From the NCBI RefSeq assembly GCF_001571345.1, contig NZ_BCTP01000022.1, positions 1 through 49,840 of the forward strand: DNA of 49,840 nucleotides. The letters are read 5' to 3'. The notes beneath the pieces are model-generated. The model saw only the letters and a program-made list of their open reading frames with translations. It was not told the origin of the DNA and ran no database searches. A program made the position numbers and the translations under genes. This stretch comes from Komagataeibacter xylinus NBRC 15237. GTDB taxonomy: Bacteria; Pseudomonadota; Alphaproteobacteria; Acetobacterales; Acetobacteraceae. Below are positions 1 through 49,840 of the stretch, piece after piece. The stretch's first letter is position 1; every line of letters starts with the position of its first letter.

Positions 1-141
1 CACAAGACAATTGGTGATCCTCTGCTCGGGCAGATGGCGCGGCAGCTCGGGTTAACCAAGACGAGCTTTCTGGAGCTAGTCGACTGCACGCTCGATCAGG
101 TTGGCTACGAAGCCTTGGTCTTTCCACTGAAGAAGAATTGA
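1..141 (+). CDS. C-terminal end of a gene cut by the window edge
   Basis: Reading frame 1 is open from the first base to a TGA at 139-141 and gives the last 46 residues of a protein. The piece is mixed hydrophobic and charged and ends in a short lysine-rich tail (PLKKN). I recognise no domain. The frame agrees with a real 3' end because a non-coding stretch of about 240 bases follows, but the call rests only on an open frame of 46 codons. Confidence 0.4.
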   Translation, partial: HKTIGDPLLGQMARQLGLTKTSFLELVDCTLDQVGYEALVFPLKKN

Positions 142-389
142 GCCCCACGTTCGCGATCTGAAACGCAGTCCGACTTGCACTCACCGAGACAGGGTTCAAT
201 GAGTTTGCGCTGTTGATTCCTAAAAAATGGGCCTGCACGACTGGAAATGCCTTTAGTTGCTCCACACCAGACCTTCCGCTCTCCCCCCAACGCGGCCATT
301 TTCGTTACTTCTACCCCCCACCAGGCGGGTCGCATGATTGTCAGCTAAGCCAGAGCAGGAGACATTCGTAACAAGAGCAGGTGGGCTTC

Positions 390-1025
390 ATGGTGAGATT
401 ACGCCGACGCGGCGTTAGAAACCCCGGACATCCCCGCCTCACGCCCCATGAACAGGCGGTCTGGCGGTCCTTCCGGGCGGGGATTCAGGGTGACAAGGGC
501 GAGAACGCCGTCTCTGACATTCTCAACCGCAGCGGGCTTCCCGTCCTCCATGATGTCATCCTGCCCGCTCAAAATGAGCGGACCACCCAGATCGACCACC
601 TGTTTCTCAGCGTAACCGGCATCCATGTCGTGGAAACGAAGCGCTATGGCGGCGAACTGACCGGGCACCCGGAAGACGAAAGATGGCGCCAGCGTTTCGC
701 CGGGGAAGACGCCGACGCGCCACCTCGCCTGATCTACAGTCCACTGATCCAGAACGCCGGCCATTGTCGGGCTGTGTATGCGCTGGTCCGTCTCGTGGAT
801 CCGGCGATTCAGGTTTTTAACCACGTCGTAATGGCAGGATCCGCAATCCTGTCGCCGGCACTGGCAAGCCGCACCCTCTCGCTATCGGCGCTGGAGACCC
901 TGCTGGGCAGTCTCGGGCGCAATGATTCTCAGGGGTCGCTGGCGGAAGCATGGCGGCGCATCGAACTCGCCCGCCCTGCCAGGAAGTCCCGCGATGTTCA
1001 GCCGGTCATTTCTTCTTCGAGGTAG
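390..1025 (+). CDS. NERD-domain nuclease-related protein
   Basis: Protein of about 211 residues. It carries the landmarks of the NERD (nuclease-related) domain, a restriction-endonuclease-like fold: a GEN motif near residue 38, a D in QID near residue 69, and the E-x-K of VVETK near residues 82-84, preceded by a beta strand (HLFLSVTGIHV). Function is inferred as a DNA-processing or defence-linked nuclease. There is no membrane segment. The ATG at 390 is chosen; an in-frame GTG at 381 is an alternative and neither has a strong ribosome binding site. Its 3' end overlaps the convergent gene at 998 by 28 bases. Confidence 0.75.
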   Translation: MVRLRRRGVRNPGHPRLTPHEQAVWRSFRAGIQGDKGENAVSDILNRSGLPVLHDVILPAQNERTTQIDHLFLSVTGIHVVETKRYGGELTGHPEDERWRQRFAGEDADAPPRLIYSPLIQNAGHCRAVYALVRLVDPAIQVFNHVVMAGSAILSPALASRTLSLSALETLLGSLGRNDSQGSLAEAWRRIELARPARKSRDVQPVISSSR

Positions 1026-1432
1026 TCGAGCAGCTCGGTCGTTTCCTCGTCGGTGAGCATCAGTCCCCGGCAGGCATCATTGTCGCGGGGGAAGTCGACA
1101 GGTTCGCCGCCGAAATCACGGTTGCCAGCGCTGATCCAGAGAACCCGATCCGGTTCATTGGGATCGTAGTCCAGACGCACTCCAAGGCCATCACCAAGAT
1201 TGATGAAATCCGAGAACAGGTCATCCTCGCAACGAAGCGGCAGCGTGCCAATCTCAACGCCCACCCACCGTTTCGGGAATTTGGCACGCAGAATATCTGT
1301 GAGCTGGCGGGTGTGTGGGCGCAGATCCTTCGGATCCCGCACCGGCGTCGGTGGTTCAGGTGGCGGGAGAAAACCTGCCTCTTCGTCAGACCAGTCCTCG
1401 GGCTCAATCGCCGGCGCAGGCTTCTTCGCCAT
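998..1432 (-). CDS. Hypothetical acidic protein
   Basis: 144 residues, strongly acidic, with a proline-rich N-terminal segment (residues 20-33) and an acidic C-terminal helix ending LLDYLEEEMTG. It has no signal peptide or membrane segment, and I recognise no family. The ATG at 1432 has an AGGA about 11 bases upstream. It is the last of a minus-strand run of four genes (NYN protein, two hypotheticals, this one), separated from the previous gene by about 77 bases, and it overlaps the NERD gene tail to tail. Confidence 0.55.
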   Translation of the reverse strand: MAKKPAPAIEPEDWSDEEAGFLPPPEPPTPVRDPKDLRPHTRQLTDILRAKFPKRWVGVEIGTLPLRCEDDLFSDFINLGDGLGVRLDYDPNEPDRVLWISAGNRDFGGEPVDFPRDNDACRGLMLTDEETTELLDYLEEEMTG

Positions 1433-1509
1433 AAATCAGACGTCCTTATAACAAATCAGATACAGTTAAAGACCGAAGTCCCGGCCGGAACCAGAGGGGA
1501 TGAGAGTCA

Positions 1510-1863
1510 TCAGTTCAGCGCACGGCAATCCGATGAGACCGACCGGCTGTAAATCAGTTTTGACTGACCGCCACCAGCCAGCTCGCATCGAACCCATTTG
1601 CTTCCCGGCTGCCCGGGCAACGCCTTGCGCAGAACCACCATTTCACCATCTTCACCGGTAAGCGATACGATCTGGAAGCCATCATCGAGCAGCTGCGCCA
1701 TGGACTGCGCAAGGGGCGCGAATGTCGTGGGCATCTTGCCCGCCGCACGGCCGCCTGCCGGCGTCACCGGGCTGCCGATGACGGACGACTGGGCCTCGGC
1801 TGGGCTGGCGGAGAAAGACGCGGCAACGAGTAGAACGGCGACGACGCCGGAAGTATAACGCAA
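1510..1863 (-). CDS. Small secreted hypothetical protein
   Basis: 117 residues. The first 25 form a clear Sec signal peptide: a short basic start, a hydrophobic core VVAVLLVAASFS, and a probable signal peptidase I site after AEA. The mature part has a conserved-looking acidic loop (GEDGEMVVLRK) and two cysteines that could form a disulfide, which fits a periplasmic protein. The start is a TTG at 1863, chosen because AGGAG sits 8 bases upstream; an overlapping ATG at 1875 is in another frame. It lies 15 bases after the gene that ends at 1879. Function unknown. Confidence 0.6.
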   Translation of the reverse strand: MRYTSGVVAVLLVAASFSASPAEAQSSVIGSPVTPAGGRAAGKMPTTFAPLAQSMAQLLDDGFQIVSLTGEDGEMVVLRKALPGQPGSKWVRCELAGGGQSKLIYSRSVSSDCRALN

Positions 1864-1878
1864 AGGGCCATCTCCTTT

Positions 1879-2643
1879 TCAGAACAGCGGCAGCGGAAAT
1901 CGTGACGCGGGTGGATACATCTGCCCCGCCAGAACCGGAGCCTCGGCAAACAGAACGGCGGCAAGCTCATGCACGATACGCGGCAGCGGGGTCAGCCGCG
2001 CGTAATCCATACCCTGCACAAATGACGAAATAATGGTGGCGAGCCAAGGCGCGTCGACAGGCGCCACCAGACCGAGAGGCAACGGCAGGGCGTCGAGAGG
2101 CGGGCTGATCTGGCCAGACTCTCGACCCTGCTCGACGAGCGTCTTCACCGCCTGCCACAGATCCACACCAACCGCCCCGCACCATGCAACTGCACCGACC
2201 ACAATCGGCCGCCTGGTGCGATACCGCCCGTAATGCAATCTAAACGCTGCGCCACCAAGCAGGATCCGGCCACGCGCATCGCGTGGATAATCCACCGTCG
2301 CCCACCATCCGGAGAAGCCTTCATAGGGAAGTGGTCCGGAACCCTCCCGGACGATCCAGGAAAGCCCCTCATTTCGATCCGGCGTCATGGGTGGTCTGAG
2401 CTGGACCGCTGTACGGAAGCCCTCTTCCATCAGGATATGCTGAACCGTCAGCATCGTGTGGTCTTTACGAAACGACATGGAACGGCATGGGCGACAGGCA
2501 TGAATGTCTCCTTGTTCGGGACTACCTGCGTGGCCGGGAATCATGCGACTGCCACGTGAAAGATCGGAACCATCCGTCATATGCCCGGCGCTCGTGTCGC
2601 GATTTGCAGAGGCCGCAGGAGCAGACATCATGCCACGGCGCAT
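1879..2643 (-). CDS. Hypothetical protein, coupled to the NYN gene
   Basis: 254 residues, with no domain that I recognise. The N-terminal 60 residues are low-complexity and basic, so the functional start may be further in, for example the methionine of MLTVQHILMEEGF at residue 64. The rest is mixed alpha/beta with aromatic and glycine-rich turns (GFSGWWATVDYPRDARGRI). The ATG at 2643 overlaps the TAA of the NYN gene by one base (TAATG), a sign of translational coupling. Confidence 0.5.
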   Translation of the reverse strand: MRRGMMSAPAASANRDTSAGHMTDGSDLSRGSRMIPGHAGSPEQGDIHACRPCRSMSFRKDHTMLTVQHILMEEGFRTAVQLRPPMTPDRNEGLSWIVREGSGPLPYEGFSGWWATVDYPRDARGRILLGGAAFRLHYGRYRTRRPIVVGAVAWCGAVGVDLWQAVKTLVEQGRESGQISPPLDALPLPLGLVAPVDAPWLATIISSFVQGMDYARLTPLPRIVHELAAVLFAEAPVLAGQMYPPASRFPLPLF

Positions 2644-3296
2644 TACGCGGCCGTCTTCGGCAGGGCGTACACAATCTTGTCTCCGTTGAACGAGACGATC
2701 CCTCGCCTCTGCATCTCGTCAATGAGCGCGCCTGCTCCTCCTGTGTCGAGCTGCTTTCCAAAAAGGCAAAGGATTTCTGCCTGCAACGACTTCCGGCGCT
2801 TCGGTTTCGCTGCCCCCTGACGTCGCAGACACGCCACGAGTTTCTTGACGCGTTCCTCAGAGCCATTTTGCGGCACGCTCTTTTTTTCGGGCGCCACAGG
2901 TTTCTCTGGCGGAGACGGAACCCTTTCGCAGACAATCCCCTTCTCGCACAGATGCAGGATCAGCGGATCGAAACCCGTATCTTTCGAGACGATCAGAAAG
3001 CGTGCGTCGGGATCCAGTGCAGAGAGATGTCCGACAGAATACGCCACATGGAAGTCCAGAGCGTTCGGACCGTTTCCGCTGATGCGCACGTAAGAAGCGC
3101 GGGAACCCAGCCCCTGTATGGCCTGCGCCAGATCGATGCTGATCTTTGTCTGCAATGCACCGACGAAGACGTGAACCCGGACGTCATCACGAGCGCACAG
3201 GGCCAGAATGTCCGGCTGCACGTTTTCATAATCGATCAGCACATGCAGCGTCGTGCCTGTTTTCGATTCAGAAAACGACTGGCCAATGTGGTTCAT
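2643..3296 (-). CDS. NYN/PIN-like domain protein (putative RNase)
   Basis: 217 residues. The opening strand HVLIDYENVQ (aspartate near 22, asparagine near 25), the LDF segment near 80-82 and IVSKDTGFDPL near 102-112 are the acidic landmarks of the NYN/LabA-like PIN-fold ribonucleases. The C-terminal 70 residues are a basic linker followed by a small helical region resembling the OST-HTH/winged-helix segment seen in this family. The ATG at 3296 is chosen because GAGG lies 6 bases upstream; a longer reading to 3419 has no such site. It probably cleaves RNA; the partner is unknown. Confidence 0.7.
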   Translation of the reverse strand: MNHIGQSFSESKTGTTLHVLIDYENVQPDILALCARDDVRVHVFVGALQTKISIDLAQAIQGLGSRASYVRISGNGPNALDFHVAYSVGHLSALDPDARFLIVSKDTGFDPLILHLCEKGIVCERVPSPPEKPVAPEKKSVPQNGSEERVKKLVACLRRQGAAKPKRRKSLQAEILCLFGKQLDTGGAGALIDEMQRRGIVSFNGDKIVYALPKTAA

Positions 3297-3448
3297 GAGA
3301 CCCTCGTCAATCCATCGATCACAGACGGGACACGCCGATGATGCGACCACAAACCGCGCCCTGATGACGGGCAGACTATTTCTGTGGCATTTCGAGGTGT
3401 CGGCCGACACCCGCGTCAATGCCGTCCGAAAGAGGATACGACACCAAT

Positions 3449-3862
3449 ATGAGCAAGGCGTTCATCGCAGCGGTGCTGCAGGACAGCATGGGAAGCACAG
3501 GCGTTGCGGCCGGTAAGGCAGCCGAGGATCTGATTGAGGCGCTTGTCTCCGAGCTGGAGAAAACCGGCAGCTTTACCCTGCCCGGCTTCGGCACGTTTCG
3601 GGTGAAAGACACCCCGGCGCGCTCGGCATTGAATCCCCGCACTCTGGAAACGGTCCAGGTCGAGGCCGGACGGACCGTTCGTTTCAAGGCGTCCCCCGTG
3701 CTGAAGGCGCGTGTTGCGCCACCAAAACCTGCGACCAGGACAAAGAAAGCGTCGACCAGGGCGTCAGTCAGAACATCCACGAAATCACCGGCCAAAGGCG
3801 CCGCCGCTGCGGATACGGCAGCCGCTCCCGCGAAAAAGACCCGCGCTCGGCGCACGGCCTGA
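3449..3862 (+). CDS. HU family DNA-binding protein with histone-like tail
   Basis: 137 residues. Residues 1-90 are an HU/IHF-type fold: N-terminal helices (KAFIAAVLQDS, KAAEDLIEALVSELEK), then the GSFTLPGFGTFRV saddle signature and the arm region (PRTLETVQVEAGRTVRFKAS). The last 45 residues are Ala/Lys/Arg/Thr-rich, like a histone H1 tail. It should bend and compact DNA. The ATG at 3449 begins the fold directly; an upstream in-frame ATG at 3419 would add ten residues. It is divergent from the NYN gene. Confidence 0.85.
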   Translation: MSKAFIAAVLQDSMGSTGVAAGKAAEDLIEALVSELEKTGSFTLPGFGTFRVKDTPARSALNPRTLETVQVEAGRTVRFKASPVLKARVAPPKPATRTKKASTRASVRTSTKSPAKGAAAADTAAAPAKKTRARRTA

Positions 3863-3891
3863 GGGCGGCTTCACACAAGCGCCACCATACG

Positions 3892-3922
3892 GATAGCGGG
3901 TAGCTGAAAGATAGCGGGTAGC
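3892..3922. repeat. Two 13-bp direct repeats downstream of the HU gene
   Basis: GATAGCGGGTAGC occurs at 3892-3904 and again at 3910-3922, 18 bases apart start to start. They lie in the 200-base non-coding stretch between the HU gene and the next small gene, and could be a protein-binding site. Nothing else is visible in this gap. Confidence 0.5.
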
Positions 3923-4060
3923 GAGCGTGCGGTCGTTGCCGCGAGGCCTGCTGCCTGACGAATCAGCGACCGGCCAAGACGTTTTCCGCGCATTTTCTTA
4001 TCACTGGTCGCATGATGGTGGCCGACACTGATCTCCTCGCACAAGCAGGAGATCTTCTTC

Positions 4061-4261
4061 ATGACATCTCATAACCGCCTCACCGCGCTGCTGCACAGAC
4101 GCACACCAGGCGAATGCGCGGTCATCCGACGGGCTCACTCCGGCTATACCGCCGTCCGGTCAACGCTTTCGCAGCGCGGACGCATACGCCGGACAGATAT
4201 GACCCCGGCATGGGGTTACGGCCTCACGCCGACTCACCCTGCGCCCAGGAGCACGATGTGA
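4061..4261 (+). CDS. Possible small basic protein coupled to the next gene
   Basis: 66 residues, arginine-rich, no recognisable domain. AGGAG stands about 10 bases before the ATG at 4061, and its TGA shares one base with the next gene's ATG (TGATG at 4259-4263). These two facts support translation. The composition is unremarkable and it could be only a leader that couples translation of the membrane protein downstream. Confidence 0.4.
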   Translation: MTSHNRLTALLHRRTPGECAVIRRAHSGYTAVRSTLSQRGRIRRTDMTPAWGYGLTPTHPAPRSTM

Positions 4262-4758
4262 TGCAGCTCCGCGCTTCCTTTCCGGCAGTCCTCATCCTCG
4301 TGGCGACGCCCGTGCCCTGCGCAACAGCCATGGCAGGCCCATCCGTCGGACCAGCGCCTCTGAACCGGCCGACGATCGATACGCCCGAGGGGCCAGTGAG
4401 CCAACAGATGCGGGACGGAACGATGGCTTTTGTCGAGGCGTGCCGGGCCTGGACCAGGCCTCTTCCTTTACCGTCTGTGCCCCTGTCAGTGCCTCACCGT
4501 GACTCGGCGACCAAAGAGCAGTTCAACCTGTGTCAGATGGCCATGCACCCTGATCAGTTTCGTGCAGCTTTCCGGTTTTACACTATCCTCGGTGCGTGGG
4601 GCGTTCTGCTCAGCATGACCGTGGCCGCTTATCTGTTTGTTCGCCTCGGCCGCTTCGTCTGGCGCTTCACAGGGCAGAGAAAACTTTCCTCTTCGTCAGC
4701 CCTTTGCGGTCGCAAGACGTTCGTTCATGGTGATCAGCAAGTAAAGACTAAAAACTGA
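4261..4758 (+). CDS. Hypothetical exported membrane protein
   Basis: 165 residues. It starts with a signal-peptide-like segment (hydrophobic core FPAVLILVATPVPCATAMA), followed by a proline-rich region, a helical region with two cysteines, and a single strong transmembrane segment near residues 110-132 (ILGAWGVLLSMTVAAYLFV) with a basic cytoplasmic tail. The ATG at 4261 is chosen (AGGAG 9 bases upstream); a GTG at 4258 is in frame. No family is recognised. Confidence 0.5.
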   Translation: MQLRASFPAVLILVATPVPCATAMAGPSVGPAPLNRPTIDTPEGPVSQQMRDGTMAFVEACRAWTRPLPLPSVPLSVPHRDSATKEQFNLCQMAMHPDQFRAAFRFYTILGAWGVLLSMTVAAYLFVRLGRFVWRFTGQRKLSSSSALCGRKTFVHGDQQVKTKN

Positions 4759-4821
4759 ATGACGACCGCCAGCAATACGACCGACACTATATCATTGTGT
4801 CTGCAGACAGAGGTATATCCG

Positions 4822-5163
4822 ATGACTGATGCCAAAACAGCGGATCCGATACTGCAGGAAATCGTTGGACCCGTCTTTGACCCTGCGCGAACAGCGACAC
4901 GCCGCGCGATCTCAATCGTCACGCCGCTTATGATTGGGCAGGCCGTCCTCATCATAGCGGTATTAAATGAAGTCCCGGCTGCTGCGCGGGCGTATGAATC
5001 GGTTCCCGGCTGGTACCGCGTCGGATTGTTGCTGATCTGGATGCTGTTCAATCTTGAAGCGGGCTTCGCAATCCTGACGCCGGATGCAGACAGACGATTG
5101 CGCGCCGTTGTGTGTGCACTGGTCCTGACCCCGGCGCCGTATATGCTGGCGCAATTTATATAG
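4822..5163 (+). CDS. Small membrane protein, three predicted TM segments
   Basis: 113 residues with three hydrophobic segments (IVTPLMIGQAVLIIAVL, VGLLLIWMLFNLEAGFAIL, VVCALVLTPAPYMLAQF). The ATG at 4822 has AGAGG 8 bases upstream and gives a sensible soluble N-terminus; an upstream ATG at 4759 would add 21 residues without a better site. It follows the preceding membrane-anchored protein by 63 bases, so the two may be co-transcribed. Function unknown. Confidence 0.6.
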   Translation: MTDAKTADPILQEIVGPVFDPARTATRRAISIVTPLMIGQAVLIIAVLNEVPAAARAYESVPGWYRVGLLLIWMLFNLEAGFAILTPDADRRLRAVVCALVLTPAPYMLAQFI

Positions 5164-5318
5164 TTTCACTTCTCAGGCCGTGATTGCGAAAGCAGAGGCA
5201 GCTTCGTCGGAAGTAGCGAACGGTGTCCGCAGGATGACTGGAAAGGCTGACGAATCTCCTCCCTTTGGATTTAATCCGCACCCCGCTCTGCCCGCACCCG
5301 CCGAGACAATCAAAACCT

Positions 5319-5360
5319 TGATTTCCTCCCCCAAGACATATACAATATGGGATATACAAT
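5319..5360 (+). promoter_or_regulatory. Promoter and repeat operator of the vapBC-type operon
   Basis: TTGATT at 5319-5324 and TACAAT at 5341-5346 are 16 bases apart and fit a sigma-70 promoter ending about 27 bases before the antitoxin ATG. ATATACAAT is present twice, at 5338-5346 and 5352-5360, so the repeats cover the -10 box. VapB-type antitoxins usually repress their own promoter through such repeats, so autoregulation is inferred. Confidence 0.5.
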
Positions 5361-5372
5361 CAGGAGCCCCCC

Positions 5373-5645
5373 ATGCCAGTCCCTGAAACCCATCCACGGC
5401 CCCGTGAAGTCAAACTCTTCCGGAATAATCGCAGTCAGGCAGTACGCATTCCGGTCGAATTTGAACTGCCGGGAGACCGCGTGCTTATCCGCCGCGACGG
5501 TGACAGGCTGGTTCTTGAGCCCGTCAAGGCACCATCTACACTGAACGAACTCCTCGCTGCATGGCGCACAGAACCGCCGCTGGCTCCCGAGGACGATTTT
5601 CCCGACGTTCACGATGTCGCCGCCAGACCGGAAGACATCCTGTGA
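5373..5645 (+). CDS. VapB-type (AbrB-fold) antitoxin
   Basis: 90 residues. The N-terminal half is an AbrB/MazE-like swapped-hairpin DNA-binding domain (KLFRNNRSQAVRIPVEFELPGDRVLIRRDGDRLVLEPV). The C-terminal 35 residues are acidic and probably flexible, and should wrap the toxin. AGGAG lies 8 bases before the ATG. Its TGA overlaps the GTG start of the PIN toxin. It should neutralise the toxin and repress the operon from the repeats at 5338-5360. Confidence 0.88.
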   Translation: MPVPETHPRPREVKLFRNNRSQAVRIPVEFELPGDRVLIRRDGDRLVLEPVKAPSTLNELLAAWRTEPPLAPEDDFPDVHDVAARPEDIL

Positions 5646-6052
5646 ACGCCTATCTTCTCGATACCAACATCATCAGCGATCTTGTCCGCAATCCATCAGG
5701 ACCTGCCGCGCAACGCATCGAACATCTCGATCCCGGAGATCTCTGCACCAGCATCATCGTGGCGGCGGAGCTGCGATACGGATGCGCCAAAAAAGGCTCC
5801 GCGAAACTCCTGGCCCGCGTCGAAAGCGTGCTGGCTTTTGTACCAATATTGCCGCTCGATATTCCGGCTGATGGCGAATACGGCGGCATTCGTGCCGAAC
5901 TCGAAGCGGCAGGGCAGATAATCGGCATGAATGATCTGCTGATCGCGGCCCATGCATACACTCTCAAAGTAACTTTGGTGACGAACAACATTCGCGAGTT
6001 TAGCCGCATCAGAGGGCTGAAGGTCGAGAACTGGCTGGAGGATCTGGCATGA
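5642..6052 (+). CDS. VapC-type PIN-domain toxin
   Basis: 136 residues, the usual VapC length. It begins NAYLLDTNIISDLV with the first catalytic aspartate at residue 7. E43 (AAELRYG) and D98 (MNDLLIAAHA) complete the visible metal-binding set, and the C-terminal VTNNIREFSRIRGL is typical of the family. Such toxins are Mg2+-dependent ribonucleases, often cutting tRNA or rRNA. The GTG at 5642 overlaps the antitoxin stop (GTGA), so translation is coupled. Confidence 0.88.
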   Translation: MNAYLLDTNIISDLVRNPSGPAAQRIEHLDPGDLCTSIIVAAELRYGCAKKGSAKLLARVESVLAFVPILPLDIPADGEYGGIRAELEAAGQIIGMNDLLIAAHAYTLKVTLVTNNIREFSRIRGLKVENWLEDLA

Positions 6053-6252
6053 ATGAAAACCAGACGACTGCCGATCTTGAGGCGGGCTTGCGAGCGTTCG
6101 ATGACTTGAGTCGCGCTATCGGGAAGGCGGTTTCCCGGATGGACGAAATTGCAGAACGTCAGGAACAGATCATCCGGAAGCAGGCCGAGATATGGACAGC
6201 AATGGGGGGAATGCGGAGTGTCCGCTATCGGCAAATAGTGGAGAAAAACTGA
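6049..6252 (+). CDS. Small coiled-coil protein in the vapBC operon
   Basis: 67 residues, almost wholly helical with a coiled-coil pattern (LEAGLRAFDDLSRAIGKAVSRM, then EIAERQEQIIRKQAEIW). Its ATG overlaps the toxin TGA (ATGA at 6049-6052), so it appears to be a third gene of the toxin-antitoxin operon. I do not recognise a family. It could be a helper or simply a passenger. Confidence 0.6.
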   Translation: MNENQTTADLEAGLRAFDDLSRAIGKAVSRMDEIAERQEQIIRKQAEIWTAMGGMRSVRYRQIVEKN

Positions 6253-6410
6253 CAGTAATTCGTTCGAACTCAGCGAAACCTCTACAGCCACGTTTTCCCT
6301 AGGGCAGAATTCATTTAACAGACAGCAAGCACATCTATTCATAGAGTTCGTCGGACAATAAATCTGATCCACGGACAACTCTGAGACTGGCAACCGGCTG
6401 CGAGTATCGT

Positions 6411-7664
6411 TTACCCGATCAACAGTCGCGCACCGAGTGCCGTGAAGAGCGCAACGGGCATGGCCACGGCACCAAGCCTGAGAAATTGCAAAAACCCGAC
6501 CTCTTCGCCTTCTCGACGGATCACCTGCAACCAGAGGATTGTGGCCAGAGATCCCGTCACGGACAGGTTTGGGCCAAGATCCACACCGATCAACAGGTGA
6601 TCGATCACCAGTCGCGGGACATGCGCCTGCGCCACTGTCTCACTGGCAATCAAGCCGGCAGGCAGGTTGTTCATAATATTGGAGATAAAGGCCAAAAGAG
6701 CGCCAGCTCCCCAGGCAGCAGTGACAGGATCGCTTTTGGCGGCGTGCTGAAGCAGGCGGGCAAGCACCCCGACCACTCCAGTACTTTCAACGGCGGCCAC
6801 CAGAACGAACAGGCCGCCGACCAGCGGGAGAACGCCCCATGAAATATCCCGCATGAGCGCAATCGGTGATCGTCGCGCCAGCACCGACACGCCCAAACCT
6901 GTTCCAATGCCAGCAAGTGCTGTTGGCAGGCCGAGAGACAGATCAAATGCGGACACTGTGACAAGCAGAAGCGCGGTCAGGACGATGCCGACAAAAGCCG
7001 CCTTGCCGCCCAGTGTTAATGGGGTGGCTGCAACCTGTGAGGCGCAGTCCTGACGCAGGTGTGACCGTTCCATGAGGCGCAAAACCAGATAGGTCGTCAT
7101 GATTGCCAGGAGCGATGGTAGCGCGAATGACCTCATCCATGATCCCAGCGCGGGGAGTGCGCCGTCATACAGAACCAGGTTCGCCGGGTTGGAGACGGGC
7201 AGGACAAAGCTTGCCGCATTGGCGACGAGTGCACAGGCAAACAACGGCGGAAGGGGATCAGCTTTTGCCTTTTTTGCTGCCGCGAACACGGCGGGAGTCA
7301 GCACAACAGCCGTCGCATCGTTGGACATGAACGTCGTCACCACGACACCGGCCAGATAGACCAGTGTGAACAGCTTTGCCATTGAACCTGCGGCATGATT
7401 GACGGCCCAGGTGGCTATCCAGTCGAACAGCCCGTTTGCACGCGCCGTTTCACTGAGCAGCATCATGCCGATCAGAAACAGATAAACATCGCCACCTTTC
7501 AGAAGGCCGGCCTCCGCCATTGTCAGAGGGATCAACCCCACCAGCACAAGAGCTGCGGCCCCTATGACGGCCCATATCCACTCCGGGGTCCGGAACGGTC
7601 GGAGAATAACACCGGCCGTCGCCAGAACAGCGATCGTCCAGATCGCCTCCTGGTGAAAGGTCAT
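6411..7664 (-). CDS. ArsB/NhaD-type (ion transporter superfamily) permease
   Basis: 417 residues with about ten or more hydrophobic spans. Signatures of the ArsB/NhaD/SLC13-like group are visible: MSNDATAVVLTPAVFAAAKK near residues 113-132, the re-entrant VANAASFVLPVSNPANLVLYDG segment, and in the second half FISNIMNNLPAGLIAS and GVDLGPNLSVTGSLATILWL. These fit an arsenite or other anion/cation efflux permease. The ATG at 7664 overlaps the MFS stop (ATGA), so the longer upstream reading frame is rejected. No arsR or arsC lies nearby, so the substrate is uncertain. Confidence 0.82.
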   Translation of the reverse strand: MTFHQEAIWTIAVLATAGVILRPFRTPEWIWAVIGAAALVLVGLIPLTMAEAGLLKGGDVYLFLIGMMLLSETARANGLFDWIATWAVNHAAGSMAKLFTLVYLAGVVVTTFMSNDATAVVLTPAVFAAAKKAKADPLPPLFACALVANAASFVLPVSNPANLVLYDGALPALGSWMRSFALPSLLAIMTTYLVLRLMERSHLRQDCASQVAATPLTLGGKAAFVGIVLTALLLVTVSAFDLSLGLPTALAGIGTGLGVSVLARRSPIALMRDISWGVLPLVGGLFVLVAAVESTGVVGVLARLLQHAAKSDPVTAAWGAGALLAFISNIMNNLPAGLIASETVAQAHVPRLVIDHLLIGVDLGPNLSVTGSLATILWLQVIRREGEEVGFLQFLRLGAVAMPVALFTALGARLLIG

Positions 7665-8923
7665 GCCGACACCTGATCGGCAGATCGCAGGGTCGATGCC
7701 GAACCTATCCAGAGCCCGAGCGATACGATTGCAAAGCAGCCCAGAGTATAGAACGCCACGGGATATCCCAGATCTTCGGCAAGCCACCCTCCCAGCGCCG
7801 GAGAAAGGCTTGCTCCAATGCCCTGCGCCGTCATGACGACGCCCTGTCCGATATTGATCCGTCCGGTTCCGTTCAGCAGTCTGGCCACCAGACCCGGCAC
7901 GGCGACACTCTGAAGCCCCGCACCGATCCCATCGAGGATCTGCACCGGCCACACCCCCCAATGCTGGATGAAGCTTCCCGCGATCAAACCACGCAGCGGT
8001 AGGGCGGCAAACGATATCAGTAGGACGATCCAGTAACCACGGTCCCTGACGAAACGTATGGCCAGCAGGCTCACGATGATCATCACAGCCTGTGCGACCA
8101 TCACGGTCATCGCCGTGAACATGGCTGGATTGCCTTTGCCTGCACTGACGACCGCCATGCCATACAGCGGGAGCATCGCGGCGTTTCCGAGATGGAAGAA
8201 ACACAGACAACTCGCGAGAATGAGAAGAGGCTTGTGTCGCAGAAAGGATCGTAACCCCTCGGCCGTTCCCTCATCGTCAGCGGGTTTATCGTCCAGTCCG
8301 CGTGCAGCCTTATGATCTATGGATTTTTCGGGGATCAGGAGCACCGCAGAAATGGCGAACAGACCGAAGGCCACTTCAAGAAAGAAAATCGCTGAGAGGC
8401 CAAACTGCCATCCCAGCCAGCCGGACAGTCCGGCCCCGGCCATATTGCCAGCGTGGTTCCAGGCCTGGTTACGGCCGATCTGTATGTTGAAGCCTTTCTG
8501 GCGCACGATCCCGAGCGTTATGGCCGCCATCAGAGGGCCGATTCCGGCTCCGGCCAAAGCGGTTGCAAGCTGACTGACTGTCACAACGGCCACGGATTGC
8601 GAACTCAGGAGAAGAAGAGAAGCGGAAATCGTGCAGAACGCGGCCACAATGACAAGCAACCGCTTTTTCGTGGTGTGATCAATCAGCGCGCCCGCGGGAA
8701 TGGTGGCGAGCATTCCGGCAACTCCACCCACGGTCATGACGGTTCCGATCGGCCCCGTCTGCCAGCCGTGACGCTGAAGAAAAACGCCCAGAAAGGGCCC
8801 TATCCCGGCCTGGACGTCCGCCATGAAAAAATTGAGAGCGCATAAGGCGAACAGAGCCCGATTGAGCCCTGGAATAGCAGGAGTTTCGTCAGCAACGACT
8901 GTGGCAGTACGAGGCGGGGTCAT
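7661..8923 (-). CDS. MFS transporter
   Basis: 420 residues with about twelve hydrophobic spans and the MFS motif A region between helices 2 and 3 (GALIDHTTKKRL). A cytoplasmic loop of charged residues sits near 200-225, as expected between the two six-helix halves. It resembles drug or metabolite exporters. The ATG at 8923 is chosen over 8947 because the hydrophilic start then matches MFS proteins and AGAG is present upstream. It is followed by an ATGA overlap with the ArsB-like gene, so the two transporters form one operon. About 300 bases upstream (8924-9220) hold no gene that I can see. Confidence 0.85.
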   Translation of the reverse strand: MTPPRTATVVADETPAIPGLNRALFALCALNFFMADVQAGIGPFLGVFLQRHGWQTGPIGTVMTVGGVAGMLATIPAGALIDHTTKKRLLVIVAAFCTISASLLLLSSQSVAVVTVSQLATALAGAGIGPLMAAITLGIVRQKGFNIQIGRNQAWNHAGNMAGAGLSGWLGWQFGLSAIFFLEVAFGLFAISAVLLIPEKSIDHKAARGLDDKPADDEGTAEGLRSFLRHKPLLILASCLCFFHLGNAAMLPLYGMAVVSAGKGNPAMFTAMTVMVAQAVMIIVSLLAIRFVRDRGYWIVLLISFAALPLRGLIAGSFIQHWGVWPVQILDGIGAGLQSVAVPGLVARLLNGTGRINIGQGVVMTAQGIGASLSPALGGWLAEDLGYPVAFYTLGCFAIVSLGLWIGSASTLRSADQVSA

Positions 8924-9220
8924 CACGTTCTCTTCGTTCAGCAGCAAGCTTTAACTGAGTTCGAGAGAATAAGTTACAAAACTATTTTCCTAGTGCTTTC
9001 TGTCGAATTTATTGAAGTAATTATCAATGCCACTCTTCAGACAAAGTCGTTCAAGCAGGAAAATGTCCGCTCTCGGAAAATGCTTTTCTACGCTTTTACG
9101 TCTTGAGTGTAGGCGAAAACTGCCTGTCTGTTTCACCCTACAAGCAGGCATACCGTTATTGCTGGTAAATCCCGCCACATTTGACGTTGCTCGGGCAGGC
9201 CCGCCAACGACAGGAAATAA

Positions 9221-9697
9221 TCATCCGTCCGTTACAGTCCCTGACGCAGCTTGCGTAAGGATACCGAGGATTCCGGGACGATACGGTCCCTCAAACAGAT
9301 CTCCCAACGCATAGCGGGATTTCCATGTCAGCCGACGTTGCAGTGCGTGCCAGACGCGATCGTGCACAAGATGGCAGCGCTGGCAGAGGGCACGCAGATT
9401 GCTTAACCGGTTGTTGCGCGGGTCATGATCCAGATGTGCAGCGGCCAGCACCACCCGGGTTTCGCGCACCTCGATCAGGTCAATGAGATCCGGTCCATCA
9501 GTCTTACGCCCTTTGGTGTCCCGCCAGTTTCCCGTGTCCACATCGAACCAGCGACCAGAAGCCACCACCCGGATCCGCTGGCCATGCGGACGGCCACAGA
9601 CCTGACAACGTCCCTGCGCTCGTTCAAACCTTACGTGTCGGCTGATCTGTGACCAATCGAGAGGGTAAAGCCATTTGAGTTCGGGGCGGATCGGCAC
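9221..9697 (-). CDS. HNH endonuclease
   Basis: 158 residues. A zinc ribbon C31-x2-C34 (RCQVCGRPHG) pairs with C105-x2-C108 (LCQRCHLVHD), and the catalytic core AAAHLDHDPRNNRLSNL (His88, His91, Asn95) lies between them, which is a complete HNH fold. The N-terminal YPLDWSQISRHVRFERAQGRC is typical of the short phage and plasmid HNH group. It may be a homing-type, restriction or defence nuclease; the neighbours do not decide. Confidence 0.85.
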   Translation of the reverse strand: MPIRPELKWLYPLDWSQISRHVRFERAQGRCQVCGRPHGQRIRVVASGRWFDVDTGNWRDTKGRKTDGPDLIDLIEVRETRVVLAAAHLDHDPRNNRLSNLRALCQRCHLVHDRVWHALQRRLTWKSRYALGDLFEGPYRPGILGILTQAASGTVTDG

Positions 9698-9943
9698 AAC
9701 ATGCGGTCCTGAGAAATGTCACCTTTTGTTCTCATAGCATAATACGAAAAGAAATGCCGACACACGCCCGGATGACAGACTGCTTTCGCCTTCATGTCGG
9801 TCATACAGTTGGTCAAATCGCTTTCCGTATAGCAGACATGACCATTACAAATTCCACTTGCCATCGAGGTGGCTATAAAGATGTCGGCAGCGTCGAGAGA
9901 GCGATCGGAGATAGTCGCATGCTTCACTACCTAAATTCTTAAA

Positions 9944-10477
9944 ATGGATGAAGCAGATTTTTCAGCGGGCGATATCCGCATCATACAGGCGATGGCTGAC
10001 TTCCAAATGGCCCTCAGCGCGCTCGACTTCGTTTCAGAGGTCAGTCCTGATGAACCGATTTCGCGGATCGAGCGTCGGCGCCTACGATGCTTTGAGGACG
10101 CCGCTGTCGTCGCATACTGGCGACCATTTTCCTACTCAAATGGGCTACCAAAGCTCACGCTGGAGACGTTGGGCATCACGGCTACCACCGAGCAGTTGAC
10201 TCTCCACGAGCGGCTGAAGGAGAGGCGTAACAAAGTCATTGCTCACACGGATGTCGATCGTATGCGCCTTGTGCTCAGCACATTCAGAGTGTCTGAAGAT
10301 TCAGAAATCATGATGCCTCAATATAATTTCGACGATGCGCTAGAATTCTACCCGAACCTAGATACATTAATCATGTGGATACGCATCCTACATCAGGCCG
10401 CTACCAGAGCGATTTTCAAGCGCGTGCAAGGGCGGCGAGAGATTCATTTCAAGCGCGACCACACCGACCAAGGTTAG
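9944..10477 (+). CDS. HEPN-like protein (putative RNase)
   Basis: 177 residues, helical. R95-N-K-V-I-A-H101 (ERRNKVIAHTD) matches the R-x(4-6)-H signature of HEPN ribonuclease domains, in the usual place before the last long helices. HEPN proteins act in toxin and phage-defence systems. The ATG at 9944 has a poor ribosome binding site and an AT-rich leader. No nucleotidyltransferase partner gene is adjacent. Domain assignment rests on the one motif and helical character. Confidence 0.55.
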   Translation: MDEADFSAGDIRIIQAMADFQMALSALDFVSEVSPDEPISRIERRRLRCFEDAAVVAYWRPFSYSNGLPKLTLETLGITATTEQLTLHERLKERRNKVIAHTDVDRMRLVLSTFRVSEDSEIMMPQYNFDDALEFYPNLDTLIMWIRILHQAATRAIFKRVQGRREIHFKRDHTDQG

Positions 10478-11010
10478 CCGAAGGCCCCTCTCTCACCGCT
10501 TTTGCAGACCGGCGGCTTTCGCGTAACGATGCCCCAAAGCCGACCTTCAGTTTATCCCCGCCCCCGTTGCCGCCAGATCTCGCCATTTTTCAGCGCCATT
10601 TCCCCTTTATTCAAGGGGGGTCTGAAACAAACTCGTGTCCTCAAAGTAATGCACCCTGACTTTGAAGACATGCTACCCTATCCGTCACCGAGCAACCGGT
10701 CCATGCCGAAAGTAAACAATCTGACGAAAAGCGTCTAACCAAACAAAAACCGCATATATAAGCATAAAGAATAATAATATATAATAATAAATAAAATCAA
10801 TACGTTTAGGGAAGTCATAATTCCTGAATTTACAATGTTAATTAATCATATAAATAATATATATAATTGAATTTATAAATATCCTATATTGATTTATTCT
10901 GGCTTTAGAGTGATTCAGATCATAGCCATCCTCCTAACCGGCATGAACATCATCTCCGCCATGGATCACAGACCCCTGGCGGGGCGATCCGCAAAAGGAG
11001 TTATCAAGTC
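10478..11010. other. Non-coding gap with an extreme AT-rich island
   Basis: No gene is supported here. Bases 10602-10618 form a small hairpin (CCCCTT/AAGGGG). From about 10740 to 10912 the sequence is nearly all A and T (runs of TATATA, AATAATAA and similar) in a plasmid of roughly 60% GC. AAAGGAG at 10996-11002 is the ribosome binding site of the esterase. Possible roles of the island are a nucleoid-protein binding site, a strong UP-type promoter region, or a remnant origin. Confidence 0.7.
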
Positions 11011-11967
11011 ATGCCAAAGAATGTCGTAAATCCGGAATTTCTGCCCGTTCTGGCGAAAATGCCGTCTTTCGACGGTCTTTCGGATCGTTCACTGCCGGAA
11101 GTGCGCGAAATCTTCCTTACTTCTGTCCGGCTCATGGAAGGCAGACCTTCGCCGGATGTCGATACACGGGAAGAATACGTCCCCGGTCTCAACAAGGCGC
11201 CAGACGTGCGCGTCCTCGTCTACAGCCCCCGCAAAGCCGCCCCCAATGCGCCCGCCATGGTATACATTCACGGCGGCGGTCTTATCTCTGGCCACCCGGA
11301 AGTGGACGATCCAAAATGCCAGATCCTCGCCAACCGTCTCGGCATGCACATCTTCTCGGTCGATTATCGTCTTGCCCCGGAAGTGAAATATCCCGGCGCC
11401 ATCGAAGACTGTTACGCTGTCCTCAAATGGGTAAACGAAAACGCAGCCCGCTTGGGTATCAACCGCGATAAAGTCGTTGTCGCTGGAGAAAGCGCGGGGG
11501 GCGGCCTCAGCGCGGCTCTCGCCCTGATGGCCCGCGATCGCGGCGAATACAAACTCGCCTGCCAGATCCTTATCTACCCGATGCTCGATGACCGCACGGC
11601 AATAAAACGCGATCCTGCCCCGGCATTCGGTGAATATGTCTGGACCCGTTCGGCCAACAAATACGCCTGGCAGTGCTACCTCGGGGACGCGGCCGGCGGC
11701 GACAAAACCCCGGACTACGCAGCCGCCGGACGCGCAACGAACCTCGCCGGACTGCCGCCCACCTTCATCGGGGTCGGCTCCATGGACCTGTTTCTCTGCG
11801 AAGACCTCGATTACGCCACCCGCCTGATGGCCGCAGGCGTTCCCGTCGAAGTCTTCGTTGTGCCCGGTGCCTACCACGTCTTCGATATGTTTGTTCCGGA
11901 CGCCGCTCTCTCAAAACGCTTCATGGACGCCTATTGCGACGTCATCAAACGTACGCTCGCAATCTGA
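11011..11967 (+). CDS. Alpha/beta hydrolase, hormone-sensitive lipase family carboxylesterase
   Basis: 318 residues. HGGG (residues 87-90) forms the oxyanion hole, YRLAPE (119-124) is the family signature, GESAGG holds the nucleophile Ser161, and the acid and base are likely Asp259 (GSMDLFL) and His289 (GAYHVFD). It should hydrolyse short-chain esters; there is no signal peptide. AAGGAG stands 8 bases before the ATG. The gene stands alone on the plus strand between the AT-rich island and a terminator. Confidence 0.92.
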   Translation: MPKNVVNPEFLPVLAKMPSFDGLSDRSLPEVREIFLTSVRLMEGRPSPDVDTREEYVPGLNKAPDVRVLVYSPRKAAPNAPAMVYIHGGGLISGHPEVDDPKCQILANRLGMHIFSVDYRLAPEVKYPGAIEDCYAVLKWVNENAARLGINRDKVVVAGESAGGGLSAALALMARDRGEYKLACQILIYPMLDDRTAIKRDPAPAFGEYVWTRSANKYAWQCYLGDAAGGDKTPDYAAAGRATNLAGLPPTFIGVGSMDLFLCEDLDYATRLMAAGVPVEVFVVPGAYHVFDMFVPDAALSKRFMDAYCDVIKRTLAI

Positions 11968-12000
11968 AGATCCACCTGTAAAAACCTAGATACTCTTCTG

Positions 12001-12032
12001 ATAAGAGGGGGGAGTCTGTCTCTCCTCCCTTA
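12001..12032. terminator. Bidirectional terminator between convergent genes
   Basis: ATAAG plus a G-run (12001-12014) faces CTCCTCCCTTAT (12021-12032) across a 6-base loop, giving a GC-rich stem with A/T-rich flanks on both sides. It lies between the stop of the esterase (11967) and the stop of the SRAP gene (12030), where a shared terminator is expected. The stem has a bulge, so strength is uncertain. Confidence 0.5.
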
Positions 12033-12677
12033 TTCTGAAAGAGGCTGGGATTCGACACGAGCAAGCACGCCATTCGGCAGAGGTCGCTGAAGCCGCAGAG
12101 CCTCTGCCGCTGGGGCGTTCATCCACACATCCAGTTCGCCCGGTTGTGTCAGAATGACCGGCATGGCCTTCGGATGGATCGCGCCCACTTCCTGGTTTGC
12201 CTCGGTGGTCAGAAACCCGAACAGGTCGTCCGTCGTTTCCCCGTCAGCCAGTTTCCGCACGGACGTCCACCGGCACCAGATCCCGGCAAAGAAAGCCAGT
12301 GGTTCTCCGTCGCTGCGGGCAAACCACACCGGCCGCGATTTCCCGTCAGGCAGACGCTCCGGTTCCGAGAACGCCGTCAGCGGCACCAGACAGCGATGTT
12401 GCATGTCTTCCCAGCGTTTCCACCATGTCGAGGTCGGATTGCGGATATTGGTGACGCCGCGATCGACCTTATGCCGCTTGAGGTAACCGGGCGGTGTCGG
12501 CATGCCCCAGCGCGCCATGACCAGTTCACGGCCATTCTCGCTATTCCGCACAATCGGCGCCATCGTGTTCGGGTAAATCTCGGGCAATGGCTGGAGATTG
12601 CCCGTGCGATCCTCAAGAACTTTTGCGATCTCCCGGATCGCCTGCGGGTTCGAGGTCATGGAATAGAGATTACACAT
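12030..12677 (-). CDS. SRAP / SOS response-associated peptidase (YedK/HMCES family)
   Basis: 215 residues. The protein begins MCNLYS, with the catalytic Cys2 that crosslinks to abasic sites in single-stranded DNA once Met1 is removed. Other landmarks are N77 (TNIRN), the ARWGMPTP segment near 55-62, and H168 in GAIHPKAMPVIL. The family shields abasic sites in ssDNA. It follows the uvrD 3' fragment by 13 bases, so before the insertion the two formed one operon, fitting repair of incoming single-stranded plasmid DNA. Confidence 0.93.
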   Translation of the reverse strand: MCNLYSMTSNPQAIREIAKVLEDRTGNLQPLPEIYPNTMAPIVRNSENGRELVMARWGMPTPPGYLKRHKVDRGVTNIRNPTSTWWKRWEDMQHRCLVPLTAFSEPERLPDGKSRPVWFARSDGEPLAFFAGIWCRWTSVRKLADGETTDDLFGFLTTEANQEVGAIHPKAMPVILTQPGELDVWMNAPAAEALRLQRPLPNGVLARVESQPLSE

Positions 12678-12690
12678 CCGCGTTGCTCCC

Positions 12691-13940
12691 TTACGACCAC
12701 ATGCCGCGTAATCTGGCTGCCATATCGATCCTTACGGATTTCACGGCTTCCTGCCGAGCCTGCTCTTCCGGTTTTACGACAGGCCATGACACGGCTTCGA
12801 ACAAAGGCAGCATGTCCCGATCAATGAAACGTGTCCGCGAGGCATAGACATGCCGGTCGTCCCGGCTGTGCTGGCCATGCACATAGAAGCGCTGCGGCAC
12901 CATGATATCGAGACTGTCCTTCGCCCGCGTCATGGCAACATAGAGCAGCCGGCGTTCCTCTTCGATGTCGTCCTGTTCGCCCGTCGCCAGATCGGACGGA
13001 ATGCAGCCGTCGACGGCGTTCATGACGAACACGTTCTTCCATTCCTGCCCCTTGGCGGAATGAATGGTCGAGAGGATCAGATAGTCTTCATCCAGCAACG
13101 GCACGCCAGCCTGATCGGATGTGGCATCTGGCGGGTCCAGCGTCAGTTCGGTCAGGAACTTCTCTCGTGACGGATACCCCCCGGCGATCTGCTCAAGCTG
13201 CACCAGATCGGCCAGACGGGTGGAGGCGTCCTCATGCAGCCGCTCCAGATGCGGCTCATACCAGTACCGCACAGCCGCGATCTCGCCCGGCCAGCCGACC
13301 TGATGACTGCCAAGGGCTGTCAGCATATTCACGAAACCCGACCAGGCCTCGCCACTGCGCTGTGGGGCTTTGATATCCTTCAACGCCTCGAAGGGATGGG
13401 CATTCTCACCCATCGTATCCAGCACGCGCCGGGCCGAACCCGGCCCCACGCCCGGCAGAAGCTGCAGGACCCGAAAGCCCGCAATGCGGTCGCGCGGGTT
13501 CTGAGCAAAGCGCAGCAGCGCCAGCACGTCCTTCACATGGGCGCTGTCGAGAAACTTCAGGCCGCCGAACTTCACGAACGGGATGTTGCGCCTTGTCAGT
13601 TCCACCTCCAGCGTGCCGCTATGGTGCGAAGCCCGGAACAGCACGGCCTGCTGCTTCATCGGTGTTCCGGCTTCACGCTTTTCCAGCACCCGATCCGCGA
13701 TGTAGTTGGCCTGGGCGGTATCGTCCCAGATGGTAACCAGTCGTGGCTTTTCATCCGAGGCCCGTTCGGTCCACAGATCCTTGGTGAACCGTTCGGCTGC
13801 TTCGCCGATGACGGCGTTGGCCGCATCCAGAATGGGTTTCGTGGAACGATAGTTCCGGTCCAGCGTCACGATGCAGGCCGGAGGATCGAAGGACGCCGGA
13901 AAATCAAGGATGTTGCGCACGGTCGCCGCCCGAAAGGCGT
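12691..13940 (-). pseudogene. 3' part of a UvrD/Rep-type helicase gene split by an insertion
   Basis: This frame holds the C-terminal 416 residues of a superfamily 1A helicase. It resumes exactly after motif III with AFRAATVRNILDFP, then carries LDRNYRST (motif IV), the TIHSAKGQEWKNVFV region (motif V) and EERRLLYVAMTRAKDSL (motif VI). The N-terminal half lies at 19521-20378. Joining 20378-19521, one T, and 13940-12691 gives 2109 bases, a continuous frame of 702 codons plus stop, with motif III restored as GDDSQSIYAFRAA. The fragment could be translated from a GTG at 13920 but would lack the Walker A motif. Confidence 0.92.
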
Positions 13941-13945
13941 TTATG

Positions 13946-13954
13946 TGGAATACA
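13946..13954 (+). repeat. Terminal inverted repeat, end next to the helicase gene
   Basis: TGGAATACA lies 5 bases inside the element border (13941). Its inverted partner is at 19500-19508. The position, the match and the flanking AT-rich bases fit arm or core sites for the two tyrosine recombinases. Confidence 0.65.
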
Positions 13955-13979
13955 ATTTCACAACCTCAAAAAAGCAATT

Positions 13980-16199
13980 TTAAGGTTTCTTTAGGCGGGA
14001 TAGATGACCTGTACCTGACGTACCCACCAGCCAGTCTCTCAGTTTTGACCAACGTAGCCTTCCGCCCTGATTTCGCACAGCTATGGCCAGAGCCTTCTTC
14101 TGCCCGACCAGCACGACGAGCTTCCGCCCCCGTGTAACACCGGTATAAAGCAGGTTCCGCGCCAGCATCGTATAATGCTGCGTCACCAGCGGGATGACCA
14201 CTACCGGATATTCCGAGCCCTGGCTCTTGTGAATGGTCGTCGCGTAGGCCAGCACCAGTTCGTCCAACTCGCCGAAGCCGTAAACGACCTCCCGTCCATC
14301 GAATAAGACCGTCAGTTCGCCCTCTTCCACATCGATCTTGTCGATAACGCCGAGATCCCCGTTGAAGACGTCCCGGTCATAATCGTTGGCGATCTGCATC
14401 ACCTTGTCGCCGGGACCGTAGGTCCAGCCGAACCGCTCGACCTTCACGTCGCCTGCCGGGTTCAGCGCCTGCTGCAACTCGATATTCAGCGACCGTGCGC
14501 CCAGCCCACCCCGGTTCATCGGGCAGAGCACCTGCACGTCGCGGACCGGGTCCAGCCCGAACCGCGCCGGGATGCGGTCCTTCACCACGGCCAGCAACTT
14601 GCGCAGTCCGACCTCGGGCTCAGCCGCCTCCACGAAATAGAAATCCGATCCCTCTTCCGCGCTCAGCTCCGGCATCTTCCCTTCGTTGATCCGGTGCGCG
14701 TTGGTGATGATCCGGCTCTGTGCCGCCTGGCGGAACACCTCGGTCAGGCGCACCACAGGGACAGCATCGGAGCCAATGATATCGGCCAGCACCTGCCCCG
14801 GTCCGACAGAAGGCAACTGGTCCACGTCGCCGACGATCAGCAGAGCCGCGCTGTCAGGTAACGCGCGCAGCAGGGAGCGCATCAGCAGCACGTCGACCAT
14901 GCTGGCCTCGTCCACAACCAGCAGGTCGCAGGTCAGCGGGTTGGTATCGTCCCGTTTGAAACTGCCATTGCCCGGATCCGTCTCCAGCAGTCTATGGATG
15001 GTCTTGCCTTCCAGCCCCGTGCTTTCCGACAGGCGCTTCGCCGCCCGGCCGGTCGGCGCGCAAAGTTGCACGTCTGTGCCCTTGGCAGTCACGATCTTCA
15101 GAATGGCGTTGACCAGCGTGGTCTTGCCCACGCCAGGACCACCCGTGATCACCAGCACCTTGCTACGCAGTGCAAGGCGCACCGCTTCCTGCTGGCTGGG
15201 CGCCATGGCAAGTCCGGTCTTGCCTTCCACCCAAGTCATGGCCTTTTCAGCGTCGATGTCAGGCCAGGGTGGACGGCCAATGGCACAGGCGCGCAACCGC
15301 TCGGCGATGCTCTGCTCGGCACGATAGAGACCAGTCAGGAAGATACAGCCCGTATCGCCCACGCTGTCTGCCACCACGTCGCCCGCTTCCAGTTCCAGCG
15401 CGAGGGCCGTCTCGATCAGAGGAGTGGCGACCTCCAGCAGTTCGGCGGTACTGGTCAGCAACTCTCCCACAGGCAGGCCGCAATGCCCTTCATCCATCGC
15501 TTCACCAAGCGCGTAGGATATCCCGGCCCGCACCCGGATCATCGCGTCAGGCGCGATCCCCATCTTACGGGCGATCTGGTCGGCGGTCTTGAAGCCGATC
15601 CCCCGGATATCCTTCGCCAGCCTATAGGGATTTTCGCTGATCAGTTGGACCGCGTCCTGCCCGTAAGTCTTGAATATCCGCACGGCCCGCGAGGTGCCGA
15701 CGCCGTTGCTATGCAGGAACAGCATGATCTCGCGGATCACCTTCTGGTCCGCCCAGCCACCGACAATCCGTTCGGCCCGCTTGGGACCGATGCCCGTCAC
15801 TTCCCGCAGGCGATGCGGTTCCTGCTCGATCAGGTCGAACACCGCCTCGCCGAACGCTTTCACCAGCTTTTTCGCATAGACGGGTCCGATACCCCGGATC
15901 ATGCCAGAACCGAGATAACGCTCGATGCCCTCGATCGTGGTCGGCGGGCTGGCCTTGAGGAACTCCGCCTTGAACTGGAGGCCGTGGGTATGATCGTTGA
16001 ACCAGCGCCCAGACATCTGCACGAACTCGCCCGCCGAGATCATGGCGGCATGGCCGACGACGGTGACCAGATCGCGCTGGCCACGCACCTTCACGCGCAG
16101 GACACAGAAACCGTTCTCGGCATTGTGGAACGTCACCCGCTCCACGAGGCCAGCCAGCGCTTCCGTTTGGCATTGTTCTCCAACCACGGCACTGGTCAT
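13980..16199 (-). CDS. RecD2-type ATP-dependent DNA helicase, third gene of the element
   Basis: 739 residues. An N-terminal OB-like region and helix-hairpin-helix repeats (YLGSGMIRGIGPVYAKKLV, VTGIGPKRAERIV, IRGIGFKTADQIA) precede the motor: Walker A GGPGVGKT near 353-360, Walker B DEAS near 430-433, motif III GDVDQLPSVGPG near 457, and a C-terminal YATTIHKSQGSEYPVV. This is the 5'-3' RecD2 (long RecD-like) superfamily 1B helicase. The start is the ATG at 16199, which overlaps the recombinase TGA (ATGA at 16196-16199). It ends 39 bases from the element border. One sampled 60-base row here is about 65% GC against 48% in the large recombinase, which suggests a separate origin. Confidence 0.9.
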   Translation of the reverse strand: MTSAVVGEQCQTEALAGLVERVTFHNAENGFCVLRVKVRGQRDLVTVVGHAAMISAGEFVQMSGRWFNDHTHGLQFKAEFLKASPPTTIEGIERYLGSGMIRGIGPVYAKKLVKAFGEAVFDLIEQEPHRLREVTGIGPKRAERIVGGWADQKVIREIMLFLHSNGVGTSRAVRIFKTYGQDAVQLISENPYRLAKDIRGIGFKTADQIARKMGIAPDAMIRVRAGISYALGEAMDEGHCGLPVGELLTSTAELLEVATPLIETALALELEAGDVVADSVGDTGCIFLTGLYRAEQSIAERLRACAIGRPPWPDIDAEKAMTWVEGKTGLAMAPSQQEAVRLALRSKVLVITGGPGVGKTTLVNAILKIVTAKGTDVQLCAPTGRAAKRLSESTGLEGKTIHRLLETDPGNGSFKRDDTNPLTCDLLVVDEASMVDVLLMRSLLRALPDSAALLIVGDVDQLPSVGPGQVLADIIGSDAVPVVRLTEVFRQAAQSRIITNAHRINEGKMPELSAEEGSDFYFVEAAEPEVGLRKLLAVVKDRIPARFGLDPVRDVQVLCPMNRGGLGARSLNIELQQALNPAGDVKVERFGWTYGPGDKVMQIANDYDRDVFNGDLGVIDKIDVEEGELTVLFDGREVVYGFGELDELVLAYATTIHKSQGSEYPVVVIPLVTQHYTMLARNLLYTGVTRGRKLVVLVGQKKALAIAVRNQGGRLRWSKLRDWLVGTSGTGHLSRLKKP

Positions 16200-18421
16200 T
16201 CTGATTCTGTGAATGGAGAAGACACTTGGGAACCACATGTTGCCGAAATTTCGCCAGGCCTTCGGCCATCCAGCGCTGGCTTATCTCGAAGCTTGTTTAA
16301 CATTCCCTCCAACGCTTCAACGTCTCCGGACACAGCATCCCGTTCCTCTGGACTTAACCAGACCTCTTCCAGTAAACGATTAGCTGCTTGTTGAGCGGCC
16401 AGGACAACGCCCTTGGCGCTTGGCTTCGGAATGTTGAAATAACAGCGTGCGCATGCCATGCGATGCGGACAAGTGCTCCAAAACGCATTGCTACAGTAAG
16501 AATCACCTAAATCGTAATACTTCCAGGGTGCTCCATCCTTCGTTGCGCCTGCCGCAATAACCTCATTATCAATAACAATTTCGATCATCCGCGCCGCCTG
16601 ATCCGCCTTGGCAAACGCACTCGCCAATTGCGTAGGTTTCGACCGAACATAGCTCATCGTCGATTGAACGGACGTATGGCCGCACCATTTTGCCAAATCG
16701 AATATTGTCATTCCTTGCGGAACACTGGCCAGCATAGAAACGGCTGAAGCCCGTCCACGGTGACTTGTAATACGGCCTTTACTGTCCTCAATCGGAATAC
16801 CAGCCTTTTTGCACAAAAGCGGGATAACAGTCTGATTTAAAACTTCCTTCGCGATTGGCCTGTTTCGAAGTTGAAAGAGAAAATGCACATGTTCACCGGT
16901 TCTCCGATCAAGATGTTTGCGGGGTGACGCTCGTTTTTTCATCCAGGCCGTAATGTACTTATGAACAGCATGGCCGACCGGTTTGGTATACGCAACCGAA
17001 GTTTTGCCTTCCGGAACATCAAGCCAGCAGACCTGCCCTGCCGGAACGACGTTGCCAGACTGATCAACCACATCCTCTGATTGCTCGCGCGTGCAGCCGA
17101 CCCGAAGTCGGGCGATCTCATTGCTCCGAAGGCCTGCATGTGTCCACACCACGGCGATTGCCTGCAACAGGGCGAATGGATAGAAACAGTCAGGAGAAAG
17201 ATCGTCTGGTTCAATGTTGAAGCTGGCCCAGGTCAGTTTCAGCCAAGAAGCATCATCTATGGTCCTGGGATTTACGCCAAGATATTTCGCAATATTCTTC
17301 GGTGTCGAGAGATGATATCGCGGATTACACCGGAGCTGCGCCCATTCCCAACTCTGAATATCAGATAAAAACCGACGCATAACCTGATAATAAGCAACTT
17401 TCGTTGGAGCCTGTAGAGGCTGGCCAACTGTTGGGATCAGACGATAATCAAAGGTGGAACCGCCCCAATCGCCAATACGTAACCTGTCGACGGCGGCGAG
17501 ATAGTCGGCACATACCGATACCGTCCATTGCTCTGGTCCTGTGACCTCAGGATGCTCGCGACCCAACCAGATTCCGATACGGGTCAGAGTGTTGTAAACT
17601 GCTCGCCTCGACCCTTCTCGCAACGTTGTTGTTTCCAACCAACGTCGGCACCATGTCATCCACTCAGGATTGATATTATCAGTTTCAGTTCCATGACGAG
17701 GTTGGTATGCCTGGAAATGAATAACCTTCGATGTAAGCCCCATTGCGGCCAAACCGTTTGACAATATTCCAATCCGCTTGGCGATATGATTTCCTGTGTA
17801 ACACTCTCGTGTATGTTCCAGTATCTTCCTATCAAAACTTTCAAGTTTTGGATTCTCGCCTTGTAATGCAACTGCAGCAAATACTGATGGTACGAGGGGC
17901 CGAACGGTCTGACAGACGAAGCCGACACGGGTTAGGGCCGAGAACAGACGCTCACATTCTGTATCAACAATCTCCGCTCCAAAAACCAATCGGGCAACGA
18001 CAGCCGTCGCCACATTGCGTTGAATTTTGTACACGCTTCGAAAACCACACAGAAGATAAGCGACTGCAATCAACTGCGGTACCATTCCGGTTTTTTTCAG
18101 AACAGGACTATTATTGATAATCTCAACCCACAGGTCTTCACTCCACCCCCAGTAGGGTTTTTCCTGGTGTGCGACCGTCAGAAGCAAATACTTCAAAGCA
18201 CGATGGCTGTTAGCGCGGTCGAGATTGCTGCGATACAGGATGTCCGTCAGAGGCTTATGAAGACGCGGAGCCTGCCGTTTCGTAATAACAAGATTTTCTT
18301 CTTTCCAACGTCTGACAACTTTTAATTCGTCTGCAGACAATGTCGCCCGTCTGTCGTATTCATCGAGATTAATGTGGAATTTGTATTCGGGCTGGATGTG
18401 AGAAACCTGATATTCGGCCAC
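16196..18421 (-). CDS. Large tyrosine recombinase, TnpB-like (Tn554 family)
   Basis: 741 residues. The C-terminal catalytic domain has R432 (AGLRSNEIARL), H554-x2-R557 (TSHRGR), H582 (WCGHTSV) and the nucleophile Y591 (TMSYVRS). It is followed by a cysteine cluster C643, C651, C657, C660 (CPHRMACARC), which is typical of TnpB-type recombinases and probably binds zinc. The long N-terminal part should hold the core-binding domain. The start is the GTG at 18421 because GGAGG sits 8 bases upstream, within the last codons of the small recombinase, whose TAG ends 4 bases before. Codon use is less GC-rich than in neighbouring plasmid genes. Confidence 0.88.
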   Translation of the reverse strand: MAEYQVSHIQPEYKFHINLDEYDRRATLSADELKVVRRWKEENLVITKRQAPRLHKPLTDILYRSNLDRANSHRALKYLLLTVAHQEKPYWGWSEDLWVEIINNSPVLKKTGMVPQLIAVAYLLCGFRSVYKIQRNVATAVVARLVFGAEIVDTECERLFSALTRVGFVCQTVRPLVPSVFAAVALQGENPKLESFDRKILEHTRECYTGNHIAKRIGILSNGLAAMGLTSKVIHFQAYQPRHGTETDNINPEWMTWCRRWLETTTLREGSRRAVYNTLTRIGIWLGREHPEVTGPEQWTVSVCADYLAAVDRLRIGDWGGSTFDYRLIPTVGQPLQAPTKVAYYQVMRRFLSDIQSWEWAQLRCNPRYHLSTPKNIAKYLGVNPRTIDDASWLKLTWASFNIEPDDLSPDCFYPFALLQAIAVVWTHAGLRSNEIARLRVGCTREQSEDVVDQSGNVVPAGQVCWLDVPEGKTSVAYTKPVGHAVHKYITAWMKKRASPRKHLDRRTGEHVHFLFQLRNRPIAKEVLNQTVIPLLCKKAGIPIEDSKGRITSHRGRASAVSMLASVPQGMTIFDLAKWCGHTSVQSTMSYVRSKPTQLASAFAKADQAARMIEIVIDNEVIAAGATKDGAPWKYYDLGDSYCSNAFWSTCPHRMACARCYFNIPKPSAKGVVLAAQQAANRLLEEVWLSPEERDAVSGDVEALEGMLNKLRDKPALDGRRPGEISATCGSQVSSPFTESE

Positions 18422-18425
18422 TGTT

Positions 18426-19457
18426 CTATCCTCCGAAGACCCTGTTACCAAGATTCATATCCATCTGTTCGACCGAGTGTGCGATTTTACGGAGAAGATC
18501 TTCACCAGATAGATGGATATAAAGTGTCGTACTTTGAACATTGCGGTGTCCGGCATACGTTGCGATATCGTGCAGACGCCAGCCTGACCGGGCCAAGTGC
18601 GTCAGTCTCAGATGTCTCAAGGTATGAGTACTGAACGCCGGTATGCCGGCTTGAAGGGCAAGACGTCTGACAGTTTTGCTCCATGACCACTTCGTTATGG
18701 GCTGTCGAAAGTTTCGATCTGACTCAGACAGAAACAAGGCACCTGAATGGGTTGTCGCACCGCGTCGACGATGTAAATACACTGCCAACACAGGACAAAT
18801 CACTGCTGAGTAACAAACCACTCGAGCGTGTGCACTTTTACTCGTCTCAGCCCGAATAGTGAGGAGACGTCTCGCAGGGTCAATATCCGACACCCTCAAA
18901 CCTACTAACTCTTCTCGGCGCAGTGCGCCATAGTAGGCCAAGGCGAACATGAGGCGATTTCTGACTGTTTCCTGTGCGACTATTTCTTGCAAGCGAGCCC
19001 ATTCTTCGTCAGATGGCAAATATGGCAGTAATTTGGAACGACGTACCAAACCATACCTGAACCCGACATGCTCCGAGAGTGGGCCGCGCCCTACAACCGC
19101 CTGCCCTCGCGGCACCGGATTTCGATGTTTGATTCCTTCAAAGACCAAATGATCATACCAAAGTCGGACGGCGGACAGGCGCTGATGAAGCGTAGCATTG
19201 CTCACAGCAGCGCGAGTGGATAGGAAAGGAACGTCTTCTCCACGTAAATACCTTACAAATAGTGAAACATGACTCAAAGTTGCTGCCTCAGGAGCAACAC
19301 CTGCTGCCTCACAAAAAAACAGATACTGTTCCAGACCTCTGGCATAGGCGTCTATGGTAGCGGGCGAACGGCCAAGATTGTCGAGCAACGAAAGCCATAA
19401 GCATCCTTGAGAGTTCTCAGAAACCTGCGGATATCGTGACCATTTAGGCTCAGGCAT
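18426..19457 (-). CDS. Small tyrosine recombinase, TnpA-like (Tn554 family)
   Basis: 343 residues. It has a SAM-like N-terminal domain (residues 20-110) and a complete catalytic set: R180 (GALRREEL), H278-x2-R281 (THTLRHLR), H304 (AGHRNVQ) and Y313 (TTLYIH). The ATG at 19457 has AAGGGAGGG about 6 bases upstream and is preferred over 19478. It is the first gene of the element operon. Together with the large recombinase it should catalyse excision and site-specific insertion. Confidence 0.9.
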   Translation of the reverse strand: MPEPKWSRYPQVSENSQGCLWLSLLDNLGRSPATIDAYARGLEQYLFFCEAAGVAPEAATLSHVSLFVRYLRGEDVPFLSTRAAVSNATLHQRLSAVRLWYDHLVFEGIKHRNPVPRGQAVVGRGPLSEHVGFRYGLVRRSKLLPYLPSDEEWARLQEIVAQETVRNRLMFALAYYGALRREELVGLRVSDIDPARRLLTIRAETSKSAHARVVCYSAVICPVLAVYLHRRRGATTHSGALFLSESDRNFRQPITKWSWSKTVRRLALQAGIPAFSTHTLRHLRLTHLARSGWRLHDIATYAGHRNVQSTTLYIHLSGEDLLRKIAHSVEQMDMNLGNRVFGG

Positions 19458-19499
19458 CGTACCCTCCCTTTGCAACACGAAGGTATAGATTCAAGCCGA

Positions 19500-19508
19500 T
19501 GTATTCCA
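19500..19508 (-). repeat. Terminal inverted repeat, end next to the small recombinase
   Basis: TGTATTCCA at 19500-19508 is the reverse complement of the repeat at 13946-13954. It lies 12 bases inside the border at 19520 and about 43 bases upstream of the small recombinase start, so a recombinase bound here could also repress the operon. Confidence 0.6.
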
Positions 19509-19520
19509 ACTAACTTATAA

Positions 19521-20378
19521 GATGCTCTGCGAATCATCGCCCACGCAGAACAGTTCTCCGGATTTCTTGCTGAGCAGGGTGAGCCAGAGATACTGCGCGC
19601 GGTTCACATCCTGAAATTCATCCGCCATCACGGCTGTGAAGCGGCCTGTCCAGCGGCGATGATAGGCCGGATCATGGAGCATGGCGAGAGTCGGCCACAT
19701 CAGGAGATCGCCAAAGTCCGCCGCGTTCTGCTCACGCAGAATGGCCTGATACCGGCCATAGAGCCCGACCACGAAACGCCAGCTCTCATGATCCACGAAG
19801 CGGTTGGCCGCCTGTCGCTTGCGGATCATGCTCTCGACATGCGCCCGGGCGGCTTCCGGTGTCACCAGATCCTCCTTCAGGCGCGAGATCCGCTCGGCCA
19901 TCTTTTTGATCTGTTTCGCATCTCCGGGAGCCCCCTCCTGCGGAACAGGAAGCTCCTCTTTCGGCATCGCCTTGATCAGGCGGCGCACAATCCCAAGACT
20001 GTCATCCGCATCGCGGATGTCGAAGCCGCTGCGCAGATGTGCCACTTCCGGCTCTGCACGAAGCTGGCGGGAGGCGAGCGCGTGGAATGTGCCGAGCCAG
20101 GTGGGCACCGAGTGCGGACCCAGAACGCCGGCGATGCGTTTCCGCATTTCCTGCGCGGCTTTGTTGGTGAAGGTGACGCACAGGATCTGACCCGGCACCA
20201 TGCCATACAGCTCGATGCGCGTCGCCACGCCGGCTGTCAGGGTTTTGGTCTTACCCGTGCCGGCACCGGCCAGGACCAGAACATGGCCGAGAGCCATGGC
20301 GGCGCGGCGCTGTTCCGCCGTCAGATCGTCAAGGATCGGCGCCAGGGCATACGGAACAGGAAGATCATCGGGTGTCAT
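19521..20378 (-). pseudogene. 5' part of a UvrD/Rep-type helicase gene split by an insertion
   Basis: 286 host codons of a superfamily 1A helicase: Q-motif TAEQRRAAM, Walker A AGAGTGKT (residues 37-44), motif Ia TFTNKAAQEMRKRI, GTFHALASRQLR, and Walker B DEFQDVN near 253-259. It ends at GDDSQSI, where the inserted element supplies Leu and a TAA. The ATG at 20378 overlaps the preceding gene's stop (ATGA at 20375-20378) and fixes the start. Translation now yields a 287-residue product without motifs IV-VI, so helicase activity should be lost unless the element excises. Confidence 0.92.
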
Positions 20379-21049
20379 AGCTCTTCGATCCCTTCCGCCA
20401 GACAACCATGCGTTTCGGTGATCTCACCGGTCGAGAGCAGGAGCGTCGCCGGGTAGGAGAGATCCCAGGTCTCAAGCCCGCGCTCCCAGCGTCCGTCGAT
20501 GACCAGACCGAGCGGACAGCCGACACGCTCATAAAGCCGCACAGCGGTCTGCGGGATCGGCGGATCCTCTTCGATCGGAGCATCGCTCCGGCGCAGATGA
20601 CGGGTCCAGATCTCGGCAGCCGGGGCCGATCGGGCGAACACCTCGGCGAGGTCCGTCACGAAGGCCAGGCGTGCAACGCCGAGATCCGCGTAATGGGCAA
20701 CAGTGGTCATGACAGTCTCCTGTGTCAGGTGATCCTGGAAACAGGATCGGTCAGCCGACAGGTCTGTGGCCCGCCAGCCGGCAATGACGATCACCTCGTG
20801 ATCATCGGTGAAGAGGACGATGCGCCCTTCCAGATCCCAGCCCTGAGGCAGGGAGGTGTCGCGTTCGCCGCCAATCACCACACCCCGGAATTCCGCTTTC
20901 CCGTCACCGATCTCGACAAAACAGTCAGGCTCGGCACATCCATGCGGGCGATGCTTCTTCCAGATCGCATTGGCCTGAGCGTGACCGGGAAGGATGTCCA
21001 GAAGGCGTCTCCGCCAGTTCTCGGACGCGAAAGGTTCGAACCAGCTCAT
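20375..21049 (-). CDS. Hypothetical protein between primase and helicase genes
   Basis: 224 residues, no recognised domain. It starts MSWFEPFASENWRRRLLDILP and has an acidic middle with the strand-rich segment GRIVLFTDDHEVIVIAGW. The ATG at 21049 overlaps the primase TGA (ATGA at 21046-21049), and its own TGA overlaps the uvrD start, so the three genes are translationally linked. This context suggests a role in DNA metabolism of incoming plasmid DNA. The longer frame reaching 21172 is rejected. Confidence 0.6.
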   Translation of the reverse strand: MSWFEPFASENWRRRLLDILPGHAQANAIWKKHRPHGCAEPDCFVEIGDGKAEFRGVVIGGERDTSLPQGWDLEGRIVLFTDDHEVIVIAGWRATDLSADRSCFQDHLTQETVMTTVAHYADLGVARLAFVTDLAEVFARSAPAAEIWTRHLRRSDAPIEEDPPIPQTAVRLYERVGCPLGLVIDGRWERGLETWDLSYPATLLLSTGEITETHGCLAEGIEEL

Positions 21050-22236
21050 AGGGAAGCTCCTGGAGAAGAGGTCGCTGAGCGCGCTGTGGCAGGGGATGGC
21101 GCCCTGGCAGGTTCCGGGGCTGGCGCTGCCTGATGGCGCGCCGGGCTGTTCGCCCTGGCCTGATCCAGCCACGAGGAGGAAACGGCATCCGGCTGCGTTG
21201 CGGGCTTTGTGGTGATAGCGTCGGAAAGACGCGGCAGAGATCCGGCAGGGGCGGCTCCGCCCTGAGCCTCTTCTCCGTGCACCCTCAGAGCCTTGTTCCA
21301 GTCGTCTCCCGGTGTTTTCGGAGAGATACGTCCCGACCAGAGCCCGACCTCCTGGGCCATGGCGGCCAGCTTCGCGGCGTAGACGTGACCCTGACGGTCA
21401 TTATCGACAGCGATGACCAGGCGGGCATCGGGCTGTTTCGCCACGGTCGCCATGACCTGTTTCAGATTGGCCTCACTCTCCGGGCTCATCCCACCACCCG
21501 TCGAAGTGTAGAGCGATCCTTTTTTGAAACGATCCAGTGCGGCAAAGGACAGCGCATCAATGGCGGCTTCCGTGACCACAAGCCGCCGTGCGGGCTCCGT
21601 TCCCTCGTCCGCCCGAAATCCGAACAGACGCTTGCCGCCGCCGCCCGTTGAAAAACCCTTGTACTCGGGTCCGCGCATCTCCATGCCGGTGAACTGGCCG
21701 TCCGCGTCACGATGGCCGAACCAGGCAGTCCCGTTCGGGCCTTCCTTCAGCACGCCCTGACGTCCGGCCACCGCCACGATGCTGCCCGGCAACCCGCGTT
21801 CTTCGGTGAGATACCGCCATGCCGGGGTGCCTTCCTGCGGCGCTGAACGACGGCCCCACAACTCGGCCGGCTCGCGGCGCGGCCTGTCACTTACGCCTTT
21901 GGTCCGCTCAGCGACTTCGAGTGTCGGGCTTTTACCGATCAGATCGCGCAGCTCGCGCCGGACATGGCCGAGGTTCTTCGACGGATCGAGATGCTGCACG
22001 AGTTTGAAAACGTCGCCTTTTCCGTCCCCTTTCGGATCCCACCAGCCTTTGCCGTCATGATTCACGATGATTGCCTCGTTTTCACGGCGGAATTTCAGGT
22101 TGCGGGCCGAGCGCTGCGCCGTGGCTTCGCGGTCCAGTTTGAAGCCGGCTTTTTCGAGCACAAGAACGCAGCTCACCTCACGGCGAAGTTCTTCGAGTTC
22201 TTTCTGTTGTGCTTCTGCGGAATTTGCGTAAGCCAT
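21046..22236 (-). CDS. Toprim-domain primase-like protein (DUF3991/TraC-like)
   Basis: 396 residues. The N-terminal 100 contain a helix-turn pattern and the DUF3991-like stretch NHDGKGWWDPKGDGKGDVFKL. The middle has a Toprim fold with E223 (VVTEAAIDALSF) and D278-x-D280 (AVDNDRQG). The C-terminal 60 residues are Ala/Pro/Ser-rich and disordered. Such proteins accompany mobilisation and priming functions on alphaproteobacterial plasmids; no relaxase gene is in the window. The ATG at 22236 begins the minus-strand operon primase - hypothetical - uvrD - SRAP. Confidence 0.82.
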   Translation of the reverse strand: MAYANSAEAQQKELEELRREVSCVLVLEKAGFKLDREATAQRSARNLKFRRENEAIIVNHDGKGWWDPKGDGKGDVFKLVQHLDPSKNLGHVRRELRDLIGKSPTLEVAERTKGVSDRPRREPAELWGRRSAPQEGTPAWRYLTEERGLPGSIVAVAGRQGVLKEGPNGTAWFGHRDADGQFTGMEMRGPEYKGFSTGGGGKRLFGFRADEGTEPARRLVVTEAAIDALSFAALDRFKKGSLYTSTGGGMSPESEANLKQVMATVAKQPDARLVIAVDNDRQGHVYAAKLAAMAQEVGLWSGRISPKTPGDDWNKALRVHGEEAQGGAAPAGSLPRLSDAITTKPATQPDAVSSSWLDQARANSPARHQAAPAPEPARAPSPATARSATSSPGASL

Positions 22237-22629
22237 GGAAGAAATCCTTTCACGAATAGCTTCGGCTTTCTGGTAAAACTATACTACAACTCGAACGCGA
22301 GAGCGAGTATTAAACACAATAAAACGCAACAAAAACCGCACCAAAGCGGGATTTATTACTTGCACTATCAATCTATACAGGATTTTTTCTTTCCGCCTGC
22401 CCGGCGGGGGTGCAGGGGGCAGCAAAGCCCCCTGCCTGCGCACCCAGCCCGCAACCGGCTGCACGACGGCACGCGACTGTTCAGGATCCGATCGGATTAA
22501 AGACGAACGAATAAACACGACGCGGGACACTCCTTCTGGAATGTTCCGCGTGCGCCCCCATCATGCGACTAACGAGAAAAAACTGAACTTAGAGACACGG
22601 AGCGCCCGATGCGTCCCGGCTCTGCAGCA
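22237..22629. other. Intergenic region with two strong hairpins
   Basis: No gene is supported. GCAGGGGGC (22412-22420) and GCCCCCTGC (22427-22435) form a perfect 9-bp stem with a 6-base loop. CGCGGGACACTCC (22521-22533) pairs with GGAATGTTCCGCG (22538-22550) with two G-U type mismatches. The second hairpin follows the fic operon on the minus strand and may terminate it. The first lies about 180 bases upstream of the primase gene. An oriT could be here but no nic-site pattern that I know is visible. Confidence 0.55.
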
Positions 22630-22845
22630 TCACCGGTCAAGGTGACGCTGCAGTTCCTCAAAATGTTCATTCATGGTCAGTTCGCCCTGGATGAACCGCG
22701 TGTTGATCCGTTCGATCTCCGCATCGAGTATCACGCCTTCAAGCCGACAACTTCCTCGCGCGTAATCGACCGCTTCCTGTCGCTGACGGCGTTCTTCCGC
22801 AGTAATGGAAGGCCGCGACTGGTCATTATTCCCGCATTCTTCCAT
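22630..22845 (-). CDS. VbhA-like Fic antitoxin, downstream copy
   Basis: 71 residues. GSCRLEG at residues 31-37 gives the inhibitory motif S32-x3-E36-G37 of class I Fic antitoxins, within a helix (EAVDYARGSCRLEG), followed by the usual short second region (INTRFIQGELTMNEHFEEL). The glutamate of this motif blocks ATP binding in the Fic active site. AGAGGA lies 9 bases before the ATG at 22845. It begins 48 bases after the Fic stop. A second VbhA-like gene precedes the Fic gene. Confidence 0.7.
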   Translation of the reverse strand: MEECGNNDQSRPSITAEERRQRQEAVDYARGSCRLEGVILDAEIERINTRFIQGELTMNEHFEELQRHLDR

Positions 22846-22893
22846 TTTTATATTCCTCTACCTGCTGGTCTGGCTTCGGGTCAGCGTTCCAAT

Positions 22894-23934
22894 TCAGGGA
22901 GAGGGATCGCCCGATGGATCATGCCGCCTGACTGATGCCGGGGTTTCGTCACTGACTGGCTCGCTGCCAGGTTTCTTCTGGCGATCGCCATAAGCCTTCG
23001 CCCGATCGAGCCAGTCCGGTGCCGTGGCCTTTGGTTCATAAGAACCGGAGCGCCCGATCAATGCGGTCGCCAGGGATGAAAAACTGCGGCTGGCAGGTGT
23101 TTCTCCCGCAGCACGGAAACTGACCTGATCCCCCGATCTGAGACCGTCGGCATGGCTTCCGAGATCCGCGAGATTGCCGATGTAAACGCGGTCGCCTGAA
23201 CCCATCATGAAATTATCACCCGAGCGTCCGGCGAATTTCCCATCATAGGCCTGACCGGGCGTCGTTGTGGCGATATAACGCTCATTCCAACTGAAATCAG
23301 AGTCATCCCGGAATGCCTTTTCGAGAAACCGGGTTGCCTTCACCAGAGCCTTATGACGGGTTGAATCCAGAAGTTCATCGAACATCCTGATCGCCGGCAT
23401 GTGATCGCCCTTCATACCGGCGATTGAGACGACGGCCATCCGCTCCTGCGAAATACCCTCGAAATCCAGGGTATGCCCTGCCTCGCGGGCAAAAGCCTCC
23501 CAGACGATCCGCTGCGTCCGTCCGTTTCCCTCACGAAATGGATGAATATGGTTCAGCTCGTTGAAAGGAACGGCAAGCTGTTCCGCAAATTCCATCCGCG
23601 ATAACCCTCGCAGATTGTCTTTTTCCGCCAGCCGTTCAAACAGTTTCCTGCCTTCCTGTTCAATCCGCTCAGGAGCGAGAAAGCCGCTCATGTCCCGGAC
23701 CAGAAGTGTTGTTCGCGGCTGTCCGGCCCAGCTGTATACATCCTGGAACAGGTGGTAATGTATCGCTTTTACCAGAGGAAAGCCCTGCAATGCAGGGAGT
23801 CCACGTTCATGCAGTTCTGCTTCCCGTGAAGCAGTCAGAAATTTTTCCAGCCGATCAAGTGCCTCTGGATCATGCTGGATCCCTTGCACATTCTCTAATG
23901 TCTCGCCATCGCTCTGGAGATAGGGATCGCCCAT
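22894..23934 (-). CDS. Fic-domain AMPylating toxin (VbhT-like)
   Basis: 346 residues. The Fic core spans about residues 20-200 with the complete active-site motif HPFREGNGRTQR (131-142), including catalytic His131 and the GNGR anion hole, and the upstream flap HYHLFQDVYSWAGQPRT. Fic enzymes transfer AMP from ATP to target proteins. Residues 200-346 form a beta-rich then disordered tail (SGDRVYIGNLADLGS, then Pro/Ser-rich). No inhibitory helix of its own is seen, fitting a class I arrangement with a separate antitoxin. It starts 12 bases after the upstream antitoxin stop. Confidence 0.9.
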   Translation of the reverse strand: MGDPYLQSDGETLENVQGIQHDPEALDRLEKFLTASREAELHERGLPALQGFPLVKAIHYHLFQDVYSWAGQPRTTLLVRDMSGFLAPERIEQEGRKLFERLAEKDNLRGLSRMEFAEQLAVPFNELNHIHPFREGNGRTQRIVWEAFAREAGHTLDFEGISQERMAVVSIAGMKGDHMPAIRMFDELLDSTRHKALVKATRFLEKAFRDDSDFSWNERYIATTTPGQAYDGKFAGRSGDNFMMGSGDRVYIGNLADLGSHADGLRSGDQVSFRAAGETPASRSFSSLATALIGRSGSYEPKATAPDWLDRAKAYGDRQKKPGSEPVSDETPASVRRHDPSGDPSP

Positions 23935-23946
23935 GTCTCAGGAAAA

Positions 23947-24156
23947 TCAGGCGGCTTCCGACCTTTTCTTCACGGATCGGCCGGTAATCGCCTCTATAAC
24001 CTGCCGTCGTGCTTCGTCGCCGGAAATCTCGCCGCGAGCGTAGGCATCGAGCACAGGGGCATCACGAGGGTCTTCGCGTAGTCCTTCAATCAGATTGTTT
24101 ACGCGCGCCTTATGTACTGCTCGTGTCCGGACGGCGATCTGCTCAGGTGTTAACAT
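23947..24156 (-). CDS. VbhA-like Fic antitoxin, upstream copy with altered motif
   Basis: 69 residues. The helix VHKARVNNLIEGLRED followed by VLDAYARGEISGDEARRQVIEAITG matches the antitoxin_VbhA domain in order and length. The inhibitory motif normally reads S/T-x3-E-G; here it is N20-x3-E24-G25, with Asn at the serine position. The ATG at 24156 is chosen because GGGAG lies 8 bases upstream. It is the first gene of the antitoxin-Fic-antitoxin operon. Confidence 0.78.
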   Translation of the reverse strand: MLTPEQIAVRTRAVHKARVNNLIEGLREDPRDAPVLDAYARGEISGDEARRQVIEAITGRSVKKRSEAA

Positions 24157-24257
24157 GGACGTGGCTCCCTCATCGGCAGTCGGAACAGTATCATACCCTG
24201 ACGATTTTCGCACACTTTCGCGCTTTTCCAGACGTCATTTCTGGTCGCCCTTTGCCC

Positions 24258-24461
24258 TTACCGCGCGCTGTCGAGAAGCTTCTCCCGGGCGATCCTGCGC
24301 ATCTCCAGGGCGCAACGCCGGAATTCGGCCCGCTGCCGGGCCGAAAGCTGCGGCAGATGACAGAGCTGGTCGAGGCCCGAGGCCGCAGCCTCATGATTCC
24401 GCGCATAGGCGCGGGCCTGTCCGCGAGGAGCGGTCAGGCGCCTGATAAAAACGCTGCACAT
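24258..24461 (-). CDS. Small basic helical protein
   Basis: 67 residues, arginine-rich and helical (LSARQRAEFRRCALEMRRIAREKLLDSAR). The ATG at 24461 has GGAG 8 bases upstream; a longer frame to 24539 is possible. It lies 74 bases after ssb on the same strand. I recognise no family; a nucleic-acid-binding role would fit the composition but is not shown. Confidence 0.45.
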   Translation of the reverse strand: MCSVFIRRLTAPRGQARAYARNHEAAASGLDQLCHLPQLSARQRAEFRRCALEMRRIAREKLLDSAR

Positions 24462-24535
24462 GGTGCTGACTCCGCACAGGGATTCCGGATGAAGTGCGCC
24501 ATTCCGGGCCGTCTCCGGCCCGAAAAAAGCCCGAC

Positions 24536-25003
24536 TCAAAACGGTATTTCGTCATCCAGATCCGATCCGCCGGGCGTGTTCGCAGCAGAACGCGGCGCCG
24601 CGCTTCGCGATGGCCGGTCATCGTCAAAGCGGCCTTCTCCGGTGTTCCGGCCATTGGCCAGCACCTTTATGTTTCCGTCAAAGCGATCGATAATTACCTC
24701 GGTCGTGTAACGATCCTGTCCCTGCTGGTCAGTCCATTTCCGCGTTTCCAGATGGCCCTCGACATAGACGAGCGTGCCCTTCTGACAGCGACGTTCAATC
24801 ACGCCCGAGAGGTGGTCGTTGAAGCACACAACACGGTGCCATTGCGTTTTTTCTCTCCGCTCGCCCGTATTGCGGTCGTTCCATGATTCGCTCGTTGCTA
24901 CGGCGATATTTGCGATTTTCCCGTCGCCTTCCCTGCGTGCCGCGAGTTCCGGATCCCGACCGAGATTGCCGACGAGGATGACGCGATTGACTGACTGGCT
25001 CAT
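24536..25003 (-). CDS. ssb: Single-stranded DNA-binding protein
   Basis: 155 residues. The OB fold is clear: SVNRVILVGNLGRDPE, FRRENKAI-like strand IANIAVATSESW, TQWHRVVCFNDHLSG and GTLVYVEGHLETRKW. A disordered Arg/Ser/Pro linker follows and the protein ends DLDDEIPF, the acidic tip that recruits partners of SSB. Plasmid ssb genes of this kind coat the incoming strand during conjugation. A large nested hairpin (25097-25183) stands about 95 bases upstream of the ATG. Confidence 0.95.
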   Translation of the reverse strand: MSQSVNRVILVGNLGRDPELAARREGDGKIANIAVATSESWNDRNTGERREKTQWHRVVCFNDHLSGVIERRCQKGTLVYVEGHLETRKWTDQQGQDRYTTEVIIDRFDGNIKVLANGRNTGEGRFDDDRPSRSAAPRSAANTPGGSDLDDEIPF

Positions 25004-25096
25004 GACCTGATTTCCTTTTCTTTCCTTCCAGTTCCTCTCCGGCCTCTGCCGGGTCTCTGACCTGGTGCGGTCGCGCGGAAGCGGGCATCAGGCGGC

Positions 25097-25183
25097 GGGC
25101 GCAACCCCTCGGGGCGGCAGTGGTGCGGAAGCCGCCTGCGGCTTCACGGTGCCGTCCCGACCGAAGGCCTGGGGGTTGCGCCC
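25097..25183 (-). promoter_or_regulatory. Large nested stem-loop upstream of ssb
   Basis: Three nested perfect or near-perfect stems: GGGCGCAACCCC (25097-25108) with GGGGTTGCGCCC (25172-25183); TCGGGGCGGCA (25109-25119) with TGCCGTCCCGA (25150-25160, one G-U); and GAAGCCGC (25128-25135) with GCGGCTTC (25138-25145). No reading frame explains it. It could be an RNA leader of ssb or a folded single-strand promoter. The rest of the gap to 25375 shows a T-rich stretch (25257-25320) but no gene. Confidence 0.7.
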
Positions 25184-25375
25184 GACGACGACCGCTTCAG
25201 ACCGCAAAAACCAGGGCAGAGACCCGGCAGTGCCGGCGATCCCCTTTCCTCTTCTTCCTGATTTTTGATATTTCAGCGTTCTGACGACCGTTTTTTGCGT
25301 TTTTCCCCACTGTTTTCGCTTGTACCGCCCGATTCCGCGTACTAGACTCTCCTGACGAGAGAACGGGAGTTCAAC

Positions 25376-25888
25376 ATGGCTGTGATTACTGTCCTGGACG
25401 GCCACATCACCCTGAAAGCCGATTTTCATCCGGAGCTGGCCACACAGGCGCGGCGTTATCGGGGACGCTTTATGGGAAAAGAGACCGGCTGGTCCTTCAG
25501 GCATGAGCACGAGGAAGCGGTGCGGAATGTCTGCCGCACACTCTACGGCGTGGATGGCACACCGGAAGCGTGGGCCGATCGCTGCAACGTGCAGATTGAA
25601 GTCAACGAGCAGAACATCCGCACACCGTTGTGGCGACAGTTCAACGCCGACATTTATGTCGCCGGTCGGCACGTAGCCGGTGTCTTCGGCCCGCGTCAGG
25701 TTCTCCGGACAGGCAAGGGCGTGAAGTTCCTGCGCGGCGGTCCGTGCTGTGCCCTTCAGCACGGCGCATATGAGATGGACGTGCCGTCCGGCACCCTGCT
25801 TGAAATCCGCAACTATCCCCGGGCGGCACTCGACTTTCTGGCCCGGTGTCTCGAAGGCCACGGTTCATGGACCGTGGCGCGGGGCTAG
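25376..25888 (+). CDS. Hypothetical protein on the opposite strand
   Basis: 170 residues, no family recognised. The sequence is mixed alpha/beta with several aromatics and two adjacent cysteines (GGPCCALQHG). ACGGGAG precedes the ATG by about 7 bases. It is the only plus-strand gene between 12 and 47 kb that I accept, and it overlaps the convergent gene end by 4 bases (25885-25888). Confidence 0.6.
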   Translation: MAVITVLDGHITLKADFHPELATQARRYRGRFMGKETGWSFRHEHEEAVRNVCRTLYGVDGTPEAWADRCNVQIEVNEQNIRTPLWRQFNADIYVAGRHVAGVFGPRQVLRTGKGVKFLRGGPCCALQHGAYEMDVPSGTLLEIRNYPRAALDFLARCLEGHGSWTVARG

Positions 25889-26391
25889 AACAGCCCCAGC
25901 TGCACGGCTGGCGCGGCCACGACCGGGGATACCGACGCCACGCCGTGCTTCGCCATCAGGCGGGCCAGTTCCGCCTTCTCGCGCGCATTCTGATCTTCCC
26001 GGGCACGGCTGGCCCATGCCTCGACCAGAAGGTTCTCACGGACACGCTGGCCGATTTCCCGCTCCACGTCCGACCAGACAAAGCCGGGATCTCCCCAGCA
26101 GGGATGTCGCACAATCTGGTCAAGGAAATCCCGTCGTGTCGCGGCGCTGTCGAACCATGTCTGAGCGAAGCCGTGCCGGTCATAATGAGCAATGAAGCCG
26201 AACATATTGCTCAGACGCTCATACAGGGACGCCGTGAATTTCTCGGCAGGCATTCCCTCGGCGATGAACCGCAGCATGGCGTTACCCAGCTTCGCTTTTT
26301 CCTCGACCGTCGCCCATCTGGTCGGCTTCAGGAAAGCCGGATCGAGCGGCGGCGTGCGGATCCGCTCGCACAGGATCGGTGCGGGGGTCAT
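25885..26391 (-). CDS. Hypothetical plasmid protein, third of a coupled trio
   Basis: 168 residues, mostly helical with many charged residues and no recognised domain. The C-terminus ends in the hydrophobic tail VVAAPAVQLGLF, which resembles a beta-clamp binding peptide (Q-L-G-L-F), a suggestion only. The ATG overlaps the previous TGA (26388-26391), so it belongs to the tightly coupled set 27154-25885 downstream of ardC. Confidence 0.6.
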   Translation of the reverse strand: MTPAPILCERIRTPPLDPAFLKPTRWATVEEKAKLGNAMLRFIAEGMPAEKFTASLYERLSNMFGFIAHYDRHGFAQTWFDSAATRRDFLDQIVRHPCWGDPGFVWSDVEREIGQRVRENLLVEAWASRAREDQNAREKAELARLMAKHGVASVSPVVAAPAVQLGLF

Positions 26392-26777
26392 GCGACCAGG
26401 CTCCGGTTCCGATACCCGTTATGGAACCGGCTGACATCGGGCAGGCCGGGATACCGCCCTTCTCCCATGCCTTCCTCGTCCATATGCTCCAGATAGCGCA
26501 CAGCCATTGTCACGCGGCGACCACTGGCAAGGCTGCGCAGTATCGCCAGATCCGAGCGCCCACGAATATAACGGTCCTCCCAGAACCCTGTAACAGGATT
26601 CCGCACGGCCGCGCCCATCTTCCCATTGAGAAAGCTCTCCACGATCCACGGTGTTGTCCGCCACGGGCGGCCGGAAACAGGAGCCGGGAGCCGGAAAATC
26701 GAGCCACTGGCCACGGTTCCGACGCGAAGCGGATTGTCGCCGCCCTGGAACGGCGACGTGTAATACTGACGGATCAT
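26388..26777 (-). CDS. Hypothetical plasmid protein, second of a coupled trio
   Basis: 129 residues, rich in Arg, Gly and aromatics (MIRQYYTSPFQGGDNPLRVG), no recognised domain. It is linked by ATGA overlaps to both neighbours (26774-26777 and 26388-26391). Co-location with ardC suggests a role in plasmid establishment, but nothing in the sequence names it. Confidence 0.6.
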   Translation of the reverse strand: MIRQYYTSPFQGGDNPLRVGTVASGSIFRLPAPVSGRPWRTTPWIVESFLNGKMGAAVRNPVTGFWEDRYIRGRSDLAILRSLASGRRVTMAVRYLEHMDEEGMGEGRYPGLPDVSRFHNGYRNRSLVA

Positions 26778-27154
26778 TCCGCTTCTCCTTTTGTCTCAGA
26801 GCCTTTGTCCACGCCGGACGCAGGACCGTTCAGGGCAAGCGCCTCGGCAGCGTCGCTCTCCACGGTCACGATCCATTTGTCCGTTCCGAGCGCACCGCTG
26901 CGATATGCGGTATCGAACCCGCGCGGTTTGCGGTCGCCCCGGCGAATATGCACGCCGATGGAGAACGACCGCCCGGGATGGTCAGTGGCGATCCTGTCGC
27001 CATAAAGCGTCACCGCCTTCGTGAGATCTGCCAGCGTACGGGCTTCGGTCATTCCCCGGTTTCCGAGGTGATCCATGGGCAGAGCGACCAGCACTTTGCC
27101 GGTGCCGGAAAGCCTGTGCACGGCAGGGGTCGCGATCAGAGCAAAGACAGGCAT
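26774..27154 (-). CDS. Hypothetical plasmid protein, first of a coupled trio
   Basis: 126 residues. It begins with a strand-rich segment (MPVFALIATPAVHRLSGTGKVLVALPM) and has an acidic, Gly-rich C-terminus. The ATG at 27154 is chosen because GGAG stands 6 bases upstream; the longer frame to 27190 lacks this. It starts 53 bases after the ardC stop. The short hairpin GCCCGAAAAGGG lies between them. No family recognised. Confidence 0.55.
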   Translation of the reverse strand: MPVFALIATPAVHRLSGTGKVLVALPMDHLGNRGMTEARTLADLTKAVTLYGDRIATDHPGRSFSIGVHIRRGDRKPRGFDTAYRSGALGTDKWIVTVESDAAEALALNGPASGVDKGSETKGEAE

Positions 27155-27207
27155 GACAGACTCCATCTGTAAAACACCCTTTTCGGGCATGTATTTTTCG
27201 GAAACTC

Positions 27208-28107
27208 TCAGGCAGCGTCCGCCACGTCCCCGATGGGCTGACGGCGCGTCGATGTGTTGAAAATGTATTCGGCGGCGGCCGACGCGGCGCTTGCTGCGGT
27301 GAAAATCGCCCGCTTGTCCGCTTTCAGAAGATCAAGCCAGCTTCCAATGTAATCCGAGTGACGGACGGTCGGCTCGATCTGCAGTTCCGCACACACGAAC
27401 GCTGACACCATCTCGGCGACCAGTTCCTCGGCCGCATAGGCGCGGTCTCCGAACCGTTTTCCGAATGTGCGGGCCAGCCGTTTTTCCGAGCCCGTCCAGT
27501 GTCCGATCTCGTGGAAGACCGTGCGATACCAATCGATTTGTGCAAAATAGGACTGCTGGGGCGGGACACGGATATAGTCCGGCTCAGGCGCGTAAAACGC
27601 CTTATCGCCTCCCACCCGGATGTCTGCCCCGGTGTCGCGCATCAGCGCTTCAGCCTGCGGCACAATCTCGCGCTCGGGCAACGGTGTGGGCGCCGCCCCC
27701 ACGCCTTCCGGCAGGTTCTCGCACTGGTCCACATTGAACACCGTAAAGCGCTTCAGGAACGGAATCGTCCGGGGATCGTCGGATCCTGCTTCCGACTTCG
27801 GTGTGAAACGATCGGCGTAGAACACCGTCGTTCCTTTCTCTCCTTTTCTGACATTTCCGCCCTCGGCCAGCGCCTGCCGGAACGTCAGCCATTTCTGCGT
27901 GGAGAAGCCCTGCATTTCCACCGAACCCCACAACATGAGAATATTGATTCCGGAATAGGCACGGCCCGTCGTCGCGTTCCGGGGCAGGGCAACGCCGCAG
28001 TTCGAGCGGCCCCACGGGCACACCCACGGCACGGTGCCGTTCTCAAGCTCGCTGATGATCCGGTCTGTGACGGTCTGATGGATGTCAGTGCGTTCGGTTC
28101 TGGCCAT
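27208..28107 (-). CDS. ardC: ArdC family antirestriction protein
   Basis: 299 residues. The N-terminal ssDNA-binding domain (TDIHQTVTDRIISELENGTVPWVCPWG, then PRNATTGRAYSGINILMLW) is followed by a metalloprotease-like domain with H199-E-I-G-H203 and a downstream acidic ligand near E227 (AAEELVAEM). ArdC proteins bind single-stranded DNA and protect incoming plasmids from restriction. The ATG at 28107 has GGAGA 8 bases upstream. It follows a small membrane-protein gene and a structured element on the same strand. Confidence 0.94.
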   Translation of the reverse strand: MARTERTDIHQTVTDRIISELENGTVPWVCPWGRSNCGVALPRNATTGRAYSGINILMLWGSVEMQGFSTQKWLTFRQALAEGGNVRKGEKGTTVFYADRFTPKSEAGSDDPRTIPFLKRFTVFNVDQCENLPEGVGAAPTPLPEREIVPQAEALMRDTGADIRVGGDKAFYAPEPDYIRVPPQQSYFAQIDWYRTVFHEIGHWTGSEKRLARTFGKRFGDRAYAAEELVAEMVSAFVCAELQIEPTVRHSDYIGSWLDLLKADKRAIFTAASAASAAAEYIFNTSTRRQPIGDVADAA

Positions 28108-28179
28108 GATCTGTCTCCAAAACATGCGAAAGCCGCCCCAAAGGACGGCCATTCTCTGCTGCAGATGGGCGGACGGGTT

Positions 28180-28341
28180 TCACCCGAGATCGAGCACTCC
28201 GGTCGTGGGATCCAGGAACAGGTCCGGAAGCACGAGAGCGACGACCAGGGCGAGCGTCCAGAGGAACACGAGCGCGAGAAACCTGATGATTTCCACGGCG
28301 GGATGGGGTTGGGGTGGAGAGACGGTGCGGTCCTGAGCCAT
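28180..28341 (-). CDS. Small single-span membrane protein upstream of ardC
   Basis: 53 residues with one strong transmembrane segment (residues 18-40, IIRFLALVFLWTLALVVALV) and short polar ends. AAGGAT stands 8 bases before the ATG at 28341. It lies between structured element 1 (28404-28477) and ardC, 72 bases upstream of the latter, so it is the first gene of the ardC transcript. Function unknown. Confidence 0.6.
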   Translation of the reverse strand: MAQDRTVSPPQPHPAVEIIRFLALVFLWTLALVVALVLPDLFLDPTTGVLDLG

Positions 28342-28403
28342 TGTCCAGATCCTTTTTTCTGGCGTTTCTGACCCTTTCCGGCGACCGCAGGGCAGACTGA
28401 CGG

Positions 28404-28477
28404 GCAAGGGCGCCGCGCAGCGGCGGGATCGGCCTGGCCCGCAGCGAAGCGAGGACACATGCCGACCCACCCCTTGC
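28404..28477 (-). promoter_or_regulatory. Structured leader element, copy 1 (ardC operon)
   Basis: Outer stem GCAAGGG (28404-28410) with CCCTTGC (28471-28477); inner hairpin CGCCGC-GCA-GCGGCG (28411-28425); second stem TCGGCCTG (28429-28436) with CATGCCGA (28458-28465, one mismatch) enclosing GCAGCGAAGCG. It is 62 bases upstream of the small membrane-protein gene. Copies are at 32751, 38094 and 41689, all in the same orientation relative to the downstream gene. Confidence 0.75.
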
Positions 28478-28532
28478 GCGGCAGGCTGAACTGTGGTGCC
28501 GATCCTCTTTTCCGTTTCCTTCCCTCCCTTTC

Positions 28533-29066
28533 TCAGACTTTCCCCTTTTTCTCTTGCCGCGAAGGCCCCTTCCCTTTCGTGCCTGACGGCCCGGCACGGG
28601 GCTCTTCTGGCGGTGCGAGGAAGGGGCATCGGATCTGTGTCGGGGACACGTCGATCCAGAAATGACCGCGCGCGGTCGCCTCAAGCGCCTTGCGGATAGT
28701 CTCGGCAGACAGGAATTCCGCGCCATCGTCCCCGCCAAAAGACGCACGTTTCACGTCATACCAGTCCTCGGGAGAGGCTTGCGTATCCGCCTCTCTGGCG
28801 TAGGCGACAAGGTTCACCTCACCGTTGTCGCCAGGGAGGCCCGGATGACCATTCGACATCAGATAGATCCCCTGGTCGCCCACCAGCATGAGACCAGCAG
28901 GGATCTTCGTCCGGTCAATATCCTCGTATGCGGGACGTCGGGTCTTCACCCCGGGCCGGAGACAGGCGGGATCATAGAGCTGATCCAGCGTTGGCGTATG
29001 TTCGCTCGCGGCGTCGGCGTGGGCGAGCAGCCGCGTCACCAGGGCATGGTCGAAATGCAGTTTCAT
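28533..29066 (-). CDS. DUF3085-like protein
   Basis: 177 residues. The opening MKLHFDHALVTRLLAHADA and the segment AGLMLVGDQGIYLMSNGHPG followed by VNLVAYAREADTQ resemble the DUF3085 family of plasmid proteins, which I assign from memory. The last 30 residues are a basic Gly/Lys-rich tail. The ATG at 29066 is chosen with GGAAG upstream; a longer frame to 29102 runs through the terminator region. Its role is unknown, but its usual neighbours are antirestriction genes. Confidence 0.65.
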   Translation of the reverse strand: MKLHFDHALVTRLLAHADAASEHTPTLDQLYDPACLRPGVKTRRPAYEDIDRTKIPAGLMLVGDQGIYLMSNGHPGLPGDNGEVNLVAYAREADTQASPEDWYDVKRASFGGDDGAEFLSAETIRKALEATARGHFWIDVSPTQIRCPFLAPPEEPRAGPSGTKGKGPSRQEKKGKV

Positions 29067-29102
29067 AATCGTCTTCCTTCTGTGTTCCTCCTGGGAGGAC
29101 AC

Positions 29103-29131
29103 AAAAAAAGCGGGACACTCTCGTGTCCCGC
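29103..29131 (-). terminator. Rho-independent terminator (minus strand)
   Basis: GCGGGACAC (29110-29118), a TCTC loop, then GTGTCCCGC (29123-29131) form a perfect 9-bp stem. On the minus strand the stem is followed by seven T (A-run at 29103-29109). It stands between the stop of the gene at 29169 and the start of the DUF3085-like gene at 29066, separating the two transcripts. Confidence 0.85.
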
Positions 29132-29168
29132 CCTTTCGTATTACAGGCCATGGTCTTGGTATTGCCGG

Positions 29169-29471
29169 TCATTCGTCTTCATCATCAAAGAACTGGTACG
29201 CCTCTTCTACCGCACCGTCTGAATCAAACATGACGTAATCACATCCGTTACTTGCCGCATCTTCAAGAATTCGGCGAAGGCTGACAGAGCCCGGCCAATC
29301 CGGCGAACAGCGGCGTTCACCAACCCACACGAACCAGCCATGAGGACCGGAGAGACAGGACAGGCCGGTTGCACCGCCTGATTGTGCATAAGCCTCCAGC
29401 AACTCCCGATCTGACTTCGGCAGATGGCCGGTGCTGAGATCCATGAAACGTCTGATATGGGCATTCACCAT
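29169..29471 (-). CDS. Small acidic protein, DUF5983-like
   Basis: 100 residues. The pattern LSTGHLPKSDRELLEAYA, then a core GPHGWFVWVGE and an acidic C-terminus DSDGAVEEAYQFFDDEDE, resembles DUF5983 plasmid proteins, which is a tentative assignment from memory. The ATG at 29471 has a weak ribosome binding site. It is followed 38 bases later by a strong terminator, so it forms its own transcript. Confidence 0.6.
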   Translation of the reverse strand: MVNAHIRRFMDLSTGHLPKSDRELLEAYAQSGGATGLSCLSGPHGWFVWVGERRCSPDWPGSVSLRRILEDAASNGCDYVMFDSDGAVEEAYQFFDDEDE

Positions 29472-29804
29472 GGACCTGTGCCTTTCTGTTCACGCCGCAC
29501 TTTCGGGCGGACGGAAAAAAGAGGTGGTCAGGCAGACTGCGATTCCGCTATAATCGTGTTGCTGCCTGACGAAATTTGAAACAGGTGTGACCAAAATGGA
29601 CACACCTGGAACCGGGGGTAGGCTTCGCTAAAAATCAATCCGTTAGGCGGCGCTTTCGGAAGCCATGTTTCATAGACGTTCCATATCGCTGAAACGGATC
29701 AGGCTGGCACTCGCCGCAGGGTGCCCGGCAGCTGAAGAGACTCTCCTAAGCGACCTACTGGCGTATAAAGCTTGTAATCAGCCTCTAGGTTTTCTTGGCA
29801 TTTT
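29472..29804. other. Intergenic region with two inverted repeats
   Basis: No gene is supported. GTCAGGCAG (29527-29535) pairs with CTGCCTGAC (29562-29570), enclosing TATAAT (29550-29555). CAGGTGTG (29582-29589) pairs with CACACCTG (29601-29608). The first pair brackets a possible -10 box and might be an operator. The remaining 190 bases show no structure that I can see. Confidence 0.5.
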
Positions 29805-30173
29805 CTATTTTGTGTGGTTATTTGCCCACTCTTCTGCGAGATGAGCTAACGATTGCGGATTACCCATCCAGCGCTCGGGTCTGATGGATCGCGCCCAGTC
29901 AGCAAAAGAAGGAATTCGCCCGTGATCTTCGAGAACGTGTTGCTCGGCAATCAGCCTGACAGGAACAATTCGGCCGTCTGAATTCGTAATCACGACGCCG
30001 AACTGTGCCTCGCAGGCGAAACATCCCTCTGCATGATGACGAAGCGCCCTATGCCGCATGTCGCCGATCAGCACCTTCGACCAGTCAAACCAGTCGTGAA
30101 TGGGTTGGTAATCTTCTGGTCGACCGCCCCATTTTCGGACGGAAGAGAGAGCGTGATGATATGGGTGTGCCAC
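29805..30173 (-). CDS. DUF6915-like protein
   Basis: 122 residues. AHPYHHALSSVRKWGGRPEDYQPIHDWFD, LRHHAEGCFACEAQFGVVITN and the closing PVRLIAEQHVLEDHGRIPSFADW match the DUF6915 family as I remember it. The several conserved His suggest a metal or catalytic site; function is unknown. The start is the GTG at 30173, which gives the family's usual N-terminus with AGG 6-7 bases upstream. A TTG at 30188 overlapping the previous stop is the alternative. Confidence 0.7.
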   Translation of the reverse strand: MAHPYHHALSSVRKWGGRPEDYQPIHDWFDWSKVLIGDMRHRALRHHAEGCFACEAQFGVVITNSDGRIVPVRLIAEQHVLEDHGRIPSFADWARSIRPERWMGNPQSLAHLAEEWANNHTK

Positions 30174-30184
30174 GGCAGACCTCG

Positions 30185-30601
30185 TCAATAGAGGGATGTC
30201 GAATAGTTACGTTCGACGAAGTAATCATAATGTTCAAGGGTAATCACCCTGGTCTCCACATCCCAGGTTACTTCCCCTCCTCCACCTTCGTTGTTTTCCC
30301 AGCCGCCGTGATCAATGGCGACTATGCCCATAGAGGTATTTTCGATAACTTCTTTGATCTGAACTGTTTTTTTCTCGGGAGTATTATTCCCCCACACGAG
30401 ATCCTGGACAACCACCTCTTTCTCAACGGAGCAGTCTGCTGGCAGGATACTGAAATCCTCAATTCCCCCGCTGTCACCGCTACCTTCGTACACAACGGTT
30501 ACACTTGTAACGCCAAGTTCCTGATGGGCGTCGAACACGACTTCCCGATTTTCGGAAATCACCTTTCTTTCGGCTTTTTCGTAGTCCTGGTAAGAAGACA
30601 T
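30185..30601 (-). CDS. DUF6878-like protein
   Basis: 138 residues, acidic. VTVVYEGSGDSGGIEDF near residues 36-52 is the recognisable core of DUF6878, assigned from memory. The C-terminal GGWENNEGGGGEVTWDVE segment is Gly/acid-rich. GAGG stands 6 bases before the ATG at 30601. It is directly upstream of the DUF6915-like gene, a pairing that suggests one function. No activity can be named. Confidence 0.65.
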   Translation of the reverse strand: MSSYQDYEKAERKVISENREVVFDAHQELGVTSVTVVYEGSGDSGGIEDFSILPADCSVEKEVVVQDLVWGNNTPEKKTVQIKEVIENTSMGIVAIDHGGWENNEGGGGEVTWDVETRVITLEHYDYFVERNYSTSLY

Positions 30602-30748
30602 AATAACCTCACAGGTTTTATTTGGTGTATCATGTGTGTTTCGCAAGCATCTCGTAAGCAGTAGCCAGACCGACCATCTTCTTCATTTCCAAGACCCGCG
30701 CGAGCCTGCCTGCCGTCCAGATGCGACTGAAGAGTCTTTCCTTGGGGT

Positions 30749-32683
30749 TCACCGGATCGCGATGAACTCGACATGCGATCTCAGGAACTCATCCGGCGTC
30801 TGCGGCGGTGGAAGCGGGTTCTCCTCCTCCTCGTCGTCAGGATCACCCTCCCCTTCCTCTTCTGCCGCGCGCCGCGAAGGCCCGACCTCATCATCGTCCT
30901 GAGCAATCTCCTGCTCAGGTTCGGCCGTCTCCGCAACAGCCATCGCACTGCCATCCGTGACTGCGTCGTCGCCGTGCTCCGTTTCGTCTTCATCGGCGTC
31001 CTCCAGATCGTCGTCGCTGGCTTCGGGTGGCGGTGGACTGAGGGCTTCCTGAAACGAGGCGTTCAGCTTCGCGACATCGAGCCCGAACCGGGCCTCGGGA
31101 TGGACCCAGATCCCCTGCCCCACCCGGTCCATCAGCGCTTTGCGCATCTCCTTGCCCGTGTTGCGCGGCAGAATGCCCTCGGCCTGAACCACCTTCGTGA
31201 TGCCCGGCTTGCTGAGCGTCTTCAGGAAGTCCTCATCGGCCATGGTGGGGAGCCGGGCGTCGGCATTGACGATATGGCCGGCCAGCACGCTCCATTCGCC
31301 GCTGTTCGTGCTATTCTTCTCGCAGGAGAGCACGGCTTTCAGCACGCGGATCGCCGCCCCGCGCAACAGGGTCTCGTCCAGCGCCAGTTCCCCGTCCTGA
31401 AACAGTCCGGCAGCCGCTACCAGCCTCTGCGAGGGCCGACGCTGCGGATACCACGCGCCCGCATCTCCATCGACCCGGACGTTCTGCGCGTTGAAGGCCG
31501 CGATCATCAGCCCGACCAGCGTCCACGGGTCGGCGCCCTCCTGCATCCCGTCCAGCGCCGCGTGCAGGGCCTGTGTCCGGAAGCTGCCGATCATGTCATG
31601 TCCGCGCCCGGAAATATCCGCCCGCTCCTTCGGCACGTCGGGCAGAGAGTCAATCACGGCGGACGGCGTGATCCGGTTCGCGGCCGGGCTGTCGGCGAGA
31701 ATGCACCAGCCACTTTCGACCTTCAGCCTGTGATTGAGCCAGAAGCACTTCGTCGCCCCTTCCCGCTCCCAGTAAATCCGGGCGCTTCCATCCTCGAACA
31801 GGGGCTCGCCATCCTCGTCGCTCTGCACGATCACCGCGTCTTCGGGTGTGCTCTGGCTCAGCCACTGGCGCTGCGCCTTCTCATAGGCGATCCCGTCCTC
31901 GGTGTAGCGGCCGTCCTTGCCAGCCTCACCGAACAGATCCTCCTGCCAGACGATCCTGCAGCTTTTCGCGATGGCATCGTCAAAGGACGCATCGGCCGCG
32001 TAAAAACGATCCTGTCGCAGCGCCGAGGCAATCCGGCTCCAGTCGGGCTCGGCCGCTCCCGGCTGCCACGATCCGTCCGGCAGCCGCACCCGGTCTCCCT
32101 CGCAGGCCTCGACGTCTTCCGGGGGCTCCGTGCCGACCGGAAACCCGAAATAGCCCCAGACCTGTTCCTGCAGACCTTTCGAGGCCAGCGCGATACTGGC
32201 CAGCTCACGGCTCTCCGGTCCTTTTCCGACCTCGATCCAGGCGAGAATGTCCGGCAGGACCGATGACAGCCGGCTGATCTGTTTCAGCTGCACCGGCGTC
32301 AGCATCAGCGTCTTGCAGATCGCGGTGTCGTTCCACTGCTTTTCCGCCCGGAGCGAGGAGATGACGCGCCACTGTTCCACCTGTGTCATTGGCTGGCGGA
32401 TCATGTTTTCCGACGCCGCGCGCATCCGGTCCAGTTCCTCGTCATCGCCCGCCACGACCACCTGAATCGTCTTGAGCCCGGCCTTCACGGCGGCGCGACG
32501 GCGACGATGGCCGGCAACGATCATCAGGCCATCCGGGGTTTCCCGGACCAGAGGCGGATGGATGATCCCGACCGCCTTGACGTTCAGCGCCAGCTGCCGG
32601 TCTTCCGTCTCGTTCGGGGCTGCGGTGCGGGGATTCTCGGGATTGTCGAGCAGCGTCTTCGGATCGACTTCGCGCAGTTGCAT
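30749..32683 (-). CDS. Large ParB/RepB-like DNA-binding protein
   Basis: 644 residues. Residues 1-110 are a ParB N-terminal (CTPase-type) domain: VDPKTLLDNPENPRT, VGIIHPPLVRE and the box II motif GHRRRRAA (58-65). A helix-turn-helix region follows (TQVEQWRVISSLRAEKQWNDTAICKTLMLTPVQLKQISRL). The remaining 450 residues are unassigned, and the last 80 are very acidic. A parA/RHH pair elsewhere already covers partition, so this is more likely a regulator or DNA-protection protein of the entry region. AGGAG is 8 bases before the ATG at 32683. Confidence 0.87.
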   Translation of the reverse strand: MQLREVDPKTLLDNPENPRTAAPNETEDRQLALNVKAVGIIHPPLVRETPDGLMIVAGHRRRRAAVKAGLKTIQVVVAGDDEELDRMRAASENMIRQPMTQVEQWRVISSLRAEKQWNDTAICKTLMLTPVQLKQISRLSSVLPDILAWIEVGKGPESRELASIALASKGLQEQVWGYFGFPVGTEPPEDVEACEGDRVRLPDGSWQPGAAEPDWSRIASALRQDRFYAADASFDDAIAKSCRIVWQEDLFGEAGKDGRYTEDGIAYEKAQRQWLSQSTPEDAVIVQSDEDGEPLFEDGSARIYWEREGATKCFWLNHRLKVESGWCILADSPAANRITPSAVIDSLPDVPKERADISGRGHDMIGSFRTQALHAALDGMQEGADPWTLVGLMIAAFNAQNVRVDGDAGAWYPQRRPSQRLVAAAGLFQDGELALDETLLRGAAIRVLKAVLSCEKNSTNSGEWSVLAGHIVNADARLPTMADEDFLKTLSKPGITKVVQAEGILPRNTGKEMRKALMDRVGQGIWVHPEARFGLDVAKLNASFQEALSPPPPEASDDDLEDADEDETEHGDDAVTDGSAMAVAETAEPEQEIAQDDDEVGPSRRAAEEEGEGDPDDEEEENPLPPPQTPDEFLRSHVEFIAIR

Positions 32684-32750
32684 GGTTTGCACTCCTGTTT
32701 TCAGGACTCTTTCCTGATGCTTTTCCGGCAGGCAGCGCCGGACAGGCGGG

Positions 32751-32824
32751 GCAAGGGCGCCGCGCAGCGGCGGGATCGGCATGGCCCGCAGCGAAGCGAG
32801 GACACATGCCGACCCACCCCTTGC
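32751..32824 (-). promoter_or_regulatory. Structured leader element, copy 2 (parB-like gene)
   Basis: Outer stem GCAAGGG (32751-32757) with CCCTTGC (32818-32824); hairpin CGCCGC-GCA-GCGGCG; second stem TCGGCATG (32776-32783) with CATGCCGA (32805-32812), here a perfect 8-bp match where copy 1 has a mismatch. It lies 67 bases upstream of the parB-like ATG and 28 bases after the methylase stop. A small extra hairpin TCCGGC/GCGCCGGA is at 32723-32741. Confidence 0.75.
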
Positions 32825-32852
32825 GGCGGCTGGCCGGAGATGGCAGCCGCTC

Positions 32853-35800
32853 TCAGGCTGCCGTCTCTTCCTTTTCCTTGTCCTGACCGTCATCATTCGC
32901 CGCCTCCTCTTCCGTCGAGGTGGCGGCGAGATCGTCTTCCAGCGCTTTCAGTTCGGCGCGCTTTTCATCGAGCATCGCCTGTTCGGCGAAGGGCAGACCC
33001 AGCCGGGACTGGTAGGACGGCAGGCGACGCTCCGCTTCCTCCCGCGTCCTGATGGCGTCGCGCAGCGCATCATCAAGCCGGAGCAGCGCGTGCTCGATGC
33101 GCGAAACCAGCCCGAGACCTTTCGTGTCCTCTTCGATCGTGACGGTGATGCGGCCCGACCGCGCTTCGAGGAACAGCGTCACATCGACGGTGCGCTTGTC
33201 GGAGCGCCGGATCCAGCTCGGTTCGGCCTCGCATACGACAGCGAAGCCCCCGATCTGTCCGAGGGTCCACTTCCCTTCCTCGCCATTCTTCGCTGCCATC
33301 CGCACCTGGGACAGGAGCCACGATCCGGCCTTCTCGCGCTCCGTCACATTGCCTTTCTCACGACACAGCGCGAAGGCCTCGCCTCTGGTGGGCTGGCGGA
33401 CAGCAAGATCCGCCTCGATCAGCGGGATCAGACGGTCGGCGCCGGCAATCTCGCGCTCAGCCCGTTCAATGGCGCGCTTCACCGCAAACTGATCATCGTA
33501 ATGGGCAGCCGCCAGCCGCTCCAGCCGCGCCAGATCGGCTTCCAGCCCGGCCTTCTGCATCAGGCGCGCATCGCCCGAGGCCAGAGCCTTGGCCATGGCG
33601 AACTGGTTGCCCCCCTCCCCGCCAATGTCCTCGATCCGGCGGATGGACCGGTCGCCCGACATGGCGAGGCCGATGAAACGCTGCTTGCGCTCCAGAAGCT
33701 GCCAGTTTGTCGCGTCAACGGACCCCTGCTGGGCATAGGCGTACAGCTCGATTTCCTCGTGCTGATTGCCCTGCCGCTCGATCCGGCCCTCGCGCTGGAT
33801 GATGTCCGAGACCAGCCACGGCACATCGAGATGATGCAGGGCTTTCAGCCGCTGCTGGGCATTGACGCCCGTGCCCATGGTCGCGGTCGAGCCGATCAGG
33901 ATCCGCTTGCGTCCCGCATTGAGGTCGCCGAACAGCTTCTGCTTCGCAGCGCTCTTTTTGTAGTGCTGCATGAACGCGATTTCCGCGCGCGGCACGCCCA
34001 TGCGGATCAGCTCGTCACGGATCCAGGTGTAGGCCGAGAAGCCCCGCGTCTCCATCGCGCTCTCGGTGCCGAGGTCGGAGAAAATCATCTGCACCGCGCC
34101 CGGCAGATCACAGGGCCGGCCGGTCTCCGGATCGGTGTAGCGGTTGTCCGACGTTTCCTGCCAGATCCGGAACACGTTCCCGATCATCAGGTTCAGCTTC
34201 GAGCTGTCATCATTCGCGGCCAGGGGCGCCACGAACCGCAGATCGATCGACGCGTGACGGGCGTCGGTGATGACGGACAGAAGGATGTCGTCGCCCTTCT
34301 GTGGCCGGCCCTCGCGCGCCTCGATGGCGTCGATCCGCGCCGCGAGCGTCTTCTGATACGCCCGGAAGTTGTCGTTCGTCGGGGCGACGATGATCTCGCG
34401 CCGGCCTCCCCGGATCGCCGGCAGTTTCACATACTGGCGCAGGTCATCCTGCTGAACGACATCTGCGAAGTCGCGATACATCGCCATCAGATCGGCGACA
34501 TTCACAAACTCTGTGAAACGTGTGACCGGCTTGTAAAGGCCGCTCGGCTGCAGCTCCAGTTCGGTGCGGGTTTCGCCGAAATTCGCCGCCCAGGCATCGA
34601 ACTCATGCAGGAAGCGCTTCTGCAGGGCTTCGAGATCCATATAGCGGCTGACCGTCCACATCTCGGCCAGTGTGTTCGTGATCGGCGAACCGGACGCCAT
34701 GATCAGAGGCCGTTCCGGATTCTTCGCTGCCAGATAGCGGGTTTTCACGAACAGATCCCACGCCCGCTGTGATCCGTTCGGATCGACGCCTTTCAGGTCG
34801 GACTGGTTGGTGGCGAAGCTCAGCTTGCGGAACTGCTGTGCCTCATCGACAAGAATCTGATCGATGCCGATTTCGCCCAGATGCAGAAGGTCGTCCTTGT
34901 GGCCGGAGAGGCCTTCCAGCTTCGCCTGCATCTTCTCCTTCATGCTCTCGATCCGCTTGCGCGAGAGCCGGTCATCCGCATCGACGCTTTCCAGCACTTC
35001 CTCGAAAGAGGCGATCTGCTCCTCGATCATCCGGCGCTCGAAATCCCCCTCGACCGGAATGAATTTGAACGCATCATGTGTGATGATGATCGCGTCCCAG
35101 TTGCCGGTCGCGGCCCGGGCGAGGAACCGCTGCCGCTTCACCTTCACGAAGTTGGTCTCATCGGCGACAAGGATCCGCGCCGTCGGGTAGAGCATCAGGA
35201 ACTCGCGCGCCATCTGCGCCAGACAGTGACCGGGCACGGCGATCATCGCCTTGCTGATCAGGCCGAGACGCTTCTGCTCCATGACGGCGGCGACCATCGA
35301 GAACGTCTTTCCCGAGCCGACGGCGTGGGCGATATACGTGCCGCCAGCCGCGATGATCCGCCAGATCACCCGTTTCTGATGGCTGCGCAGGCTGATCGTG
35401 GTGCTGGCACCGGGCAGGCGGAGATGGGAGCCGTCGAACTCCCGCGCCACGAGGTTGTTGTAGGTATCGTTATACAGCCGGACCAGCCGCTCCGCCCGGT
35501 CGCCGTCCTGCCAGACCCATGTCTCGAAAGCACGCCTGATCGCCGCGAGTTTTTCCTTTGCGGCTTCCGTTTCCTTCGTGTTCAGCTCGCGGTGCTCATT
35601 GCCGTCACCGTCGCGCCAGACGTCCCAGATCTTCGGTGACGCCTGGGTCAGCGCATCTTCCAGCAGCTCGCCCGCATGGCGGCGTTCCGTCCCCCAGACA
35701 GAGGTGGCCTCGGCCTTGCCCAGGAAGCCCCGCTTCTCCACCGTCCAGCACGCTACGGCGGCGGAATGATGGATGGTGGTTTCCACCCCCAGAACCTCGG

Positions 35801-37955
35801 CGGTAAAGGCGATGATGTCGCTGACCGGCAGCCAGGGGGCTCCGAGGCGCGCCGTGATTTCGGACGGGCGCAGATCGACCGGCTGCACGGCTTCCAGGGC
35901 CGTCACATTGCGGGCGTAGCGGGGGTCGGCCCGGGCCGCATCGCGGGCCTGCTCCAGTTTTGTGCGCACCGCGCCGGAGAGCATCTCATCCGACGTGACC
36001 CAGACATCGCGCCCGTCCGTGCTGCGCTCCGGGTCGAGATACACCGCCTCGCCAAGGGCTGCGACGACATCGCCTTCGGGCTGTCCCAGAAGCTCGGCGA
36101 TGCGCGGCATCTCCACGCCGCCCGTTTCATGCAGACAGACCGCCAGGGCATCGTGCGCGGAATGGATCTCCGGCTCGACCGGGGCGTGGATCACCCGCTC
36201 CGAGAAGATCGGTCCCATCTGGCCCTTCTGTGTCGCTTCGTCATACTCCTCGATCGAGGAGACCAGCCAGACATCCGGGTCGTCGTAGAACGGCGTCAGG
36301 TTCGGCCGCCGCTGGGTCTCGTTCTCCACCCCGGTTTCCGGATCGACGCGGACAGTCACGTTCGTCAGGTTGATCGGACCGTACTGCCGTACAAAGCTGA
36401 GATAAGCCCGCTTCAGCTCACCCTGCAGGCGGCCATAAGGCAGGTTTTCCATCTGTGCCCGCAGGACCGCCCGGGCGGCATCGCGGATCGGCACGAGAGC
36501 GGAGATGATGCGGGCGTGCTTCTGGAAAATGCCCTCCTTCTGCTCGCCTTTCCTGATCGGGACCATCACCGCCTGTCCGTCCGCAATCTGCTGCAGGACG
36601 CCCCTGGTGACGAAATACGAGCCTTCCTTCAGGAGGGCGCCGTCCGCTGCGGTGCCGACCAGAACGTCGGATCCTGCCGGCCTGACGATGCGCTGCTCCG
36701 CCGGGGCCGGGAACCGCACATCCTGCCCGATCCGGGCCAGAGCCTCGGGCAGCACGGCATCGGGGGCGAGCCCGTCCGCCGCCTCGCAGGTGTAATCCGG
36801 GCCGAACTGTGTCGTGGTCCAGCCATGACGGCCCGCCACCTGTTCCGGACGGTCGAGGAAATAGCGGCTGATCACCAGCGGTCCGTTGCCCTGGTTGCTC
36901 CCGGGCACCTCGCCGGTTTCCAGCCAGTTCTCATCTCCGGGCAGATCGCCGATCCCGCGTTTGCGGAACACGAGCACATCAATGACCACATCGGTGCCGG
37001 CGTCGTTCCGCATCGTGCCGGCAGGCAGGCGCACCGCCCCCACGAGGTCAGCCATCTCCGCGATTGTGCGGCGGGCGGTGCTGTCGGTCTTGTCCAGCGT
37101 GTAGCGCGAGGTCACGAACATCGCGACGCCGCCCGGACGCAGCGCCTCGACGGAGCGGGCAATGAAATAGTCATGCAGGCTCAGTCCGAGGCGGGTCAGG
37201 CCTTCCGGTCCGCGCACGGTGCGATTGGAAAACGGCGGATTGCCAATGGCGAGATCGTATCCGGCCGCCAGCTTCGCCGTGGTGAAATCCTCGCTGCGGA
37301 TCCACTGGTTCGGATAGAGTTTGCGCGCGATCCGCGCCGTGATCGGATCATTCTCGATTCCGGTGAAGGCGATCCGGCCTTCAAGGTTTTCCGGGCGGGC
37401 GGCAATGAAGAGGCCGCTTCCACAGCCCGGTTCCAGCACGGAACCGCCTCTGAAGCCCATGCGCAGCGCCGTATCCCACAGGGCACGCACGATCGTTTCG
37501 GGCGTGAAATGCGCATACTGCGTGGCGCGTTTGAGCCCTGCCCGCTCCGCGTCCGTAGTCGTGGCCAGCAGGCTCGCCCCGATCTCCTCCCATCCGGTCT
37601 TGAAGCCGTCCTGGCCGGGCGGGAACAGATTGTTCGCCAGGTCCCCTGCCCCGAAGCCGATAAACCGTGACAGCACGACCTGTTCAGCGGCCGTGGCGTT
37701 GCGGTCTTCCTTTTCGAGTTCTCTGAGCAGGGCGATGGCCAGCACGTTGTCGCGGGCGCGCTGCCGCCAACCGTCTGCGAGGCCGCGTGTGCCGCAGAGA
37801 CGGAAGTCGGTCTGAGGAATGGCGAGCGAGGCAACGGGTACGGACGAGGCGGGGACGGGAGATGTTCCCTCTTCTCCTTCGAGTTCGCCCCAGAAAAGAT
37901 CGCTCTGCGGATCGCCGAGTGCGGTTGTGCCAAAAAGGCTGAGCTGGAGTGACAT
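32853..37955 (-). CDS. N6-adenine methylase / SF2 helicase fusion (DarB-like)
   Basis: 1700 residues. The N-terminal methyltransferase has the SAM-binding EPGCGSG (175-181), TGIENDP (198-204) and the catalytic NPPF (239-242). The central and C-terminal SF2/SNF2-type motor has AVGSGKT near 877, DEAQ near 1037, ASGSPITNT, and QREGRIERQG near 1391, with a coiled-coil tail. The plan recalls phage P1 DarB and plasmid methylase-helicases that shield DNA from type I restriction; that role is inferred. An N-terminal 660-residue relative lies at 39537-41519. Confidence 0.9.
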   Translation of the reverse strand: MSLQLSLFGTTALGDPQSDLFWGELEGEEGTSPVPASSVPVASLAIPQTDFRLCGTRGLADGWRQRARDNVLAIALLRELEKEDRNATAAEQVVLSRFIGFGAGDLANNLFPPGQDGFKTGWEEIGASLLATTTDAERAGLKRATQYAHFTPETIVRALWDTALRMGFRGGSVLEPGCGSGLFIAARPENLEGRIAFTGIENDPITARIARKLYPNQWIRSEDFTTAKLAAGYDLAIGNPPFSNRTVRGPEGLTRLGLSLHDYFIARSVEALRPGGVAMFVTSRYTLDKTDSTARRTIAEMADLVGAVRLPAGTMRNDAGTDVVIDVLVFRKRGIGDLPGDENWLETGEVPGSNQGNGPLVISRYFLDRPEQVAGRHGWTTTQFGPDYTCEAADGLAPDAVLPEALARIGQDVRFPAPAEQRIVRPAGSDVLVGTAADGALLKEGSYFVTRGVLQQIADGQAVMVPIRKGEQKEGIFQKHARIISALVPIRDAARAVLRAQMENLPYGRLQGELKRAYLSFVRQYGPINLTNVTVRVDPETGVENETQRRPNLTPFYDDPDVWLVSSIEEYDEATQKGQMGPIFSERVIHAPVEPEIHSAHDALAVCLHETGGVEMPRIAELLGQPEGDVVAALGEAVYLDPERSTDGRDVWVTSDEMLSGAVRTKLEQARDAARADPRYARNVTALEAVQPVDLRPSEITARLGAPWLPVSDIIAFTAEVLGVETTIHHSAAVACWTVEKRGFLGKAEATSVWGTERRHAGELLEDALTQASPKIWDVWRDGDGNEHRELNTKETEAAKEKLAAIRRAFETWVWQDGDRAERLVRLYNDTYNNLVAREFDGSHLRLPGASTTISLRSHQKRVIWRIIAAGGTYIAHAVGSGKTFSMVAAVMEQKRLGLISKAMIAVPGHCLAQMAREFLMLYPTARILVADETNFVKVKRQRFLARAATGNWDAIIITHDAFKFIPVEGDFERRMIEEQIASFEEVLESVDADDRLSRKRIESMKEKMQAKLEGLSGHKDDLLHLGEIGIDQILVDEAQQFRKLSFATNQSDLKGVDPNGSQRAWDLFVKTRYLAAKNPERPLIMASGSPITNTLAEMWTVSRYMDLEALQKRFLHEFDAWAANFGETRTELELQPSGLYKPVTRFTEFVNVADLMAMYRDFADVVQQDDLRQYVKLPAIRGGRREIIVAPTNDNFRAYQKTLAARIDAIEAREGRPQKGDDILLSVITDARHASIDLRFVAPLAANDDSSKLNLMIGNVFRIWQETSDNRYTDPETGRPCDLPGAVQMIFSDLGTESAMETRGFSAYTWIRDELIRMGVPRAEIAFMQHYKKSAAKQKLFGDLNAGRKRILIGSTATMGTGVNAQQRLKALHHLDVPWLVSDIIQREGRIERQGNQHEEIELYAYAQQGSVDATNWQLLERKQRFIGLAMSGDRSIRRIEDIGGEGGNQFAMAKALASGDARLMQKAGLEADLARLERLAAAHYDDQFAVKRAIERAEREIAGADRLIPLIEADLAVRQPTRGEAFALCREKGNVTEREKAGSWLLSQVRMAAKNGEEGKWTLGQIGGFAVVCEAEPSWIRRSDKRTVDVTLFLEARSGRITVTIEEDTKGLGLVSRIEHALLRLDDALRDAIRTREEAERRLPSYQSRLGLPFAEQAMLDEKRAELKALEDDLAATSTEEEAANDDGQDKEKEETAA

Positions 37956-38093
37956 GACCGGGCTCCGTACAAACGCCGGCGCCCGGCCCTGCTCGCGCAG
38001 GCCGGGGGATTGCCGGGTTCAGGTTTTCAGGGTGTCAGGAAAGGCTTTTTCTCTTTCCTTCAGCCTTCATCGCGACCGGGTCGGCCGGGGGGA

Positions 38094-38177
38094 CGCAAGG
38101 GCGCCGCGCAGCGGCGGCACCGCATCCCGCGCACAGACGGCGAAGCCGGCGAGCACGGGGAGGAGCCACCCCTTGCG
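38094..38177 (-). promoter_or_regulatory. Structured leader element, copy 3 (methylase-helicase gene)
   Basis: Outer stem CGCAAGGG (38094-38101) with CCCTTGCG (38170-38177); hairpin CGCCGC-GCA-GCGGCG directly inside; the second arm differs in sequence from copies 1 and 2 (CCCG with CGGG, inner GGC-GAA-GCC) but keeps a hairpin. It is 138 bases upstream of the methylase ATG. A further hairpin with a TCGC loop follows near 37982-38010. Confidence 0.7.
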
Positions 38178-38258
38178 GCGCGCCGGCCGATCTGGTGCGA
38201 CTGTTCTCTTCATTTCTTTTCGATTATGGCTCTCTTTTTTCCGATCGCCGGCTGTGTC

Positions 38259-39227
38259 CTATGTCGGGCCGTCCCCTTCACCGAACGCACCGGCAGGCAG
38301 TGACCAACGGGACAGGCGAACGGATCCCGTCCACCGATCTGAGATTGCACGCGCCACAAGATCGGGGCGGTTCAAGGCCGCCCTGAACGGGCGCCCTCTG
38401 TCAGCCAGTCCATGCAGATCGATGTCGCGACGGATCGTACATCCAAATCTCCGCTCGTATTTCGCGAGCTGTTCAAAATTGTCGGGACAAATATGGCGAA
38501 GTGTCGCGGCCTGGTCCGCGCTCTGGAAAATGCAGGAGCGACACGACAGCCGGTGGAATCCGATCTGGTATGGCAGAGCGGGCAGCACGGAATAGCGTTC
38601 CAACGCGCTCCAAACGTCACGCTCAGTCCAGCTGTGAACCGGGCGCCAGTGATCGACATGCCGAGGCCGTCGAACACTGCGGCGGGTATCGGTTCTATGA
38701 GGCTCAAAGGCCGCGTAGCGTGCGCGATTGGGGCTTTCTTCCGCTCTCTCTCCTGTCACGAACAGGCTTTTCCCGTCGAAAAAGCGCTCCTGATTGCGCA
38801 GAGCGGCATCGGCAACGGCAATCTTCAATGCTCCGCTGCACCAGCGCACTGTCAGGTCGGCAGAAACCTGTGGGAACCGCAGGCGCGTATTGGGTTTCCC
38901 CCGCCCTCCCCGCGTTTTGACCCCTTCGGGACTCTCAAACGAGATCGGCGCGGTGGGAGTGTTCTCGCGCAACATCTCGCGAAGAAACCCACCCTGCCGC
39001 CAAGAGAACCAGACCGGCACACTGAAACTCGCCGCCAGGGCGCGGACGTAACCATGCGTAGAGGGCCAATCCATCAGAGGTTCGCCACCATCAACATCGT
39101 GATGCCAGAGTTCGATCCGATCCGGATTGGCACCTGCATCAAGAAGCGCACACAAGGAGGCCACGCTATCCTTTCCGCCGCTGAACGCCACAACAATCCG
39201 TGCGTATCGGTCTAGATCCGGCATCAT
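38259..39227 (-). CDS. PAPS reductase-like PP-loop protein
   Basis: 322 residues. The ATP-pyrophosphatase loop FSGGKDS (15-21) is followed by LWHHDVDGGEPLMDWP and VRWCSGALKIAVAD, as in the phosphoadenosine phosphosulfate reductase family. A C-terminal pair LSCRSCIFQS may bind a metal cluster or zinc. Plasmid members are not linked to sulfate assimilation and may modify nucleic acids, in the manner of DndC; this is inference. The ATG at 39227 is chosen with GAGG 8 bases upstream; the longer frame overlaps a gene remnant. Confidence 0.82.
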   Translation of the reverse strand: MMPDLDRYARIVVAFSGGKDSVASLCALLDAGANPDRIELWHHDVDGGEPLMDWPSTHGYVRALAASFSVPVWFSWRQGGFLREMLRENTPTAPISFESPEGVKTRGGRGKPNTRLRFPQVSADLTVRWCSGALKIAVADAALRNQERFFDGKSLFVTGERAEESPNRARYAAFEPHRTDTRRSVRRPRHVDHWRPVHSWTERDVWSALERYSVLPALPYQIGFHRLSCRSCIFQSADQAATLRHICPDNFEQLAKYERRFGCTIRRDIDLHGLADRGRPFRAALNRPDLVARAISDRWTGSVRLSRWSLPAGAFGEGDGPT

Positions 39228-39540
39228 GACAGGAACCTCGCGGCCGGCGCTCCAGTCATGATTCGCCGGCTGCTGAGGGCTCCCGGCACAGGGGTCATCG
39301 AGAGGCGCAGCGGCTTCTGGTGGCGTCCGTCCCACGTCAATCGCTCGCAGGGTTCTAGAATTCCTGCCTCTACCGCATCCTTGTCCCGGGCAGCGCATAC
39401 TGTCTCATTGCCGCCCGCATTCCTCTGGCAAGGCTCTCCTTCGGCCGCACCGAAGCCGCGACACGGCAGTGAGATCGCGGGATCCCCGTGTTGCCACTCG
39501 ATACCGCAATTACGACATTGAGCCGGTGAGGCAGTGTCAG
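39224..39540 (-). pseudogene. Remnant of a cysteine-rich protein gene cut at its 5' end
   Basis: From 39540 down to a TGA at 39226-39224 a frame without a start codon encodes about 100 residues, with CRNCGIEW and further cysteines (LPCRGFG, EPCQRN) like a zinc ribbon. Its stop overlaps the ATG of the PAPS-reductase-like gene, as in an operon. The frame is lost where it meets the truncated methylase, so the upstream part of the gene was probably deleted in one recombination. Confidence 0.5.
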
Positions 39541-41519
39541 CCTGAGAGCATCTCGTCGGCCGTCACCCAGACGTCCCTGCCCTGCCCGCTTTTCTCAGCG
39601 TCGAGATAGACGCAATCGCCCAGCTCGGTCAGCGCATCCGCCTCGCTGTGGCCCAGAAGCTCCGCGATCAGCGCAAGGTCCACGCGGCCGGTCTCGTGCA
39701 ACAACACAGCCAGTGCGTCGTGCGCGCCGTGGATCTCCGGCTCGCTCGGCGCGTGAATGACGCGCTCGGAGAAAATCGGCCCCATGCGCCCGGTGTCGGT
39801 GGCCTCGTCGTAGTCCTCGATCGACGCGACCAGCCACACATCCGGATCGTCCACGAAAGGCTGGATGTTGGGGCGGCGCTGGGTCTCACGCTTCGCGCCA
39901 GTCTCGGGATCCTCGCGCACACTGGTCCGCGTATGATTGATTGGACCGAACTCACGCACGAAGGACAGATAGGCGGTCTTGAGCCGACGCTGCAGCTCGC
40001 CATAGGGCTGATTGGCCATCTGCGCGCGCAGGACGGCGCGGGCGTTATCGCGCACCGGCACCAGCGCTGAGATGATGCGACCGTGCTTGGCGAAGATCCC
40101 CTCGGTGGAACCAGCCTTGCGGATCGCGACCTTCTGGGCCTGCCCGTCGATGATCTGGTGCAGCGTGCCCTTCTCGACGAAGTAGCTGCCTTCCTTGAGG
40201 TCGGCGCTGGTTGCCGCAGTGCCGATCCGCACGCCATCGCCTGCCGGCCGGATGATCCGGCTCTCGCGTGGCGGCAGGAAATGCACGCTGGGCGCGATCC
40301 GGCTAAGGGCGTCCGGAAGCAGGACGTCGAGGCCGGTATCCTTGCGGGGCGCGCAGGTGTAGCCGGGACCGAACTGCGTGGTGGTCCAGGCGTGCGTGCC
40401 GAGCGCCTGCACCGGGTTTGCGAGAAGGTAGCGATTGACGATCAGCGGGCCATTGCCCTCATCGCTGCCGGCGACCTCGCCCGTCTCAAGCCAGGTCTCG
40501 TCGCCGGGCACCTCGCCGATCTCGCGCTTGCGGAAGGCCAGCACGTCCACCACGACGTCGGTGCCGGCGTCATCGCGCATAGCCCCCTCGGGCAGTCTGA
40601 CGGCACCCAGAAGATCGGCGCTCTCGGCGATGGTCCGGCGTGCCGTGGGATCGGTCTTGTCCAGCGTGTAGCGGGATGTCACAAACAGCGCGATCCCGCC
40701 CGGGCGCAACGCCTCGATGGAGCGCGCGATAAAGAAGTCGTGCAAGCTCAGTCCCAGCTTCTCCAGACCTTCGCGGCCATGCACCGACCGGTTGGAAAAA
40801 GGCGGGTTGCCGATGGCGAGCTCGTAGCCCTGGATCAGCTGGGCGCGAGTAAAGTCCTCACTACGTATCCACTGGTTCGGATAGAGTTTGCGGGCGATCC
40901 GCGCCGAGATCGGGTCGTTCTCGATCCCGGTGAAGGCGATCTTTCCCTCGAGCTTTGCCGGGCGTGCTGCGATAAACAGGCCGGTGCCGCAACCGGGCTC
41001 GAGCACGGAACCGCCCCGAAAGCCCATGCGCTGGGCCATGTCCCACAGCGAATGTACGATCAGCTCTGGCGTATAGTGGGCATACTGCGTGGCGCGCTGC
41101 AGCCCGGCGCGGTCGCTCTCGCTGGTCAGCCGGGTCAGTTCCGAGGCCACGTCCTCCCAGCCTTTGCGCACCTCTTTTCCGGGTGCCGGAAACAGACCGT
41201 TGGCCAACTCACCTGCACCGAAGCCGGTAAAGCGGGCCAGCACGTCCTGCTCGGCCGGTGTCGCGTTGCGGTCCTCGCGCTCAAGCGCAGCGACAAGCGC
41301 GATCGCCGCAACATTGGCCTCGGCGCGGGCCTTCCAGCCGTGCGCCAGACCACGCACGCCGTCGAGGCGGAAATCGCGCGCGGGGATACGCAGGGGTTCG
41401 GCTGGCGCCGGGGCCACCTCGGGGATGGGCTGATCGTCGTCGAGTGACCACAGGGCGGCGAGGTCGCCAGAGAGGGCGGTGGTGTCGAACAGGCTGAACT
41501 GCTGGGAAGACGCGGACAT
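39537..41519 (-). pseudogene. Truncated second methylase-helicase (methyltransferase part only)
   Basis: 660 residues clearly related to the first part of the 1700-residue protein: RDFRLDGVRGLAHGW, EPGCGTGLFIAARP, TGIENDP and NPPFSNR are all present. It ends at VTADEMLSG directly followed by TGA, where the full protein continues MLSGAVRTKLEQ and on to the helicase. The break at 39540 coincides with the start of the cysteine-rich remnant. The methyltransferase motifs are intact, so a stand-alone methylase might still be made, but loss of the motor by deletion is the simplest reading. Confidence 0.85.
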
Positions 41520-41688
41520 GACGCACTCCGTCCAAACGGCAGCGCCCGACGCCTCTCGCGAGGGTCGGGGTGCCAGATTTCGGGGATGACCGGGATTGGC
41601 CGTCAGGAGCGGAAAAGGGGCTGACCTTTCGGTCTCACCTCATTTCTTCTCCCTGATGCCTTCGCGGCAACCGGGCCGGAGTGGGGGG

Positions 41689-41771
41689 CGCAGGTGCGGC
41701 GCGCAGCGCCCGGATCGCAGCCACGTGCAGGCCGCGCAGCGGACAAGCCTGGCGAGAACCCACCACTTGCG
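41689..41771 (-). promoter_or_regulatory. Structured leader element, copy 4 (truncated methylase)
   Basis: Outer stem CGCAGGTG (41689-41696) with CACTTGCG (41764-41771, one G-U); hairpin GGCGC-GCA-GCGCC (41698-41710), which keeps the GCA loop but changes the stem bases on both sides; further arm CAGGC/GCCTG (41728-41751). It is about 170 bases upstream of the ATG at 41519. The paired base changes relative to copies 1-3 are the evidence for a conserved fold. Confidence 0.7.
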
Positions 41772-41794
41772 CCGCACGCGCCGGGCTGGTGCCA

Positions 41795-41850
41795 CCTTCT
41801 GTCCTTCTGTCCTTCTGTCCTTCTGTCCTTCTGTCCTTCTGTCCTTCTGT
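41795..41850. repeat. Tandem 8-bp repeat, seven CCTTCTGT units
   Basis: CCTTCTGT is repeated exactly seven times, then begins an eighth time (CCTTTGG). It lies in non-coding DNA between structured element 4 and the first iteron. Such tracts change length by slippage; here it may alter the spacing between the origin and the leader of the truncated methylase. Confidence 0.9.
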
Positions 41851-41862
41851 CCTTTGGGGGGC

Positions 41863-42080
41863 GCGACCAGAGTCCACAATACTTCGAACCGATTGCCCGC
41901 GACCAAAGTCCACAGCTCAGTTTGCCGTCTGGCGGAACAAAAAAAGCGCATTATTAGGTAGTTAATGAGTGGAGCAGAAACCTGTTTGGTGCCAGACCGC
42001 GACCAGAGTCCCTGTCACCAGCGATCACGGAAACAGCGCGACTATCGGCGGTTCATGGTCTTACCGCGAGTTGAGTCCAC
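41863..42080 (+). repeat. Iteron cluster downstream of repA (four copies)
   Basis: The motif GCGACCARAGTCCAC appears at 41863-41877, 41899-41913, 41999-42011 (first 13 bases) and, diverged as GCGAGTTGAGTCCAC, at 42066-42080. All four have the same orientation. With the copies upstream of repA they mark the origin region. The rest of the gap from 41520 to 42134 has no gene. Confidence 0.82.
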
Positions 42081-42134
42081 ACTTCGTTCGGCTACGCGGA
42101 AATCTGAATAGGAACAGTGGCCCGCAGGCAGGGT

Positions 42135-43040
42135 TCAGCCCTCCAGGCGGGCTACAGGTGGCTTTGACGGGGAGAGAGTCACTCCCGTTTCTCCCACAGC
42201 TACTTTAGCGTCGGGATAAACGGCAGTTGCTAATTCTAAGGACTCAATAAAACCAGCGCGAAAGTCCCGCAAACGAGAATAACCGGATCCGAACTGAGCA
42301 TGCAGCGATGGCCAGGAGACTTCGACATCGCCTTTAATGCAGTGCAGGCGATATGCTAACCAAATATAAACATCAATGGCTAGACTTCGGGCTCCAATTG
42401 CCCGAAGCGCGGTTTCGCTTAGCGGGACAGGATGGTGTGATAAAGACTCGTAGAATTCTTTGTTTAGGATAACGGTATCCTGCCATAGCGTTGACTGGTC
42501 TTGGCTTTCGTCAACCATGGCTATGGCACCATCGACGAATCCTCCTTTCTTCATGAGCTCTTTATTATTAAAGCCCGAATAAAACGTCAGACTACAAGAA
42601 GATATCTTCTTTGCTTGTGCATTGACGTTCTTGTAAGTCTTACCTCCAATGGATAAGCCCATGTTGCTCATCCAATCGCGCATAGATTTTCCGAGCTCGA
42701 TTTCTCGGGTCTTCTTTCTTATAGCTTCGCTTTGTAGGAACAGAAGAATAAAGCGCGCGTAGGATCCGTAAGGAACTCCGACATGCGACCCGTCTCGTTC
42801 AACGCCACTTTGGATCAGCAATGTTAGGTTGTGACCGTCTTTTTTCCACACCGTTTCGCTTGGCGGTTTGTGGGGGAGACAGGTCAGTGCAAAACCTGAG
42901 TAAGTAAAACCGAGTTTCTCATTCTCTTCGCTCAGAATTTGAAATGCCGCTTCAATCAGATTTCTCTGATGCTTGCTATCGGCACGCCGACGAGCTTCGT
43001 CGATTCCGTGATTCAAGATGAGCATGTGCGGGGTCGGCAT
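42135..43040 (-). CDS. repA: RepA-type plasmid replication initiator
   Basis: 301 residues. The order of conserved segments (PHMLILNHGIDEARRR, FTYSGFALTCLPHKPP, LTLLIQSGVERDG, YGSYARFILLFLQSEA, LGKSMRDWMSNMGLSIGGKT, then SLAIDVYIWLAYRLH and WPSLHAQFGSGYSRLRDF) fits the plasmid-encoded RepA protein family of alphaproteobacteria. It should bind the iterons that flank it on both sides. GAGGA stands 8 bases before the ATG at 43040, and an inverted iteron lies 37 bases upstream, fitting autoregulation. Confidence 0.88.
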   Translation of the reverse strand: MPTPHMLILNHGIDEARRRADSKHQRNLIEAAFQILSEENEKLGFTYSGFALTCLPHKPPSETVWKKDGHNLTLLIQSGVERDGSHVGVPYGSYARFILLFLQSEAIRKKTREIELGKSMRDWMSNMGLSIGGKTYKNVNAQAKKISSCSLTFYSGFNNKELMKKGGFVDGAIAMVDESQDQSTLWQDTVILNKEFYESLSHHPVPLSETALRAIGARSLAIDVYIWLAYRLHCIKGDVEVSWPSLHAQFGSGYSRLRDFRAGFIESLELATAVYPDAKVAVGETGVTLSPSKPPVARLEG

Positions 43041-43076
43041 GGTTTGTTCCTCGCAGGAAGTCGTTGCGGACGCAAC

Positions 43077-43245
43077 GTGGACTTTGGTCGCGGAAGCTAT
43101 TTGAGAAGTTTAGATTATTATTTGTACCGTATGTGCGCGACTAGAGTCCTCACCATAAGCGACCAGAGTCCATGGTTTCTGCGACCAAAGTCCACCCGAC
43201 AATGTGTGGATAAATTTTGAACAGACATCAGCGCGAGTAAAGTCC
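43077..43245. repeat. Iteron cluster upstream of repA (five copies, one inverted)
   Basis: Copies of GCGACCARAGTCCAC: inverted at 43077-43091, then direct at 43137-43149 (GCGACTAGAGTCC), 43159-43172, 43181-43195 and 43233-43245 (GCGAGTAAAGTCC). The spacing of the direct copies is about 22 bases for the middle pairs, two helix turns. The inverted copy close to the repA start is likely the site of self-repression. Confidence 0.85.
43205..43213 (-). promoter_or_regulatory. DnaA box
   Basis: TGTGGATAA on the plus strand is TTATCCACA on the minus strand, a perfect consensus DnaA box. It sits between two iterons upstream of repA in an AT-richer stretch (GGATAAATTTTGAACA), so this side is the most probable origin of replication. 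Confidence 0.75.
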
Positions 43246-43263
43246 CAAGGATAACTCGCAACG

Positions 43264-43299
43264 TTGCATGCGGATGCTATCAGTTGCATGCCATGCAAC
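43264..43299. repeat. GTTGCATGC repeats and 17-bp palindrome after the RHH gene
   Basis: GTTGCATGC occurs at 43264-43272 and 43283-43291; the second forms a palindrome GTTGCATG-C-CATGCAAC at 43283-43299. The same GCATGC core recurs on the far side of parA (44384-44880), so the parA/RHH pair is bracketed by related sites. Confidence 0.65.
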
Positions 43300-43318
43300 C
43301 GATAGCCACCATAATAAG

Positions 43319-43627
43319 CTAGATGCCCGCGCGTTTCATAAGATCGTCAATACCTTCCCAGTAAGCCAGTCTGTTGTCGTCGCAGAACGCTATGAAACGC
43401 TCAGCGATCTCAACCGGAACTCTGGTATTTATTGTGATCGTCGGTCCGACCGATTTTTGGCGTCTAGGTGCGGTGCGTGCCCCGGGCTCACGAGGGACAA
43501 AGCCAGCTTCTACGCTGGCGGCGTCAGTTTTGCGGAGTGACTCAGGATGCACCTCACGAGGCGGCCGAGGCGAAATACCTGCGAGTTTTTTTCGTGTTTC
43601 GCCAAAACCATATGTGTCGTCAGTCAT
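43319..43627 (-). CDS. Ribbon-helix-helix partner of ParA (ParB analogue)
   Basis: 102 residues. The first 60 are basic and flexible; residues 63-95 ([23 protein letters not shown], then helix to LMKRAG) fit a ribbon-helix-helix DNA-binding fold. Its ATG overlaps the parA stop (ATGA at 43624-43627). Small RHH proteins of the ParG/Omega type bind centromere repeats and repress the par operon, which is the role inferred here. Confidence 0.72.
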
Positions 43628-44313
43628 GCTGCTTGCTCGCCTCCCCTTTCGATGTCTGCGATTACATCAACCAATTCATCGGCAACTTCTCCGGCATTCT
43701 TAATAGCTTCTGTCAGTCCATTTACCTCTTTCGGGTCAAGCTCATTCAAAGCACAACGTCGCACGAAGATAGCCTTGTAGGCTTGTCTTTCGTTGAGCGC
43801 GTTGCGGAACATAGGCAGTCCCGCCCCCTGAATGTGGCTGACAATTTCTTTCTCAATGCGGGTGCGAATAATCGGGCTGGTCCGTGTGAGAATAATTCGA
43901 AAAGGGATGTGACGGTCTCCTAACGCCTCTTCCTCTTCGTGAATCAATTCCACCGCACGGCTCGCCTGACGAGCGTCCACTCCACTTGCTTGAAGTGGGA
44001 TGAGCACCAATGACGCCTGAGTTATAGCGCGCGAAACAAGACGGCTCGCCGTTCCTTCGAGATCAACGAAGACGAATTGATTAATACTGGCCTGATCTTT
44101 GATCTGACGGATTATCGTTGATTCCTTGGTGTCGGTCACGACGGAGAAGTCGCATTCGGAATTGCCACGACGCCAGTCAGCTATGGGCTGATTGGGATCA
44201 GCATCAATAATCGCGACCGAGGCGCCCATTCGTTTGAGGGTCTGCGCCATGACCAACGTCAAGGTACTCTTACCAGCGCCCCCTTTTGGATTTGCTACAA
44301 CGATTACGGGCAT
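43624..44313 (-). CDS. parA: ParA-type partition ATPase
   Basis: 229 residues. The deviant Walker A motif [10 protein letters not shown] (residues 8-17) opens the protein, followed by [15 protein letters not shown] (Walker A') and [11 protein letters not shown] (Walker B). There is no N-terminal HTH, so it is the short type Ib ParA that relies on a small partner for repression. AAGGA stands 7 bases before the ATG at 44313. It is followed by the RHH gene in an ATGA-coupled operon. Confidence 0.93.
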
Positions 44314-44914
44314 TCTGCTTTCCTTTAGGCGCCAAGCGTTGGAAGTCGCCAAAAGCTATCGGTAGCACACCATGCTTTTGCCAGCATGTGGTAGCATGAT
44401 GTGCTACCACATGCAACCGCCTGCATGCGTGCTTAACTAGAGCATTCACTCGCATGCATGTGCATGCATGCGCGTGCTTACATGATGGAATACTTGCTGC
44501 TCAATGTGGTGAACGGTTGTATGACGCGGATTTCCCGCTCCAAGTTTAGAACCCAGCCCTACTTCCTTGTATCGCATGCCTGCGCATGCGAGCGCACGCA
44601 TGCTAAAAAAAACCAGCCATCTCATATCGCTTAGGATCGTCTCTTACTCCTAAGACGACAAGGATGGACCTTATTCTATGAACGCTCGCACACGTTAATA
44701 CCGGTTATCGGTTAGGCGTTTGAGCGATATACGATAGACGGATGTGCTGCGACCTTCGTCGGGTTTTTCGCTTTCTGCGAACTGGCAAAGGCGGAAAGTC
44801 ACCAACCCCAACTGGCAGCATAGAGAGCACGCGCAGGCATGTGGTTGCATTGCATGCACCCGCGTGCATCCGCATGCTTTCGGTTGCGGTCACTCAAAAG
44901 CCTTTAGAGGCACG
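44314..44914. other. Centromere-like region rich in GCATGC palindromes
   Basis: No gene is supported. GCATGTGGTAGCA (44384-44396) and TGCTACCACATGC (44402-44414) form a perfect 13-bp inverted repeat 70 bases upstream of parA. GCATGCATG-TG-CATGCATGC lies at 44452-44471. More GCATGC-type motifs occur at about 44574-44602 and 44826-44880. Clustered palindromes next to a ParA/RHH operon suggest the partition site and operator. Confidence 0.6.
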
Positions 44915-46420
44915 TTAAAACCGCGTCTTCCCTGGATGCTTCGTGAGCGCCTGATCGTCTTCGATGTAAGCTTCCAGCACGCGGTAATCGCGATGCCGTG
45001 AGAAACGCTTGAGCGACATCAGGTCAAAGCCATCCTGTGCTCCGGTTGTGATGGCGCCACGGCGCAGGCTGTGGCCACTGAAGTCGCCTTCGATCCCGGC
45101 CACCACGCAACGCTGCTTGATGATCTTGGCGACCGACCAGTCCGAGAGGCTCTGCGCCCCAATCTTCGGGGCAGGGGGCGGCTCGTTGTCCTTAGCAGCG
45201 GCCGGTGCCCAGATCCGCGGGAAGGCAGCCGTCGTTACGTTCTCGCTGTCGGCCTTGGCCCCCTTGGTCTTTTTTCGCGGCGTCAGCTTCGACTGCCGCA
45301 GCCACGTCTCCCAGGCGCGCACCGGACAATGCCGGGTGATCCCGCGCGGAATGATGATCGTGGTGCCCTGATGTTTCTTGTCGCCTTTGGAGCGGGGGAG
45401 GGTGATCCGCATGCAGTCGTCGTCGAGCGTGACGTATTCAAGCTGGATTGCGGCCAGTTCGGAGCGGCGCAGGGCACCGCCATAGCCGATCAGCAGAATG
45501 GCGCGGTCACGGGCGTCCACCAGCGAGGTCATCGGGATCGCATCGACAACCTCGCAGATCATCTCCCAGGTCAGACCCTTTACCTGACGCGGCAGTGCTT
45601 TCCTTGGGGCGCGGTGAATGCCCGCCAGGGTCTCGGAAACGAGCGCGTGGGTAGTCGGAACCGGAAGATGGGCGATGTGATGGAGATAACGCAGCGCCGC
45701 CCGATGCAGTTCGATCGTGGGCGGCTTCCGTCCACGCAATGCGAGATCCGCGAGATAGGTCGCCACGTCCTCGCTGCGTGCGGGGAGGGCGGAAAGCCCA
45801 TGACGTCCCGCCCACGCACACCAGCCGCTGATGGCCGAGCGATAGGCGCGACGGGTATTGGCGGCCTTGCCGAGCTGCACGAAGGCACCAACGGCCGCCT
45901 GTGATGTCTCCAGTCGTCCGTCGTGTTCGGGGATATCCACTTCGGACAGGGCGGCGAACCAGCGCGCCACATTGGCTGGAGCCTGTCCAATAGGAGCAGG
46001 GACGGAAATCGCGTCCGGACCCTCTCTGTCAGCCTGCGCGGACATTGGCTTACCATGGTCAACCGGAACCAGGGACGCGACGAACGCCAGCCGTTGGCGA
46101 TCAAGCTCCAGCACCAGCTCAAGCCGGAAACCAACAGGTAGAGAGGGGAGGGCGGTTTCGACCATCGTGCGGGCAACGGCGGCGTGTTCCGCGCTTTGGG
46201 GGAGTTCAGTGTCCGGCAGGAAGTCGCCATCGGGAAGCGCGCTGCCGGCGATGAAGACGGGCAGGGGAGGGGAGAAGCAGGCGGTCGAGAGAATGGGGCG
46301 CAACACCTCGGCCGAAGCGTCGGCCTCGCCCAGACGTTGCCGGGTGAGACGATCCACCTGTTCGAGAACACGCGGGCGAAGAACGGGCCAGGATCCAGTC
46401 AGGTGGAGAGTGTCAAGCAT
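44915..46420 (-). CDS. Tyrosine recombinase/integrase
   Basis: 501 residues. The catalytic set is complete: R318 (GGALRRSEL), K near 346, H450-x2-R453 (SGHSLRRGA), H476 (FSRHRDY) and Y485 (LEAYIED). The SAM-like core-binding domain spans about residues 145-270. An extra N-terminal domain of about 140 residues is unusual and has no match that I know. It may resolve plasmid multimers or move a module; its position beside the par region favours resolution. The ATG at 46420 has AAGGGG unusually close. Confidence 0.88.
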   Translation of the reverse strand: MLDTLHLTGSWPVLRPRVLEQVDRLTRQRLGEADASAEVLRPILSTACFSPPLPVFIAGSALPDGDFLPDTELPQSAEHAAVARTMVETALPSLPVGFRLELVLELDRQRLAFVASLVPVDHGKPMSAQADREGPDAISVPAPIGQAPANVARWFAALSEVDIPEHDGRLETSQAAVGAFVQLGKAANTRRAYRSAISGWCAWAGRHGLSALPARSEDVATYLADLALRGRKPPTIELHRAALRYLHHIAHLPVPTTHALVSETLAGIHRAPRKALPRQVKGLTWEMICEVVDAIPMTSLVDARDRAILLIGYGGALRRSELAAIQLEYVTLDDDCMRITLPRSKGDKKHQGTTIIIPRGITRHCPVRAWETWLRQSKLTPRKKTKGAKADSENVTTAAFPRIWAPAAAKDNEPPPAPKIGAQSLSDWSVAKIIKQRCVVAGIEGDFSGHSLRRGAITTGAQDGFDLMSLKRFSRHRDYRVLEAYIEDDQALTKHPGKTRF

Positions 46421-46433
46421 TGCCCCTTATTGT

Positions 46434-46907
46434 TTAGCGGGCAGGGGTGAACTTGCCATCCCCGAAAACGACGGTTTCGCCAGAGATTTTCGGGGATCCA
46501 GCACTGGGGCGTCCTGTATAACCGCCCGTGGTGACATGAAGCGCACCTGCCCTGATCCTTACCTGCACGTCGGGACTGCAGTTGCCGAACACCGGACTGA
46601 GGCGGGCAGGGGAGGTGGTGAGATCGACCGCCTGGAACTGCATCTCGCAGGCATTGCCGCCTGCGCTTTCCGCCAGCAGCACGTAAGTGTGTCCTTGTCC
46701 CGTGTAAGGGCCGAGAAGCCCGACCTGCTCATTGTCGGTATCGTGCTTCAGGACTGATCCATCCACTGCAATTACGTGATCTGTCTGACCAACTGTGCGC
46801 ACTGTAATTTGATGGTCCATCACGGTGAGAGAGGTCACCGGTTCGGCCGCATATGCTGGACACACGATAAAAACGGCAAAAGTCAGAAGTGCTGAAATCT
46901 TCTGCAA
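46434..46907 (-). CDS. Secreted hypothetical protein
   Basis: 157 residues. A Sec signal peptide (SALLTFAVFIVCPAYAA) with a likely cut near residue 20 precedes a beta-strand-rich domain with two cysteines (GNACEMQF, FGNCSPD). The start is a TTG at 46907 with GGAG 8 bases upstream. It ends 13 bases before the integrase gene. No family recognised. Confidence 0.6.
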   Translation of the reverse strand: MQKISALLTFAVFIVCPAYAAEPVTSLTVMDHQITVRTVGQTDHVIAVDGSVLKHDTDNEQVGLLGPYTGQGHTYVLLAESAGGNACEMQFQAVDLTTSPARLSPVFGNCSPDVQVRIRAGALHVTTGGYTGRPSAGSPKISGETVVFGDGKFTPAR

Positions 46908-46932
46908 GGCAAACTCTCCGGGGGTTTAATTG

Positions 46933-47193
46933 TCAAATCGAATGTACTGCACATCCTTTTCGGTTTCCGGGAAACAGTTTCAGTGAAATGGCAAACCCAA
47001 TGCTTTTGAGAACTGGAGCAAGGCGTTTGGAATATCCTGCTCCGGCGAGAGCGGCCGCTTCCAATCCGAAAGTTTCAGTGAAGGTGTCTGGTGGGTAATC
47101 CGTAGCACCACGAGCCACGATCCGACGCGCATACTCTTCGACCTCTTTATCTGACAGTGAGTTCACAATTTTCATTTGCTCTTCATACGTCAT
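46933..47193 (-). CDS. Small hypothetical protein
   Basis: 86 residues with an N-terminal helix (YEEQMKIVNSLSDKEVEEYARRIVARG) and a basic C-terminus. GGAGA precedes the ATG at 47193 by 9 bases. It lies between two membrane or secreted proteins on the same strand. No family recognised. Confidence 0.5.
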   Translation of the reverse strand: MTYEEQMKIVNSLSDKEVEEYARRIVARGATDYPPDTFTETFGLEAAALAGAGYSKRLAPVLKSIGFAISLKLFPGNRKGCAVHSI

Positions 47194-47227
47194 GTAATTT
47201 TTCTCCGGGGTTTGTTTGTCAGTGAGA

Positions 47228-47455
47228 TCAATGAGTGCGGAACATCTCGTGGGACCGAGGTAAGACGTATGCGCCCACCCCGACAGAGAACCCGCAGCAG
47301 ATGATAATGACGGCTGCGCGGACAACCGACACCCTCTTCCGTAACAACGCTATTAAAGCGACCAAGATGACAAATGCGCCCCCTGCGATGGCGACGACAC
47401 AGGCCAACCAGATTACCGACTGAAGTGACAAAATGTCTCGTAGCGGCATTAGCAA
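47228..47455 (-). CDS. Small membrane protein with two TM segments
   Basis: 75 residues with two hydrophobic segments (VIWLACVVAIAGGAFVILVAL and AAVIIICCGFSVGVGAYVL) separated by a short basic loop (LRKRVSVVR). The start could be residue 1 or the methionine at residue 3. It probably forms the first gene of the minus-strand set 47455-46434. Function unknown. Confidence 0.5.
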   Translation of the reverse strand: MLMPLRDILSLQSVIWLACVVAIAGGAFVILVALIALLRKRVSVVRAAVIIICCGFSVGVGAYVLPRSHEMFRTH

Positions 47456-47596
47456 TACTCCAAAGTCGGGGTTTGGGTGTGAGGGAATGGATGCTTATCT
47501 TTGGGCGGGCACGGGTTCATTACCGATTTGGCTTGCTAAACTTAAAATCTCTGTTGTAGTCTTTCAATAGAAAAATGTTACTACAGGGATTGCAAG

Positions 47597-48226
47597 TTGT
47601 CTGACGGTATTCACACACGGCTGTACGTCAGAAACGGGGTATCTGGGTTACCCCCGGAGCGCCAGATGGAAATCCTCGATTCAGCGGGCTTCTCAGGGCC
47701 GGTTTATCGGGATGAACTCTCCCGGAACGACATGAGAACCCGCAACGTCGAGGCGTTGACGCAGCGAGCGGAAATGTTGCGGCCAATTAAACGGCCCGTG
47801 GCAGAACGCATTGCTGTTGCAAGCCTTCGTTGCCTCGCTCTGACGGCGGTTGACCTGTCCAGTGTTCTTGTGGCGGCGGCAAAACGAAAAGCGACGATAC
47901 ATGCTGTGGATACGGGTGAGGCATATCCACCCGGCGGTGGCATCGAGGACGTGCAGGCCGCGATGCTTGCGTGGGAGCGCGGACGGCGCACAGGCCAAAC
48001 GCTGGCGGCGCGAAAGAAAGCCGCAGAGGTTAACCCCAAGCTGGTGGAGGAGCGTCGCGAGAGAGCCTTGAATATTGCACTCCCCTTGTGGGGTCTCCCC
48101 ACGGCGGCGATCACAGGGCCTGAGATAGCCAAGAGAGCCGGGATCTCCGTGGCCTCTCTGATTACTCATTTAGGACCGCGTCGCAAGGCGCAGAAAAAAC
48201 GAGAAAGGAACGATCTAAATGACTGA
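47597..48226 (+). CDS. Resolvase-like protein lacking the catalytic serine
   Basis: 209 residues. Residues 10-145 follow the pattern of a serine recombinase catalytic domain (LYVRN...ERQMEILDSAGF, then RIAVASLRCLALTAVDLSSVL, IHAVDTGEAYPP, LAWERGRRTGQTLAARKKAAE), and residues 170-200 form a helix-turn-helix (ITGPEIAKRAGISVASLITHLG). By spacing to the ERQ motif, the serine position is Gly14, so strand exchange should not be possible. It may act only as a DNA-binding regulator. The start is a TTG with AGGG 9 bases upstream. Confidence 0.6.
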   Translation: MSDGIHTRLYVRNGVSGLPPERQMEILDSAGFSGPVYRDELSRNDMRTRNVEALTQRAEMLRPIKRPVAERIAVASLRCLALTAVDLSSVLVAAAKRKATIHAVDTGEAYPPGGGIEDVQAAMLAWERGRRTGQTLAARKKAAEVNPKLVEERRERALNIALPLWGLPTAAITGPEIAKRAGISVASLITHLGPRRKAQKKRERNDLND

Positions 48227-48535
48227 CAAAGAGACGACCGTTTTTGTTTTGAGACTGATGTCCGCTTTCTGAAAAGCCAAACTCTCACCTAAGTGTCCTG
48301 GATAAAGGTGAGTGCTGTCTGTCTGGTCTGTTTCCATTGAGCAGACAGACGGTTTTGGGGGATGAGTGGATTGTCCGCCCTATGGCAAATGGGTTAGACA
48401 TGAGACATCGGCGTAGAGGCTTTGAAGACCCACTCCCGCCAGCTAGGTTTGGGGTCAAAAAACATCTAAATTGACGTAAATTCAGAGATATACCATCTCC
48501 TTTAAACTCAAAGTGCAATGCTTTAGACTTGCTAT
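48227..48535. other. Intergenic region with terminator-like hairpins
   Basis: GTCTGTCTG (48317-48325) pairs with CAGACAGAC (48342-48350) and is followed by GGTTTTGGGG; a shorter CTCACCT/AGGTGAG pair precedes it near 48284-48311. These may terminate the resolvase-like gene. The next 180 bases are AT-richer and should hold the promoter of the Abi gene, but I cannot place -35 and -10 boxes with confidence. Confidence 0.45.
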
Positions 48536-49825
48536 ATGCAAGATTTGATTGAACGTCCCGCTCGTTATCTCGCAACGGTCGAAGAACTGCTTGCCGCCGA
48601 ACGAATGAACCAAGCCGCGGATCTGCTGCGTTCGGCCGCGCCGCGCATTGAGCGAACCGGGTTCGACAACTGGAACGGTGGGACCGAGTTATGGACTGTT
48701 TACCTTGCGATCGATGCCGCCGATTACGCGCTCCTCGGCGCTGCCAGGACTGGCGTCGAGGAGCAAATCACCCAGCGCCTTAAAGCCGTTCTGGAGCCCT
48801 ATAGTGAAGATTGGTATAGCGCCAAGATCGTCCCACGCCTTGCTGAGCCAGGTGCAGCCGCTAAGCCCAATGTTCGAATTAGACGACAAACCCGACTGAA
48901 CATTATCGACGGCCTCCGGATTGAGAAAGTCAGATGGTGCGGTAATCTCGACGAAGTCGATTTCCTTGCACGTATCTATGATCTACAGACGTTGCCGTCC
49001 TACGACTCCCGATACAAAGACGCGGCTGGCGACATCTATCAGCATCGCGTTAACAACTGTGATTGGTCCGAGGATTGGATCTATGACGATGTGCGGTTAG
49101 GTCTACAAGGCGGGGCGGATGATGTATTTTTGCGCTTCCTTTGCGAAACTGTCCACCCGGTCGTCCGACCTGACAAGGATGCGTCAATAAGGCTAGTTAC
49201 ACAATATAACGACCAACTCCGACAGGACGGTTGGTCGCTGGTTGAGGAGGAACGCATTGCGGGTCGGCCGCGCTTCGTTGCTCGTAGAGCCGGGCTTGCG
49301 GGACAATTAGCAGTCTCCCGTGCCAGAACCGTCGCCGACGCCCTCGACGCGGGCTGGATGCAGAAAGAGATTGAACGTCTTGTTGTGGCGGTCGAATCTG
49401 ACCCAGCATTAGCTATAGGCACTGCAAAAGACTTGGTTGAAAGTTGCTGTAAGTCGATCCTTACTCGCCAGCAAGTTCCATTTACCAAGACCGCGAGCTT
49501 ACCCGAACTCACAAAACTTCTCACTAAAGAGCTACGGCTCGTTCCCGAGGGCATCTCGGAAGAAACCAAGGGTGCCCAGACAATCCGTCTTCTGCTTCGT
49601 AATTTGACAACAATCACTCAATACTTGGCTGAACTTCGCAGCCTCTACGGTTCTGGCCATGGTCGCGACGGCAAGCACCGAGGTCTAGAACCACGGCACG
49701 CGCGCCTTGTAGTCGGCGCGGCCGTGGCCTTCATCGATTTCATGTCGGAAACCTATCACCAACGTATCTCGCCCACCGCGCTGCCTCAGATCGATCCGTC
49801 TTCGATACTGCGAGTAAAGTCCTGA
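48536..49825 (+). CDS. AbiJ-like abortive infection protein
   Basis: 429 residues. About 1-110 are helical and unassigned. About 125-250 (LPSYDSRYKDAAGDIYQHRVNNCDW and FLCETVHPVVRPD) fit an AbiJ N-terminal domain type. About 285-410 are the abortive infection C-terminal domain, with ALAIGTAKDLVESCCKSIL and LRSLYGSGHGRD followed by RHARLVVGAAVAFIDFM. Such proteins are single-gene phage-defence systems acting through growth arrest. The ATG at 48536 has no clear ribosome binding site, so low or leaderless translation is possible. Confidence 0.75.
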   Translation: MQDLIERPARYLATVEELLAAERMNQAADLLRSAAPRIERTGFDNWNGGTELWTVYLAIDAADYALLGAARTGVEEQITQRLKAVLEPYSEDWYSAKIVPRLAEPGAAAKPNVRIRRQTRLNIIDGLRIEKVRWCGNLDEVDFLARIYDLQTLPSYDSRYKDAAGDIYQHRVNNCDWSEDWIYDDVRLGLQGGADDVFLRFLCETVHPVVRPDKDASIRLVTQYNDQLRQDGWSLVEEERIAGRPRFVARRAGLAGQLAVSRARTVADALDAGWMQKEIERLVVAVESDPALAIGTAKDLVESCCKSILTRQQVPFTKTASLPELTKLLTKELRLVPEGISEETKGAQTIRLLLRNLTTITQYLAELRSLYGSGHGRDGKHRGLEPRHARLVVGAAVAFIDFMSETYHQRISPTALPQIDPSSILRVKS

Positions 49826-49840
49826 AATGTAGTCTCGTCG

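What the first reader, a model, noticed from the sequence alone, without database searches (positions are those of the whole stretch)
13941..19520. Helicase-bearing Tn554-like element splits a plasmid uvrD gene
Two tyrosine recombinases of TnpA/TnpB type are followed by a RecD2-type helicase in one overlapping operon filling the whole 5.58-kb element. In Tn554 the third gene is the small tnpC; here its place is held by a 739-residue helicase joined by ATGA to the large recombinase and ending 39 bases from the border. A helicase as an integral part of such an element would be a new transposition architecture.
Basis: partly seen in the sequence, partly recalled or inferred. Interest (0 to 1): 0.88.

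Follow-up and report, generated by a model that had tools for sequence, protein, structure and literature searches.

The report
Helicase-carrying transposon splitting plasmid uvrD
A small two-recombinase mobile element has cut a plasmid DNA-repair gene in two and carries a DNA helicase gene; the element belongs to a widespread kind whose other members carry other passengers or none, so the helicase is most likely captured cargo rather than a new transposition machine.

Summary
RecD2 follows the long recombinase in 13 of 13 readable copies of this Acetobacteraceae lineage (by ATGA overlap in 13 of 14 copies checked) and is under purifying selection (dN/dS 0.025-0.067). But 34 of 35 other loci with the same kind of recombinase lack it, including the sister element in a Roseomonas uvrD gene. 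End motifs (TTANNTGGAAT left, ATTCCACATAA right) are shared with 'integron-like elements' in umuC/rulB, which carry effector, metal, restriction or other genes at that place. RecD2 is common and free-standing in Acetobacteraceae; one capture explains this lineage. RecD2 was recruited again in genome G454 and sits beside a serine recombinase at seven other loci, so a helper role stays open. Unexpected: the split uvrD is chimeric (N half of one uvrD type, C half of another) and element copies are mosaic, so copies probably recombine with each other.

The parts
13941..19519 (-). the element, 5,579 bp, transcribed on the minus strand
   Evidence: junctions over copies and intact uvrD genes
19500..19519 (-). 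left (recombinase-side) end TATAAGTTAGTTGGAATACA; core motif TTANNTGGAAT
   Evidence: core motif within 400 bases before the short recombinase in 24 of 27 other loci where that gene is visible
13941..13953 (-). right (helicase-side) end GTATTCCACATAA; motif ATTCCACATAA
   Evidence: same motif after RecD2 in 12 other lineage copies, and downstream of the long recombinase in L029, L048, L050, L051, L114, L123, L125
18426..19478 (-). short tyrosine recombinase, 350 aa from GTG; HTLRH and GH...Y motifs by eye
   Evidence: PF00589 101 bits, PF02899
16196..18451 (-). long tyrosine recombinase, 751 aa from TTG (741 from GTG), catalytic domain preceded by about 430 residues; HRGR and GH...Y motifs by eye
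   Evidence: PF00589 40.1 bits at 435-605
13980..16199 (-). RecD2 SF1B helicase, 739 aa; Walker A GGPGVGKT; start overlaps the recombinase stop (ATGA)
   Evidence: TIGR01448 888 bits; domains
19520..20405 (-). uvrD N half, type I; reading runs into the element and stops as ...GDDSQSIL*
   Evidence: PF00580; 100% aa to L022, 99.3% to L024, 86.4% to the intact type I gene on G000 C31
12691..13940 (-). uvrD C half, type II
   Evidence: PF13361; 93.8% aa to A. pasteurianus 386B UvrD, 94.4% to the intact type II gene on G000 C51, 29% to the type I C half

Best explanation
A paired-tyrosine-recombinase transposon (Tn554-related; of the same kind as the two-recombinase 'integron-like elements' of umuC/rulB) whose Acetobacteraceae lineage sits in a tyrosine codon of conserved motifs of plasmid uvrD genes and has captured recD2. 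SHOWN by sequence: shared end motifs with inverted TGGAAT/ATTCCA cores; precise insertion between the T and A of the Tyr codon in GDDxQSIY; insertion in two uvrD types; RecD2 inside the ends, directly after the long recombinase, conserved and under purifying selection; relatives without it; one capture in this lineage; patchy identity among copies. INFERRED: the two recombinases act on the TGGAAT-bearing ends to excise or copy out the element and re-insert it; RecD2 is made from the same transcript by translational coupling; it serves the carrying plasmid or host (DNA repair or replication) rather than strand exchange; the window arrangement arose when an element copy in a type I uvrD recombined with one in a type II uvrD.
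For: Ends: (left core in 24 of 27, right motif in 8 of 37 other loci, one of the 8 as ATTCCACGTAA). Occupied and intact sites. Cargo at the same place in relatives (annotation): type III effector L050, P-type ATPase and ars L052, ars L076, nucleotidyltransferase with SAVED gene L073, restriction enzyme L074, MFS pump L080; none between recombinase and right end in L029, L114, L125. RecD2 in 13 of 13 lineage loci and 1 of 35 others. RecD2 tree: lineage copies with L025 in one clade (0.997) among free-standing ones. L025, whose long recombinase is 88% identical, has RecD2 at nearly the same distance and then two more genes and a transposase before its right end. dN/dS. Recombinase tree: L029, in uvrD and without RecD2, is sister to the RecD2 lineage (0.908), umuC elements next. 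Mosaic identity profile.
Against: RecD2 is in each readable lineage copy and is coupled to the recombinase by ATGA in 13 of 14. It follows the long recombinase in a second, distant lineage (G454: recombinase 41%, RecD2 78%), and a serine recombinase lies beside it at 7 of 12 loci with 93-96% identical RecD2. No chance model for such recurrence was computed. L078 and L126 show neither end motif. No excision, circle or activity was shown.
Confidence: 0.78

Rival explanations
1. RecD2 is a facultative mobility factor: it unwinds a strand-transfer or copy-out intermediate, or restarts replication on it, and so fills the place that TnpC/Srap-like helpers hold in relatives.
For: ATGA coupling in 13 of 14 lineage copies; 13 of 13 presence; purifying selection; second recruitment by a distant pair lineage; serine recombinase beside close RecD2s at 7 of 12 loci; copy-out is proposed for the related SEs (PMC10214605, passages).
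Against: L029, L114 and L125 have end motifs and no helicase. Kozakia, Roseomonas and Acidiphilium plasmids have RecD2 near par/rep genes without a TnpA/TnpB pair, though an unrelated annotated recombinase lies about 1 kb (L017) and 4 kb (L018) away. In L025 RecD2 is not coupled by ATGA (its nearest in-frame start is a GTG just past the stop) and other genes lie between it and the right end; in G454 too.
Confidence: 0.15
2. The chimeric uvrD flanks are a misassembly of two element copies.
For: Draft of 156 contigs; the element is multi-copy elsewhere: AC2005 has it on two plasmids, and in A. oeni it forms a 5,585-base contig ending at both borders (L019).
Against: One element copy in the assembly, with the contig running through it; the other type I and type II uvrD genes of this genome are intact, so the reciprocal broken halves are missing; copies elsewhere are visibly mosaic.
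Confidence: 0.12
3. recD2 lies downstream of the element by an unrelated event and the element ends before it.
For: RecD2 is common and found in several contexts.
Against: The right-end motif lies beyond RecD2 in the 13 lineage copies where it is held, and homology with other plasmids breaks there.
Confidence: 0.02

Closest known systems
Integron-like elements in rulB/umuC, e.g. the two-recombinase element of P. syringae pDC3000A (L050)
   Same: homologous pair (53% and 42% aa), same end motifs at both borders, insertion in a codon of a plasmid DNA-repair gene, cargo after the long recombinase
   Different: target uvrD, cargo RecD2; the experimentally mobile ILEs of Rhodes et al. have three recombinases and a GAT direct repeat (PMC4542609: abstract and sections 7, 10, 11 read)
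Tn554 (Staphylococcus)
   Same: one ordinary and one long tyrosine recombinase in tandem; site-specific insertion (in radC, recalled)
   Different: no tnpC; other target; outermost right-hand bases constant, so no donor-derived footprint
Tn554-related long+short recombinase pairs of actinobacterial plasmids, some without TnpC
   Same: short plus long recombinase (PMC3414803, passages); TTANNTGGAAT before the short recombinase in the actinobacterial loci read here, except L075 and those where that gene was not visible
   Different: long recombinase about 32-37% aa over most of its length, no RecD2; that these loci belong to the paper's families was not tested
Strand-biased circularizing elements, GInts, RITs
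   Same: several tyrosine recombinases, target specificity
   Different: no Tfp/Srap, GinC/GinD or third recombinase here (PMC10214605 passages; PMC5385486 outline with abstract)
Free-standing recD2 of Kozakia, Roseomonas and Acidiphilium plasmids
   Same: 94%, 78% and 69% aa RecD2
   Different: no TnpA/TnpB pair beside it

Membership tests
Tn554 family sensu stricto | short + long tyrosine recombinases in tandem | tested here: met
Tn554 family sensu stricto | third gene tnpC | tested here: not met
   the three genes fill the element
Tn554 family sensu stricto | insertion in radC (recalled) | tested here: not met
   target is uvrD
Tn554 family sensu stricto | 6 bp copied from the donor's left flank to the new right end (PMC10214605, passages) | tested here: not met
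   ATTCCACATAA at the right end in 13 lineage copies with two uvrD types, and in umuC-type L048, L050, L051
Paired-recombinase element of pDC3000A kind | homologous recombinase pair | tested here: met
   L050 53% / 42% aa
Paired-recombinase element of pDC3000A kind | shared terminal motifs at both borders | tested here: met
   L050: TTAAGTGGAAT at 2474, ATTCCACATAA at 6701
Paired-recombinase element of pDC3000A kind | variable cargo on the far side of the recombinases | tested here: met
rulB ILE as in Rhodes et al. 2014 | rulB target with GAT repeat; three recombinases and tetR | tested here: not met
   uvrD target, two recombinases
Active transposon | excision or transposition observed | not testable with these tools
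   no reads or bench data; only occupied and empty sites
RecD2 helicase (TIGR01448) | equivalog cut-off and domain order | tested here: met
   888 bits against 500; domains
RIT element | three tyrosine recombinases | tested here: not met
   two
Anti-phage defence system | match to a PADLOC system | tested here: inconclusive
   RecD2 matches typeIV_RecD and other helicase models, the recombinases nothing

The most novel reading that the evidence does not exclude
RecD2 is a portable helper of integrating elements in Acetobacteraceae: it was coupled independently to two TnpA/TnpB lineages and to a serine-recombinase island head because a dedicated helicase improves processing of integration, excision or copy-out intermediates, making the window element a helicase-assisted paired-recombinase transposon.
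Probability: 0.14. Interest if true: 0.72.

Novelty: new variant of a known kind. Interest (0 to 1): 0.48.

Why it matters
It ties scattered observations (Tn554-like pairs, rulB/umuC integron-like elements, actinobacterial recombinase pairs) together through one set of terminal motifs, adds uvrD as a target beside umuC, and shows that such elements carry whatever gene they captured, here a helicase. The motifs may allow borders to be called by sequence in hundreds of plasmids. If the helper reading held, it would be a rare case of a dedicated helicase in tyrosine-recombinase transposition.

Tried and rejected
Rejected: the helicase as a defining part of the family. Rejected: the element ending before the helicase in this lineage. 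Rejected as the likelier account: misassembly of the chimeric uvrD. Considered and dropped: L047 (Methylomonas) as a minimal element; its right end was not found and it lies inverted relative to umuC. Led nowhere: Rfam scan of 13000-20500, no match; the repeat finder on the two border stretches, searched apart, could not show the shared end motif; the alignment A1 served only as a container for the Pfam scan (89 of the 137 neighbour ORFs).

Literature: searches found no paper; some searches found 11, 52, 23, 32, 9 and 44, of which at most 20 are listed; none of the listed titles describes a uvrD-inserted element or one with RecD2. Only open-licence PMC papers are held, so this is no proof of novelty.

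Limits of the counts: the 14 plasmid loci of relatives were picked by hand from two 60-row listings of 589 records, not at random. Of the 35 loci, seven (L039-L044, L046) match under half of the long recombinase, and three (L040, L044, L127) hold under 3 kb downstream. Dropped before the count: L114 (221 bases downstream, though its right end lies 96 bases past the recombinase), L023 (contig ends inside the gene), L028 (recombinase C-terminus and RecD2 lost); twins L092, L093, L111, L116, L115, L117-L120 and L122 were counted once. Mended on re-checking: in L025 RecD2 does not start at the ATGA; the serine recombinase is beside 7 of 12, not of 14, close RecD2 loci.
Full report
WHAT IS THERE. 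The window is contig C22 of a 3.62-Mb draft genome in 156 contigs. The genus is probably Komagataeibacter: a genome listed as 'same genus', G012, holds a contig stretch identical to K. europaeus LMG 18890 (inference). On the minus strand lie a uvrD N half, a short tyrosine recombinase (350 aa), a long one (751 aa), a 739-aa RecD2 helicase and a uvrD C half. RecD2 scores 888 bits against TIGR01448, cut-off 500. Both recombinases keep H-x-x-R and GH...Y motifs by eye. The three genes fill the element; nothing is left for a TnpC.

BORDERS AND EMPTY SITES. In the plasmid collection the 13 listed Acetobacter records with element DNA begin to match at window base 13940, and two records with the uvrD C half but no element stop there. 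The junctions read AGCATCT|TATAAGTTAGTTGGAATACA and GTATTCCACATAA|ACGCC. Intact sites read CAGAGCATTTACGCC in A. pasteurianus 386B, CAGAGCATCTATTCCTGG on contig C31 and CAGAGTATCTATGCC on contig C51 of the window's own genome (both genes open). The insertion splits the Tyr codon of GDDxQSIY.

A FAMILY WITH SHARED ENDS. The long recombinase finds 589 plasmid records: 12 at 95-99% identity, 577 under 60%. Fourteen of the distant ones were read. In eight (L048-L052, L073, L074, L080; long recombinase 39.5-43.8%) the left end follows directly on umuC codons for SSN(Y/F)xL. Over all distant loci with a visible short recombinase, TTANNTGGAAT lies within 400 bases before it in 24 of 27; L075, L078 and L126 lack it. 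ATTCCACATAA is found beyond the long recombinase in L029, L048, L050, L051, L114, L123 and L125, and ATTCCACGTAA in L075, so in 8 of the 37 loci scanned; the others may reach further than the DNA held, or differ. In L048 and L050 a Y-family polymerase gene or UmuC C-terminal part is annotated a few bases past it; in L051 this is my reading of the letters, without an annotated gene. The right-most bases do not change with the target, which speaks against a Tn554/SE-type footprint. L029 is inserted in a uvrD at another Tyr codon, DEYQDVNSVQ|(Y)RWL (by eye).

IS THE HELICASE INTEGRAL? Of loci whose long recombinase C-terminus was held, the 13 of this lineage (window, L012, L013, L014, L019, L020, L021, L022, L024, L025, L026, L027, L031) have RecD2 directly after it (L021 only its first 178 residues before the contig ends). 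AC2005 plas2 (L163) is a fourteenth. In 13 of these 14 RecD2 starts at the ATG that overlaps the recombinase stop; in L025 the nearest in-frame start is a GTG six bases after the first base of the stop. Of 35 other loci, 34 have no RecD2 within 3 kb or to the end of the DNA held; G454 (L123) has it. In L029, L114 and L125 the right-end motif comes at +82, +96 and -4 bases from the recombinase match, so these have no cargo. The RecD2 tree puts all lineage RecD2s, L025 included, in one clade (0.997) among free-standing ones, and G454's far off, though its own place is weakly supported (0.449). In the recombinase tree L029 is sister to the lineage (0.908) and G454 lies in a distant group. So: one capture here after the split from L029, and a separate one in G454. 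In G454 the long recombinase is split over two contigs near residue 405; its C-terminus and RecD2 are on one contig, the link to the short recombinase is inferred. dN/dS of RecD2 is 0.025-0.067 in six comparisons within the lineage and 0.041-0.062 in four with free RecD2s.

WHERE RECD2 COMES FROM. RecD2 passes its cut-off in 52 of 249 genomes of the family, up to four copies in one (G461). Of 37 RecD2 loci read with flanks, twelve, from nine genomes, have RecD2 93-96% identical to the window's; seven of these twelve carry a large serine recombinase beside RecD2, mutually about 94-95% identical (interrupted in L136), and none of the other 25 does by that query (domains). In six of the seven the outer side of the shared block carries CCCCCGCAACCA, in L134 as part of a tRNA-like 3' end (by eye), so these look like islands at a tRNA gene. 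Other neighbours by Pfam include phage integrase (3 of 89 ORFs, one of them the G454 recombinase itself), ParA-type ATPase (2), methyladenine glycosylase (2), SNase (3) and RepC (1). RecD2 is thus a roaming accessory gene.

THE CHIMERIC uvrD AND MOSAIC COPIES. The N half is type I (100% aa to L022), the C half type II (93.8% to UvrD of A. pasteurianus 386B); the two types are 28-31% identical. Seven other copies with both flanks held (L012, L013, L020, L022, L024, L025, L028) are type I on both sides; K. europaeus has a type II N flank (L011, 92%) and a type II C flank (L026, 95%) on two contigs. The window genome has intact type I and type II genes elsewhere, 79.9% and 88.9% identical in DNA to the window's halves, and one element copy. 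Copies differ patchily: the first kilobase is 99.6-100% identical to L012, L022, L023 and L024 but 78-82% to L013, L021 and L028; positions 3250-4250 match L012 (and L021 as far as held), the last kilobase L014, L019, L020 and L022. Recombination between element copies in the two uvrD types is the simplest source of the window arrangement.

MECHANISM. Most likely the two recombinases act together on the TGGAAT-bearing ends (inferred) and insert the element in codons of conserved protein motifs. RecD2 rides in the operon and is made with the recombinases. Its benefit is more likely to plasmid or host DNA metabolism than to strand exchange, since elements with the same ends do without it; this last step is inference.

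LITERATURE. Rhodes et al. 2014 (PMC4542609; abstract and sections 7, 10, 11) show active ILE insertion in rulB. PMC3414803 (passages) describes long+short pairs, some without TnpC, with 0 occurrences of 'helicase'; PMC10214605 (passages) and PMC8138268 (passages) also have 0. PMC5385486 was seen as outline with abstract, PMC10425158 and PMC5424326 as passages.

VERDICT. Real, precisely bounded, present in several Acetobacteraceae plasmids, with a captured helicase: a new variant (target and cargo) of a known kind, not a new transposition architecture on present evidence.

Noticed in passing
L128, L129, L130, L131, L134, L136, L137: Shared block of about 4.1-4.8 kb: large serine recombinase divergent from RecD2 (93-96% to the window's), at different places; outer edge with a tRNA-like 3' end in six of seven. 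Looks like the head of a family of islands.
   Followed up: partly
window 12691-20405: The halves of the split uvrD come from two uvrD types; element copies may mediate recombination between plasmids.
   Followed up: partly
L025 12746-16600: Element variant with two ORFs that look by eye like glycosyltransferase/membrane genes and a transposase between RecD2 and the right end.
   Followed up: partly
L123 1243-8160: Second recombinase-pair lineage with RecD2, followed by an N6-methylase gene and others before a right-end motif.
   Followed up: partly
L125 5389-6240: Right end of a RecD2-free relative abuts what looks by eye like a transposase gene, so targets are not only repair genes (untested).
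   Followed up: no
L132, L133 (G427): 99.8% identical 2.58-kb block with most of a methyladenine-glycosylase gene and RecD2 at two chromosomal places.
   Followed up: no
L047 6800-10200: Methylomonas relative lies in the opposite orientation in umuC compared with the others; right end not found.
   Followed up: no
window 44915-46420: A further tyrosine recombinase-like ORF (501 aa; PF00589 match at 44954-45523).
   Followed up: no
L015 6262-9251: The intact type II uvrD is next to annotated ImuA, DUF6504 and error-prone polymerase genes, so this target too is a DNA-damage locus.
   Followed up: no
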